From Ophiocordyceps camponoti-saundersi (nom. inval.) (lineage: Eukaryota > Ascomycota > Sordariomycetes > Hypocreales > Ophiocordycipitaceae), in NCBI GenBank assembly GCA_003339415.1, contig PDHQ01000060.1, forward strand, positions 62,001 through 126,000: a stretch of DNA of 64,000 bases. The letters run 5' to 3'. The translations under genes and the position numbers were made by a program. The notes under the pieces were generated by a model. It did no database searches. It had not been told where the DNA came from and saw only the letters and a list, made by a program, of their open reading frames with translations. This document shows positions 1 to 64,000 of this stretch, piece by piece (position 1 is the stretch's first letter; every line of letters begins with the position of its first letter).

Positions 1-1293
1 GTGGAGATTGAAATCCAGATCGGCGGATGGTTTTTTAGTTTGGTGGGTGGAAATTGCGAGAGGTGCCTCAGCTGACGGGGGTGTGTGGTGTGTGGTTCGT
101 CTGGGTAGATGAGTTCATGGAGAGGGAGGGAGGTGGTTGTTGGCTGGCATGGCTGTATCCGTATGTATCCGTAGGTTTGTATAATTACAGCTACAGCGAT
201 GTGTAAGGATGTACGTGAGAGTTGGGTGTAAGAGAGAGAGAGAGAGAGAGAGAGTGTGTGTGTGTGTATTTCCTTTTGTGTGAGTGTGTAAGAGAGAGGT
301 AAGTAGGGGGGGTCTACGGACGCATCCGTAGTGTCTACGGACAAGACGGACACACTCACTCACGCACATGATGCATATAAAGCTGCGGATAATCCGTATA
401 CATAACCAGCTATATAAATATAAATATACCTATACAATCTATCACACACACACACCCACTCACTACTCCGTACACACTCACTCACTCACTCCCCTCGGCT
501 CTCGCAACCTCCGTCTTGTCCGGGACAGGGAACAGACAAAAAAAAGGGGGGGGGGGCGTGTGAGAGCGTCTGTCTGTCTGTCTGTCTGTCTGTCCGAACC
601 AAGCCCGTCCGCCCGCCCGCCCGCCCGTCCGGAGGTTGGTCACGCAACGAGGCGTCCTTACCTGTCCTACCTACAGAGCAACAACCTACAACTAAAAAGC
701 TCATTGTGAGGTGAAATTTTTTTTAAAAAAAAAGAGAGACGAGATTCTTGAAGCGGTAACCGGAGCAGCAGAGCCCCGTTTCTACTTCCTTTCCTCTCTT
801 CTTTCGCATCCTTTTCCTTTTACCCTTTTCCGAGAGACCAAAGTCTCCGATCTGTAAAGGGGAAAGAAAAGGAAAAGGAAAAAAAAAAAAAAGGGATGTG
901 ATAAAAAAGACGGGGTACGGCGCTGCGGAGATAGATATAAGGTGCTGCTTTTCCTCCCTTTTCCGTCTGTCTGGTCATCGTTGAAGAAGTTCTTCCTCTC
1001 TCTCTCTCTCTCTCTCTCGTCTACATCTTCATTGTCTATCGTTTACGGGGGTTTATTGTCAGTCTTGTCTACAGTCTTATCCCATCATTGTCATCGTCAT
1101 CATCACCGCATATTTCTTGTTACTACTTCTTCTTCTTCTTCTTCTTCATATTTCACCATCCCCATCTACTCCGTCTAGATCTTGCATCTTCAACAACAGC
1201 ATCAAGTTTTTTTTTTTTTTTTTTTACTTGACATCATCGATTTGAACATAAAAAAAACAGCCAGCCTTTTTTTTTATTATCATCGTCAACGGC
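1..1293. other. gene-free low-complexity 5' flank
   Basis: No coding region is supported here. The stretch holds a GA/GT microsatellite near 230-270, CTGT repeats near 570-595, poly-A/poly-T runs and CT and CTT repeats at 1000-1150. The last part is presumably the promoter and leader of the tyrosinase gene at 1294. Confidence 0.6.
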
Positions 1294-2979
1294 ATGAAGA
1301 TCGAGTACGCTTCCGGCTTGGTGGCCGTCTTCTTGTCCGCCGTGGCAGACGGTCTCGCCACTGGCTATCGTGGTCGTCATGGAGGAGACGATACGGCTGA
1401 GGCGGCTCACCTGATGCGTCGGATAAGCCATCAGTACACACGCGATGTCATCTCTTCTTTGCCCGGGAAGTCGTGCAATCGTGAGAATATAGTTGTGCGG
1501 AAAGAATGGTGAGTTTTCCCACGTGTGTAAGATGTGCGTGTGTGCATATATATATATATACACATACACATACGCATACACATACACATACATACACACA
1601 TACACATCTTGATGAGATCACCATTCTCCCCCTGACACAAGACTATTACCACCGTCTAGGGATTCTCTGTCGAGAGATGAGCGCCGCGATTACATTCGTG
1701 CCACAAAGTGTCTGATAGCGAAGCCTTCCATGGCCGGAAACGCGACTCTGGCTCGCAACAGATTCGAAGACTTTGTCATGACTCACGTCGACAAGACGTT
1801 TACCATTCACTTTTCCGTTCGTCTCCCTCGAGGAAAAAAACTCACGATAGTAAAAGCCGTACTGATCGAGAGAACAAAAAAACAACAACAACAGGGTCTT
1901 CTCCTACCATGGCACCGCTATTTCCTCTGGCTGTACGAAAAGGCCCTCCGCGAAGAATGCGGCTACCAAGGCTATCAGCCCTACTTCGACTGGTCAAAGT
2001 ACGTGGCCGACGCCTCATCCTCCTCCGTCTTCGACGAGTCGGACGTGTCCCTCTCCGGAGACGGCGAGTACGTACCTCACGACACGACCCACGCCGTCAT
2101 CGCCGGCGGGCCTCCACCCGTCGAGTTCGTCACCCGGGCGCCGGGTACGGGGGGAGGGTGCGTCAAGGGCGGGCCGTTTGAGGGCATGATGGTGCACATC
2201 GGCGTTACCAACGAGGGGGCTTCGTCGCCTGCTACGGTCTACTCCAAGCCTAGATGTCTCTCTCGCGATCTCAACGTTGATATACTGGCGCTTAAGAACT
2301 CGTATCAGAACGTTACGGATCTTATTCTCAACAGTGAGGATATCGACGACTTTCGCCCTGCTGTCGATAGTCCTTTTGGCGTGCATGGTGGGGGTCATGG
2401 GTTCATTGGTGGCGAGAACTTGAATCAGTTCGTCTCGCTTAATGATCCTGTCTTTTATCTTCATCATACCATGTTGGATCGCGTCTGGGCGATTTGGCAG
2501 AGTCGGGATGTTGAGACGAGGCAGTATGCGCTGAACGGGACGCTGACGTGGAAGAACTGTGAGTCCCGATTCTTCTTTTTTTCCTTTTCTCCTTTCTCAT
2601 TCTCTCTTCTCTTCTCTTTCTGTCTTTCTTTCTTTTCTTCTTTCCATGTGTCAGTGAGTGTGAGTGTGATTGTGATGAGAGAGAGAGACAGAGAGACAGA
2701 GAGAGATGTTGTGTGTGTGATGAGACGTGTGTGTGTGTGTGTTGCCGCGGAATCAGTTGCTCTCCCGCACTAACCAACCAACTACCAACCTAATATCCAT
2801 CCATCCCTAAACCCTCCAACCAAAGACTGAGGCTGACAAACGAATGATCCCCCTTAGATCCGCCTAGTCCCGACGCCACCGTCAAGGATATCATGGAAGT
2901 CGGGATATTGGGGTCCGACAGCCAAATCGGCGAGGTCATGTCAACGACCGAGGGCCCTCTGTGCTACGTCTACGAGTAA
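1294..2979 (+). CDS. secreted tyrosinase (type 3 copper oxidase)
   Basis: Predicted 385-residue tyrosinase, oxidising mono- and diphenols to quinones (melanin-type chemistry), probably secreted. Exons 1294-1508, 1660-1816, 1895-2558 and 2858-2979 give one continuous frame. Residues 1-24 look like a signal peptide. The CuA site is H114 and H122 plus H131 in the motif PWHRYF; the CuB site is H288/H292 in HGGGHGFIGG and H314-H315 in FYLHH followed by LDRVW. The N-terminal run W-D-S-L-S-R-D-E-R-R-D-Y is typical of the family. The second intron (1817-1894, 78 nt) has no stop and is in frame, so it is easily misread as exon; its removal joins IHF-S to GLLLPWH as in relatives. There is no long C-terminal lid domain. 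Family is certain; the exact donor of intron 2 (GTTCGT) is weak. Confidence 0.9.
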
Positions 2980-3649
2980 CGATCTCTTCTCCGCCCCCCT
3001 CCGACACCATCACCACCACCACCACCAATCTACCTACCTACTTTCCCCCCTTCCACCTTCTCACCGAGTGTCAAGTTCAGCCGTCATCAAACGGCGAGTA
3101 CATACCACTTGTATCCGTACCTACATATGGCATATGATGGGCTGTCGATTTTTCTTCTTCTTCTATTTAATTCTTTCTACTTCTTTGTTATTCTGCCTCT
3201 TTTACATTGTCCTTTTTTTCCCTTGTTCATACATACATCCTTGATAAAGCAGGTTCGGCGGCTATTGTCTAGTTTCTTGTTTTTCTTTCTCTTCCGGTTT
3301 TCTTCGGAGCCCGATTGCGGGAGAGGGTGGGGCCGATGTTCCGGCATGTGACGGCATCTCGAACAGTCCCGTTTTTTTTTTTGATGTCCCGTCAGCCTCG
3401 GTCCCGAAGCTGAAGAAGTTTACGGTGATGGTGGGGGAGTGAGAAAGAGAAAAAGGAGACCAAAAAAAAAGAAGAGAGAAGAAGCCACGATATGCCTCGA
3501 GGCATCCATCTTCCTCCTCCTCCTCACACCCCCCTTCTTTGTCTTCCCCCTTTATACGACGGACACACACTCTCTCTCTCTTCCAACTGATTGGATGCAA
3601 TAGGTTTGGCGCCTGCTGCTTGTTGAAGAGGGTGGAGGGGGAACCATGA

Positions 3650-3680
<31 letters not shown>

Positions 3681-3804
3681 AAAGGAAGAAAACCGCGGCA
3701 CATTTTACAAATAAGAGCATTCTTTGCGTGTTTTGGGTTTTTTTCTTCATCAAAAACACCCNNNNNNNNNNTTTTTTCAGAGAAAGGGCGGGGGCGCGGG
3801 CGGT

Positions 3805-3858
<54 letters not shown>

Positions 3859-4623
3859 AAGGAAGAAAGCAGCTGAACAATTTGTACATATGAGATCATT
3901 TGATGCTGTTATTGGCTTTTTCTACATACATAAACACCATACATTACATGGTATATGTCTGTCTATCTATCGATGTATGTACATTATATATGTGTAAATG
4001 TCTTTATTCACCTCATTCAGCAGTCGCTGCAAGTGCCGGAGCAGACCATAAGCCTATGTGGATTGATGCCTTTCTCCCCTCTCACTCTCGCACCGCGACT
4101 GGCTGGCGATATACATACTCGCTTCCAAGCATGCAGTCTGTCCCTCTCTGCCTTGATTCTTATAAATCCTATTGAACCCCCCCATCTCCCGTCACTTTAA
4201 CTCGCATCCGGTCAAGTGTGCATACATACATGATACATCCATACTTGCATGTATGTATGTATGTACGAGTCATCAGAGTGTCACGGACAAATCGCCCGCG
4301 GGAGTCGATGCCGCCCTGTCTTACCCTTGATGTACATACATACAGGGCCAGGGGGGTAGAGGAGTAGGTAGGGAGGTAGGTTGGGTTAGGTATGCCTGCA
4401 TGTCTGTGTGTTGCGAGAGCATCTTGGTTGTATATTTTTTAATCCCGGTCATACCTTGGTATCGTTGATGGCTGTGGTCCGACTTATATCGTGGTCGTAC
4501 AAGGAGGTATAAATAGCTTTCATGGCTTTTCACATACATGCATGCATACATACATACACACTCTCCTGGGCAATATTATGCATGGCTGGAATCTATCTTT
4601 CCCTCGGTTTCCCTGTCTCTCTA

Positions 4624-4662
<39 letters not shown>

Positions 4663-4727
4663 TGTAGGCATCTATCTATCTATCTGTCTATATAAAGGTA
4701 TGTCTATCTGTCTATATATAATCATGA

Positions 4728-4764
<37 letters not shown>

Positions 4765-4841
4765 CTTCTATATACCCATCCCTCTACGCATGTATGCATG
4801 TGCGTGTGTGTCTCCGTAGAACCGTATAATGGAGAAAATCC
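2980..4841. other. gene-free region with microsatellites and a sequence gap
   Basis: I see no gene. Contents are CT-rich tracts, two long poly-G runs around an N gap (listed separately), CATA/TGTA repeats at 4230-4270, a CT repeat near 4630 and a CA repeat near 4730-4760. Confidence 0.6.
3652..3856. repeat. two poly-G tracts flanking a 10-N gap (assembly scar)
   Basis: A run of 29 G (3652-3680) and one of 52 G (3805-3856) flank ten Ns at 3762-3771. The sequences after each G run are similar (AAAGGAAGAAA..., then ATTT.ACA.AT..GA.CATT), so this is probably one genomic locus represented twice with sequencing error rather than two tracts. Confidence 0.75.
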
Positions 4842-6695
4842 CTACATATCCTCCCCAAACATGGCCACGTGAGCACTCTGAATAGCCTCCTGCATCACGT
4901 CCAAAACAGCATCAACAACCATCCCCCTCAAAGCCTCGTCCCTCCTCAGCAAAGCAGCCGCCCCGTCCGTCCGCAGCCCCCTCCGACGAAGCGCCGTCGT
5001 CATCGTATTCCGAATCGACTCCGCCACCTCCGCCACCGGAACCTCGGAGATGATGTGCGGGAGCGCCTCCGACGTCAACTGCGTCAGTATCGCCTCCGTG
5101 TCCGACCCGGCCGCCGACGCCGGGTGCGAAAGCCCCATCAGCGCCGCCTCCGTCGTCCCCACCGCCTCGTCTAGCATGTGGCCGACCGCCTCCTCGGACG
5201 CGGTGCCCAGGCCCGAGCCCGCCGCCGAGACGGCCGCCGCCGCCGCGCCGAGACCGCCGGCTGCCGCTGCCGGCGTCGAGGACGTGACGACGGCGTAGAG
5301 GAAGATGCCGAACGGGATCGTGCTCACCGCCGCCGTCACCCCTAGCATCAGTTCCGTCCACCAGGGAGACGCTGCCTTTTCCAGGTCCCTTAGCTTTTCC
5401 ATCAACGTCGTCGCCTCCTTCTTAGCCTTGCCTTCCATCTCGCGTCTCGCTTTGACGGCTTCGCTCGCCCTTTGCTTCTCTGCTAGTTCGTTGGCTTGCT
5501 TCTCCATTCTCTCTTTCGCTTGCTTCTCCAGTGCTTCCCTCGCTGCCTCCTTGGCCTTGTCTCTGTTGGCTTGTATCACCATGTTGAACCTCTCCAACAG
5601 GTCCAGCGCCGTCACGGCCGCATCCCACAGCTCCGTCAGCGCCGCCTTGGCCATCTCTGTGATCATGTCGATGAGCTGCTTCTCTCGATGGATTGCCTCG
5701 TTGCCCCTTTCCGACCATAGCTTGATGTAGGATGGCGCTTGTTGCGGCTGCTTCAGCGGAACTGGAGTTCCGTTCTTCAGCGGAATCGTCAGGGATTGAC
5801 TGCTCAGCCAGGAGAAGATGAGCGCCCCCTGTTTTCTCGATAGTTCCCTCGTAAAGTGGTGAAACTTGCTGATCTGCTCGTTCAACTTCTTGGCTGCTTC
5901 TTGTATCTTTTCCTGAAACTCGACGGCTTCGTCCATGTTCATGGATGCCATCTTGCTGATCAGCGTCCATCTCATCCGTCGTTCTGGCAGGCATTTCTCG
6001 ATGATCAGCTCTGCGGCCCTGCTTCTCGCCCTGGCCGCTGCCATCCTGGCGTCCGCCGTGGCCATGTAGGCCGTCTTAAAGTCCTTTTGCTGCTTTTCGG
6101 CGTTGACGTTGGTGCCTCTCAGCGTGCCCAGCTTCTGGGTGGAGCGGAAGGCCTCCTCGGCCGCCTTGTCCGCTTTCGTAACCGCCTTCTCAATGTCTTC
6201 TACTGCTTTTGCGAAGCTCACTTCGTTCTCGGCCTCGAAGGCTTGATCTCGCGAACGTATCGCCTTTGTTCGCAGTTCGTCCACGTCACTGTCTCTCGCT
6301 GGTGGTGTTGGCGGGCCGCCTTTGCTGATGGGCTCGAGGTAATACGGGTCGTCAGCTCCCGGGATCGTCTCGTAGATGTGCTCGGGGCTATCAGGTGTAG
6401 GCTCGTAGACGTGCTCGCGCAACGGCTTCATCTTGCCCAAGTCCAAATCACTCGGTCTCTTGGACGGCTGTACGGTAGGTCTTTGGGGGGGCAACGGGTT
6501 CAAGTAACCATCTTTCGATACATATACTCGGGATCTCAAATCGCTGGTGATGGACGAGGCAAAGTTCGTTCCAGTCTTGGCAACAGAAAGTGAACGCTCA
6601 GACTCTGAAGGGTTTTGAATCGGGGCATTAAGGGGACTTTGCTGACTTCTATCGGCCAGTATAGTCAGGATGAGGGCGGCAGAGAGTAGAGCCAT
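4842..6695 (-). CDS. secreted or membrane coiled-coil protein with EHVYE/EHIYE motifs
   Basis: Single-exon gene for about 617 residues; family not recognised. I start it at 6695 because this ATG has a good context and opens a signal peptide (MALLSAALILTILA), with a TATTATA about 70 bases upstream; an upstream in-frame ATG at 6800 exists. After the signal comes a Pro-rich segment with two tandem tyrosine motifs, EHVYE (Y97) and EHIYE (Y108), then PYYLEPI (Y118/Y119). Two long Ala/Lys/Glu-rich coiled coils follow (about 135-240 and 375-440), a hydrophobic span at about 446-472 (WWTELMLGVTAAVSTIPFG), and an Ala/Gly-rich tail. A role as a secreted effector is only a guess; a membrane or structural protein is equally possible. 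Confidence 0.7.
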   Translation of the reverse strand: MALLSAALILTILADRSQQSPLNAPIQNPSESERSLSVAKTGTNFASSITSDLRSRVYVSKDGYLNPLPPQRPTVQPSKRPSDLDLGKMKPLREHVYEPTPDSPEHIYETIPGADDPYYLEPISKGGPPTPPARDSDVDELRTKAIRSRDQAFEAENEVSFAKAVEDIEKAVTKADKAAEEAFRSTQKLGTLRGTNVNAEKQQKDFKTAYMATADARMAAARARSRAAELIIEKCLPERRMRWTLISKMASMNMDEAVEFQEKIQEAAKKLNEQISKFHHFTRELSRKQGALIFSWLSSQSLTIPLKNGTPVPLKQPQQAPSYIKLWSERGNEAIHREKQLIDMITEMAKAALTELWDAAVTALDLLERFNMVIQANRDKAKEAAREALEKQAKERMEKQANELAEKQRASEAVKARREMEGKAKKEATTLMEKLRDLEKAASPWWTELMLGVTAAVSTIPFGIFLYAVVTSSTPAAAAGGLGAAAAAVSAAGSGLGTASEEAVGHMLDEAVGTTEAALMGLSHPASAAGSDTEAILTQLTSEALPHIISEVPVAEVAESIRNTMTTALRRRGLRTDGAAALLRRDEALRGMVVDAVLDVMQEAIQSAHVAMFGEDM

Positions 6696-6764
6696 GATGG
6701 ATCGAGTCGTTGATTCACACAAGATAGAACAGGAACAAGCTTTGCTCCGAGGAGAAGCAAGGGG

Positions 6765-6771
6765 TATAATA
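6765..6771 (-). promoter_or_regulatory. TATA-like box of the coiled-coil gene
   Basis: TATTATA on the minus strand lies about 70 bases upstream of the ATG at 6695. It argues for that start over the ATG at 6800, which would lie upstream of the box. Confidence 0.35.
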
Positions 6772-6800
6772 CAACGAAACAGAAACGATGATAAACTCAT

Positions 6801-7791
6801 GTCAGGAGTAGTTGGGTCATGATTGTGTTATATAAACCTCCAATTCTGACTACCAAGTTGTTACAAAGGGTTGCTGAAAAGCTAATTCGCATGTCCTTTG
6901 CAAAAAGGTCCCCCTTTATCGGCGAGCTGAGCTTTCCAGAAGCTACCATCTTACGTAGCTGAATGGTGACATGGGCCGATCAATCGTCAACTTGACCGTT
7001 CATCTCTGGTTGGCAGGGAATCTGCAGAGGGAAGAAAACAACGCAAAAAAGGATTCTAGAAGACAGCATTGTATATGCATGAGGATGAACCACTTCTGAA
7101 GCGATAATTCAAGAGACATATACGATGCCGAAATCTTATATCCGTAAAGGGACAGACAATGAATCTTCTCGAAGAGGGCGGAATCTAGCTTGATCGAGCC
7201 GCCTCCAAGGGTTGAAGTCCATGATTGCATAAAGAGCCTTGACTCCCTCGCCAAGCAACGCCATCTCTAGCTGAGAGAAACGACGCCCGAGGCCAAGACA
7301 TGGCCTATACATTTGTCCCCTTTGAAATAGAAGCCATTCATTATGAGCCTCCTCTCGGACCTCGGCGGGCCGATAGGAAATTTCCGCACGGCAGATTTGG
7401 CGGGAACTGAAGCGCCAAGAATGGGAATCCCTTTCGTCTTCTGTTCCGTCTTTTGCATCCGAAGCCAAGTTGTCGTTCGGTAAGTGAGTTCGGGCAACTT
7501 CTAGAGACTGCATGAATGGAATGGGAAAAGAGGTTACGCTTATAAGTTAAGTCGCTTATAAGACAAAGTCGAACCGAGAGTCCAAACCTCATCTCTGCTT
7601 CTTACTTTACCAGGCGTCAAAAGGGACGAGGCGGGTATATCCTCGTGTCAATCTCGTCGAGCCTCATAGAAGAATAAGGGGGGGAAAGAAAGGAGAGAAA
7701 ACTCGAAAGAAGGAGAGAAGATAGAGAGAAGAAGAAGAAGAAGAAGAGAAAAAAAAGACTGGCTCTTCTTACACCGCGTCTGATCTGAGCC
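6801..7791. other. intergenic, shared by two divergent genes
   Basis: No supportable gene. The region separates the minus-strand coiled-coil gene from the plus-strand 4-Cys-repeat gene. Purine-rich GGGGAAAGAAAGG and GAAGAA repeats at 7680-7755 sit just upstream of the latter. Confidence 0.5.
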
Positions 7792-9165
7792 ATGACCTCG
7801 TTCACAACCCGTTCCGTGGCCGCCGTCTTGCTGACGTTGCCAGCTGTCTTGGCCACAGCGTCTCCCTCTCAATGGTATTGGGGCCATGAAAACTGCACCG
7901 GAAACGTGACAGAGCCCTGTCTGGGAACGGAAGTCTGGTGCTTCATGAAGACCATCAATGGCGAATATGAGTCGACAGAAGCCTGCTATAGCCTGAGGCA
8001 GCAGATGGACTGGTTCAACGCGGCCAACGACGGCTGCAAGGACGATTCAGAGAGGTGTCTAGGAACCGAAGCCTTCTGCGGCCGCGTCGGTAGCCGCTGG
8101 GACCGTGATAGGTGCATCGGGGCTCGCAAGAAGACGCCCTGGCTCGACGCCCATCTGGATTCATGTCCGGCTAGCGGGCCCAAGACTGAGCTTTGCATGG
8201 GGACCAAGGCATGGTGTCAGCGAGAAGAGGCATGGAAATACTACAGTTCTGAAGAGGTGTGTCGGAGTCATCGATCGAGAAGCCTCAGTTGGACGTTGTC
8301 GCCGGAAGACGCGGGAAATAGGATGCCGTCCGTGCCGGCCGGAGACGATTTCGACTCGTGCAAGGATCCCTATTCGGAGAAGTGCATGGGCACGGAGCTT
8401 TACTGCATGGGCAAGAGTAGTCACGAGTTGAGGGAAAGCTGCTTGCAGGAACGACAGCCTTTACGATACTATCACAGGTTCTCGACAGACTGCAGAGACA
8501 AGGTAGATGATGGTTCGGAAGCCTGCGTCGGCAGCATAGCATGGTGCAAGCACGAGGACAGGATCAAGCTTTGGGGCTCTCGTCAGGATTGCCTCAAGTT
8601 CCGGTCCGAACCTCCTCAGCTGATGCCTCTTCACTACAAGAGCAACCAAGACGACTGCAAGTACAGCCAGGAAGAAAGGTGTATAGGGACGGAGGCCTTT
8701 TGCATGAAGATGACGGGACGATCACAACGAAAGCAATGTTTCGAATCGCGAGAGCCTCATCTCTTCCTCGCCGCCAACTCGAACATCTGTTCCGGCAAGG
8801 GGGGCGAGGAAGAGAGATGCGTCGGAACGGTAACCTGGTGTAAGAAGCATTTTTACAAGAGGCACTACGATGACGCGGACGAGTGTTTTCAAGTCCGGGG
8901 CTTCATGTACAACGACTTGAAGAAGATTGCTAGGAAGTGGCTGGAGGGCCGATACAAGGATGAGATCTTGGTGCAGGGGAGGATGCTGGGCAGAGCCTCG
9001 TTCTTCATCGAGCTTGGTCAGCTGCATCTGACGAACGAGACGGCGCAGCAGTTGAGGGAGAGGGTTCGCTATACGCTGTCTCGCTTCGTCCATAAGCTGT
9101 GGCGGGATGCGAGGCGGACGGCGGAGAAGGGCGTTCGTGCCTTTGTTCAGGAGAAGCGAAGCTGA
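7792..9165 (+). CDS. secreted protein with seven alternating 4-Cys repeats
   Basis: Intronless gene for 457 residues; I do not recognise the family. Residues 1-23 are a signal peptide. Residues about 35-370 hold seven tandem repeats, each with four Cys, 28 in all: C-x(6-10)-C-[LMVI]-G-[TS]-x2-[WFY]-C-x(11 or 14)-C-x3-R. The second-to-third Cys spacing is always 6 residues. The third-to-fourth spacing alternates exactly 14, 11, 14, 11, 14, 11, 14, and the aromatic residue before the third Cys goes W, F, W, Y, W, F, W. So the protein is three and a half copies of a two-repeat unit. The last 90 residues are Cys-free, basic and probably helical. Even Cys number and a signal peptide suggest a disulfide-bonded extracellular protein; function unknown. 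Confidence 0.85.
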   Translation: MTSFTTRSVAAVLLTLPAVLATASPSQWYWGHENCTGNVTEPCLGTEVWCFMKTINGEYESTEACYSLRQQMDWFNAANDGCKDDSERCLGTEAFCGRVGSRWDRDRCIGARKKTPWLDAHLDSCPASGPKTELCMGTKAWCQREEAWKYYSSEEVCRSHRSRSLSWTLSPEDAGNRMPSVPAGDDFDSCKDPYSEKCMGTELYCMGKSSHELRESCLQERQPLRYYHRFSTDCRDKVDDGSEACVGSIAWCKHEDRIKLWGSRQDCLKFRSEPPQLMPLHYKSNQDDCKYSQEERCIGTEAFCMKMTGRSQRKQCFESREPHLFLAANSNICSGKGGEEERCVGTVTWCKKHFYKRHYDDADECFQVRGFMYNDLKKIARKWLEGRYKDEILVQGRMLGRASFFIELGQLHLTNETAQQLRERVRYTLSRFVHKLWRDARRTAEKGVRAFVQEKRS

Positions 9166-10742
9166 GGGTTGAGTGTGTACTGCTGTGGTAGTCGTCTTTG
9201 GTTAACTCGAGCTGAGGGGAGGGTTAGTTGGTTGACAGTAATGAGGAACTCTAGCTGAGGATCGAGTAGTGGATGGGAGTTGTGAGTAAAGTCTATCTGA
9301 GGATAGAGTAAACGATGGTAACTCATAGGCTGCAGCTGAGGATGGAGTAATCGACAGTAATTCATAGACTGCAGCTGAGGATAGAGTAAGATGGTAACCC
9401 ATAAACTGCAGCTAAAGATGGAGTAATCGACAGTAACTCATAGACCGCAGCTGAGGATAGAATAAACGATGGTAACTCATAGACTGCAGCTGAAGATGGA
9501 GTAATCGATGCAAGTTGTAAACTCAATCTAAGGATAAAGTTACCGATAGAAACCCGTAAACTCTAGCTGAGGACCAAGTCACTCACTAATGAGAAGTTAT
9601 AATGCCCCATCCAGTCTTGGCTAGGTCATAGATGTTCGAGCATTACAACCCAATCCGTCTCTCTTCCAAACACCGTCTCGGCATCTCCAGACCAGATGGC
9701 GGATATCTTCAAACGAGGCCTCGGCAACTGCAGATTCGACAACATGTATCTAAAAAAGTTCCCCCATCGTCTCTTGTAAGATGAAGCCGAAATGGTAAGG
9801 ACAGAAGAGAAGAGCAGACTGAACTGAGAAAACGAGACTGAGAAGGGGTGAAGGATCTGGAAATAAAAAAAAAAGCCATGTGTCTTCCCTCTCCCCGTTA
9901 CTGTAAAAAAAGCAGGGATCAACAAGCGCCAGTGGCTGAGAGGGATTCTCATCCTTTTTGGCTTCATCTGTATGCAGGTAGCCGAGGTGGCGCAGGGTAC
10001 GGAGTAGTTGAAGGGACGGGGGGGAAAGATGGTGACGGCGAAGCTGCAAGCCTCGTTGTCTCTTGGCGTTCGGTATTCTGTAACAGGGTTTTTGTCCTCT
10101 TCTTGAGGAAGGGTGTTCTTTGTTCTTGATGGGGAGGCAACGGGGAGGCGCAGTGCATGCAGGAGGATTGAAGGCAAGTTGAAGGAGATTCCCTTTTTGT
10201 CTCTGAGTCTTCTGAGTCTCTCTCTCTCTCTCTCTCGGTCCCCATGTCTCTCAGTCTCTCTCCCGGTCCCCATGTCTCTCAGTCTCTCTCTCTCTCTCTC
10301 TCCCCCTATCTCTCTGTTTCTCTCGTTCTCCAGCTTAGCGTCCACGTCACTTGATACAGTTACTTGATAGCTCAACCATCAAGGAGATGACGTGATGTGC
10401 TACATCCAAAAGAGAGCCGTCAGCATCATGGAAAACGAAAGACCAGCTTCAACGCTGATTGCAACAACCTCCCAGCAACCGAAAACGGCCCTATCATAAG
10501 GGGGGAGGGAAGAAAAAAAAACGACACGAGACACGTCCAGACCCGCGACCAAGACATACTTCACAAACATCAAAAACTGGAGTAAATTCACCGACTCTGT
10601 CTTAAGCCACCACCAGGCAGGCCGCAGCATGGGAGGCCTCTCAGCCTACCATATGTACCGGCTGTCTTACCCACCCATGCAAGCAGCGTGTGCATGCGCA
10701 TGCATGGCGCCGTCTCTCCGTCTCCGCGTCTCCCCCCCGTCG
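9166..10742. other. gene-free stretch with minisatellite and CT tracts
   Basis: Holds the 39-bp minisatellite listed separately, then non-coding sequence with CT/TCTC tracts at 10205-10330. The long minus-strand open frame over 9626-10375 is Arg/Glu repeat translated from these tracts. Confidence 0.6.
9196..9592. repeat. 39-bp minisatellite, about ten diverged units
   Basis: Units begin with AGCTGAGGAT or AGCTGAAGAT, continue with a GAGTAA element and usually end in AACTCATAGACTGC. In the middle units two forms alternate: one with AGAGTAAACGATGG and one with GGAGTAATCGACAG, giving a higher-order period of about 78 bp. It begins about 30 bases after the stop of the 4-Cys-repeat gene. Confidence 0.85.
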
Positions 10743-10750
10743 TATAAATA
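10743..10750 (+). promoter_or_regulatory. TATA box of the STAND-N/TPR gene
   Basis: TATAAATA about 116 bases upstream of the ATG at 10866, followed by a GA-rich leader; position and sequence fit a core promoter. Confidence 0.5.
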
Positions 10751-10865
10751 AATAGGCTTCCCAGCTTGACGGATGCCGAGAGAGAGGAGGGAGAGCAAGA
10801 GAGAGAGAGAGAGAAAGAAAGTAACAACTCACGGCAACAATCTCAGTTCTCTCATATCACACATC

Positions 10866-13764
10866 ATGGATCCCCTTTCCATCTGCGTCTCAACTGCAAC
10901 TCTAGCCGAGTTGTCAATCAAGGTGAGCAACTACCAACCCCAACAAACCAACTCGTCCAACCACGACATGTAGTTTTCACAACCCCCGACTAACCTTCAT
11001 CCTTCTCCTCTCCCAAAAGATCGGAAAGACTCTATGTGACTTTACGAAATGCGCCATCAACGCCGACTCCCACATCCAAGGCCTCACCCAAGAGCTCTCC
11101 ACGGTAACAGGCTCGCTGACGTCCATCGACAAGACTCTCATGCGCTTCAAGTCACAGTCTCGCCTGCTGGCCGACGACGAAGTCTACCAACAGGGGATAC
11201 TGGCTCTGAGAAACTGCGAGCTTACGCTGTCGGAACTGAAGGCTTTCGTCGATGGCATCTGCAAGATGGCTGGCTCGGGTAGGCTGTGGAAGTTTAAGAC
11301 GGCCATCGACCTTACCACGCATAAGAGCAAGCTGGTTGAGTTTAGGGAGAAGATGAGTAGGTCTAATGCGGCTTTGCAGACGATGCTTCACACTCTCGTC
11401 GTGTGAGTTGTTCTCTCTCTCTCTCTCTCTCTTTCTTTGACGGTAACTGACACGCCTTTGACATTCCCCAGATCGCTCTCCCTCCAGAGCAACCAGTCAC
11501 AGAAACGCATCGTAGCCGATCTAAAACGACTCAACGCCTCCATCGACAAAGTCCAACAACTCTCAATGATGAGCCGGAAACGAGCCTCCCCCCCCTCTCT
11601 CGAAAGACACGATGACGACCTACGACATCTCGCCCAGGCTGCTCGCAACTTTCACTCGGCTGCCAGTTCGACCGCCGCCAGCGTCCAGGGAGAGGATGTG
11701 GGCAGCGTGGCTTCCCGGGACGTGGCCTTGAGTGCTAGTCATGATACTACGTCCCTTCGACGGAGGAGACTGCATGACTTTGTCTACTGTGGCTTGAAGA
11801 GCAGTGCCAGTAGCATCGACATGACGGAAGAGGTGGCATCAACAGAAGGAGAACAAGCTCATGACCTGATTCATCGTGATGATTATCACGGTCTCATGTC
11901 GCAGATGCCGTTGGTTCAAGTGCTCGAAGACTTTGCTCTGGCACAGATGAAGACACGCAAGTTCCTCCAAGCAGCCGTCTTCCTCGAGCAAGCCATCTCC
12001 AAGAAACAACAACAAGACACCGTCGCCAACAACGACGTCCTCAACCGGTTACGAACCCGACTCGCGCTATGTCACCTCTTCCAACGAGACCGATCCGCCG
12101 TCGTGACCATGGTCAACATGCTATCCGACGCACACCCAGACCTGGAAGTCTGCAACCTTATGCACGCCCTGGCCCTCACCTACCTGTCCGAGTACGCCTT
12201 CGACCCGGCAGAGTCATGGTGCAAGCGAGCCCTACAGGCGAAGGAGAAGCTTCTCGGCATGGCCCACGCCCAGACGTTGGAGACGCTGGGCCTGCTGGCT
12301 AGTATATACAAGATGAGCGATGACCTTGTCATGAAGGAGGTTGTTCGACGGATGATGCCTGTTGATTTCGAGTACTGTCATCCTCCTGATGAGTTGGCCT
12401 TTATCGTTCGCCATACGCTGCTTCTTCCACCGGAGCTGGGATCGTTGAGCCACGTCATGATCCCGGGTGTCGTCGTCGAGTTGGACGCTACCAGCACGAC
12501 GAGCACGTGTGTCGAGAACCAGGTCAACTCAGCCTTGTCTCGGGGCGAAAAGCTAGACTTGGACACGAGCAAGGAGGTCGTCATCATCGAGCCCGATCTC
12601 ACCCCTTGCAGTCTCGAAACGATCGAGGTAGACAAAAGGGTTCAGGGCTCAGACATCAAGAGCAGGCTCGCTCAGATGCTCCGAACCGGCTCCATCCGTC
12701 GAGCCGTTTCCGACCCGCGCCCAATGGAGAAGACGTCAGCATCGTCATCGGGCGATATGAGAGGATGGCTTCGCTCTCGTGGGAAATCAGTCCTCAGCAA
12801 GTCCAAGTCTTTGTCTCGACATGCTAGGTTTTCGACTTCTGTCAGGGCGAGGACGAACGTGGGTGACGATGACGACGAGGCCTACTTGGAGGCTTTGGAC
12901 GATTGGATGGCGAAGAGCTCTCGCAAGCCCGGTCGTCGTGATAGGTCCTCGGACTTGTACGATGATAATTACGATGGTCAGCTGCCGAATGAGCTCATGG
13001 AGCTTCCCATCTTTGAGCTGGAGAATGGTTCGTCAGAGTGCGGAAGAGGCGTTGATGAAATCTCCACGTCTATCAGCGATCGAACTGAAGAGCGCGGAGC
13101 AGAAGACGTTGATGTAACAGCCACTTCCAGCATCAGCAACCAAAGTGACACCCCTGCCTCTCCCAACGACAGCCTCACACCTTTCCCTGCGAGGAGCAGC
13201 TCACACACCCAAGGACAAGAGCCGCCGACCTCGGAGAGCCCCGAGGGTCTCGAACAGGCCAAAAAGGTCGTCATCGCCCTTGTCTGTGCCCTGGCCATGG
13301 TGTGCTGCAGCGGGACAGGGGTGGTGGGGGGAGATGGTCGATCGATGACGCATGCACGCGTCGTTGATCGTCGATCCCTCGCGAGACCGGAGGACATGCT
13401 CGAAAGTCTTGACCGAGACTGTGAGCCCGTACAACACGCAAGTCGGCGTGACCAAGTTGGGCAACGCCCTTCATTCGAAGCTCAAGTCACGATACACGAG
13501 GAAAGAAACGACGAAGAAGAAAGCGATGCCATGAACAGGCTTCAAGTTCCCTTCACATCATCCCTCCCCTTCAACCAACATCTCACACCGAGAGGGCATG
13601 AACCAAGGGGAGACGGGGAGAGAGCTCATCCATCATCAGCCACCAGCGTGAGAAGAAGCTTTTCCTGGCTGAAGCACGACGACGCCTTGTACATGGCTCG
13701 AGCATGTGCTCCGTCTCCTGCGCCTGGCACGCCACGTCAGAGCCTCGCCTTTTGCGGGTGCTAG
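10866..13764 (+). CDS. fungal STAND-type N-terminal domain fused to TPR-like helices
   Basis: Exons 10866-10922, 11020-11402 and 11472-13764 encode 910 residues. The start MDPLSICVSTATLAELSIK, the phase-0 intron right after it, and the helical stretch with LSxVxxSLxxID-like heptads to about residue 180 match the N-terminal helical domain found on many fungal STAND/NLR proteins. Residues about 295-435 form TPR-like helix pairs (for example LMHALALTYLSEYAFDPAES). The rest is Ser/Arg-rich and likely disordered, with a short hydrophobic stretch near 744-760. No NACHT or NB-ARC nucleotide-binding motifs are present. Around 13310-13360 (G-rich) a second frame is also open, so the last 150 residues may be misframed by an unseen intron or an indel. 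Role in non-self recognition or cell death is inference from the family. Confidence 0.75.
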
Positions 13765-15656
13765 TGGTCTTGTGTGTGACGTCGTAAAGAGGAAGGAAAA
13801 ATCAGGGTGTCTGATACGATATGAACTCGGTGTCAACATTTTGTATGATAGTTTTGCCCCAGTGATTGAGTTCAATACATGTACGATATATCATCTCAGA
13901 TCCAACGTCACAGCACCCATAACCATACGGTCCATACCCACCCCATCTACAACTCCATCATTCTCTCCACCGCTTCCTCATAGTCCACTGCGCGAGCAAC
14001 CACACGTCATACCCTCCATACGTGACCCTACCTACGTATGGTTAAGCACGCTTGCCCAAGCAGCATCAAGTCAACAAACAATCCATACCTTAACGGAAGA
14101 AACAGGGACGTTACCGGCAAGTCCCCGGGCAAGAACTACAGGCGATATAACACACAGTCCTCTGCGGACACGTATACCCGTACTCGCGACCGCACGGGTG
14201 CAGATGATACGTCGAACCGGACTGTTGAGAAACAGCCTTGGTCGTCGTCGGCTCGTCGCTCGTCCTCTTTATCAAACGGTCGGTTAGCAGCAGAGGCTGG
14301 CCGAGAACAGGAAGAGCGAAAGAGCAGACCGCAACGGCCGAGGATAGTATAAGTCTGACGAGCATTGCTGATGTATTTTCCCCTTGTCCCCTTTTGTGCT
14401 TCCTTTGGTAGAGTCTCACGGAAATTCGTGACAGAGTGTCTTGTTCTTGCTATCCAGAGTTTCAAATCACGGTCGTGCTTCTTTGTTTACAAGCAGAAAC
14501 AACAACTCATTTAGCAAACGGTCAAGAGGGTGATTTTATAGCCCAGATTCGCTCGCAAACCCGAGGTTGCAACGAATGAAATGGTTCCCCCAATCTTCCC
14601 GTTTAAAGCTCCCCATAAGCAATAATATTGAACTAGAATCACGAATACTAACGATCCAGATAGTCCGCTACTTCAGTCGATGACGGGAAAGCGACAAGTT
14701 ACGGAGAATCGTCAAGACGCTTCACTTTTCTTATCCTCCCATCGTCAACTTACATCCCCATTGTGCTTCCTCGTATCTGTATCAGTCATTTTCCAGCTCC
14801 CTAATGTGAAAGTGTTAACTACTCCTCGACTGAAACAAAGCCCAGACGAGTCATGGACGTACAAGGCCGTTCAGTTCAACATCCCGTCTCCGGCCATCGG
14901 CTCGGCCCGTCGCTTGTCTCACACTCGTGTAGCCACTCAACCTTTATAGTCCGTCGTCCTCGTACGGCTCTTAGCCTCTCGGGTGCTCACCTGACTCAAC
15001 ATGAAGTCTTGGCGTGAACGTAGCAAACAATTTTCTGAAAGATCTCGTAGAGCTCCATGAAGGCTGCCCATCGATTGAGATGCTACCGTGTTCCTTGGAG
15101 GCAGAAGTTGAAACGCCGACATCTGAGAAACAGCTCCACATAACAACTAGGCACGATCAAACAGGATCTATACATGAGTGGCGTCAATGAACAAACTCTT
15201 CTTTTGGCAACTACCAACAACCATCTACTAGATACCAGGGTGCTGGTATCACTCCGCCGCAGGGTGCCGTAACACTGTCGCATCCCGACAGACACAAGAC
15301 GTATTAATACAATTTTTACATCCGCGGTGAACCTGCGTGTCGCGTATCCTCGGTATGCAAGTGCTTCAAGAGTGATCAACGAAGCTCATATATATGTTGT
15401 CGACAACCGATAGCGCACCTGTCGACAACGTCAACCCGCGTCACACAGGCTGATAACAGCCGAGATGCGTTGACAAACGTGCAGCGATGCCTCATCTCTC
15501 ACGTATCCCCAATTCAAACGATCTCGACTGCGAAGGGAGGACGACGAAACTGCTTTTCAGTCTTCATCTTCACAGAACCACGCAATCGCTATGATACCTT
15601 TCAGATAGCCAGAAAAGTCAGCCATTGCACGTATCACATAGTCAGGGGGTATCATG
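13765..15656. other. intergenic, no gene seen
   Basis: About 1.9 kb between convergent genes. Open frames here lack codon structure, domains and consistent introns. I find no repeat of note. Confidence 0.5.
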
Positions 15657-17557
15657 TCACCTCGTCTTCCTCCTCATTTCCAAGATCCACGAGCCGCAAA
15701 TCTTCAACCGGTCACGCACAGAAAAGGCGCTGATCAGCTTCACTTTCTGCGGGTTAGAAATGGGAAGCGTGCTGCCAAACCACCACGGAAAAAGCAACGG
15801 ATCATCCGGACAACGGCCATAGGTCTGGATCACGCTTTCACTCAGCCAAGGCAACTTCTTCTCCTGGGCCCGATCAACGAAGCTCATAGCAAACCGCATC
15901 AAGCTTTCCGTCGTCATGGCGTTGAGGTCCGTCTCACACTCGGGCATGTCCGACCCGAACTGTCTCCATGAAGTCCAAAACGGAGCCGTGGCCGCCGATT
16001 CCTCATCCCGAGTGTCGTAATAGTCGTACAGGTGGTTGCAGCCTGCTGCGCTGTCGCTGGCGTCGTAGCCGACTTCTGCCGCCTCCATGGCCTCTTCTTG
16101 CTCCACGCCAACGTCTTCGGCCGCCTCCGAGATGCCGACAGTATAGCCCTCGTGCGTGTACGAGTTGAGGACACGAAAACGTGTGAGTCCTTGCAATTCT
16201 ACCAAACTGCGGCCGTCACGGCGATCCCAATGATCCTTAATATTTAGTAGAATGCCTATCGGATAGAAGCCATCGCCTAGACGTTCCGGGTCGCGCGGCA
16301 TGACCAGTCCAAATTTCCGATCTCCATCCAACACCCTTTGGAGCATTCGATGGTATTGCGGCTCAAAGATCTGGACGTACATGGGCTGGCCGGGAAATGA
16401 CAAGCCGCAGATTAAGAGTGGAACGTGGAAGAGATGCAAATTACCAAAGCCCCCGGCGACGTAGGCTTCTTTCCGGCCGTCCAGCTCATCGTTCCAGAAG
16501 GTGCGGGTGAACGCGATGATGCGCTCGTTCGCGGGGCAAGTATCAGGCTTGAGCAGCAGATCAATATCGAGCGGCCGACGACAAATGGGACAGCCGTCAT
16601 GACGGAACAAGGCCTGGAGAAGGCAGTGTCGACAGAACGTATGACCGCAAGGCGTCGTATAGGGATCGTACAGAAGATGGTAGCAAATGTGGCAGTCCAC
16701 CTCGCTGCGCATCCTTTGCTGCAGTGTTCTGAGCACGGTGGTGTCGAACTCGTCGGGATGTATCAGACCGCTGATATCGGTAGGCATTGCGGGAATGTCG
16801 AACATGACGTCACTATCGAATCCAAGACGTCTCTCGAATGCCAAGTTCCAAGCTCCCAAGAAGCGAGTGCCGGCGATGAATTTGGTTTGATGAGGTTGAT
16901 TGGGCGCCTCGAATAAAGCATCGGGGGGTGGCCTGACTACTATCCAGCCGAGCCTCGCTGCCTCAAACCATGCGCTGGTAACGACGGAATAGACGATGGC
17001 GGCCAGCTTGGTCAAGGTCACGTCTCTGCTGCAATCTCTGACGGCATGGATCCTGCCGCAAGCTATAAAGGGGCATTGTATAACTTGGCGGCGCTCTGGT
17101 CCGGGCGGATAAGTGACCCAGTTACGGGGGAACGGCTGCGGTAGACAATCTGAGCAGATGTTGCGTCCGCAGGGAAGAGTAATAGCAGCTGAATATATGA
17201 ATCCGCATCGTTGACATTGGAAAAGCCGGACGATGTGGCGGGTAAAGTCGGGGTGCGGCCTTGGAGTGTCGTCGCCATAGCCTGCGAGTCCCGGCCGAGG
17301 GTGGAACCCGCCCGCGAAAGGATCTCCTGGGGGCATGAACGATATTTCTGGTGTATCAGATTCAGACGCTCTGCCGTCGTCTGTTTGTCGACAGAGATTG
17401 TCAGGGGAATTAAAAGAAGCACGGTAGAGAGTGTTGAGAAAGGACGAGAAAAATGTCTAAGGCAGGCAGCGTTAGCGGACGTCTGACGGAGGACATCGAT
17501 GACGGGATGTCGATGACGGGTGTGGCGTACCTGCAGATATGCCTTAACGTCATGCAA
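15657..17557 (-). CDS. LON-domain RING finger protein (LONRF/CrgA type)
   Basis: Exon 1 is only 27 nt (17557-17531, MHDVKAYLQ), then a 74-nt intron, then 17456-15657; 608 residues in total. Using the internal ATG at 17336 would lose 49 residues that read as normal protein. A first Cys-rich RING-like element spans about 90-142 (CQRC...CGRNICSDC...CPF..C). A canonical C3HC4 RING is at about 264-302 (CHIC...CGHTFCRHC...CPICRR). A LON substrate-binding-like domain follows at about 350-590 (FGLVMPRDP, GILLNIKD, GRSLVELQGLTRFRV). There is no ATPase or protease part, so it is probably a ubiquitin ligase with a LON-type recognition domain. Fungal relatives include Mucor CrgA, a regulator of light responses; equivalence is not shown. 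Confidence 0.88.
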
Positions 17558-18627
17558 CCACCCCCTTCTGTTGTTCGTCGCCCGGCCGACTCAGTAGAAG
17601 GGAGGAGGCTCGTGCTGGCCAGAGTCAGGCCTCATGACGCCCCCCCGGAGTGTTGTTTTAACGTGGTGGTAGGAGCCTCAGGAGGAGACAGGTAGGTACG
17701 GAAGGGGTGAGTCGCGACAGCGAAGATGGCGTAAGATCTATGATGCAGACCAAGCCTCTTTTACCTAAGCCGCAACGAGGGCGGAATGAGGGGGTGGGTT
17801 GCATCTACAGTCTCTTGTGCACACACAATGTGACGCACAATCGCCAATTCACTGTGCTTGAACGCATCGACGTGCGGGCAGAGCACCGTGTCAATCCACG
17901 CGCGCACACATACTTCCGTGTTACCACAGCTGCTGAATGGGTATAACCAATGGCGCATCCCCTAGCATCTGTCCGGCGATCCCCCGAGGCGATCCCCTAA
18001 GGCCATCTACGATCCCGGTCAGGAGACGTCGCGTCACCGATCCTCCCCTCCAAGGGGCTGGTGGGTGCTGACTGCTGAAGCTCCCCTAAGCTCTCGGGCG
18101 AGGCCTCGCCCATCATGCGGTGTACAACTTAAAAAAAGGGTGAGAGGGAGGTGGGTAAGACTGCAACCGATATTGCCTGACTGACGTCACAGACTCGACA
18201 ACAACAAACCCTTGTGACTCGTCAGTGACCAGGGATCTGAACGGTCAGGCTCGTTGAAATACCCTCAATCAAGCGCTTACCTCGAAAGTACGGGTGTTTC
18301 TGTGTATGACGACGAGAAATGTCCGTTTCTCCGTCAGTTCAGCTGAGAGATGTCTAGTACCTACGTGTCAACCCCAACCCAGACGGGCTCCCTCACCACA
18401 GCGGTGGAGGAAGAAGAAAAAAAAAAGGAGGCTCCCTTTCGGTAGCCACGTCAACTTGCAAGCTGACAATGGTTGTCATTCGGCCGATCGACGGTTTTGT
18501 CGAGGCACACGCCGTCAGCAACGTCAAGTCGAAGGGATGAAACCCGGTCAAAGACACAACCGCTATTCAACAGCCTCCGCTATGCTATACGCCATTAAAC
18601 CTCGACGGAGGAACACTTGCCAGAGCA
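17558..18627. other. intergenic, no gene seen
   Basis: Upstream region of the LON-RING gene and downstream region of the INSIG gene. No supportable coding region or RNA gene. Confidence 0.5.
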
Positions 18628-19828
18628 TCATCGCGCACCTCCCCAACGTCCTCTAATGCCAGCCTTTTCGTTCCATGTCAATCTTCTGCCTATGTTTCCG
18701 AAACATACGCAGCTGTTGAACAGCACACTCAGCATCCAGATGCCTGTCTCGACCGTCTCCTGGCTAGCCAACCCCCCGAGCACGACCGACGGCATGTTCT
18801 GCACCATGGCCGACGTCGACGACATGTTCCGTCCGGCAAACGCATGCGGCAGTGCTCTGGAAGGCGCAGGCATCATATTCGGGTTCACGCTGAGAAGAAC
18901 TGCCGACCCGGCCAAGCCGACTCCTGCCGAGAGGAGCAAGCCGGCTTTGCTCCGGTCAATCAACCACCATAGCAGTGGGTTGGCGAGCGCCAGCGTGGCA
19001 GAAATTTGCAGGGTTGAAACCCACGATAGCTTTCGCTGAAGCCATCGTGTCAGACCATCATCCACTGTCGATTGCATGGAGCGCGCAGGGACTCACAATG
19101 GCGAATACGATGCCTGCAAAAGCTGCGATGGCCCGCATCACAAGTGCCCAATCGGTACCGGGCCCGACGCCTTCTGCTGAAGTCTCGCCAGAATCCGTCT
19201 CGCCGCCCAAGGTCTCGTCCCATACCTTGTCGAACCAAGGTAACAGGGATCCCAGGATGACACCAAACGCACCCCAGCAGGCGATGTAGTTGCAGCTGAG
19301 TCCCGATTTGACGAGGCCGTCTGTCAGATGCGCACGATACCGTTCGTCTCCATGTAGGCGAGTCACCAAGACGCCATAGCCGCTACCGAGGAGGAAGAGC
19401 ACAGCGACCCGAGCAGTCAACGCAAAGGTAGAGGTCGATGTCGGCGATGACATGGGATTTTCGCTGCCTGCATTGGACGGTCGTGAGCGGTGGCGCATCA
19501 GCTGATACGTGGCGTCGTCGAGGCTGCGTGGCCTAACCGGAGTATGGGCTCGCGTGCCCCAAGGGGTGTCGTCAACGTCTTCGCGGTCGCCGCCTCCAGC
19601 CCGTGAATATATCCCCATGAGGGTGGAAGACGTAAGGTTCATCAACGACTTTTGCCGGCTCAGCGAGAACGCATCGGCTTCGAGGAAGCGAGCGGCGGAC
19701 GAGTCCTGCGAGCCGACATCGGTCGGGACCGAGTCGTCATCTTCGGGAGGAGGCGTTGCGCTAACGAAGTTGAGGCTGAAGGGTCGTCGGGGGATAGGAC
19801 GCAAGATGGTTGGGCCATTGTCGGCCAT
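18628..19828 (-). CDS. INSIG: INSIG family ER membrane protein
   Basis: Exons 19828-19097 and 19035-18628 (61-nt intron, phase 0) encode 379 residues. After a disordered, Ser/Pro-rich N-terminus (about 130 residues) come several membrane spans: FALTARVAVLFLLGSGYGVLV, CNYIACWGAFGVILGSLLPWF, ALVMRAIAAFAGIVFAI, and after the intron STLQISATLALANPLLWWLIDRS, then two more hydrophobic spans. This order and the motif WxSTLQ-----ALANPLLWWLIDRS fit the INSIG family, which binds HMG-CoA reductase or SREBP-SCAP in the endoplasmic reticulum and links sterol supply to sterol synthesis. The splice joins AGIVFAI to RKLSWVSTLQ as expected. Fungal members carry such long N-terminal tails. Confidence 0.88.
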
Positions 19829-21347
19829 AACGGCTGCGAGGATTCGATAGCGTAGTGTATTCTGCAGTGATTAATTCTCCGCCTCATGCGGGTCGCTGAG
19901 AAAGAATGGCAATGGATCTTGTTCAGAGGGGAAGAGGCTCGATAAGAAGTAAACTCTAGAGAGACCAGTCTACCCTGTTATCAGGGAGCGATTCGGAAAG
20001 GGCGGGAATAGGGGAGGGGTTAGATGAGTTATGACGCTGAGACGGGAGAAAGTGACGAAGAGGTTATGACGAGTCGGGTCGAGCCGAATGAACGCGAGAA
20101 ATAGCACGATATCAGGGTGAAGGATGATTCGACTATAAGAGGGATGATGATGTGATGGATTTTCTCTCTTCTATTATGCATGTATGTATAATGTATAGGC
20201 AGGCACGTAGGTAGGTAGTGTTTCCATTCTATCCTTCTTATGTCAAACAAGAAAATGGTCGTGAGACTTTCACATGTTCAAGCCAGTCGGTGCGGAGCGG
20301 AGGGGATGGGGCGTACATACATACATACACTGCAGGTCTTAGTCCTGCCCTTCTCCCCCCCCCCCCCTCCTTCTCCTCTCCCACCTACATAAAGCCAAGC
20401 CACTTAGTCAGTAAGTTAACACTCGGAATGCGGGGAGGGGGGGCGTGTGCAGTGAGGGAGAAGGGGGAGAACTCCCTCCAGGGGGGGAGAGGGAGAGAGA
20501 GAGATCATAGCAGAAAAGTACGGATCATGTTTAAAGGCAACTTTACTTCGTAGGTGATGGAACTCTTTCTGTCTCTCTCTCTCCATCATCTATATCATCT
20601 ATCTCTCCCCTTTTCTCTCACCCTCTCTCCCGTCATCAACGCACGTATCCGTACATATATCTACCCACCTACCTACCTACCTAGTCGAGAACGTATGTAA
20701 CTTCATCCTATCCTTTACCGCCACTGGCGCAAGCCAAAAAAAAAACGACTAAGGATTCAGAAAAGGAAGAAAAGATTCGCCAGCGTAACCAAATCTTTAC
20801 TAGTCTCTGCCAGGCATAAATGTACATACATACATACACACATGCACACATATCTGTGCATGTTGCAAGATGCGCCCACCGCATATATCTACTCGCTGCA
20901 ACAGGCTGACTTTTTCTCCTAACGAACCAGTCTGACTCAAAGATGATGCGTCGCGGGGAGAAGAAGTTCAAGGGGGGCAGAAGAGTGATGAAAAGGGAGG
21001 ATGAGGAAAGATGAGAACAAGGAGGGATGGGACGGTACTTGCGGATAGTTTTGGATTGGCCTGGATATGTTGGTCGGATATGCAGGCTTTTTGCATTCCA
21101 TGCCGGATAGATCATACATGCATACGTGGCATGTGTGTCGTGCTCCTGCGGTGAGGGGGATGGGTTGGGATGGGTTGGGATAGGATGGGATAGAATGGAG
21201 GGAGGGGGGTAAGGGTTGCAGGGTCAGCCGCTTTTCTGATACAGGAAGGGAGAGAGGGACGAGAGCGGGGGCAACGGCATATGCAGGTTTGATAGACTTT
21301 GCCTCACGGGACGGGTAAAAGCTTCAACTATCTTCCTCCCCATCTTC
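19829..21347. other. intergenic with microsatellites, no gene seen
   Basis: INSIG promoter side and Mak11 downstream side. Contains CATA repeats (20320, 20820), a C run at 20355, CTCT tracts at 20570-20640 and TACC repeats at 20665-20682. Confidence 0.5.
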
Positions 21348-22826
21348 CTACTCATCATCTTTCTCTTCCTCCTCCTCCTCCTCCTCATCATCATCCTCAT
21401 CTTCATCCTCGCTATCCTCCACCCCCTCAGGCCGCGGAATCATCATAAAAGCCGTCAGGCAAGTGACGCGGTTATGCGTCTCGTACGTGCCCAAAAGCCT
21501 CCCAACCTGACCATCGCCGTCCGACGTTTCATCAGGCACCAGCTCGCTCAGCCGCACCGTCCAAAGCCAAATCTTGCCGTCGCTGCCTCCGCCAACGATG
21601 TAAACACCGTCGTTATCTGCTTCCCCGCGCACCACGGCAAAGTCCTTAATCCGGCATGTCGCTCCCGTCCCCGAAGACGACGACGACGATCTGCCCCCGA
21701 CTTGGCCCACTCGCCGAGCCATCCGTAGCGTGCCCTGCTCCGATGCCGGGTCCGACAGGTCTTCGGTTCGGGTAGAGAAGAAGATGATCCGTCCGTCTTC
21801 CGTTGAGACGCATAGTAGAGATTTCTCGGTGGCCTCGTCGATTGTCACGTACGTGAATTGGTGCATCTTGGTTCGTGCCGCCGCCGCCGTCTTCGTCGTC
21901 GTAGTTGTCGTAGGTGCCATCACCCGACACTTGGGCACGCTATCCATGCCAAACACGACAATATCGCGATCAAACCCCACCGCGAACTCGTCCGCCCCGT
22001 CCGCATTTCCCCAAACTACCCTCCGGCCCTCACCAGTCGAATGTCTTCCCTCGCCAATCTCCTGCAACAAGGCCTTTCCAAAGTTCAGCACGCCAGCCTT
22101 CTTGCCCGTCACCAAGTTCCAAAGCCGCATACAACGCTCGGCCTTACTGACGCTAATCATGAGCTTCATGCTCGGGTGAATGGCAAAGTCATTGACGCCC
22201 GACGGCGTCGCCCCCAGAGGCGCTGTATCGCCACTAGGCCGTCCCTGAGCCTTGGGCACCGGCGCCTTGATGGTGCTCAGCACCGACCAGTCGCGTGTGC
22301 GCGTCACCGCAATTGTTGAATCGTCGCTGGCTGACAGCAGCTTCGACCGCGTGGGAAACCGCAGCGTCGTAATGGTCGACGCATGGTGCAGCAGCGTCCC
22401 TAACTCGCGGTTTTTGCGGCTCTCCAAGATCGGTCGCGGCGCCACCTTGGCTAACACGTCGTCGTCTCTCGTCCGGGGCGGATGCGCAGATAGGTTGTAG
22501 ACGTTGATCCTCTCGTCTGTGCTGCCGGATGCGAGGAGCACCTTTTGTCTCTGGCCCGGCACCGGCGCCGAGGGCGGTGACACGGCCACACAGCGGATAG
22601 CCGATGCATGTGCGTTGAACAAGAAAGTATCGGCGAAGTCGACCCCGTCATGACTCGCTCTTATCGTCGCTGTCAGCCCGTGCAAGGCCTGATCGTAGGA
22701 GCCGGCGACGATCTGAATCGTCTCGGGCCGTGCCGGCGCTTGCTGCGGAGCTGATTCCTTCGCCGTCTTCTTCTTCTTGTCGGATTTCGACTCTGCGCCA
22801 CCTTGTTGTCTCTTTCGTTTCGCCAT
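21348..22826 (-). CDS. mak11: WD40 ribosome-biogenesis protein Mak11
   Basis: Single exon, 492 residues from the ATG at 22826 (MAKRKRQ), preferred over an in-frame ATG at 22931 because relatives begin with this basic nucleolar-type stretch. WD40 repeats are clear: FLFNAHASAIRCVAVSP with LLASGSTDERINVYNL, then LLHHASTITTLRFP with LLSASDDSTIAVTRTRDWS, then GVNDFAIHPSMKLMISVSK with MRLWNLVTGKKAGVL, and less regular C-terminal blades. The GDTAPLG-PSGVNDF insert is typical of fungal Mak11. It ends in a very acidic Glu/Asp tail of about 25 residues. Mak11 (human PAK1IP1) acts in 60S subunit assembly in the nucleolus, with Rlp24. It lies 333 bases downstream of the kinase gene on the same strand; that spacer shows nothing notable. 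Confidence 0.9.
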   Translation of the reverse strand: MAKRKRQQGGAESKSDKKKKTAKESAPQQAPARPETIQIVAGSYDQALHGLTATIRASHDGVDFADTFLFNAHASAIRCVAVSPPSAPVPGQRQKVLLASGSTDERINVYNLSAHPPRTRDDDVLAKVAPRPILESRKNRELGTLLHHASTITTLRFPTRSKLLSASDDSTIAVTRTRDWSVLSTIKAPVPKAQGRPSGDTAPLGATPSGVNDFAIHPSMKLMISVSKAERCMRLWNLVTGKKAGVLNFGKALLQEIGEGRHSTGEGRRVVWGNADGADEFAVGFDRDIVVFGMDSVPKCRVMAPTTTTTTKTAAAARTKMHQFTYVTIDEATEKSLLCVSTEDGRIIFFSTRTEDLSDPASEQGTLRMARRVGQVGGRSSSSSSGTGATCRIKDFAVVRGEADNDGVYIVGGGSDGKIWLWTVRLSELVPDETSDGDGQVGRLLGTYETHNRVTCLTAFMMIPRPEGVEDSEDEDEDDDEEEEEEEEKDDE

Positions 22827-23159
22827 CGTCGCGTCGATGCCCGCTGTGACCTTGTAGGGCTCAACGATTGCGCAAGTCCCTCGAAGAGAACTGTGAAGCA
22901 ACGATGGCAGGGTTTTTTTTTTTCGCATCAAGAAAAAAAAGTGGATTCTCGCTCAGATAAGATAACGTCGCCGTAACACGTGAATCCTCTGTACATATGA
23001 CGTCTAACCAAAACGCACTCCTCCACCTCTCTATCTCGTACCACATCTGCAAACATCTGTATCCTGTCCGCCAGGGACGACTGCGTCTATCGTGCCTCAT
23101 CACAGTGCATACCTTCTTGAACGAAAAGCCTCTTCGAGCCAGACAGAGAAACAAACCCA

Positions 23160-25990
23160 TCATCGCCGCTGGGCAGACGCCATAGCCTCCAGCTCGACAG
23201 TGTTGAGACTGGGGTACCGCTTGGCAAACTCCTTTATATAGTCCTCCTTTTCCTGCGCCGACATCTCCAACACGGGTTGGCCCGGAAGATCTGGCGCCAT
23301 CAAAAACTCCGGCTGGCTCCTCTTCGCCGGGGACGGCGGCCGCGCCCCTGGCAGTGTGTTGTTTAGATGCACCGGTTTCTTGGGAGCCGTTGGTCTGCTG
23401 ATCGCCGGCTTGGTGGGAATCGTCGATGAAGTTGATGATGGCTCGACGTTGGCCTTGGATTGTAGCCCACCCGGAGACTTGTGCGGCAGAGCGGGCAAGG
23501 CCTTCTCCTTGGTCGTTCCCTTGGCGGCGTCCGTGTACTTACCGTAGCCCTCGGCCGTTCTCTGCACCGGCGACGGCCTTTGCTCCTCTTCCAGCAGGCT
23601 CTGGACCCGGCTTTGGATTGTGGCCGACCTAGTGACACTTCCCGCCCTTCTCGACCCCGGGGCTCCATCACCGGCAACTCGCTTCTTGTACTCGGCTTGC
23701 GCTGCCGCGACTCGCTGTTCCTCTTCTTCTAGCTGGCGGCGCTCCAACTCACGTCTCATTTCCGGCGTCGCCTCTTCGTCGTTGATTTCTTCGTCGTTGC
23801 GCGCTTTGAGACCGGCGGCCGGTGTCGTTTCATCGCGTCCGCTACTTTCGAACCGCTTGAAAGCATCTTCAAACTTTCCAACAATCTTTTTCGGCGGCGG
23901 CGCCGTGTAGGACGGAACCGGACCACCCGACTTCTGCGACGGCTTCGAGTCGGCTCCATTTACGTCCATCAGGTCTGAATTTGATGTGTTGCCATCGGGA
24001 CGTGCTGTGAGCTTAGGGCTCGTTGACGATTTTGCCTGTGATCCACGAGACAACGGCCGTCCGGACCCGGTTTGCGCTTTGGGGGAATCTTTCTCGCGAA
24101 CGAACCCCGCAGTACTCGACTCAAGTAGACTACTTTGAGGTCGAGGTCGAGATTGCGAAGCAGAACCCACCGTCGATACGGAAGGTCGGGCATCATCAAG
24201 GGGTGTCCGAGAGGATGGCGACGGCCGTCGAAAATGAGCTGATCGAGACTGAGACAGAGCTGCTCCGCTGTTAGTGCCTCCATGATCAGCTCGCCTCGAG
24301 ACCGACTCGACCGATTCTGAAGATGTCATCGTGCCGGTTGACACATAGTTGGCTTTTCTACTCTGGTTTGGCCTGTCTCGCTCCGACGCCAAAGAGGCGT
24401 CGCGCGGCCCTTGCGTTGCCCTGATTTCTGCCGATCTTTTCTCGGGCGAGGCAGAAGCTTTGGCAGCTCGCGTCTCCGTTGCTCTCTGACCAGTCCCTGG
24501 CTCTGTTGGTGGCGACACGGCGGCAGAGTCAAAGTCGAACTTGGCCCCCTTGTCGTGCAACAGCGAGAATTGGTCGAGCGTGGGAAATCGAGCAGACAGC
24601 TCATCTGCATCGAGCTGCACGCCGTCTTTGGAATCTAATGCTGCGAATGGATCTCCTCCTGTAACCTTCTTTGGTGGTGAGCCGTGTGTCTCTAATGCCT
24701 CGTGCGACGGATTAGGCCTTCCTCTCCTCATTGGTGCTACTTCGGGAATTTGTTGTGGCTTCTCCCGCACCGGTGCTGAGTAAACGGCACCAACTTTGGG
24801 CTGCGGTTTGGATTCTTTTGAAGCCTGGTTATTGTTTCGGGGTCCAGTCTGCGGTCTCCCTGCATAGATCTGGGCCAACAGTTAGGACCTGAGCGAACGG
24901 TGAAAGGGGTAAACAAACTGACATCTTTAACTGGAACTTGTCTTCCCTGCATAGTACATGCTTCTTTGAGTACCTGGTAAATGTTTGGCCGCGCCTCGAT
25001 GCTTTCTCTCAACATGGAGGCTGAGGATGTCAGTCAACGAGTCCAAGTGCCGGCGGGGGGTCAATGGATGAGCATACCTATCAGCTTCTTGATGCGATCG
25101 GAGAAGACGGGATATGACGGAAACCGGAAACTAGCATTAAGAATGGCCAGCTGTCCCTGTTCCTCGAATGGCGTCGTGTAGTAGCAGAGCTTGTAAAGCA
25201 GAACGCCGAGAGCCCAGATGTCCGACTTTTCATTGAGAGGCTGCTTCCTGTAGACGTCAATCATCTCAGGACTCCTGTACTGCAGGGTTGTGTGTTTTTG
25301 CACGTCTTCGTCCATTAAGCGGCACTCGACAACGGTGGTTGGAGCCGGACGCGGCGGGGCGGCGGAGCCAAAGTCGCAGAGCTTGAAACGCTTGGAGGCG
25401 CCGCGCGAGGTGATTAGCACGTTCTCGACCTTGATATCTCTATGCAATAAGGGTGGCTTTAAGTAGTGCATGCATGCAACACCCTCGGCAATGTCAGCGA
25501 AGATGGAGAGAATCTCGGGCTCGGTCAGACGGTGCTGCAGGCGGGTATTCATGAAGTCAATGAGGCCGCCACCGTTGCAATTCTCCATGAGAAGAAAGAC
25601 CTCGTAGCCGCCGCCGCGCATCTCGGAAGCGTGGGAGTCGATGTATGTGACGATGGGATGGTGACCCTTGAGGCGCTTCATGGTCTCGACCTCGGTGCGC
25701 ATGCTGCGCAACGAGTCCTTGTCGGGGACGGCAACGCGCTTGAGAACGGCAAGGTCGGTTCCATCGACGGGCTGAGGCATCTTGACGAGATAGACATGGG
25801 CGAAGCCGCCCTCGGAAAGATATTTTTGTATCACCACTCGGTGGCTTCCGACCTGAATCTTGGTGCCGGGTGAAAAGGTGCCGGCGGGAGCGGCGGGAAC
25901 GAAAGGCGGACGTTGCTGAGGCCCCGGAGCCGGCTGCCGTTGGGCTGATCGAGGCGCCATCTGCTGCTGATGGTGCGCGTATGAAGCCAT
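23160..25990 (-). CDS. Ark1/Prk1 (NAK family) actin-patch protein kinase
   Basis: Exons 25990-25078, 25020-24923 and 24869-23160 encode 906 residues; introns are 57 and 53 nt. The N-terminal kinase domain (about 45-330) shows LSEGGFAHVYLV (Gly loop), the Lys in LAVLKRV, HRDIKVENVL, DFGSA and, near the activation segment, TTLQYRSPEMIDVYR, all typical of the Ark/Prk/AAK/GAK kinases that phosphorylate endocytic adaptors at actin patches. The catalytic residues are all present. The long C-terminal part is Ser/Pro-rich, with repeated PXXP-type and KPxxPxKP stretches and an acidic-basic coiled region (about EEEEQRVAAAQAEYKKR). The last residues (YPSLNTVELEAM) are conserved in relatives. Expected location is the cell cortex. 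Confidence 0.88.
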
Positions 25991-26868
25991 GACTGTCGAG
26001 GCCGGACGCCTGGCCCGGTCTGGTCTCGGGAGAGCTCGGCGGAAGCGGCCGCGACGAGGGAGGCGGGAGCGGGAGTAGAGCGCAAGTCTGGTGCCCCGGT
26101 CGTTTCAGAAGGCAGAGAGCTACAGGCGACAAGACATTGGCGAGCGGTATTGTACAGGTCGGCCGCGGTAGTGATCAGACGAGGCGCACGGTGGGCTTGC
26201 CTATCGCACCGGCTGAGCGCTTTCGTGGATAGTGAGGAGGAAGCGTTGACTCTCTAACGCTATCCCTCGCATTGAACGCTTTTCCGGCCCGGTCACATGT
26301 ATGATGTAGCCTTGTAGCCTTGTAGGAAGCTGCTGTAGGTTAGTAAGCAAAACTGAGGTGCTTACTGCTTGCCTGATACGTGTCACGTGATACGCCTGAT
26401 AGTCCTTGTAAGAATGATACGTGTCTCTCCGTACTCCGTAGAAATGTAGTGAATGAGGCAGTGCAAAGGGAGGCCCTTATTGGCTAGTACAGGTCACAGC
26501 CCTGCAGGTCCGCAAGCTAGCCCCCCCGGCCGTCTCCATGACCAGCATATATATACCTACCTACCACCAACCTATGTACATATATAGAGGTTTGAATGCA
26601 ATTCATATTCGATTCATCCTCATCCTCTCCTTTCTAACAAGTTGACCTTCCCGTTCCGCATGTATTGCCCTGCCTACTATTCATGACCTACGGACGCAGA
26701 GAACACACCACATATCTATTAACCACATACATATATATGTATTACCTTCCTTGGTGCCTGCTACCTCGCCGCCTACAGGTACTGACTGACGTGCGAGCTG
26801 CGGCTTTACAAGTGACTGCGAATGGCGAAGGACTGCCATTTCTTTGCCAAAGCATCGTTTTACAAGCC
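25991..26868. other. intergenic between divergent genes
   Basis: Upstream region of the kinase (minus) and of the first microprotein (plus). CATATATATACC at 26546-26557 could be a TATA element for the plus-strand side. No coding region supported. Confidence 0.45.
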
Positions 26869-27042
26869 ATGTCTCTCTCTTCTGAAGCTATCGTTGGCAT
26901 TTTTGGACTCGTTCTAGCGATTCCTACAGCCATTATGGTCGTCTGGAAGCTTATAAGACGAGCCCGCTCGTCAACATCGATATCCAGCCCCATAGCGGAG
27001 CCTACTATAAGACGCATTCCTGTAAGACAAACCACAAGATAG
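26869..27042 (+). CDS. 57-residue single-span membrane microprotein, copy A
   Basis: The ATG at 26869 opens a 57-residue frame beginning MSLSSEAIVGIFGLVLAIPT. It has one hydrophobic span (about 7-27), then a Lys/Arg cluster (WKLIRRAR), a Ser-rich stretch and the C-terminal motif RRIPVR. The reason to accept so short a gene is its paralogue at 28486: both share S-x-EAI, a G-L-----P core, KL-RR-RS and IPVR, and differences are mostly conservative. Function unknown; orientation suggests the basic tail is cytosolic by the positive-inside rule. Confidence 0.6.
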   Translation: MSLSSEAIVGIFGLVLAIPTAIMVVWKLIRRARSSTSISSPIAEPTIRRIPVRQTTR

Positions 27043-28485
27043 GTATAGCGACGTTCTGTCTAACAAAGTCGATGATCATAGTTCGAATCTATACGCATTT
27101 CCCTCTTGCTTCTATCTCAACTTCTTATGTTATCACTTGAAGACAGAGTGATAGATCCAGAAATAGGTTTGGGCAACTACGCAAGTTCACCCCTTTCCAC
27201 GCGTCGTCCAACAATCGAGTTGTCTTGGCTGACATTTTCCAGCCGACAACTGGTGGCGATTCCTCCTCGTCTTATTATTCTGCCGAATTGCCAGAAGCAC
27301 AGCAGAGGCTTCTGAATGGCTTCACACTTCAGAGAATAGCGACCGGCTCGCGACTCGACGCTCGCTAGGTTTTCGCACGCACTGCTTGAACACCACGATC
27401 TCACTCGCCATATAAGCTTGGTCAGTGTCTCTAGTTGTGGCGCTCAGCAGTCATCGCTGAGACACTCCGCTACCGTTATTCGTTGAGCTTCAGTCGTTTG
27501 CTTTTTGGGGATGACGGAAAGAAGGAGGGGATGACGGAAAGAAGGAGGGGATGATGGAAAGAAGGAGGGGATGATGGAAAGAAGGAGGGGATGACGGAAA
27601 GAAGGAGGGGCAACGGGGTAGGATACGGGAACGGGACAAGAAAGCCGCCAAGGATGGCAGGTTGAGATGACGGGAAAAAGAGAAGGAAGAAAAAGGGGAC
27701 GGAAGCAAAGCCCGCTGGTCCTTCTTTTTTTCATGTTTTTGCTTTTTCCTATTCCACACTCTCTTCATGTCGGGATGACAGACGGTCCACGGAGTCCGGT
27801 ATTTTCATCCCACCGTCGGACGGGAAATCGATTGTTGTCATTTGGGAAAAAAACGCCTCGCCCTGATACTGGCCCGTCGTCAGCCCCTGTAGAGGCAAGT
27901 GTGTAAAACCATCACCGAGAACCCCACCCGAGTTCTCCATTGCCACCGGCCGTCTCTTGCATGAGCTGGTACAGCCTGGCGGACTGAGATGCATCCCGAA
28001 TTCGGGCCCACCATGCACAGTTTGCAAGAGGCCTCGTAAGCCGTTCTCGGACCGTCGCTGTCCCTCGCTGCCGATCCCCTGGACCGATCCTGGAGAGCAT
28101 GCACACTTCTGGCGGAGGGCAAGGACCTTTGCCGTCTTCCGTAGGTCCCTCACTTTTCCCCTGTCCAACCTTTCTCGAGGGGAAGGATCGAGAGTTCCCC
28201 TCGATGCATCTCCCGTGTCCCACTCTTCATGCCCCCTGCGGTCTATCTCCGTACCTCGGGGCAAAGGATGTCAAGCTGCAGACCCCATCCTCTCACCCCC
28301 CTCCCCCTTTTCACACCTGTCTGAACCCTCTCCCAACAGATCTAAGCCACGCCGCACTGGCGCCACCGCCGCCGCCGTCGTCGTCCTATGCAAACAAACA
28401 CTAACGGCCGTATTTCAGTAAACCTTCATCTTCTAGCACTTGACCTTTCCCTACGCAACGTTTCCCGTGAAAACATTTGTTTAAG
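27043..28485. other. spacer between the two microprotein genes
   Basis: Contains homologous 3' flank of copy A (to about 27400), a 20-bp minisatellite at 27508-27609 and otherwise no convincing gene; the open frames at 27749-28421 overlap on both strands without supporting signals. Confidence 0.45.
27508..27609. repeat. 20-bp minisatellite, five units
   Basis: Five near-identical copies of GGATGACGGAAAGAAGGAGG (two with GATGATGG). Confidence 0.9.
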
Positions 28486-28671
28486 ATGCTGCTCTCCCCC
28501 GAGGCTATCATAGCCATACTTGGGCTCATTGTAGCCCTTCCACCAGTCATTCTCGTCATCTTCAAGCTTGCGAGACGCTTTCGCTCAACACCTTCAACGA
28601 ACTCTCAGCCCGCAATAAGGAGCATTCCCGTGAGAGGAACCGCGTGGCAAAAGTCGGACTTCTCAGGCTAA
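28486..28671 (+). CDS. 61-residue single-span membrane microprotein, copy B
   Basis: The ATG at 28486 opens MLLSPEAIIAILGLIVALPP, a hydrophobic span, then FKLARRFRS and the C-terminal RSIPVR followed by a short extra tail. It aligns end to end with copy A, and the sequence after both stops is also similar (TAACGAAGTTCATGA versus TAACAAAGTCGATGA, then a CTATCTCAA block), so the pair comes from a local duplication of at least 400 bp about 1.6 kb apart. Function unknown. Confidence 0.65.
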   Translation: MLLSPEAIIAILGLIVALPPVILVIFKLARRFRSTPSTNSQPAIRSIPVRGTAWQKSDFSG

Positions 28672-29940
28672 CGAAGTTCATGAACAAATCTAGTCCGAAT
28701 TCTTGACCTTCCATCTCTGGCTGCTATCTCAATTCGCGAACACGGACATCAGAACCGCCGACGAAGAGATGGCACTAGATAACCACGTTAGTCTATTTCA
28801 TCGGCAACACCTCGAGTAAGATAGTTTGGCTCATGCCTTGCAGCCTGTTCACAATACGTCGTCTTATAGCATCATTGCCGGCTCTTCTGATGAAGAGTAG
28901 AGAGGACCTGGGATCGGCTATTTAGGAGATATGGTCACCATGGACACTTCTTCTTCTTCTCTTCCTCTTCCTCTTCCTCTTCCTCTTCCTCTTCCTCTTC
29001 CTCTTCCTCTTCCTCTTCCTCCTCCTCCTCCTCCTCCTCCTCCTCCTCCACTCTCTCTCGTCGTTGCTATAGAGCAATGAGGCTCGATATTTCCCGAATG
29101 CTGACGGGGCTAAGGACATGGGGGGGCAGCTTGTGTGAAGGAGAAGCTGGTTTCGCCCGGATAAGCCATCATTGTCATGGTTTACGTGTTTATGATATCT
29201 CATGCTATGAAAGAGACATAACTGTGTGTTCCTCTGCGAGACTCGCTGCTGTAAGGCCGTGAGGATGTACGGCTTTCAAGAAGCGATTGAAGATGGAAGG
29301 TGGGGCACAGACGAGATCGAGTGCGTAATGTCACTTCCCGCAATTCTTTGCCGATCCGCTACGCGTAACAGCCGCTGTCGATCTCGGCCCGCTCGCTCGG
29401 ATCATGCCGCTCCGGGCCGAGAGCTGGGAAAGCTGCCGGTAACAGGAGAGGGAGGAGGCTGTTGGCAGTCATTTTATGCATGCAGATTCAAATACGTACG
29501 CAGATGAAGGGGGGTAATATAGTATGCAAGTCCTTGCAGCCAGTATGAAGTCTGGATAGAGGGTAAAGAAACGCTTATCCGTACGGTACTCAGGGCGGAC
29601 TTGGGCCGACATATGTATGTACATTGCCGATCCGGGTGGGGCCGTGTCTCGCTGGGCACAGTCCGAAGATGATTTAGAATGAAAAAGAAAATTTGGGCAT
29701 CAAAACTTACCAGAGAAAGCAGAACTTGAATTCTACACTACGACGGGTGTTTTGTGAGCTTGAAAGCTGCGCTTCAATTTTATGAAAATAAGATGTACGA
29801 CTTGTATGTATCAGTCTTTCTCAATGAGAAGTTACATCTTGGCCTTTGGAATGCCCCCTGAATAGTAAATAAGCTTAATGAAACGAGTTATATGGTGATA
29901 GAGAAGTTGTGCTACCTTTCAAAAGCAGCTCATTGTGTAC
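28672..29940. other. gene-free flank of the retroelement
   Basis: Contains the 3' flank homologous to that of copy A (to about 28910), a hexamer/triplet microsatellite at 28953-29050 and otherwise nothing recognisable. Base composition is normal up to the LTR edge. Confidence 0.5.
28953..29050. repeat. (TTCCTC)n followed by (CTC)n microsatellite
   Basis: About eleven CTTCCT-type hexamers merge into about ten CTC triplets. Confidence 0.9.
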
Positions 29941-30238
29941 TGTCAGAGGGCTAAGACAAGAGTGGGTTAGGCGTGTGTTTTTGTTATCCCTTGAGGCGTG
30001 CAGTTATCACAGCAACGGCTCCGCAACCTAGGAAACGGAATTCCTATTAGGAAAAAGGGCTATATCTAGGGCAATATATAGGATATAGGAATAAAGGCTT
30101 ATTTATAAGGGCATCACGGCATAAGAGGCAGAAACGGATAGTCTTTATTATATATATAAAGATAACGATAATTCCCTCTATTTTAAAAAGGTAAGTATAT
30201 TAATTAATATAATTTATACGCCTCCTCCTTATCTAATA
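29941..30238 (+). repeat. LTR1 (5' outer LTR, 298 bp)
   Basis: Starts TGTCAGAGGG and ends TCTAATA, the C-to-T and G-to-A mutated form of TCTGACA. The first 110 bases are hardly mutated; the rest is. Confidence 0.88.
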
Positions 30239-30253
30239 GTTATAAGCCCGGGG
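30239..30253 (+). promoter_or_regulatory. half-tRNA primer-binding site of the copia element
   Basis: GTTATAAGCCCGGGG directly after LTR1. With one G-to-A change undone it would be complementary to the anticodon region of initiator tRNA-Met (..GGCTCATAAC..), the half-tRNA primer used by copia elements. Confidence 0.6.
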
Positions 30254-31046
30254 ATATCACAGTTTACTATAATAACCTTTAAATAATTAAGCTAATTATA
30301 GAGGAGAATTTAAAGCTAAAGATAAAGCTCCTCTACGTTAATATATACTCTTACTAGTTATATTAAGAGGTTTAGTTAGGCCGTACGAAGATCGGCTAGA
30401 TAGAAATTTCCGGTATAATAGCGGATAGACTAACTAAGCTACTCTAAGGGGAGAAATTCCGCACTTTCTAGAAGGAAATTAGACTTACGAAGCTATATAT
30501 AGATCCGAGGGATTAGAGGGAAGAAAATACCTCTTAATCGACTCGTTAATTAAAAGCCTAAAAGGAAGAAAATACCCTTTATAAGCCCTATTAAAATAGG
30601 TAATTATACCTATTTACTCTCTATCTTATATATCGGATCCGGACTAATATATCCGCGATTAATCTTATTACTTATAACCTAAGCGTTACCTTAGATTATT
30701 ATTATTTCCTCCCTATTAGACTAATCTTTACTAAAATTAAATAGTAACCTTATTTTATTACTCCCTAATTACTATTATAATTATTTTCTTATTAGTTAAA
30801 TAATACCCTTATCTTAAGATTATCTTTTTTATTATTTATTCTAATCGGGGAGATTACTTTAAAATATTATAGATTTTTATTCGCGATATTTTCGTTTTCT
30901 CTATAAACTTTTCCTTTCTTATTTTTTTAACTTATCCGTTAGTCTTTTTATTATTAAGGTAATATAGTAAACTTATTAAAATATATAAAAAGATAAAAAG
31001 TTAGTAATACCTAAAAGTATTACTAATAAGATTAACTAAGGAAAAC

Positions 31047-31135
31047 CCCTAGCTAGGTAGTTTAGCTAGTTTACTATAATAAGGGGGCCCTTAATCCCCT
31101 TATTATAGCTACTAGCTAAGCTACCTAACTAAGGG
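31047..31135. repeat. long imperfect hairpin in the element's 3' region (first copy)
   Basis: Two arms of about 40 nt (31047-31086 and 31096-31135) pair around a 9-nt loop; mismatches are mostly explicable as C-to-T changes. The same hairpin occurs at 36841-36930 in the second copy. Confidence 0.75.
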
Positions 31136-31172
31136 CCTCCCCTATATAGTAGTTCCTAAAAGTATATATTAA

Positions 31173-31251
31173 GGAGGTACCGGGAATCGAACCCGGCCCT
31201 ATCGAGGGCTCGGCTATAAAAATAACCGCTTAACCGTTATCTAATACTTTC
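31173..31251 (-). pseudogene. class II tRNA-like sequence inside the retroelement
   Basis: Read on the minus strand it has a perfect T arm (CCGGG-TTCGATT-CCCGG), a long variable arm (GCCCT-CGAT-AGGGC), an anticodon-like stem (GGTTA/TAGCC) and an acceptor stem GAAAGTA/TACCTCC with two A-C mismatches. Both mismatches are what G-to-A mutation of GGAGGTA would give. Size (79 nt) and variable arm point to a Ser or Leu type tRNA origin. The anticodon cannot be assigned. The homologous site in the second copy (36967-37045) has lost its T arm. Confidence 0.6.
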
Positions 31252-31400
31252 TAAGCTAAATAAACTAACCTATATACCTTACCGCTAATTAACCCTTAAC
31301 TCCTTCCTTAATTATTACGAGAAACCTTAATTATACCCTCTAGAAGGTAGGCACTACTTACCTAGTATAGAAGGCGGTATACGTAGCGCTTATGGGGGTA

Positions 31401-31596
31401 TATTAGAGGGCTAAGATAAGAGTAGGTTAGGCGTATATTTTTATTATCCCTTAAGGCGTGTAGTTATTATAATAACGGCTCTGTAACCTAGGAAACGAAA
31501 TTCCTATTAGGAAAAAGGGCTATATCTAGGGCAATATATAAGATATAGGAATAAAGGCTTATTTATAAGGGCATCACGGTATAAGAGGCAGAAACG
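31401..31596 (+). repeat. LTR2 (internal, about 100 bp short at its 3' end)
   Basis: Identical in layout to LTR1 for the first 196 bases (TATTAGAGGG..., mutated TGTCAGAGGG), then diverges at GAAACG into internal sequence, so the last third of the LTR and the adjacent primer-binding site are missing. Confidence 0.85.
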
Positions 31597-34500
31597 TTAG
31601 TGCTCTCTAATCTAATTTATTTAATTCTGCTATTCTTATAGCTTATATAGCCCGTGCTTTATAAATTTACTTAATTAATTAAGCCCTTATAAAAGTAAGG
31701 CTATTATTACTTTCTTTAGCGGACTTATAACCCCTAAATTTATTAATTTTTAATAATAATTAATAATAACTTTAAATAATATAATAACTAATATAATAGC
31801 AGACTTTACGATATTAGTTAAACTTACTTTTATTCTTAAAAACCCTAAGGATTAAACTAATTAGTACTAAGACGTTATAAATATAATATAAGGCTATAGT
31901 ATTTAGTCTTTTATAAACCTGGAAATATAAGAGACCTTTAAAAAGCTAGATTATCCGGAAATCCCGTTTATAAGCTTAGAAGGTTAAATAAGGAGTAAGA
32001 CCCCTAACCCTAAGACTCTTTAACTACTTAGAGAAAAGTATAAAGTATTTACTTTTCCGAATTTCTAAAAAGACCTAAAAGAATACTATCGGATAAGGAA
32101 AGTATTAAAGGGGATAAATCCCTTTATCCGGGTAAGCCTCTTATTAGCCTATTAGTCCTTAATTTAAGGGGACTTTTTACTAAGGGAGAAATTAGTAACG
32201 CTATATACCCTTATATAGCCTAGTAATACTACTAAATATAAACTCGCTAAGGATAAGTTACGCGACCTATTCTTATAAGATCCCTTAAAAGGAGATATTA
32301 ATAATTAGGTTACTTAATTAATCTAAGCTTAGCGGATTTACTTATAACTAAATAGTATAAAGTTTACTAATAAAGTATACGTTAAGTATTTTATCTATAT
32401 AGTAAGGGATCGGTATCCCTTATTTATATAAACGATATAATATAACCTTAATCTAGTTTACTATAAAGACCGCGGAAAAGCTCCTTAATTTATTAATATC
32501 TTTTAGGAGTTTAAGAGGGCTAATTATAAGGCCCCTAAGTATAATAAAACTAAGAAGAAAATAGCCTTCGTTATTTACGATAATCTTAAGTAATAAACGA
32601 AAGTAAATACCTTATAGAATAAGGATTAAAATAGCCGCCCGGTAATATAAGCCCCTTTTTCTTCTTCTTCCTCTATATAAGTAAATTAAGAGGACCTTAG
32701 AGAGTATAACGCTTAAACCTATACTTAGTATAGTCGAAAATATCTTCGAAAGTTTAAGAAGAAGGAAAATTACTAAAGAAGGTACTTTTACGTTCTCCTA
32801 AACTTAATCCCTCCTTTTCTATAAAATTAGGTTAATCTTAATAAAAACCTTCTTCGATAAGTTACGGATAAGGTAGCTTATTATCGATTAACTTAACGGA
32901 AAGTTAATTAATAAAAGAAAGAAAATATAAGAATTACTAGCTAATAGAGGGATAAGGAAACCTCGGGCGTTTTTATAGCCCTAGGGAATCCCGCTTTAAA
33001 AGGTACGGAGATAAAAGATAGCGTCCTCCTTAATAGGAGGTGCTTAATATATATTTTTAACTCCCTTAACTAGTTCGATATTTTCGACCCGAACGCCCGG
33101 GCCGATCTTACTATTACTATAACTAAGGTTACTACCTTAGGGGTAGGTATAGTTATATTTATAATAGAAACGGGTTATTATATAACCTTTACTAATATCG
33201 GGTTTAACCCCGATTTTAATACTAATCTTATCTTTTTAATAGTTTTTACGGAAAAAGGTTACGCTTAGAATAACCTTATAAGCTAACTTTATAACTTAAG
33301 AAACGACGTAACTCTTTATTATATAGTTACGAGGATTAGGTAGCTTTAGTTATAGGTTATTAAACTAACCCTAATAGCTTTAGTTAACTTATAGGTTCCT
33401 CGACCTATTATTAAGACGGACGAGGACTTATAGTATATATAGATAGGCTACCTAGGCGCCGAGGTATAAGCCTCGCTAGGTAAGTTACCGGGGGTTAGTA
33501 TTAATAAGGCTATCTTAATAACTAACTGCGAGATTTATATAACTACTAAGCTTAGAAAGGAGAGATTATAAGTGCCTTATTAGGCCTCGTAGCCTTAACG
33601 CTCCTAAGCTATTATCTCTTTTAACCTATTTTATATAAGATTAGGCTATAATAGATTAGCTTATTTAGCCCTATTTACTTATAAGCTTATAGGAGAACGA
33701 AGGGGGTATAATATCCCTTATAAAACTAACTTACTTACTATATAGGTTAAATTCGTAGCCTATATCGCGAGATTCTTTAATTTATAGGTCTTAATTATCC
33801 TTACGGACTATAAGAAAGCCTTATTTACTAAGGCCTTCTATAAGGATATATTTTTTAAAAGTATTAATATTTAATTTACCTTACTAGTATATATATATTA
33901 AAATAGTTATGCCGAATAATTAGGGGGTATTATAACCTATACGGCTATATACCTCCTTATATAGTTAGGATTCCCTTATAACTTATAGCTAACGGCTATA
34001 TATATAGCTATCTACCTCCTTAATAGGACGCCTCGTAAGGTAAATAAGGGGGTAGCCGTATAGCTAATTAAACGAAGGCTCTATTAGCTTAAAACTTATA
34101 ACCTTTAGTAGGAGGGTTATCTATAAGATTATCTTATTTAAGACTTACGGTATATTAGAGCTTATAGTTATAAGGCGTTTCCTATAATAAGGAAGGCACT
34201 AAGAGGCCTTTAAAGTAAATTCGATCTAAAAGCTTATATTAGCTATTTAGCCGGTATTACCTCCTCCTTATAATACCTAATCTAGGTACCCTCCTTAAAA
34301 AGGCACTCCTTAATTAGCACTTCTTTTATTACCTTTAATAAGAAAATCTTCTTTAGCTAGGACTATTAAGAATTACCGGTTCCTTAAGCAGAAGAAGCCC
34401 TATAATAAATCTCTCTTATTAAAGATCGTATAGAAGAAGAAGAAGAAGAGGCCCCTAAGCCTCTCTTATATATATAATATATATATATAAAGCCCCCGGT

Positions 34501-36270
34501 ATATAATTTATCCGGCAAAGGCTCTTAAACTTAGGAAATATTAAAAAACGCGTTTTCCGGCCCTTCTAATTAATCTAGCGTTAAAGAGCGGGATAATAGT
34601 TATCCTAGCGCTAGATTTATAGATCCCTTAGTAAAAAAGGCGGAAACGCCCTCTTATACGCCTTTTACCCCTAACTTTTTTAATTAGATAGGGAATTCGG
34701 CCTTTATCCTCTCTTAAGCCCTTATAAATAAGCCTTATTAGGACTATCTACCGGAGCCCCCTCTTACGTATAAAAAGGCTTACGGTAGGCCTAATAAGGT
34801 ATAATAGCTAGAGGCTATAAAGGTCGAATTAATAAAGATAGAGGATTATAAAGTTACTAAAAAGATCTCGATAGCCGCTATGCCTTAAAGGTAGCGGTTA
34901 ATTAATCTTAAATAAGTCTTTATTTATAAGTTTAACCCTTAAGGCTTCTTTTAAAAATATAAAGCCCGCGTTATTATATACGGAAATAAGTAACTATTAA
35001 ACGAATTATCTATATACGCTTATACGCTAGCGGTACGAATATTCCGGTTATTAATAGCCTTAACGGCCTATTTTAACCTTAAAGCTCGGTAATATAACTT
35101 TATTAATACTTTTTATAATAGCGATTTTAATAAGGAAGTATATTATAAGCTTCCCCCCGGCTTTAATAAGCTAGGCCGGGCTTAGAGGTTAAAGAAAGCT
35201 TTTTATAGCTTTTAATAATCCCCTCTTCTTTAGTATAAACTACTTATAGCTTAGCTAAAGGAATAAGGCTATAAGGCTATTTCGGAAAACCCTTATATTA
35301 TAACGAACGGAAAGATTATTATTTTCTTCTATATCGATAACTTTATAGCTTTATTTAGGAAAGATTAAATAGATAAGTATACGAAGTTTCGAGAGGCTAT
35401 TAAAAAGGCCTTTTAAATTAAGGATCTTAGGGATCTTCGCTAATTCTTAAATATTAAGGTTATTAGGGATAGGGCTAATCGGCGTCTATTCCTAAGCTAG
35501 AAGTCCTATATTTAAAAAGTTATAATAAAATTTAAAGGGCTCCTAGGAAAGAAAACTCGGCCTTAGCTAATAATACTTAAGAAAATCCCTCTTTTCGAAG
35601 GGGAGGTAATAGCTAAAGAGATTAAGCGATATTAAGCTATTATTAATAGCTTAATATACGCTATAATTATTACTTAAGCGGACGTTACGTTTACTATTAG
35701 CTACCTAGTATAAGGTCTTATAAATCCTAGCCCTTAATATCTATAATCTATAGTCTATATTATAGAATTCCTTCGTAATACTTAGGACCTCTTAATTAGC
35801 TACGATAATAATAATTCGGCTATTATAACTATATCTAACGCTTTATTTAAAGATAACTATAACTAAAAGAGTACTAGAGGCTTTATTATCTAAGTTTTCG
35901 GGGGTATAATTATCTTTAAATCGGGTAAGTAAGATATTATTATAACCTTATTTATAGAGGTAGAGTTCCTAGCCCTCTCTTACGTTATTAAGGAAATTAG
36001 AGCTTTTAAGAGGCTTTATAAGGAAGTAGAATTTAAGCTTATATAGTATATTATAATTTATTATAATAACTTTTAAATAATTAAGCTAATTACGGAGGAG
36101 AATTTAAAGCTAAAAACGAAGCTCTTTTATATTAATATATACTCTTACTAATTACGTTAAGAGGTTTAGTTAGGCTATACGAAGATCGGCTAGATAGAAA
36201 CTTCCGGTATAATAGCGGATAGACTAACTAAGCTACTTTAAAAGGAGAAATTCCGTATTTTCTAGAAGGA
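31597..36270 (+). pseudogene. RIP-inactivated copia gag-pol
   Basis: No open frame survives, but with stops ignored the translation shows copia domains in order: gag-like region up to about 33000; protease/GAG-pre-integrase at about 33060-33600 (TTLGVGIV, LYNLRND); integrase core to about 34350 (VPYQAS, TDYKKALFTKAF, YAEQLGG, LLNRTPRK); reverse transcriptase about 34910-35600 with YIDN at 35330-35341 in place of YVDD; RNase H about 35860-36240 (STRGFIIQ, SGKQDI, EVEFLALS, IIADRLTK). Most stops are TAA/TAG at Gln-type positions, as expected from C-to-T mutation of CAA/CAG. It is non-functional. Confidence 0.85.
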
Positions 36271-36840
36271 AATTAAACTTATAAAGCTATATATAAATCT
36301 AAGGGATTAGAGGGAAGAAAATACCTTTTAATTAACTTATTAATTAAAAGCTTAAGGAGAAGAAAATACCTTTTATAAGCCTTATTAAAATAGGTAGTTA
36401 TACCTATTTACTCTTTATCTTATATACTAGATCTAGACTAATATATCCGCGATTAATCTTATTACTTATAACTTAGGTATTATTTTAGATTATTATTATT
36501 TTCTTCTTACTAAATTAATCTTTACTAAAATTAAATAGTAACTTTATTTCGTTACTTCCTAATCGCTATCGCGATTATTTTCTTATCGGTTAAATAATAC
36601 CTTTATCCTAGGATTATTTTTTTTATTATCTATTCTAATCGGGGAGATTATCTTAAAATATTATAGACCTTTATTCGTAATATCTTCGTTTTCTCTACGA
36701 ACTTTTCCTTTCTAATTTTTTTAACTTATCCGTTAGTTTTTTTATCGTTAAGGTAATATAGTAAACTTATTAAAATATATAAAAAGATAAAAAGTTAGTA
36801 ATACTTAAAGGTATTACTAATAAGACTAACTAAGGAAAAC

Positions 36841-36930
36841 CCCTAGCTAGGTAATTTAGCTAATTTACTATAATAAGGGGGCCCTTAATCCTCTTATTAT
36901 AGCTACTAGCTAAGCTACCTAACTAAAGGC
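36841..36930. repeat. long imperfect hairpin (second copy)
   Basis: Counterpart of 31047-31135, with further C-to-T changes in one arm. Confidence 0.7.
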
Positions 36931-36966
36931 CTCCCTTATATAGTAATTCCCGAAAATATATACTAA

Positions 36967-37045
36967 GGAGATATTAGGAATTAAACCTAGCCTTATTAAG
37001 GGCTTAGCTATAAAAATAACCGCTTAACCGTTATCTAATATTTTC
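36967..37045 (-). pseudogene. degenerate second copy of the tRNA-like sequence
   Basis: Aligns with 31173-31251 at the same 5794 offset. The D- and anticodon-side half is kept while the T arm and variable arm carry several C-to-T changes. Confidence 0.5.
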
Positions 37046-37194
37046 TAAGCTAAATAAACTAACCTATATACCTTACCGCTAATTAACCCTTAACTTTTTC
37101 CTTAATTATTACGAGAAATTTTAATTATACCCTTTAAAAGGTAGGTATTACTTACCCGGTATAGAAGGCGGTATACGTAGCGCTTACGGGGGTA

Positions 37195-37492
37195 TATTAA
37201 AAGGCTAAGATAAGAGTAAGTTAGGCGTATATTTTTATTATCCCTTAAGGCGTATAGTTATTATAGTAATAGCTCCGTAACTTAGGAAACGGAATTCCTA
37301 TTAGGAAAAAAGGCTATATCTAAGGCAATATATAGGATATAGGAATAAAGGCTTATTTATAAGGGTATTACGGTATAAGAGGTAGAAATAGATAGTCTTT
37401 ATTATATATATAAAGATAACGATAATTCCCTCCGTTTTAGGAGGGTAAGCATATTAATTAATGCAATTTGCACGCCTCCTCCTTGTCTGACA
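37195..37492 (+). repeat. LTR3 (3' outer LTR, 298 bp)
   Basis: Mutated at its start (TATTAAAAGG) and nearly unmutated in its last 70 bases, ending TCTGACA. Confidence 0.88.
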
Positions 37493-37497
37493 TGTAT

Positions 37498-39595
37498 AGC
37501 ATACATACATAGGTACATACCTACATATGTGCCGACCTGCCAGACAAAGGCGGATGAATTCATGTTGGGCGCATGTTGTGAAAACAACCCTTCCGCGACA
37601 CAAAGAGGCGCAATACATCGTCACAAGTGGCGCAGCAAGGCACGTATGCACGACTGTTCTCGTGAGTATCTAGGTAGGTATTCAGGAGCATGAGCGGCCT
37701 CCGTACTGAATGAAAACAAATGTTTTTCTCTGCTGATGTGGTATGTAGGTATGTACGGATATGTACGGATATCTAGGTACATATGGAGAAGTACGTCAGC
37801 TGTGGCGTCTGGTTTTTCTTTCGGAGGGCGGCGGGGTATGCAGTGTTGGTGCTACTGCTACCCAAATTAGAGAACGTGGGGAAGAAAGTTCCGGGTTGCC
37901 TATCTCTTCCGCATCTTATCAATCTCATCTCCCAAGGCATTATCGTCATCCGGTAACCAGATATCCACATTCAATGGGCCGGCTTCGCACTACATCATTC
38001 GAGGTCATCAGTAAAGAGATCCATCCTCGGTGTCTAATACTCACGCGAGGTTTTTTTTTTTTTTTCAAGGTTCTTCGTCCAACATTTGTATCCTCTTTGG
38101 CCGCCTATGCGAAGATCACCCCCAGTAACGGGACTCATATCAATCACTTAGTCGCAGTCACCCGAAAAGCCTGAGCGTAAAGCCTACGGGATTCAAAGCG
38201 GCCTAGATTGCCAGAACTTCTACTATAGTGAGCTGTTGTAGCAGGACAAAGTACCGTAGAGCTGCACAGCCAAACGGGACACGCAGCGCCGGCTCCCCGT
38301 GCCAATCGGAGAAAGGCCTCCGTCATTTCCGTCGTCCATCCGATAGAAGCCCTAGAAGGGGGAATATCAAGGTGTTTAAGGGAAGGGTAAGACGGGCTTT
38401 GGTTTCTTCCCGCTTCACTCCGTGGAAACCTCAGCTCCCGTATGACTCATGAGGAAAGGCTTCGTTCATCCGATCTCAGATACAACGTCACATTCACATT
38501 ACCAACTGCAATATATCTCGCATTTCGGGTGACCTCAGCCAGACAAGGTCGGGGGCTGGCCAATAGGCGTCTCCCGGGCGATGCTTCTGCCGGCCAAGCC
38601 TTGTTTTTCCCATCACCTTGACTGTGGTCTGGCTATTCTATATAATGACAAGGAGCTGTTCTTTCACCGCGTCTTCTACGTGATGTGAGTGGCGCAAAAA
38701 TACTGCAGTCACAGCCACATCCACAAAATTGTTCTTTGATCGTCGACTGGCGCTCCGCCACAAGAAAAAAAGTGTATATACCCAAAGATTGCAACTGGAG
38801 TTTCGGTCACCGGCCATGAAAGGGTGAGGAAACTCAAGAATTTGGGTTGTGAATAGGGTATCTGGTCAAAGCAGTCTAGAAGGACTTGAGGAGGTTTGAC
38901 TGGGAACTGCTAGAAGCAGGTGCTAGGGTTGAAAGGCGGCAAAAGCACGGCAGAATCCCCAAGGTGTGAGACTAGGTATTATCACATGAAACATACCTAT
39001 CCAACCTTGCATAGGAAGATCAGGTGTAAAACGCCCGCATGGCTTGTTGGTGTGAATATGCCCTTGGAAGCGATAATACCCTGCATCAACACCGAGAACC
39101 TGCATTGAAAAAGGGGGGATAAATTTTCAGCGAGGCAGGCAGTTAGGCCGCCCTGCAGTGCCTGATTCACTGTCAGCCACACCGCGTCACTTAGTTAGGT
39201 ACTGAAGAAAGGAGAGAAAGTGTGATATCCAAAGCCCGTTGATGACGTGTCTCTATCCATTTCAAGCTCCCGTGAACAGCGAGAATTCCAAAGGGTGAGA
39301 AGATGAATTTCCCCAGCATGAGAAGTAAAGTACAGTTTCATACAGCCTGTGAACTAATAATCACAGGCTTAAATTAACTTGGCTCAGTTTATCTGGAAAA
39401 ACACATGTTACGCGCCAAGGTCCCCGTAAATCAAGTGAAAGAGAGAAAGACGACCCATGTGCAATCCGACTCAGCCCGCTTCATCTCTCCCTCCCCCCCT
39501 TTTTTCCTCTTCTCAGCCACCGACGTCAACCCAGAAGATAAGGCAGCGTAACCCGCCTTACCTTTCCCCCTTTTGCCCGACATCGGACACCCAAG
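37498..39595. other. intergenic, no gene seen
   Basis: Normal base composition resumes at once. Open frames are short and without domains; TAGG/GTAC microsatellite-like stretches occur at 37670-37780 and a T run at 38050. Confidence 0.5.
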
Positions 39596-41802
39596 TCAAC
39601 CGAGAATGTTGGGCAGGGCCTGCATGCTCTCGATCTCTTGGATGATGGAGTCGTCGGTGGCAAAGGTGCTCATCATATCCTCCTGTGTGAGGCCGACCCA
39701 GGCCTCCGCGTTGAGACGCTGCTGCTTCTTGGCCTGATAGATCTCCTGAGCGACGATCTTGACTTGTCCGCGGGCACGATCGGCGGCCGCCCAAACGCCG
39801 GCGAGCTGGTTGAGAGCACCAATGTTGAGACGAACCTGCTGCCGCAAGTCGTCGTCGTTGTGGGGGATGAAGAACAAGGCCCAGCGGCTCAAGTGAACGA
39901 TGGACGACAAGGTGACGACGCAGGTGAAGAAGTGGGTGTGCGACAACAGGGGCACTCTGTGGGTGATCATGGTGCTGATGGCGTTGGCCGAGGCGATGGT
40001 GTGCTTTGTATGGGCGTTGAACAGGTCGCCGGCCGGAACCATCTGATGAGGGGCGCACGAGTTGATTCCCTGCGCCGGCGACGTGTCGAGCTGCGAGTGC
40101 GGCTGATGAAGGAGAATCGACGTGGCGTTGACCATCATGTGCGCCTGGAACATCATCTCGTCCAGTTTGCCGTCTCGCTGAAGGGCATCGCGCTTGGGCT
40201 TGGGCAGATGCAGCCTCCAGTTGGTTAGGAGAGCCTCGATCCGTGCCAGGTTCTCGTCCTCTGGGCCGAAGATGGGCGGCGTACGCATGAATTTGCCTAG
40301 GTTGCGGGCGCAGAGGATGCGATAGGCGAAAGAAGAGAACTCACGATCCTCATCGCTAAAGTCGCGGTCTTCAAGATCATCGAGATTAAGCGGGATAGGA
40401 ATTTTCTGAACTTTGGTAAGCCAAGAGCCTTCTCTCTTGCTCATGATAGGGGAAAACCACTCACAGCGGATAGATATTCATGCTCTTCACAAGGTAAAGC
40501 CACGCTGACGGGAACGTCGAAGAGTAGAAAGTTTGTCACGCGATGGACGCCGGCGATCATGCCGTCGACGACAAATAGATCCCACCAGGTGCGACGCCAG
40601 CTCTCCTCGAGTACAGGGTTACCCTGTCCGTTGAGAGTGGCAAACGGACGAGTGTTGAGATCGATATCGAGGGCCAGACGCTCGACGTCGTTGAGCAGCT
40701 CGCGAGCCTTGTCCTGCTGGCAGCTACCGTCGAGGCCGACGATGAGCATGAGCATGGCCTGGACCAAGAAGCCGTCCCGAGGCCTCTGGGGGTCATAGAT
40801 GAGGCGATAGGCCTCGTCGAGCATGGCATCGCGAATCGAGGGGTTGAGATCGATGTAGATGGAACCGACCCAGCGCATGGCAGCCAGCAGCGGCTCCATG
40901 AGAGCGCCAGCACCGTCGGCCATTCTCAGGAGCCGCTCACGGGGCAGGACGAAGGGATGAGAGGCGAAGAAATGGTGGTAGAAGGAGTCGATGCAGCGCT
41001 CGGCCGTCGTCTTGACGGGAATATGAGGCGGCACCGAGCCGTTGTGATGGTTCATGGCGAAGGCCACGGGGTCGATGCCGTTGGCGCTGCAGTACGACCT
41101 GTAGAGCTGCATGTTCGTCGGCGGTACGGGAGTCGAGCCGAGCTGGGAGCCAGGCGTGACGATGCTCGACGACGAGAAGCCGGAGCCGAGAAGCATCGGA
41201 CAGTCGGCATTTTCGGGCGGCGATGTGGCCTGACGCTTATTGGGGTTGACGGCGGCGACCCGTCGGGGGCCTTTCCAGCCGCGACGAGAGGGAACGTAGA
41301 CGCATTCGGTGCTGTAGGAGAAGCAGCGGGCACAAGGACTGTGGCCATCGCACTTAAGGTGTTTGCTCCGCTGTCGAGTACAAGTGAGCCCGGGAACAGC
41401 GACGGAGGTGAATATAAGCAGGCTCGAAAGGAGAGACGGCGTGTAAAAGTAAGACGGGACGATGAGAAGAGAAGAAGCAAAGCGAGCAGACAGGGGGGTC
41501 GATAGCGGGATAGGGAAAAGGGAGGGGGGCGAGAAGGCGGAGCTAAAGCAAAGCACACTCACACATGCCAGACAAGCGGCCTGAACGGTGGACTCGCGAG
41601 CCTTATTGGCGTCGACGTTCTGTTGAAGGGGGTTTTCATTCGGCGGAGACTTGCTTTCATGGCTCGTGGCCGACTCAGCCGTGGTCGGCGATGACGACGT
41701 AGAAGACGCCGAGAGGGAGTGTTGCTGTTGGCCGAAGGACGCCGACTCGTCCGGGGGCAGCGGGATATCGGCGGGCGATACCATGGTTGCCGTCGTCGGC
41801 AT
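39596..41802 (-). CDS. Zn2Cys6 transcription factor
   Basis: Exons 41802-41563, 41370-40465 and 40405-39596 encode 651 residues. The zinc cluster is split by the first intron: QAACLAC | RSKHLKCDGHSPCARCFSYSTECVY, giving the six Cys in the usual C-x2-C-x6-C-x5-12-C-x2-C-x6-C order. It is followed by a basic PSRRGWKGPRR. Residues about 200-420 form the fungal transcription factor homology domain (ERCIDSFYHHFFASHPFVLP, ARELLNDVERLALDI, EESWRRTWWDLFVVDGMIAG). The N-terminus is Ser/Gln-rich. The 192-nt first intron is in frame and has no stop, so uncut transcript would encode a disrupted zinc finger. Targets unknown. Confidence 0.88.
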
Positions 41803-43716
41803 GACGCCTCCGAAGAAAAACAAGCAAAAAGTCTCACGGGCTTTTGGCTCTAAGAGTAAAAAAAGGGAACCAAAGACAGTAACGAAAGGAAAAATGAAAT
41901 AAAAAAATTAGAGGGGGTGAGAAAGAGGGGGGGGAGAAAGGGGAGGGGGAGGGTGAGGGAGGGGGGGGCGAAGGACGGCAGGATGAAGAGACGGGATGAA
42001 AGAGAGAGAGAGAGAGAGAGAGGAGGGGTTGAAAGAGGAGAACAAGACGGGATGAAGATGGAAAAGGACCGGAAAGAAAACAACGAGAAAAAGGGGATTA
42101 TACGGAGGAGACGACGAAGAGAGGGAAAGCAAGGGGAAAAGGACTTGGTTGGTCTGTTTCTTCTGCTTCTTCTTCTTTTTTTTTCACTTGCTTTAATTGT
42201 TGCTGGGTTTGTTTTTCTTCCGGCCGTCACATTTCCGTTCATCGCCCCCCCTTCCCCTCCCCTCCCTACCTCTTCCTCCCCTCCTCTACCTACCATGGGC
42301 TTCCCTGTCGACTTTGGTGTGGCCTCCTCCCCTTTTCCCCTTCCCCCCCCCTCCACTCTTCCCCCCCTCTCCCCTTTTTTTTAACCGGTGGCTTTATCCT
42401 GGTGAAGACCAGACCCTTACACGAACACAATTCATACAGGAAAAGCTGAGGTGGGGGGGGAAGGGAATCAGTGACGGGGGGCCGGAGGATGGTGCATCAT
42501 GTGGCGGCGGAGCAGAGAGGGATCATTGCTTTTGGCTTTGTTTTCGTCCCTGATGGAGGTAGCATTTTATGTATGTTTGATATTTCCCAGTGGCGTATGG
42601 ATAAGTAAGAAGTTCAAATCCATGACATGGATTTTTAAGCCAGATGGGCATATAAACATTTATGTATGTATGTATATCACACACATACCAGTAGACGAGA
42701 TCCGTCCGGCAGCATGCTGGCCTTTCTATCTGCAACAAGGCGGGAAGTCAGGCCAAGGACATGGAGAAGCGGGTACTGATACAGGCACCGGGGCGAATAC
42801 GAAAGCTCGGGCCAAGGTACACATGGACTCGGACGACAGGGACCGGGGGGCTATCAGTAGTATTACTGTGTTGGATGTTGGCCGAGGTAAAGTACGGATA
42901 TGTAAGTATGTATGTGTACATGACAAGTTGCGTCTGAAGTGATCTGAGGACAGGTGATGTCTAGGCATGCTTCGAGTAGACACTCGTCAGTGTGTCTTTA
43001 CGACTCCCTGCGCGGCTCAAGCCCACGAAGAGGAGACGACGGGAATAGGAGACGAGGCCTGCCGGGCTGACGTCCAACGGGGCTCAATAGCCTATACGAT
43101 TAGGCTTTTCTATAGCGCCGCACTCTAGCGCGAACTTGCCCCACAGCACGTGGACGTGTCATGACTCAGCATGCCCGCACATCAGTGCACCCGAGCCGCA
43201 CAGTACATGTGACACTATCTCTCAAATGCATTTACCTATCGCTCCTATCATCTATCAGACGCCAGCAAAGAAAGCTCTCACGCCCCCAATGACTCTCGGC
43301 TGCAGCCGCCGCCACAAGGTGCTGAGAAAGTTCGTCTTGTCTCGCTCTCCGGAGCCTGTGGCCGAGTCCTTGTCTCACATGCGGGGGATGGGGATGGACC
43401 GGTACAGTGCGAGACGACGGTGGACGGCCATCAGGGTGTCCTTGGAATAGACTCTTGATTCGTCCGAACCCCTGTTTTCGTGGGAGAGAGAAGAGAGGAG
43501 AAGAGACAAGCAAACTGTGCTACCTGGAGGCTGCAGCGACTCGGAATTGCAGCTGTCGATCCCTCCCGGGCTGGCGGGATCATCCCCCCTCTCTCCTCCT
43601 TTCCCCCCCTACCAACCTCGGAACATCTCCATGCAACCGACCTACCCGGGACCATACCCCCTCTCAGACCCCTATTTCGGTCTCCTCCCATCTCATCTCA
43701 CCTCCAATCTCGGCCG
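41803..43716. other. divergent promoter region, low-complexity
   Basis: About 1.9 kb between the Zn2Cys6 gene and the HeLo-pseudokinase gene. Purine-rich GAGGGG and GAGAGA tracts (41915-42100), C-rich tracts (42240-42380) and no credible gene. Confidence 0.5.
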
Positions 43717-43719
43717 ATG

Positions 43720-45718
43720 ATGGACCCCATCTCCGTCGGCGGGCTTGCCCTCGGCGTCGCCTCGCTCGGCCTTCAAGTCTACACCGGCTGCATCCAAGGC
43801 ACGTAAGAACGCGTCGCCTTCCAAAGCTTCTATTCCGTCCCTCTCGTAACCGTTTTACAACCCACCAGCCATTCAGCTCCTCGTCACCGCCCTCGGCTAT
43901 GAGGATGAGTGCAGATATCTCAACCTGCGCCTGCGCATGGAACAGCAGCGTCTCTTCGCATGGAGCGAGACTTCGGGCCTGCTCGACCTCGACGCTAACA
44001 ACCAGGACCGCATCCTGAACTCGAACCTCTTCAGCCTGCATCGTCAGACTATCCTCGACTTGCTCGTCCAAGTCCGCTGCCTGTTTGACGACTTTACCGC
44101 CTACCAGCGCAGACACAACAACCTTTCCCTCGAACGCGATGACGACGACTTGCTCGCCGCGCCCGATCGCGATGCCAGACACGCCAATTTTCCCATGTCG
44201 GACAGGAAGCGCGACTTTATCCGCAAAGCCATGGAACGCCTTCGCACCAAGTCGCAAGGTGCCTGGCTGCGTCTGCGCTGGACCTCGTTCGACAAGGAAG
44301 CCTTTGAGAGGCTCCTTGGCAAGTTTACCGCCCTCAATGACGAAATGACGGACCTTCTCGACCACTCGCTCCAGCTTGAGATTCGTCATACGGTTCAGCA
44401 CACCAACCGCTCCGTTCTTCTCCTGCATCGCAAGATTGCCGATCTCGGCCACCTCGTCCTCGCCCTCAAGTCACAGATGGAAGCCAGCGGTTCACCGTCG
44501 GCTGCGTCGCCCGCCTCGACCGTGAGACGTGAGGCCGCTGTCAACGCGCTGCTGCAGCTCACCGAGTTGGCCAAGTTCAAGGCCTTCAATGAGACTATCG
44601 ATCCCAAAGCCGGCGTGCCGACTCAAATTGACGTTGTCACGGCCGCGTCTCTGCAGCTTGCTAGTCCGGACTTACCGCGCCATCTCCGACTGGACCGCCA
44701 CCGCATTGAGCTCGACCCGGCCGTCGACGCGCAGGAGACGCCCCGATGCGAGGCCATTTTGACGACGGCGCTCGACAGCGGAGGCGAGACGAGGAAGCGC
44801 GTGTGGATTGAATGGAAGAACTACGACGACGCTGGCATCCATCCCGACTCTTTGTCCAAGGAGGATATTGTCGACCGCGTACGTAAGCTGGCCTGCCTAC
44901 TGCACCGAAGCCCCAAGCCCGAGGCCTTTCGGACGCCGCACTGCCTCGGCTTCTTCGACAAGGCTGAGCCCGACGAGGACGAGGCCGACGTCGACGTGCT
45001 CGATCGGCGGCTCGGCCTTGTCTTTGAGCGACCCAGCGGCGACCTTCCACCCGTGTCGCTGAACGAGCTCCTGCGGGAAGCCGGCTCGCGCAAGCCACGC
45101 GTGACGGAACGTGTCAAGCTCGCCCACGCCCTCGCCAACTGCCTTCTCTACCTGCACGCCGTGAACTGGCTGCACAAGGGTCTACGCAGCCACAATGTCA
45201 TCTTTTTCCGCTCGCACGCTGGAGAGGTCGACCTGGCACAGCCCTACCTGTCCGGTTTCGACTTCTCTCGGCCGGGCGGCTCGGACGAAATGACGGACGC
45301 GCCAGCCGACGACGCCGAGCACGACCTGTATCGGCATCCGCTGACGCAGTCCAACCGTCGCGGAGAGCGCGAGCGGTCCAAGAAGAGCTTTGATGTCTAC
45401 AGCCTGGGCGTCATTCTAGTCGAGCTGGCCCACTGGAGGACGGTGGACGAGGTGCTCGCCGTCGATATGCGGCGAGCCAGGGGTAACCCGGAGATGGCGA
45501 GGCGGGTGAGGGGCCGGCTTTTGGACGGGGATAGCATCGCCGGCATTGGCGCCGAGACGGGGTGGAGGTTCGAAGAGGCGACCAGAACATGTCTGGCTGG
45601 AGGGGTCGAGTTGGGCTTGCAGCCTGGTGATGACGAGACTAGGGATGAGGTTGCCGAGAGGCTATCGGCCAAGTACTACGAAGGCGTCGTCAAGAGGCTA
45701 GGGGATATTGTCGTCTGA
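43720..45718 (+). CDS. HeLo-domain pseudokinase
   Basis: Exons 43720-43798 and 43869-45718 encode 642 residues. The only frame-keeping splice uses a GC donor (AAG|GCACGT), joining GCIQ to AIQLLVTALGYEDE. The N-terminus (about 1-230: MDPISVGGLALGVASLGLQV, LNLRLRMEQQRLFAWSETSG) is a HeLo domain, the helical domain of HET-S type cell-death proteins. The C-terminus (about 310-620) is kinase-like: VWIEWKNYD carries the Lys, but the catalytic loop reads H462-K-G-L-R-S-H-N, with Gly in place of the catalytic Asp, and DFG reads D491-F-S. So it is probably a pseudokinase. DVYSLGVILVELAHW is the aF helix. An executioner role in incompatibility is inference from the HeLo family. Confidence 0.85.
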
Positions 45719-46231
45719 CCGAGGAAATAGAATGAAGCTGCAATTTCTGGCAATTTACGAATCATGGAAAAGTTGGAAGATAATCGTTTTTCTTAAACAG
45801 GCATTTTGCAGTGTCATGTCCGCAAAATGCTACCCTGGCGTCGGCTTGCGTCATGTCGGATGCTTGAAGATACGATGATGATGACGAGGACATGCGCATG
45901 TACGTAATCAAAGAAAGAAAAACCACACACACCTTAGCCAAGCCAAGCCGCGTGGTTGCGCGGGGTGACGGGATGGGGCCCCCCGCCTTAGCTTGATTGT
46001 ACTCTGTACCTCTCAGCACAGAGGAGATGGGTGACATCTTCAAGTCGATGAGACGTTTGTGCGGATCCGGGCCGTACCGTGTGTTTTTTTTCCTCCATCG
46101 CTATCTGGGTCCATCCAACAACTCCATCAGCGGAGCAGAGATGATGGCTATCATCCATCCCAAATACAACAAGATCAGATCAGAACCTCATCCGCATTCC
46201 TATCCGCGGCCCGCTCCCGCACCCGCCCGCC
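45719..46231. other. intergenic, no gene seen
   Basis: Spacer between two plus-strand genes; nothing notable seen. Confidence 0.5.
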
Positions 46232-48772
46232 ATGGCGCCCGCGCCTCAGGATAGGCTTTCGCCGCCAGGTTCTGCGGGATACGGCTCCGATACAATGTCC
46301 GTCGGTGACGGCACCTGGGATCTGTCGCGCAACACCTTTCTGCTTCCGAACCTGCAGGGCCTCAACTTTGAGACGATGCGATATAATGGTCAGCTTTTCT
46401 TTCAAGAGGATGATTGCCATGGCTTTGTTTTTCAGGGGGGAAATGGAAAGGGGGGGAATTTCAACTGACGGTGAAGAACAGGCATGGGAAATCGCTTCGC
46501 CTCGCTCGCTCAATATCATCGGATCGTTTTGGCTCATGCCATTCTTGGTGCTCTCGTCTTTATCCTCATTGTGCCGGTGGCCATCATGACGGCGCGATTT
46601 TATGCGCGGAGGCCGGGCTACGCTGTCATCTTTCACGCTCAGATGCAGGTCCTGGCTGGCCTCATGTTGCTGGCCGTCTTTATCCTGGGATACTTCGCCG
46701 TCGGCCCGAGTCGCAACCTGACGAACCCGCATCATGGTATCGGCGTCGCCATCTTCGTCCTCTTCATCCTTCAGTTATTAGGCGGTCGCCTGGTGCGCCA
46801 CATCGTTAAATTGCGGTCGCTGCGCATCATGATTCATCAGTGGTCTGGTCGAGCCATCGCCCTCCTGGGCATCGTCCAGGTTCCGCTCGGCCTCACCCTT
46901 TACGGCTCGCCAAAGTACATATTCGTCCTTTACACTCTCTGGATGACCTTCCTGGTGCTCGTTTACTTTGTTCTGAGCTACAGGTCGGCTGGCAACCGCG
47001 AGATCTACATGAGCGGAGGAGCAGCTCGCTCGGAAGCTGGCCATACTCGCATCACCGAGTCTGAGCACTTCTCTAATCACCCGAGGTCCGAGATGGGCAC
47101 TGGTCTTAAGTGGCTGGGCCCTCTGGCAGCCCTCGGCGGACTGGCTTTTGCATCACGCCGTAGCAAACAACGAGAGCGAAGCCGCAGTCGGAGTCGTGCA
47201 CGATCGCGTTCCTACAGCCGCGGTGACGATGCTCCTTCGAGACGCGGGTCGGAAAGTTATCTCAGCGACAAATACACGGAGTTGCCCCCTCCCAGTACCC
47301 GTCACGACGAACGTGGTGGTGGTGGTGGCTTGATGAAGACGGTCCAGGGTGCAGCCGCGGCTCTCGGCGTCGCCAAGCTTGTTTCCGGTCTGACGGGCAG
47401 ACGGCGGAGCGGGCGAGACGACGACTACTCTGCCGTCTCGACGGAAACGCCCCGACGGCAGCGCGTTGGACGTGGCGCACTCGCCCCGACCGCGAGCGAG
47501 TTCAGCAGCGACTATACTGACAACTATCGTCGTCGCCTGCATGACGGCACTAACACGTCTTTCTTACCGCCGTCGGCGAACCCACCAGTACTTAGCGGAG
47601 GTGCGCATCATCGTCCTACGACGCCTCGCCCAATGTACGCGCGCAGCGCTGCGGAGCGCGATGAAAGCGACTACACGTCCTACGTCAGCCCATCGCGTCG
47701 TCCTTCAAAGGAGGCAGGCGGCGGCGGCGGCGGTGGATTTGCCAAGAGCATCTTGTCCGGCCTCGGAGTCGGCTGGTTCGCGAAAAAGATGGCGGACAGG
47801 CGGAACAGGAGAGAAGACGATGCGAGGATGCGCGAGGAGGAGGATCTACGAGCCGGGGCGCAGGGCTCTCGATACACAGGCGATGGACATCCATCTCCCA
47901 CCAGACGTCACCGGCCGGCTCCTACTGGGCGGATGGCCAGGGACGAAGACGTGTCCGTGTTGACGGAGTCGTCCACGATGGCGCCGCCATCTGTGCCTCA
48001 GCATGGGCGCTCGCGGTCGGGACGTGGCGTCGAGCACGTCTCCATGCCGCACATGCCGCCCGATCCAGAAACTCCCCAGCGACGGAATTCGTCGCGGAGA
48101 CGGCGAGAGGGAGAGCGTGCGGCAGCGGCGGCAGCGGCACGGGCTAGCGACCTCGCCGCCGACCAGGGCCTCGCGAGAGAAACTCGACAGGCCTCGCCGC
48201 AAGGACGAACCCCGGGCGAACCGCCCAGCGGACCTCTCAGCGTCAAGCTCAAAGTCCACGACGACCGCGACCGAAACGTGACGCTGAGGCGCCTGACCGA
48301 GGAAGAGGCGGCCCGAGCGGCGCGCGGGTACGAACGCGGCGATTCGGAGAGCAGCATGTCCGGAATCGAGTCTCCTGGATACGGTCGAAGATACCGGCGC
48401 GGCGAGAGCCAACAGGGACGCATGGAGCGGGCGGCCGAGAGAGCGGTCGAGCGCAGGACCGACGAGGAGCAGGATCAGCTCGCGCCGCTGTCTCCGCCGC
48501 AGCCGTCGTATGCCAAGACGGGGCGACGAGCCGGCAAGGATTCGGCCTATTATTCGGGGCCGGCTGGGCCTTCCGCTTCCGGGCCCGCGGCGCCGTCGCA
48601 GACTGTCTCCAGTTGGGGAGGGAGCCCGGATAGCCACGCGACGTGGAGCCAGATGAGCCCGAAGCCGACGGAATCGGCGGCGGAAGATCGACGGCGTAGG
48701 CGCAGGCAGGAGAGGAGGGCGGCGGCGGCGAGCACGTCGAGCCGGCCGTCGGGACAGGACATGTTTGAGTGA
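46232..48772 (+). CDS. cytochrome b561/ferric reductase-like membrane protein with long disordered tail
   Basis: Exons 46232-46388 and 46482-48772 encode 815 residues; the splice joins GLNFETMRYN to GMGNRFASLAQYHRIVLAHA. Residues about 60-230 hold five to six membrane spans with conserved His (YHRIVLAHAILGALVFILIV, YAVIFHAQMQVLAGLM, NPHHGIGVAIFVLFILQLLG, IHQWSGRAIALLGIVQVPLG), the haem b ligand pattern of b561 proteins. No DOMON domain precedes it. The C-terminal 550 residues are low-complexity, rich in Arg/Ser, with RSRSRSRARSRSYS and Gly/Ala stretches such as FAKSILSGLGVGWFAKKM. Electron transfer across a membrane is the expected activity; the tail's role is unknown. Confidence 0.82.
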
Positions 48773-49169
48773 AGGATTCCGTTTTCGACTACCTATTCAA
48801 TAGGGGAAAGGGGAGGCTTTAGTCTTTTTGATGATGACGATGATGGTTGATGACACGATTGAGGGTTTTATTCCGGTGGAGCTGGGCATTCGGCCTTCAG
48901 ATAGCCGTCGAGGTATCTCCCTCGTGTATTTCTCCGCAGTCAATTACCAGCCCCGCTATTGAAGCGGCGCCTCAAAGTCCACGACAGGTGTCTCTCTGCA
49001 AGGCTCATTACTTCCTTTGCACGCGTTTTCTCTCTCCCTTAAGCCAAGCCGTAAGCATCGACTTCCCTTTTGCTTACTGATAAAAAAAGAGACTCGATCT
49101 CCTCTCTCTCTCCCCTCATTCTCATAAGAGATAGCTTCCAATGGCTCCCCCCGCGACAGCACACAGCCG
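48773..49169. other. intergenic, promoter of GPI13
   Basis: About 400 bases; CT-rich leader just before the start at 49170. Nothing else seen. Confidence 0.45.
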
Positions 49170-52160
49170 ATGACACCGTCGGCCACGATGCCCTCAGACC
49201 CGTCTCTCAATCAGCTACGGCGTAAGGCGTACGAGCGCCGCTGGAGGTGGACGCTTGCCTTCTGGCTATGGCTTTTCGTCATTCACGTCGGCACCATCTG
49301 GCTCTTCGCCAGCGGCTTCCTCCTCACGCGGCTTGTGCTGGAGGAGAAGTCAGACTGCGGTTCGCCGCCTACGGATGGCGGGAAGCTGGCCTCGCTTGAC
49401 GTGGAGCGCGGCTGCTGGCACCCCAAGACGTTTGATCGAGCCGTCGTTATCGTCATCGACGCCCTGCGCTACGATTTCACCGTGCCTACCAACGCGTCTT
49501 TGCCACGCCAGTTTCATAATGCCTTGCCCTTTTTACACGCTTCGGCTGCCGCTCGGCCTCGACATGCCTTCCTGCGGCCTTTCATCGCCGATCCGCCGAC
49601 GACGACGCTGCAGCGTCTTAAGGGCTTGACTACGGGGACGTTGCCTACCTTTGTCGATGCCGGTAGCAACTTTGCTGGCACTGCTATCGAAGAGGATAAC
49701 CTCTTGATGCAGCTGATACGCTCGGGCAAGAAGATTGCTCACCTGGGCGACGACACTTGGTGGTCCCTGTTTCCGGGCTACTTCGAAGCCAACATCTCGA
49801 AAGCTTATGATAGCTTCAATGTCTGGGATCTACACACCGTCGACAACGGCGTCATGGATAACATCTTTCCCCTACTGGAGAAAGGGGAGCGCCGCGGACA
49901 ATGGGACCTGCTCATCGGCCACTGCCTCGGCGTCGACCACGCCGGCCACCGCTACGGGCCCGATCATCCGGCTATGGATGCCAAGCTACGTCAGATGGAC
50001 GAGTTTGTCGGCCGGGTCGCGGCCGCTATCGACGAGGATACCCTGCTCGTAGTTATGGGCGACCACGGCATGGACGCGAAAGGTGATCACGGCGGCGAGA
50101 GCGACGATGAGGTCGAGGCTGCACTCTGGATGTACTCCAAGAGACCCGTCTTCGGCCGTACCTCGCCCGAACACGAGACGCCGCCGCCGACGGCCAAGGT
50201 TCGACCCGTCAACCAGATCGACTTGGTGCCCACCCTCGCCCTTCTGCTCGGCATCCCCATACCTTACAATAGCTTGGGTCAACCGATCGAGGAGGCCTTC
50301 GCCGCCGCCGGTTGGGCCAATCTGGCGGCCGTCTCACGCATGGCCGCCGCCGGCATCGAGCGGTACCAAAAGTCGTACTTTGACGCTCGGGGCGTCACGC
50401 CGGACACGGGGCCCGGTTCGCCCGCCGACTTGTGGACGCGAGCCAACGCTGCTGGCGCTCCGCAACCCCGTGAGGCCTACGAGGCTTTTGCCCGATTCCA
50501 GGAGCGGACGCTGCAAGTGTGCAAGGGTCTTTGGGCGCGCTTCGACGTGCCGCGCATGGTAGCGGGCGTCTTTGTCGCTGCTGGTGGCGTCTTGCTTCTC
50601 GCAATTTACGCGACGAGGCGCTCCGACGGAGAAGACGCCCCGGGAAAGACCGAGGCGAAACGACACCCAGATCAGTCCTACCACGTTGACCTGCTGCGTG
50701 GCTTGTGGGACTTCCGTTTCTTGGCCGCGGTCGCCTTGGCCATCGCCGTCATCATCGCCGTCTGTCGCGAACGGTCCGTCGACGGCGTCGTCGCCATCGT
50801 GATGGCGCTGATGGTGGCAACGGTTGGGTTGGCGCTGCGCGGCGCCGGCATAACGCTTGCCAAGCTGTTACCGGGCAGCATCTGGGGTTGGCTATCGGTC
50901 GTCTTCACCGTCGTCCACTCGCTGGGCTTCGCTTCCAACTCGTACACGGTGTGGGAAGACTCCATCCTCCTCTTCTCGATCGCGACGTTTGGCGCCGTCG
51001 CGGCCGTGGCGTCGTTCCGGATCGAGAACAGAACTGACAGAGCGCTTGCCGTCTACCATTGTGTCGCCTTCGTCGTTCTGGGCCGGTTGGCATCGTACTC
51101 GAAGCTCTGCCGGGAGGAGCAGATGCCGTACTGCACGTCGACGTACTACGCGTCTGCGTCTTCGTCGACGTCGGCGCCATGGCAGCTGGCGTTGCCCTTT
51201 GCCGTCTTCGCGACGCTGCCCTCGGTCGTCAAGTCCTTTCTCACGCCGACGCGGTCGTACGAGGGCCTGGCGCCGACGTGGATCGGCTACGTCTTCCGCG
51301 GCGGTCTCTTCATGTCGGCCGTCTACTGGGTCATCGACGCGGCCGACAACGGAGACTGGCTGGCCGGACGGCTGGAGCCGGGATGGCTCAAGTCGGCCGG
51401 CGTCTACCTGGCGCAGCTGAGCCTCGCGCTGGCTGTCGTGGCCGGCACGACGGCATTTACCTGGGCCCCACCTTGCGTGTCCGTCGTCCCGGCCGGACAG
51501 AGCCGCGTGGCGATACTCGGCTACGCCAATGCCCTGGGGTCTCGCTACTTGCTGCTGCCGCTCAACGTGCTGGCGGCTTGCCTGGTGGTGACGAAGCCGA
51601 TGGGCGGAGGCGCGCTGGCCCTCATGTTCTGGCAGGTCCTCTCGCTAGCCGAAATGCTGGACCTCAACGGGCTCAAGACGCAGACGACGGGGCCGGTGGT
51701 TCTGGCCATGCTGGGCAATTTCTACTTCTTCCGTACGGGCCATCAAGCGGCGCTGTCGAGCATCCAGTGGGACAGCGCGTTTGTTCCGCTCTTCAGCATC
51801 CGGTACCCCTGGTCCCCGCTGGTGGTGACGCTCAACACGTTCGCAGGCCAGGTGCTGGCGGCCTCGTCCGTCCCCCTATTGGCGCTGTGGAAGTCCGGAC
51901 CGGGAGAGAAGAGGGTGCTGGAGAAGACGGCGCGGGCGGCGGCGGCCTTTATCGTCTACTTCGCCGTCGAGGCCCTGGCGACGATGACGTGGGCGGGTTG
52001 GTTGCGGAGGCACCTGATGCTCTATCGCGTCTTCAGCCCGCGCTTCATGATGGCTGCGGTGCTTCTCGTCGTGTTGGATCTGGTGGTGGTGCTGATCTCG
52101 TTGACGGGGCTGCGGACTAATATGCTGTCTGTGAGCGACGTCTTTGGCTGGGAGGAGTGA
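49170..52160 (+). CDS. GPI13: GPI ethanolamine phosphate transferase 3 (PIG-O/Gpi13)
   Basis: Intronless, 996 residues, the usual length. After one N-terminal span (TLAFWLWLFVIHVGTIWLFA) comes the luminal alkaline-phosphatase-like catalytic domain: VIVIDALRYDF (metal-binding Asp), GHCLGVDHAGHRYGPDHPAM, GDHGMDAKGDHGGES. Then about ten to twelve membrane spans follow. The enzyme adds ethanolamine phosphate to the third mannose of the GPI anchor precursor in the endoplasmic reticulum, the bridge to which proteins are later joined. A second in-frame Met seven codons in could also be the start. It is convergent with the HTD2-like gene (214-base spacer). Confidence 0.95.
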   Translation: MTPSATMPSDPSLNQLRRKAYERRWRWTLAFWLWLFVIHVGTIWLFASGFLLTRLVLEEKSDCGSPPTDGGKLASLDVERGCWHPKTFDRAVVIVIDALRYDFTVPTNASLPRQFHNALPFLHASAAARPRHAFLRPFIADPPTTTLQRLKGLTTGTLPTFVDAGSNFAGTAIEEDNLLMQLIRSGKKIAHLGDDTWWSLFPGYFEANISKAYDSFNVWDLHTVDNGVMDNIFPLLEKGERRGQWDLLIGHCLGVDHAGHRYGPDHPAMDAKLRQMDEFVGRVAAAIDEDTLLVVMGDHGMDAKGDHGGESDDEVEAALWMYSKRPVFGRTSPEHETPPPTAKVRPVNQIDLVPTLALLLGIPIPYNSLGQPIEEAFAAAGWANLAAVSRMAAAGIERYQKSYFDARGVTPDTGPGSPADLWTRANAAGAPQPREAYEAFARFQERTLQVCKGLWARFDVPRMVAGVFVAAGGVLLLAIYATRRSDGEDAPGKTEAKRHPDQSYHVDLLRGLWDFRFLAAVALAIAVIIAVCRERSVDGVVAIVMALMVATVGLALRGAGITLAKLLPGSIWGWLSVVFTVVHSLGFASNSYTVWEDSILLFSIATFGAVAAVASFRIENRTDRALAVYHCVAFVVLGRLASYSKLCREEQMPYCTSTYYASASSSTSAPWQLALPFAVFATLPSVVKSFLTPTRSYEGLAPTWIGYVFRGGLFMSAVYWVIDAADNGDWLAGRLEPGWLKSAGVYLAQLSLALAVVAGTTAFTWAPPCVSVVPAGQSRVAILGYANALGSRYLLLPLNVLAACLVVTKPMGGGALALMFWQVLSLAEMLDLNGLKTQTTGPVVLAMLGNFYFFRTGHQAALSSIQWDSAFVPLFSIRYPWSPLVVTLNTFAGQVLAASSVPLLALWKSGPGEKRVLEKTARAAAAFIVYFAVEALATMTWAGWLRRHLMLYRVFSPRFMMAAVLLVVLDLVVVLISLTGLRTNMLSVSDVFGWEE

Positions 52161-52374
52161 TGTTTTTTTTTTTTGGTCTGGTATGGTATGGTATATGTGC
52201 GTCATTGGAGACGGGCGTCTTGGCAGAGAAGAAACCGCTGTTTTGACGGCGAACTGGCGGAAAAGGGGTAACGGAATGGCGGGAGGGAAAGGGGTTTCCC
52301 CGGTTATAGATTTTTCTTGCCTTTTCCCCTGTATTATTTCCCTTTGTCTTCCATGTTCACCATATCGTTAGATG

Positions 52375-53491
52375 TCAAACAGATAAGGCCTCGCGCTCAA
52401 ACTCTGCATCAGCCTTGACAGCGACGTAACCATCCGGATCTTCAAGCCAGACGTGGCGCCGTCTGGGAAGGTCGCCGTCCCGGGATGATGGTCCGAGGCA
52501 GAGGAAGATGGGATTATCGACGTAAAGCGGAGCGAGGTTCCTATAGACGATGCGTCTAAGTGACATCTTTTCATGGGCGACGAGATGACGGATCATGATG
52601 GCGAGGGTGAGAGGGCCGTGGACAAGTAGGGAACGGTGGTGGTCTACGTTGCGGGCGTAGTCGATGTCGTAGTGGATTGCGTGGGCGTTGTAGCTTAATG
52701 CCGAGAAATGGAAGAGGTGGGTTCTTGTTGGGGCGAGGAGACGGTGGCGGATTGAGGGTTGTATCTGGGCTGGATAATATGATGAGATGGGTGGCAATGT
52801 GCTGGTTTGGGGAGGAGAGAGATGGGGGGGGGGGGGGGGAGGAGAACGTACCATGTTCATGGATGGGTTTCCCTTCTCCCTCTGTTCTGAAAGCCAAGCT
52901 TCGTTTCTCGATGATGTCCCACCGCTCTTCATCGGACTTCACTTCGTGACCGAGACGATGGCGTCTCCAAACATTCACAACCCCGCCACGGCTCTTCCTC
53001 GCGACCTCTTCCCTGCAAAGCCAAGGCCTGCCATCAAGTTTAAGCCGCGATTCCCAGCCGGTCGAGAAGGAGATTTCGCCTCCTGCCCAGAGCCTCTTCC
53101 TTTTCCTTCTCTGTGTATTTTCTTCTTCCGAGGGAGCGGTCGGGCCTAATGCGACGGAGAGGTGCGTCGCGTCCGCCCCGTCCGGAGCTAGCTTCGAGGC
53201 CGGCGTTTGCAGCGGGAAGTATACCAGGTGATGACCTTGCGGGAGGGTTCTAGGAGGAGATTGTATCTTCATCGATGATCCTTGGCTGTTTTCGCGGTGG
53301 TGAGGCTGGGGATCGGGGTCGGATAGGTCTTGGAGAAGGGTGTCGAGGAGGTGGGAGGGCGTGGGCGTCAGGTAGTCGAATATTTCGGTGTCGTGCGCTG
53401 AGCCGTCGGCGGCGGAGATTTGGGAGAGGCTTCTGGGTTTAATTTTGGGTTTGGCGATGAAGCCTTTTCCTATTTGCCATGCTGTTCTCAT
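52375..53491 (-). CDS. HTD2: HTD2-like 3-hydroxyacyl-thioester dehydratase
   Basis: Exons 53491-52852 and 52769-52375 (82-nt intron) encode 344 residues. The C-terminal hot-dog/MaoC-like half has LFHFSALSYNAHAIHYDIDY and HRSLLVHGPLTL, the signature of HTD2 and related hydratases; the first half contains LPQGHHLVYF and LWAGGEISF, also typical. The frame across the splice is kept only with acceptor TATCCAG, joining PIHEH to AQIQPSIRH. It is expected to act in mitochondrial (type II) fatty-acid synthesis; a related role in itaconate or mesaconate-type metabolism cannot be excluded. The N-terminus MRTAWQIGKGFIAKPKIKPR resembles a mitochondrial targeting sequence. An in-frame ATG at 53608 exists, but between it and 53491 lies a CA/GT repeat coding for Thr-His. 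Confidence 0.82.
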
Positions 53492-54058
53492 GTGTGTGTG
53501 TGTGTGTGTGTGTGTGTCGTCGCGATGATGATGATGATGGATGATGCCCTGTAATGGTAGTACCGTAGTAGGTAGTAGCCGGACACGACTGCACAGTAAC
53601 AACTGCACTACGGATATGCATAGATTGCCGTATTAGTCAGCAGCCCTTTGCCTTCCCCCATGGGCCATATTCTTCCCAAGACCTCTAGCACAGACAGACA
53701 TCATCTTCAGCATCAGGATTCATCACTTCGGGCACGCAGGCAGACACAATGTCTGTGTACTTGATTCAGTCTAAAGCCGCATAACCTGCTAGCTAAAGTA
53801 GTGCACTGTAATTCTATCTTAGTTTCCATTCTGTCTTTTCGTTGGTGCCCCTACCTTTTTAGTGAACTTAGAGGGTCAAGCAGACTCAAGGGATGATCGT
53901 AGCGCTCGCGGCGGAACTGGCGAATATATAGAGACACAGTCAGCTTCATGAAACACACAATCCTGCTAGCTGAAGTAGTCCACTGGAATTCTATCTTTGT
54001 TTCCATTCTGTCCCTTCATTGGTCCATTCGACTTGCCGTGGTTCCCCTGCCTCTTTGG
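53492..54058. other. intergenic with a GT microsatellite and a 60-bp direct repeat
   Basis: A GT repeat at 53492-53516 sits at the start of the HTD2-like gene. Two related 60-bp blocks (listed separately) lie further on. No gene seen. Confidence 0.5.
53788..54024. repeat. direct repeat, two 60-bp copies 174 bases apart
   Basis: GCTAGCTAAAGTAGTGCACT... (near 53788) and GCTAGCTGAAGTAGTCCACT... (near 53962) continue as similar sequence through TTTCCATTCTGTC and a GTTGG/CATTGG end. Confidence 0.75.
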
Positions 54059-55782
54059 TTAACCTAAAAGGCCAAACGGTCTCCAGGAACGAATAGGGGG
54101 ACATTCTCGGCTAAAAAAACAATCCTCCTCCTTCTCCTCACTCACAGAATCCTCAGATCCTAGTCTTACCTTTGACTGGCCAGCACGACGCAACAGGTCC
54201 TCCAACTCGCCTTTGCGGATGGGTTCAGGCCCCTTGGACCTGATTTCAGCTTCAATATCCTTTTCGCGAAGCAAAGAAGTCCATTTCTCCAGGAAGACGG
54301 TCCGAATCTCGCGGATGAGCGCGTGCGACGATGCGGAGGCGTTCTTAGGGCTGGCAGCGGTCTGCTTGACCCAATCCTTGCATTTCCCGATCATCGCGTC
54401 CCCTTCAAATTTGGCGTCTTCTTTCTGTTCTTCATCTAGCAGTTCGTTGCGTTCCACGAGCTGAACTACTGACGATATTCTGTACATTCTCCTGATGATG
54501 TCCGCGGCCGCACCGTGTGCCATGTCGTAGTCGGGGATCTTTTCCTCTTCCGCTAGCAACTCGCCGAACTCGGTCCATCTCCCGAGGAGGATGCCGAAGT
54601 TGTAATTGTGCTCACAAACGCGCTCTTCGAATAGCTTCAGGAAATTGTTGACCTCGCTGACCGAGTTGCTGCCAAATGTCTCTGGCGTCGCGCTCGACGG
54701 CTTGTTCAAACCTTTGCCCAGGTAACCTTCATACTCGATATCCATCGACACATGAGCAGTGTCTGTCAAGTTGCTTATCGATCTTTGCCCTTCATCGTCG
54801 ATTTTTCCCTTGATGCCCCAATATGTCGACGAAGCTGTGAGCGCGGCCCCAACGTCATTTTTGGTTTTCCCTTGTTTGGCCTTGACGGACAACCTTATCA
54901 CCAGATGTCCGCCCCCTATGAAATCTGGGCCCATGATTATTAGCTCCTTGATCATCATCATCATCATCAACGACAACACCATCGTCGGGTTTAGCTTACT
55001 GCGAAGATATCGATCGCCATGACTGCCCAGCGTCCACTTTCCGTTATTCAACAATGGCTCTTTCTTCAACTTCGGCTGCTTAGTGACTGTGGCCGTGATC
55101 AGATACGTCATGTCATTGTTGGTGAATTTTGCCTCGTCCAGGAGATTGCCTGAGAATTGCGCTTTGCTGCCATAGCCGGAGATGGCGAGAGTACTCTTGA
55201 AGTTGATGTCTTTCATGTACTCGGAGATACTGTTCACCACTTTTTTGTGAATCACGAATTTGCCGTTTGCACCTCCCGGGCACTCAACTTCAGTGGCTGG
55301 GACCTGGTCTCGCTTGTGATGTAATGAAGGCCTTTTCGATGCCTGACTCTGACGGGGACCAGTTTTCTCTGTCGGTTCGTCGTCTCCGAGGAGGAATGAC
55401 CACTTGTCAGGCATTTCCAGCAGAGCGTCAATGCTCAGTTCCTGGAAGGGAAACTGCAGGCCCGATTCATTCTTCTTTGTCGACGTTGGAAAACCTGATT
55501 CTCTTCTAGCGCGCCCTGAATCTCCCTTGACAGTTTTTATGTCGACGAGGCCGTCAACCAACGGTCGATGGAGAAAGGAATTGTATCTACATACATGCAG
55601 GGCGCGATTAGAGAAAGACGGTGCCCGCATTCATCGAGCTTGGGAACTTACCCTGAGCCCAAGCTCGCGCCTAAGAAATATTTCGTCGTGTCAAATTCGC
55701 CGACCACCACTGAGGGACTGGTGAGAAAAGTGAGTCCAAAGAGTGACAGAGCGGTCCATTTCATCTTCATGTTCATCTTCAT
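54059..55782 (-). CDS. secreted MACPF-like protein (putative pore-forming fold)
   Basis: Exons 55782-55652, 55586-55000 and 54924-54059 encode 527 residues. Residues 1-28 are a signal peptide (WTALSLFGLTFLTSPSVVVG). The middle part shows the pattern of fungal MACPF-like proteins: alternating small/polar strands around FSGNLLDEAKFTNNDMTYLI, then HGDRYLRNFIGGGHLVIRLS (the YG-GG-type signature), then a strand-rich KNDVGAALTAS segment. The second intron (75 nt, 54925-54999) is in frame without stop; unless it is removed, a Met-rich string interrupts the signature. The C-terminal 200 residues are helical and unknown. It is divergent from the I9-domain gene. Membrane activity is not proven by sequence. 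Confidence 0.62.
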
Positions 55783-56335
55783 CTTATGTATGTGTTGAGC
55801 TTGAATGAATGTGTGGCGTATCTGTGGTAACAAGAATGAAGGTTGAACAGGATGAAAGTTGCTGTTGCCGATGCCCCCCTTTTAACTTCTGTTTCCTACC
55901 TGGATCGTCGTGGCCAAGGCAGATTCTTCATTCTCCATTCAGACTCTGAGCCCCTTGTCTTGAGTCTTTAGCGCAAGGTGTTTTTCTCTTCTTTAATCAT
56001 GATAGCAGGAGTTGGCTTTGACTGAGTCGTGTTTCCCCTTCCGGTATTCGGCAAATAATAGGCAACTTCGCTTCGGAGCATGAATGTTGTGATAGAGAGT
56101 CATTGCTAAAACGGGGCTCGAGGCGTTCTCGCACGACCACCGTACCCGAACTCTCTGCAAGGCAGAATCAGAAGCAGAAGAGTCAAGATGCGGATTCATG
56201 TGGCTTCGCATTAGTGGGGAAGAAGAAGGGAAAAGGAGGGGAGCTTGCGTATAAACCTCGCGTCGGAGCTATTCTGGCAGAGGGTGAACCGTCTTCCAAC
56301 CACCTCCCTTTCAAGCTTCGCAAAGGACCTTGACC
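55783..56335. other. 553-bp divergent promoter between two secreted-protein genes
   Basis: Separates the MACPF-like gene (minus) from the I9-domain gene (plus). A TATA box for the latter is listed separately. No gene inside. Confidence 0.5.
56250..56255 (+). promoter_or_regulatory. TATA box of the I9-domain gene
   Basis: TATAAA 86 bases upstream of the ATG at 56336. Confidence 0.5.
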
Positions 56336-57556
56336 ATGTTCCGCCTCAGAGATGCAATCATCCTTTTTCTGCTACCTGCTTTCGTTGCCTCTTTCAACAC
56401 CGGTCGAGTTCCCAGATTCGAAAGATGCAGTCTTCCATTGTCCGACAAGACGAGTTTGCCGCCTGTCAAGATCCAGCTGAATGGCACTGGATGGCAGCTC
56501 TCGAAAATCTCTGAAATGATTAGAACTGCGAGTGATGAAGACCAAGAGGTGTTTCGTGATCACGACATGTTCAATTCACGTCCCAAACCATTGACAGCAA
56601 TCAAGTTGCCTATTGGTAGGTCTTAGCTACGAAACTCACTGCTAGAAAGAACAATTTCCATTAACCAGCAGTTGATCAGGAAACTACTCGGCCATCGTCA
56701 ACAGGGACGGCAAGGATCTCTTCTTCGGCATAGTGGCTGTAAAGCGACAAGGCGGTGGTAAGCCGACTTTCACAGTCGCCTATAAAGTCGAAGACGAGAT
56801 GAAATCCGGAGCATACCTCAACGGAGGCACCATTCCAGAGACTGTACTTGAAGATGGCGTGGGGAAGAAAATCAGCCGTGCAGATGTCGTCAAAGCTATA
56901 TTCGATGGCCGAACACTGTTACCAGAAGGAGACTTGATGATCGGTCAGTTGGATGGATCGTATCAATTTCAAAAAGGAATAGGTATGCTGAAGCTTTTAC
57001 TACACCTCGAGAACAAGACATGCTGACTAGGAAATCGAGACTCCTACGTCGGCGTCGTCTTTGACGGGAAGAACAGAGCACAAGTCATCCGCCTGGTAAA
57101 ATATGACAGCCCGACATCCAGACGGGATCTCCAACGGCATGAAACCATCTGGCAACCGGAAAAGAAAGCTCGACAACCAGAAAAAGGAGTCGAGGCACCA
57201 AAAGACAAAGGAACCGAAGCACCGAAAGATGAATCATCCGGCTCAACGAACTCAGGAGAAGCATGCGAGATTCCAAAACTCGGCTACATCGTCGAGTTTA
57301 AACCGGACACGTCAGACGATGGCATCAAGAATCACTTGGCATGGGTCGAGAGTCACTATCAAGGAGAGCTCGAAGAGTTTAACATTGGAGAGTTTCGGGG
57401 CTACGTCGGAAACTTCAACTCGACCTTGATCGGGATGATCCAAAAGGAAAAGGTACGTGCAGCGACGACTGATGGGAAGGAGGGAAGAAGAGAACGTCGT
57501 CTAACAGCTTCGAGGTTATCCGAGATGTTTCCCGCGATACTATTGTCCAGTTGTAG
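56336..57556 (+). CDS. secreted protein with C-terminal I9 (subtilisin propeptide-like) domain
   Basis: Exons 56336-56615, 56680-56982, 57031-57452 and 57515-57556 encode 348 residues. Residues 1-20 are a signal peptide (AIILFLLPAFVASF). Residues about 25-230 are an unknown, probably globular domain (GNYSAIVNRDGKDLFFGIVA, SYVGVVFDGKNRAQVIRLV). A Lys/Pro/Glu-rich linker (about 236-272) leads to an I9-type fold at about 278-348: YIVEFKPDTSDDGIKNHLAW, FRGYVGNFNSTLIGMI and, in the last exon, VIRDVSRDTIVQL, which matches the C-terminal strand of I9 domains. The last acceptor (CTTCGAG) was chosen because it restores that strand; the nearer CTAACAG would not. I9 domains fold and inhibit subtilases. 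Here it is not joined to a protease; a subtilase without propeptide lies 1.5 kb downstream. Confidence 0.72.
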
Positions 57557-57733
57557 GATTAGGAGACTGAAAAGGCCCGTGTACAAGGACAACAGGGAGA
57601 GAGGGGAGAAAGCGCTGTAGCAGAGATTGTGGGTAGTTAACAGTCGGGTCAATTTGCTAGGTTGAGGGTAACGTGTCGCCTTTTCGCTAGGATGAGAAGA
57701 GTAGTTGCTTTCAAGTGCCTTGTAGTGAGTGAT

Positions 57734-58075
57734 TCCCGCCAGATTCCGCTTCAAGCTACACTACCTAGCTAGTGAAATATGAGGCATAATTATCATTGCT
57801 CATCTGTTCATCACCAGTAGTTCTTCCCCTGACTCTCCCCAGATTCCGATCTTAAGCTGCACTGGCTAGTGAAACGCGAGGCGTAATGATAATTGCTTAT
57901 CTATTTATGACATGTTAGCATTTCGGTAGAACTCGAGCTAGGTTGAGAAGAGGAGTCACTTTCTAGTAATTCAACAGATTTCCGAATCAAGCTGGACCGG
58001 CTGGTGAAACGTAAGGCGTAGTTATGAATTGCTTATCTGTTCTTCATGACATGTTGGGATTCCCGAAGCTATTCC
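57734..58075. repeat. diverged tandem repeats of about 110-120 bp, three units
   Basis: Units share AGATTCCG..TCAAGCT, CTAGTGAAA.G.GAGGC.TAAT and GCTTATCTGTTC-like blocks. Start points are near 57740, 57841 and 57968. Confidence 0.6.
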
Positions 58076-58133
58076 CACACTTAACCCCGACGATCGTGAA
58101 TTATCGTGTGAGAGAGGAATGTGCATGATGTTG

Positions 58134-58472
58134 TGCTTCGCCTTGACTAGTTTCCGACGGGCCGGACATGCGGTAACCTGTTTCGGCTATCTTCGGCAGC
58201 CTTGATAGCTTCGCCTTGACTAGGTAGTTGCCGACGGGCCAGACATGCGGTAACCTGTTTCGGCTATCTTCGGCGCCCTTGATAGCTTCGCCTTGACTAC
58301 CTACCTACCTAGGTAGTTGCCGACGGGCCGGACATGCGGTAACCTGTTTCGGCTATCTTCGGCGCCCTTGATAGCTTCGCCTTGACTACCTACCTACCTA
58401 GGTAGTTGCCGACGGGCCGGACATGCGGTAACCTGTTTCGGCTATCTTCGGCACCCTTGACAGCTTCGCCGG
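58134..58472. repeat. four tandem repeats of 73-97 bp with growing TAGG spacer
   Basis: Each unit carries GACGGGCC.GACATGCGG, TAACCTGTTTCGGCTATCTT and CGGC..CCTTGA. The spacer after GCCTTGACTA lengthens from none to GTAG and then to two identical CCTACCTACCTAGGTAG forms, so the last units expanded by tetranucleotide slippage. Confidence 0.9.
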
Positions 58473-59093
58473 CTCCATCCCTAGACGGCAATTGCACTGA
58501 CAAGTTATAAGTTGGGCTTTATTTAATCATGTCATGAGCGCCTTTAGACCAAGGCTGATGAGTCCCACTAGCCTTACTTGATCTCCTAGCCTTCTGATCC
58601 TCCAGAAGGATCTTCCAGAAGGATCTTCCAGAAGGATCCTCTTTGCTGTATACATAGCCAGTACCTCGACAGTTCACCAACAGTTGATAGGCATCAAGTT
58701 TCTGCATTCGATCCCTTGCTCGGTGCCTTTGCAAGTTGCGCGGTAGAGATTGCGAGTTGACTTCCCCGCTAGTAGACAACTTTTTCCGCTAGGTGGATGA
58801 CTTCAGGTACCCGCGTCTCATCCGTCATGACATCGGTTCCCTCTCTTCTACAGACGAGGCATTCTGCAATGCGGGAAGACGCCTCGCTCTAACGCTGCCG
58901 TCTGTAACTCTAGCGTGGGCCGGCTCGGCTTCCCTTACAGAGCTCTCTTTGATAGACCAAGTCAGGCTCACTGGCGAGAAGTTTACGACTCAGGTTGCAA
59001 GTCAAAGATTTGCTGATAAATGAGAAACTCCAATGTGCTCTTTGTACATGCCATCCTTTTGAAATGGTTTCAAAACCTCTTTCACTCGTTACA

Positions 59094-60314
59094 ATGCATA
59101 GCTTTAAGCACGTCCTTCTCTTGTGCCTGGCCTCCGTCTTGGCTGTCTCGGAACAGCATGCTGAACGGCAAATCAGTAAGCCGGGGGTAAGTAGGGAGCT
59201 CTTGATTATTGGATTTCGAAGCCGTTGACCATTTTTTTCCCCCTCTCGGCAGAAACTCAACGCACGAGATCTAGGTCCCCAGGGAACGAGAAACTCGTGG
59301 AACCTTCGCTCTATTAGACCACAAAAGCCACTGGTCCCGGTTACGGGAGCCATCGCGGGAAAGGGTACGTGGGCATACGTCGTCGACAGCGGCGTGAACG
59401 TGCATCATAGTGAATTCAACGGCCGGGCCTCACACGGAAAGTGCTTCATCGAATGCGGAGACTCTCTTTTCAAAAAGTCCGAACAGTGGAAGGACGACCT
59501 GGGTCATGGCACGATGGTGGCCGGCGTTATCGCCGGTGAGGTCGGCGGCGTGGCTCCCGAGGCGAATATCATCGACGTCAAGATTATGGGTAAATGCAGG
59601 CGAACGAAGACAAGCAAGATAATGAAAGCCTTGGAATGGATCCAAGAAGATATAGCAAGGAACCCAGAAAGATTGCACAAGTCGGTCATCAACATGTCAA
59701 TTGGTATAGCAACGCCTCTTCCTACCTACCTACCTACCTATAGATGGGGAGCCAGTCTCTTGCTAATATAGGTGCTATTAGGCAGAGAATGCCCGGAAGG
59801 CAAGAAGTTCTCTGAATGCAAGAATTTCGGCATACACGCGGGCCTGGAAAAGGTTGTCAAGGCCACGACTGACAAGGGCATTCCCATAGTAGTTGCTGCC
59901 GGAAACGCGGGACTGCTTGCCGAGTGGGACACACCAAAAGGTCTCCCGAGCGTGATAGCGGTCGGAGCGGTGAACAGTACATTCCACGAGGAACCAAAGT
60001 ACAATTTCGGTCCTGCTGTCGACCTTCTCGCCCCTGGCATCAACATCCTTGTCGCGGATCCGAAACGCAAGCGCGGCGGAGTCTTAGAGTCGGGCACCTC
60101 CCTCGCGGCGCCTCATGCTACCGGCATCGCTCTATCTATCCTTGCCCGCTCGCGTTCTCTGTCGGTGATGGAACTCAAAGCAAAGATGATCAAGATGGCG
60201 ACGGGCAGAACCGTCTATCCTTGTCTTCGAAGCGCTTACAAAGGCAGAGAATACATCGACCGTAGTGAAATGCTTACTCCTGCTAGAAGACTTTTCGACG
60301 ATCTTTCAACATAG
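59094..60314 (+). CDS. subtilisin-like serine protease (S8) without I9 propeptide
   Basis: Exons 59094-59186, 59253-59703 and 59782-60314 encode 358 residues. Signal peptide about 1-17 (MHSFKHVLLLCLASVLAVS). The S8 triad is complete: D76 in VVDSGVNVHH, H116 in GHGTMVAGVIAG, S288 in SGTSLAAPHATG, with the oxyanion N223 in VVAAGNAG. Between the signal and the catalytic core there are only about 40 residues, where proteinase-K-type relatives carry an I9 propeptide of about 80-100. It is therefore either activated with a short pro-segment or depends on a propeptide in trans, for which the I9 protein at 56336 is the obvious candidate. The 5' side was checked to 58520 without finding an upstream I9 exon. 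Likely a secreted endopeptidase. Confidence 0.9.
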
Positions 60315-60618
60315 GATAGTAACTGATAGTCTTTAAAAGCCGTGTGTTGCCTTGATAGAGTTGATCATAGGAAAGGGAGGAATCCGAAGTCGAGGCGTAT
60401 TGTGAATGTATTGCCTATAAGATACATGTAGAGAAGACGGAAGAGACAGACAGACAGACAGAAAGAGAAAGAGAAATAACTCAATGTAAAGGAGTGTTGA
60501 GTTGTCATTTTTTGTTTTCAAGAGTCAAGTATCTAGGTAGGTAGGTAGTGGGTAAGGAGCAAGCATAATGATACATCTATGTACCACAGCTCTTCGTCTA
60601 CACCGATAGCGAGCGACT
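60315..60618. other. spacer between convergent genes, no gene seen
   Basis: GACA and AGAA microsatellite tracts (60445-60478) and TAGG repeats near 60535. Confidence 0.45.
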
Positions 60619-60951
60619 TCAAAGTTTGTTTTCGCATGTAAAGTCCTTCTTATCCTTTCCTTTGTTAGAACAAGTGACCTTGGTTCCGGAAATAGTACAC
60701 GTGTCGCCTGCTTTCTGTTTCTTGCAGAAACTCTCACATGCGGCACTGGATCTGAAGAGTTCAAGGCAGTTGGGTTGTCCGCTTTTCGTCGCTCCTTTCT
60801 TGTCTTGCAGCTGCTGTGTAGGCTGAGTATTTCCTTTCCTCTTGAAAAGGTCGCCTGCTGTCACGTCTGGTGAAGCATTGTTGGCCGTGTTGGGCAAGGC
60901 TAGTGCGGAACTTCCGGCCAGAGTGACGAGGACGGCAGCTGCGAGCTTCAT
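60619..60951 (-). CDS. small secreted Cys-rich protein
   Basis: Intronless, 110 residues. Signal peptide about 1-19 (MKLAAAVLVTLAGSSALA), then a short acidic/Asn segment ending in a dibasic KR/KGN site that could be cut by Kex2. The mature part holds six Cys (spacings 9, 3, 8, 9, 11) and many Lys. Such proteins are often effectors, defensin-like antimicrobials or protease inhibitors, but no known motif matches. A TATATATA lies about 180 bases upstream on the minus strand. Confidence 0.75.
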   Translation of the reverse strand: MKLAAAVLVTLAGSSALALPNTANNASPDVTAGDLFKRKGNTQPTQQLQDKKGATKSGQPNCLELFRSSAACESFCKKQKAGDTCTISGTKVTCSNKGKDKKDFTCENKL

Positions 60952-62486
60952 CTTGTATGATAGAGGTACTAAAGAGTCGAGTTGATGGGATATAAGTGAA
61001 GTTGAAGAATGTAGCTTGTTGACGTATGTAGGTTAGGTAATTGACAGGGTTTCCAAGTCTGAGAAGAGGTGAATGGATGTGAAAGAACTGGTTCTTGTGG
61101 TGATGAAGAATCCAGTGCGATGCCCTACTCTATATATACTTCTGAGACGACACCTTTACTCTCCCGTCTTGAAGCAGACCAAATATGGTGAGCATCATAT
61201 TCCATCAATGAGTGATGTCATGGCCCCCATTTGTGGAAGTCGTGAGCCTGAATCATGATGCTACCCCCGAGGCTGATTTGACGTCGTGAAGGCTAATAAC
61301 AGGGTCTGGCATACGAGTCATTCAATAGAAGGGTTAGTCTCTTGTATGCTTGCTGTTCAGACGGGGGGAACTTGTTTCTTCTACCTGATGCTATACATCG
61401 GGAGGAGATTTAAGCTTACTTTTAAAGACAACACATAGTATGGCACTTACATAGGTATACTGCCCTACCACTTTATACTCTGCACATACCTACATACATA
61501 TATCTTACCTACATGCCATCCTATCCGTACGTGTAGATAGCATAGGCAGTATACATACGTCTAAACGCAGATCAACATACACACACGTAATTAGTCAAGA
61601 CACGGAAAGTCCATGAGTAACGCTCCGAAGCTCTCAAACAAAGGCATCCAACCACCGATCTCCAGCAGAGGACAGCTCCCCAGACGATCGAAACCAAAAA
61701 AGCAGCAATAACAAAAAAGAAGTTTCCAGCAACTCGGCCCCGAATCTGAACGGTCCGTTTCAGAAATCAATGCCGCTTCGGCGAAACGTGGACCCAACTA
61801 AGCCGTTCCTCGAATCGGAAGCGTAACCGGGATATCCTCTGCGGGACTCGAAGATCTACACTAGAGCAAAGCCTCCTCCTGCAACTCATTACAACGAAAT
61901 ACGCTATTTCATCCGATCTCACTCGTCGCAAACAACCTTCATCCGATCTCACCCATGACGAAGGCGTATATCCGAACTAAATAACTTGATGAAAAGGGGG
62001 CCGTTTTTCCCCGCCAAGATAGATTCTCCATGATTCTCTGATGGCGGGGTTAGCGCGACTCCATCATCGTGGCTTTTCCCCCTTGGGACCGCTCTCTTGT
62101 CGTCACCGTCGAGGTGATGAAACGAACAGTGATGTCATCGAAAAGGGACCAAAAAAGGGAGAGGCTCGGGAGTTGATATGCCTTGCCATTTTGGTGACCA
62201 TCTCAGACAATCTTTCATCTTCAGGGGGGCGGATGGGATGTGGTGTTGTTGCTCAGTAGTAAATGCTGTTTCCTCTATATACGCCTGTTGGAGACGAGCT
62301 GTTATATTCGGCCATACCTGCTAGAAAACACGGGATCCCGTCAAGCTTATCTATAGTGGCATAACGTTAAAGCCTAAACGTTAAAATAGAATCGGACAAT
62401 CGAAGACGTTCCACGGTCTTGCGGGAACGGGAAAGAGATTTTTTCAACACGACTAGACATACCGTCAGCGATATCTTCTAAGAAGA
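60952..62486. other. gene-free region
   Basis: No supported gene apart from the small promoter element. TACATA-type microsatellite at 61480-61570. Confidence 0.5.
61131..61138 (-). promoter_or_regulatory. TATA-like box upstream of the Cys-rich gene
   Basis: TATATATA on the minus strand, 180 bases upstream of the ATG at 60951. Confidence 0.3.
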
Positions 62487-62852
62487 ATGACAGGAAGAAT
62501 AACGGCACACTTACTCGACGGGAATGATATGGCCTCTATGCAGTGCGTGTGGACCCACAAGCTGCAGTCGCTCTTCGACCTCACCGTCAAATCCGGCGAC
62601 GACACCATGGCCCGCCTGCTGGTGCGCCGGGGCTGCTTCCGTATCCGCCAGCCAGACGCCTCGCCGGCCTCGGCCCCGGCCCCGCCCCCGGAGTGGGGGG
62701 ACGACAGCCTGGTCATGCGGGCCTTGACCGAGTGCAAGCTATCTAGCTGGTTGTCCGCATTGTGCCTCTTTATCTTGTCTCGGGTTAGTCCACCTTTAGA
62801 GAACAACACATACATGATTCACTTTTCCATATGCTTTCAGAGACCTGGTTAA
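62487..62852 (+). pseudogene. possible ankyrin-repeat fragment
   Basis: A GC-rich island (about 62540-62750) inside an otherwise AT-rich end of the window translates as WTHKLQSLFDLTVKSGDDTM, ARLLVRRGCF and a Pro/Ala-rich insert. The VKSGDDTMARLLVRRG stretch resembles one ankyrin repeat. Surrounding sequence gives no extension, so it is either a relic or one exon of a gene I cannot assemble. Low certainty. Confidence 0.3.
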
Positions 62853-63148
62853 CACGGCGTTCGTAGAGGCAGCACGTATTATACATAAACAGGTAGCCGC
62901 GGTGAGGCAACATAGGTGTAGGTAGCTTACCACCATTTGCACTTAAACCCGCCCTGAGCAAAAGCGACGCCTTCTACCTAACTATTCCCTTCACTTACCT
63001 CGTAGACTCCCCTGCCGCCCAAGATATTTCGAACTCAGTCTCTCTCCCTCAAGGGGGCTCAGGTTTCAACAGAGAAGAGAATATTCTCTACCTAGAGCAA
63101 CTGAGATTCATCACAGTTCGTATCAAGCCGACAATTCGATGTCCCCAG

Positions 63149-63187
63149 TCCCAAAGTCCGTCCCCAGTCCCAAAGTCCGTCCCCAGT
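63149..63187. repeat. 19-bp tandem duplication
   Basis: CAGTCCCAAAGTCCGTCCC twice in a row, followed by a third partial CAGT. Confidence 0.85.
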
Positions 63188-63197
63188 GATGACCAAA

Positions 63198-63417
63198 CCG
63201 ACATTCTTAGACTCGTTTAGAGTCCGGTGATAATATCATCAGGATCAAAATTGTCTGAGGGGAGCTCAATGTTTGTTACTCCGGGGGGAGCCCATCATTT
63301 TATATCGCCGACATTCTTAGACTCATTTAGAGTCCTGTCATAATATCACAAAGTAGGAAATTGTCTGAGGGGACCTCAATTTTTGTTACTCCGGGGGGAG
63401 CCCATCATTTTATACCG
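63198..63417. repeat. 110-bp tandem duplication
   Basis: CCGACATTCTTAGACTC... (63198-63307) is repeated at 63308-63417 with a few substitutions; both copies include TTAGAGTCC, AATTGTCTGAGGGGA and CCGGGGGGAGCCCATCATTT. Confidence 0.9.
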
Positions 63418-63843
63418 CAGAACTCGCAGAAAAAGCTTTCGCTCTATTGCCCTTTTTATCGTAAGCTTCTCACCAACATGCGTATGCGCATACGTACGCG
63501 CATACGTACGCCTGCGCCGCGTCAGTCTCTGCGACTCTCTGAGGGTGGACGCCGATGTACCTATGAAGGGATGGGCAACGCTGATGAAGGTGATGATATA
63601 TGTGTGATGTGTCTGACTAGGTCTGTGAGGCTAGGCCAGGCCCTAGAAGAAGGGCCGGCAGCGCTGACTAACTAAGGTAGGCTAGCTATAGGGTAGGCTA
63701 CTTAATAGTACCTCCAGGTCACGGTACCTATGTAACTAGGTACCTTCTTCCCCAAATACCTGTCTAGTGGTCATGGACTTCCTTCATTTTCAACATCTTA
63801 AAGGACGAAGTCTGGTGTTCAAAATTCCGGATGAGACTCTTAA

Positions 63844-63883
63844 ACGCATCATCTTCCACGCTTTCGGGTGGAAGATGAAGCGT
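63844..63883. repeat. hairpin with 16-nt arms
   Basis: ACGCATCATCTTCCAC (63844-63859) pairs with GTGGAAGATGAAGCGT (63868-63883) with one mismatch around an 8-nt loop GCTTTCGG. Confidence 0.85.
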
Positions 63884-64000
63884 TGGAAATATACGGGCAT
63901 GTCTCTCTTGGCATGACGCAGTTTTTGGTGTGTGCTACCCCCCTGCCAGTAGCTCAAAGGGCTGAGATGGGCGGGTACATAAGTTCTGGATAAGATGTGG

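What the first reader, a model, noticed from the sequence alone, without database searches (positions are those of the whole stretch)
56336..60314. A split subtilase: protease without propeptide next to a separate secreted I9 protein
The subtilase at 59094 has a full D-H-N-S catalytic set but only about 40 residues where relatives have an I9 propeptide. A distinct secreted protein at 56336 ends in an I9-type fold after an unknown N-terminal domain and a Lys/Pro linker. They are adjacent, same strand, both with signal peptides. Known: I9 domains act as intramolecular chaperones and inhibitors. Inference: here the function may have been moved to a trans-acting partner, or the I9 protein inhibits foreign subtilases.
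Basis: partly seen in the sequence, partly recalled or inferred. Interest (0 to 1): 0.85.

Follow-up and report, generated by a model that had tools for sequence, protein, structure and literature searches.

The report
Protease and its propeptide, separate genes
In a fungus related to ant-infecting Ophiocordyceps, a subtilisin-like protease lacks the built-in chaperone-inhibitor that such enzymes normally carry, and a neighbouring gene encodes that part as a separate secreted protein; a second species has both genes, so one enzyme may have become a two-gene system.

Summary
Gene 1 (56336-57556, 348 aa): signal peptide, N-domain, Pro/Lys linker, I9 (Pfam above cut-off). Gene 2 (59094-60314, 358 aa): signal peptide, 27-residue spacer, S8 domain with D/H/N/S, no I9. 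Ophiocordyceps camponoti-leonardi has both as separate genes (CP532_0352, 65%; CP532_0350, 64%; same listed contig length), so this is not fresh decay in one genome. The 'unknown' N-domain is explained: paralog C540 in the same genome carries N-domain, linker, I9 and S8 in one gene with corresponding introns. Gene 2's signal peptide matches those of fused paralogs in register, so I favour tandem duplication with complementary loss over fission. Gene 1 stops at Asp+5 (relative: Asp+7); solved propeptide chains of relatives end at Asp+6. Most likely gene 1 acts in trans on gene 2 as folding chaperone and product-like inhibitor. Shown by sequence: architecture, conservation, one-subfamily origin. 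Inferred: binding, folding, inhibition, co-expression. Against: an Orbilia subtilase also appears to lack I9, so a partner may not be needed. Closest precedent: Plasmodium SUB1-ProM, a stand-alone propeptide-like gene beside subtilase genes. New variant of a known kind.

The parts
56336..57556 (+). Gene 1: secreted N-domain + linker + I9 protein, 348 aa; exons 56336-56615, 56680-56982, 57031-57452, 57515-57556
   Evidence: Gene model; Pfam I9; relative P0001 65% identical over 100% of the query
56336..56395 (+). Gene 1 signal peptide (residues 1-20)
   Evidence: By eye; in-register similarity to signal peptides of paralogs C722 and C266a
56396..57134 (+). N-domain (residues 21-229, spans two introns)
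   Evidence: Pairwise hhalign to the N-domain of fused subtilase C540, E 1.1e-9 over 201 columns; C33 match E 6.9e-9
57135..57278 (+). Pro/Lys-rich linker (residues 230-277)
   Evidence: Sequence; lies where C540 has a Pro/Thr/Arg linker and C33 a Gly/Ser repeat
57279..57553 (+). Inhibitor_I9 domain (residues 278-348), interrupted by intron 57453-57514 just before its last strand
   Evidence: PF05922 23.5 bits, cut-off 21.2; an intron before the last I9 strand also in C540 and, by eye, in C722, C443 and C266a
57554..57556 (+). Stop codon; protein ends at Asp+5, within one residue of the propeptide end in solved relatives (Asp+6)
57557..59093 (.). Intergenic stretch, 1537 bp; no other copy found in the genome, no I9/S8/N-domain relics found
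58148..58470 (.). 89-bp tandem repeat, 3.9 copies
59094..60314 (+). Gene 2: secreted subtilase without I9, 358 aa; exons 59094-59186, 59253-59703, 59782-60314
   Evidence: Gene model; Pfam S8 E 8e-35 and no I9; relative P0002 64% identical over 100% of the query
59094..59150 (+). Gene 2 signal peptide (residues 1-19)
   Evidence: By eye; conserved in P0002; DNA in register with C33, 38 of 50 bases; in-register BLOSUM scores
59151..59297 (+). Spacer of 27 residues in place of the propeptide (spans intron 59187-59252)
   Evidence: No Pfam match; residues 12-48 of P0002 modelled below pLDDT 50 with no second fold
59298..60311 (+). S8 catalytic region; D76 59385-59387, H116 59505-59507, N223 59904-59906, S288 60099-60101
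   Evidence: the model of relative P0002 matches proteinase K (1ic6) by Foldseek, E 7.8e-25

Best explanation
A secreted proteinase-K-type subtilase has become a two-gene system. An ancestral gene of the form signal peptide, N-domain, linker, I9 propeptide, S8 protease (as still seen in paralog C540) was duplicated in tandem. The upstream copy lost the protease and now stops almost exactly at the propeptide cleavage site; the downstream copy lost N-domain and I9 and kept a signal peptide and the protease with its catalytic residues. Both proteins enter the secretory pathway. The I9 protein probably docks on the protease in trans, helps it fold, and leaves its C-terminal tail in the active-site cleft like a cleaved product, giving a non-covalent latent complex. 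The complex would become active when the I9 protein is degraded or outnumbered, so activity would be set by the ratio of two gene products rather than by one self-cleavage. Shown by sequence: architecture, catalytic residues, presence of both genes in two species, shared subfamily, stop position. Inferred: the duplication-and-loss history, co-expression, binding, folding help, inhibition, activation.
For: I9 above the Pfam cut-off in gene 1 and P0001, none in gene 2 or P0002. Both have relatives over 100% of the query in O. camponoti-leonardi: CP532_0352 65% and CP532_0350 64%, longest contig 398156 bases for each. Catalytic residues kept in P0002. C540 model has I9 (319-387) and S8 (427-691) in one chain, a homologous N-domain (E 1.1e-9) and introns at corresponding places in the same phases, placed by eye. 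Tree of 16 S8 rows: gene 2 + P0002 fall with C33, C266a, C540 and C722 at 97/97. Signal peptides: gene 2 matches C33 DNA in register, 38 of 50, and the best family pairings exceed all 18 control signal peptides for each of gene 1, gene 2, P0001 and P0002. Stop at Asp+5 (P0001 Asp+7) against Asp+6 in two Alp1 prodomain chains and proteinase K. C551, where I found no usable I9 and no partner was sought, also has Gly at the catalytic Asp position.
Against: No expression, binding or activity data. P0104 of Orbilia oligospora (337 aa, 12 members) has signal peptide, short spacer, S8 and no I9 match, so a fungal subtilase may do without I9, unless that model lacks exons. 98 of the 120 proteins listed bear no I9 label; some of those do have propeptides (P0022 scores above cut-off; P0021 and P0052 by eye). 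A locus tag (CP532_0351) lies between the two in O. camponoti-leonardi and orientation there is unknown. The N-domain (157 of 209 identical to P0001) is better conserved than I9 (38 of 58), so gene 1 may have another main job. The Glu two before the I9 Asp, present in 8 of 9 relatives displayed, is Ser in gene 1 and P0001. The stem to gene 2 + P0002 is long (1.61), compatible with changed function or relaxed constraint. Gene 2's exon-1 frame is open 46 codons upstream of the ATG. DNA similarity of signal-peptide exons was seen with C33 and C540 only, not with C266a or gene 1.
Confidence: 0.55

Rival explanations
1. Gene 1 is a stand-alone regulator of other targets (the fungus's own I9-bearing subtilases, or subtilases of host or competitors), perhaps with the N-domain as its main functional part, and gene 2 folds without an I9 partner.
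For: Stand-alone I9 proteins and SUB1-ProM are described as inhibitors apart from any chaperone role. P0104 of Orbilia oligospora appears to be a secreted subtilase without I9. The N-domain is more conserved than I9. A weak N-domain-like secreted ORF lies at C22 (E 0.0074). Some raised S8A genes lack I9 in O. camponoti-floridani (PMC7341126).
Against: Gene 2 lacks its I9 while its neighbour has one of the same subfamily, and both are present in two species. The stop position mimics a cleaved propeptide.
Confidence: 0.25
2. One gene, wrongly split: a long intron of about 1.5-1.8 kb joins I9 exons to the S8 exons.
For: The GTACGT donor after 57452 and the acceptor before 59253 are both phase 0; the exon-1 frame is open 46 codons upstream of the ATG.
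Against: That join would drop the last I9 strand. Gene 2's first exon encodes a family-type signal peptide in register from the ATG and P0002 starts at the same Met. O. camponoti-leonardi is annotated as two genes (models as deposited). The corresponding introns of C540 are short.
Confidence: 0.06
3. The two genes are decaying halves of subtilases with no joint function; gene 2 may be misfolded or inactive.
For: Other subtilase loci here look decayed: C551 has a truncated I9 region and no catalytic Asp, and the frame of C33 appears disturbed. Long stem branch.
Against: Open frames, usable splice sites and catalytic residues at 64-65% identity to another species are not expected of neutral decay. 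The S8 core of P0002 models well (most blocks 85-93 pLDDT).
Confidence: 0.09
4. Gene fission by insertion: sequence between I9 and S8 split one gene, and gene 2 gained a new start and signal peptide; trans function as in the best explanation.
For: Exactly the two halves are present, in order and on one strand; the gap holds a minisatellite and no other copy was found in the genome.
Against: Gene 2's signal peptide resembles those of C33 and C540 at DNA and protein level, so it looks inherited or captured from the family rather than made anew.
Confidence: 0.05

Closest known systems
Plasmodium SUB1-ProM (PMC6993865)
   [quoted passage not shown] shown there to inhibit SUB1
   Different: SUB1 has its own propeptide and SUB1-ProM is proposed as added regulation; here the neighbouring protease has none. 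Gene 1 also carries an extra N-domain
[quoted passage not shown] named in PMC6993865)
   Same: I9-type protein not attached to a protease
   [quoted passage not shown] gene 1 is a 348-aa protein with a signal peptide whose kin in this genome are the 5' halves of fused subtilases, next to a propeptide-less protease
Fungal proteinase-K-type subtilases (proteinase K 8rse/1ic6, Alp1 8gko)
   Same: Gene 2's S8 domain and catalytic residues; gene 1's I9 matches the Alp1 prodomain, weakly (E 0.028)
   Different: There one chain carries propeptide and protease; here they are two genes
Paralogs C540 (open) and C33 (frame appears disturbed) in the same genome
   Same: N-domain, linker, I9 and S8 in this order on one strand; corresponding introns in C540
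   Different: One gene instead of two
Orbilia oligospora P0104, S8 without I9 match
   Same: Signal peptide (by eye), short spacer, S8, no I9
   Different: Outside the subfamily as far as listed (33% identity over 68%); whether a separate I9 gene is nearby was not tested
Separately encoded foldases such as the lipase-specific foldase Lif (recalled, not checked here)
   Same: A folding helper encoded beside its enzyme
   Different: No sequence link tested

Membership tests
Inhibitor_I9 / stand-alone I9 inhibitors | I9 domain above the curated cut-off | tested here: met
   23.5 bits vs 21.2; relative P0001 23.4
Inhibitor_I9 / stand-alone I9 inhibitors | Not part of a protease precursor | tested here: met
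   Stop codon after I9 in the gene model and end of P0001; no S8 in either. Depends on the splice model
Inhibitor_I9 / stand-alone I9 inhibitors | Small single-domain protein | tested here: not met
   348 aa with N-domain and linker
Inhibitor_I9 / stand-alone I9 inhibitors | Inhibits a subtilase | not testable with these tools
   Needs protein
Proteinase-K-type S8A subtilase (gene 2) | S8 domain with D/H/N/S | tested here: met
   model of relative P0002 matches proteinase K by Foldseek
Proteinase-K-type S8A subtilase (gene 2) | N-terminal I9 propeptide in the same chain | tested here: not met
   No match at E <= 1; 27 residues of spacer; none found in 57557-59252
Proteinase-K-type S8A subtilase (gene 2) | Secreted | tested here: inconclusive
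   Signal peptide by eye and by similarity; no predictor run
SUB1-ProM-like arrangement | Stand-alone propeptide-like gene next to a subtilase gene, same strand | tested here: met
   1537 bp apart, both + strand
SUB1-ProM-like arrangement | Conserved synteny of the pair | tested here: inconclusive
   Same listed contig length and tags two apart in O. camponoti-leonardi; DNA and orientation not available; one other genome only
SUB1-ProM-like arrangement | Partner protease has its own propeptide | tested here: not met
   Gene 2 has none
Trans-acting folding chaperone | Protease needs it to fold | not testable with these tools
   Needs co-expression

The most novel reading that the evidence does not exclude
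A natural, obligate two-gene zymogen: a secreted subtilase that gave up its intramolecular chaperone and now depends on a separately encoded I9 partner for folding and latency, produced by tandem duplication and complementary loss, so that protease activity is set by the expression ratio of two secreted proteins.
Probability: 0.47. Interest if true: 0.85.

Novelty: new variant of a known kind. Interest (0 to 1): 0.7.

Why it matters
Propeptides are the textbook intramolecular chaperones, and laboratory work has shown that they can act in trans (recalled). A natural protease that has handed the job to a second gene would directly test whether cis linkage is needed, and how a self-controlled zymogen turns into a two-component system. 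The host type adds interest: in O. camponoti-floridani, I9-domain genes are enriched among genes raised during host manipulation; two of the three are subtilases, the third is not said to be one (PMC7341126, section 26 read). Whether that third gene corresponds to gene 1 was not tested. I saw no report of such a pair in the listings or in the papers opened from them; the library holds open-licence papers only and most listed papers were not opened.

Tried and rejected
Hidden I9, S8 or N-domain relics between the genes: none found. De novo signal peptide for gene 2: disfavoured. The 5' leader match between gene 2 and C722 only equals the best of 100 shuffles (27 vs 27) and is not used. Structure of P0001 from four rows: mean pLDDT 31.6, useless, so the N-domain fold is unknown. 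Gene 1 itself found one protein at E <= 1 among 1640 candidates; a profile search for N-domain relatives found again only P0001 among 7992 scored. Fused relatives over about 690 aa lie outside that search's length limits and I could not check which Ophiocordyceps proteomes the database holds, so rarity is not claimed. dN/dS: not possible, no O. camponoti-leonardi DNA. PDB search of gene 1: only weak matches to the Alp1 prodomain (two rows, E 0.028) and one unrelated.

Survey of S8 loci: 31 rows (the tool calls its counts lower bounds) merged by eye into 26 loci with the two C167 stretches apart. Sixteen look proteinase-K-type with the C167 pair counted once. Of these 16, I9 is over the Pfam cut-off in 9 and found by gene 1 similarity in 2 more, C33 and C722 (C722 is itself in the HMM); it is below cut-off in C529 (20.4 bits) and C167 (14 bits), only a propeptide-length region by eye in C233 (no Pfam I9), and not found in C551 and gene 2. 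The other 9 were assigned to other types by eye.

Full report
What the window is. The window lies in an unnamed 45.7-Mb assembly (contig C562:62001-126000). Genes have introns, and the best protein match of each gene is from Ophiocordyceps camponoti-leonardi, so I treat it as an Ophiocordyceps-type fungus; the species was not determined.

Gene models. Gene 1 has four exons (56336-56615, 56680-56982, 57031-57452, 57515-57556) and encodes 348 residues. Gene 2 has three exons (59094-59186, 59253-59703, 59782-60314) and encodes 358 residues. All introns are GT..AG; I chose the sites by eye to keep frame, and P0001 and P0002 support them. Pfam gives I9 at residues 280-348 of gene 1 (23.5 bits, cut-off 21.2) and S8 at 68-323 of gene 2 (E 8e-35), and no I9 in gene 2. 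D76, H116, N223 and S288 are present.

Conservation. Gene 1 matches CP532_0352 (P0001, 360 aa, 65% identity, 100% coverage), the only protein at E <= 1 among 1640 candidates. Gene 2 matches CP532_0350 (P0002, 341 aa, 64% by BLASTP; 69% in the MAFFT alignment); the next hit is a fused I9 + S8 protein of Metarhizium acridum at 36% over 73%. For both, the longest contig is listed as 398156 bases. P0001 has I9 at 290-358 above cut-off; P0002 has S8 and no I9. P0002 keeps the signal peptide, the spacer motif and the four catalytic residues; its annotated model lacks a stretch that includes the strand VINMSIG of gene 2, perhaps a gene-model error. Adjacency there rests on tag numbers and contig length only; one tag lies between, and orientation is unknown. 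Identities of gene 1 to P0001: signal peptide 12 of 20, N-domain 157 of 209, linker 24 of 41 with 7 gaps, I9 38 of 58, tail 7 of 13.

Origin. A search of the own genome with gene 1 found N-domain and I9 stretches at C33, and searches with gene 2 and PF00082 found the S8 directly behind them on the same strand. C540 is an open single-gene model: signal peptide, N-domain, linker, I9 (319-387), S8 (427-691), 801 aa. Its N-domain aligns with the gene 1 + P0001 pair over 201 columns, E 1.1e-9 in a pairwise comparison. C540 has introns at corresponding places and in the same phases as genes 1 and 2: near the GxY motif (phase 1), before the VF motif (1), before the last I9 strand (0) and in the S8 domain (1); I placed these by eye. 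C722 and C266a read as I9 + S8 genes without N-domain. In a tree of 16 S8 rows, gene 2 + P0002 fall with C33, C266a, C540 and C722 at 97/97, on a stem of 1.61; the tree is rooted at the midpoint only. So gene 1 corresponds to the 5' part and gene 2 to the 3' part of genes of one subfamily.

Fission or duplication. Gene 2's first exon aligns with C33 in the same register after the ATG, 38 of 50 identical, score 40 against a best of 28 in 100 shuffles; C540 gives 30 of 40, score 30 against 27. C722 gives 27 against 27 in the leader, and C266a and gene 1 give no match above shuffles. In-register BLOSUM62 scores of the first 20 residues against C33/C540/C722/C266a: gene 2 23/29/16/23, P0002 38/32/14/15, gene 1 4/6/22/17, P0001 15/20/31/30. 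The best of 18 other signal peptides scores 18, 10, 4 and 4 respectively. So gene 2's 16 with C722 lies below its best control (P0020, 18), and gene 1's 4 with C33 only equals its best control; 15 of the 18 controls are other subtilases returned, several near-identical to each other. Both starts thus look inherited, which suggests two full copies with complementary losses. No relic of the lost halves was found between the genes. The history is inference.

The end of gene 1. Counting from the conserved Asp of the last I9 strand, the two Alp1 prodomain chains end at Asp+6 by chain length (8gko_A, Asp aligned at 89 of 95; 8u45_A, 95 of 101; their last residues were not displayed). In proteinase K the precursor 8rse reads D-AVVTIN-AAQTNAPWGL and the mature chain 1ic6 has the Gln at position 3, so it begins after Asp+6. 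Gene 1 stops at Asp+5, P0001 at Asp+7. A random truncation need not fall there. This is what a product-like trans inhibitor would need.

Other subtilases. Of 16 proteinase-K-type loci of the genome (C167 counted once), I9 is found in 11, below cut-off in 2, by eye only in C233, and not in C551 and gene 2. C551 has a truncated propeptide region and Gly at the catalytic Asp position. Outside this genome, 98 of the 120 proteins listed bear no I9 label. Of five fungal ones that I rescanned, P0022 has I9 above cut-off and P0104, P0062, P0021 and P0052 have no I9 match; P0021 and P0052 have propeptide-like regions by eye, P0062 starts at the protease, and P0104 (Orbilia oligospora, 337 aa) has a signal peptide, a short spacer and S8 only. 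P0104 is a result against my reading: a secreted subtilase without I9 may be viable alone, or may itself have a separate partner, or its model may lack exons.

Structure. The model of P0002 has an S8 core mostly at 85-93 pLDDT and a disordered N-terminus (residues 12-48 below 50) with no second fold; Foldseek finds proteinase K (1ic6 E 7.8e-25). The model of P0001 failed (31.6). A complex could not be modelled.

How it most likely works. Both proteins are exported; I9 docks on the protease, assists folding and blocks the cleft with its C-terminal tail; loss of the I9 protein frees the enzyme. The steps from docking onward are inferred from known propeptide behaviour (introduction of PMC6993865). 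The N-domain may anchor or time the complex; its role is unknown.

Known relatives. SUB1-ProM is the nearest arrangement (abstract, introduction and discussion of PMC6993865 read): a stand-alone propeptide-like gene in the same orientation within an array of three subtilase genes, an inhibitor of SUB1, which has its own propeptide. The paper also names Pleurotus, yeast and Arabidopsis stand-alone I9 proteins and Toxoplasma MIC5. In O. camponoti-floridani, I9-domain genes are enriched among genes raised in manipulation; two of three are subtilases, and some of six raised S8A genes lack I9 (PMC7341126, passages and section 26). This fits but was not linked to the present genes. Passages only were seen of PMC6240243, PMC11241649, PMC2717940 and PMC11057048.

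Verdict. Observation confirmed; interpretation partly supported; a new variant of a known kind. I put the two-gene reading (separate genes) near 0.9 and the trans chaperone-inhibitor mechanism at 0.55.

Noticed in passing
P0104, Orbilia oligospora: Another fungal subtilase with signal peptide (by eye), short spacer and S8 but no I9 match, 12 member sequences: a possible second case of a lost propeptide, or a gene-model error.
   Followed up: partly
L073 (C22:214538-214765 with flanks): Secreted-looking ORFs with a weak N-domain match (E 0.0074) and no S8 row on C22; the N-domain may also exist as a stand-alone secreted protein.
   Followed up: partly
L065 (C551:196833-197402): Subtilase with most of its I9 region missing and Gly at the catalytic Asp position: a possible pseudoenzyme.
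   Followed up: partly
L057 (C33) and L060 (C266a): Both paralogs change reading frame at an oligo-A run in the same place, between the WGL motif and the first S8 strand; C33 also has an in-frame stop in its repeat linker. Shared frame change, assembly error or odd intron: unexplained (one search listed only intron candidates that I judged unconvincing).
   Followed up: partly
window 58148-58470: 89-bp tandem repeat of 3.9 copies between the two genes; the query 57557-59252 found no other copy in the genome (the tool skips simple repeats).
   Followed up: partly
window 54059-55630, - strand: 523-aa ORF with no Pfam match, divergent from gene 1.
   Followed up: no
window 60619-60951, - strand: 110-aa secreted-looking Cys-containing ORF, convergent with gene 2; no Pfam family above cut-off.
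   Followed up: no
window 30001-38000: AT-rich island (GC 30-33%) in a window otherwise at 47-66% GC.
   Followed up: no
P0002 (CP532_0350): The annotated model lacks a stretch including the strand VINMSIG of gene 2, perhaps a gene-model error.
   Followed up: no
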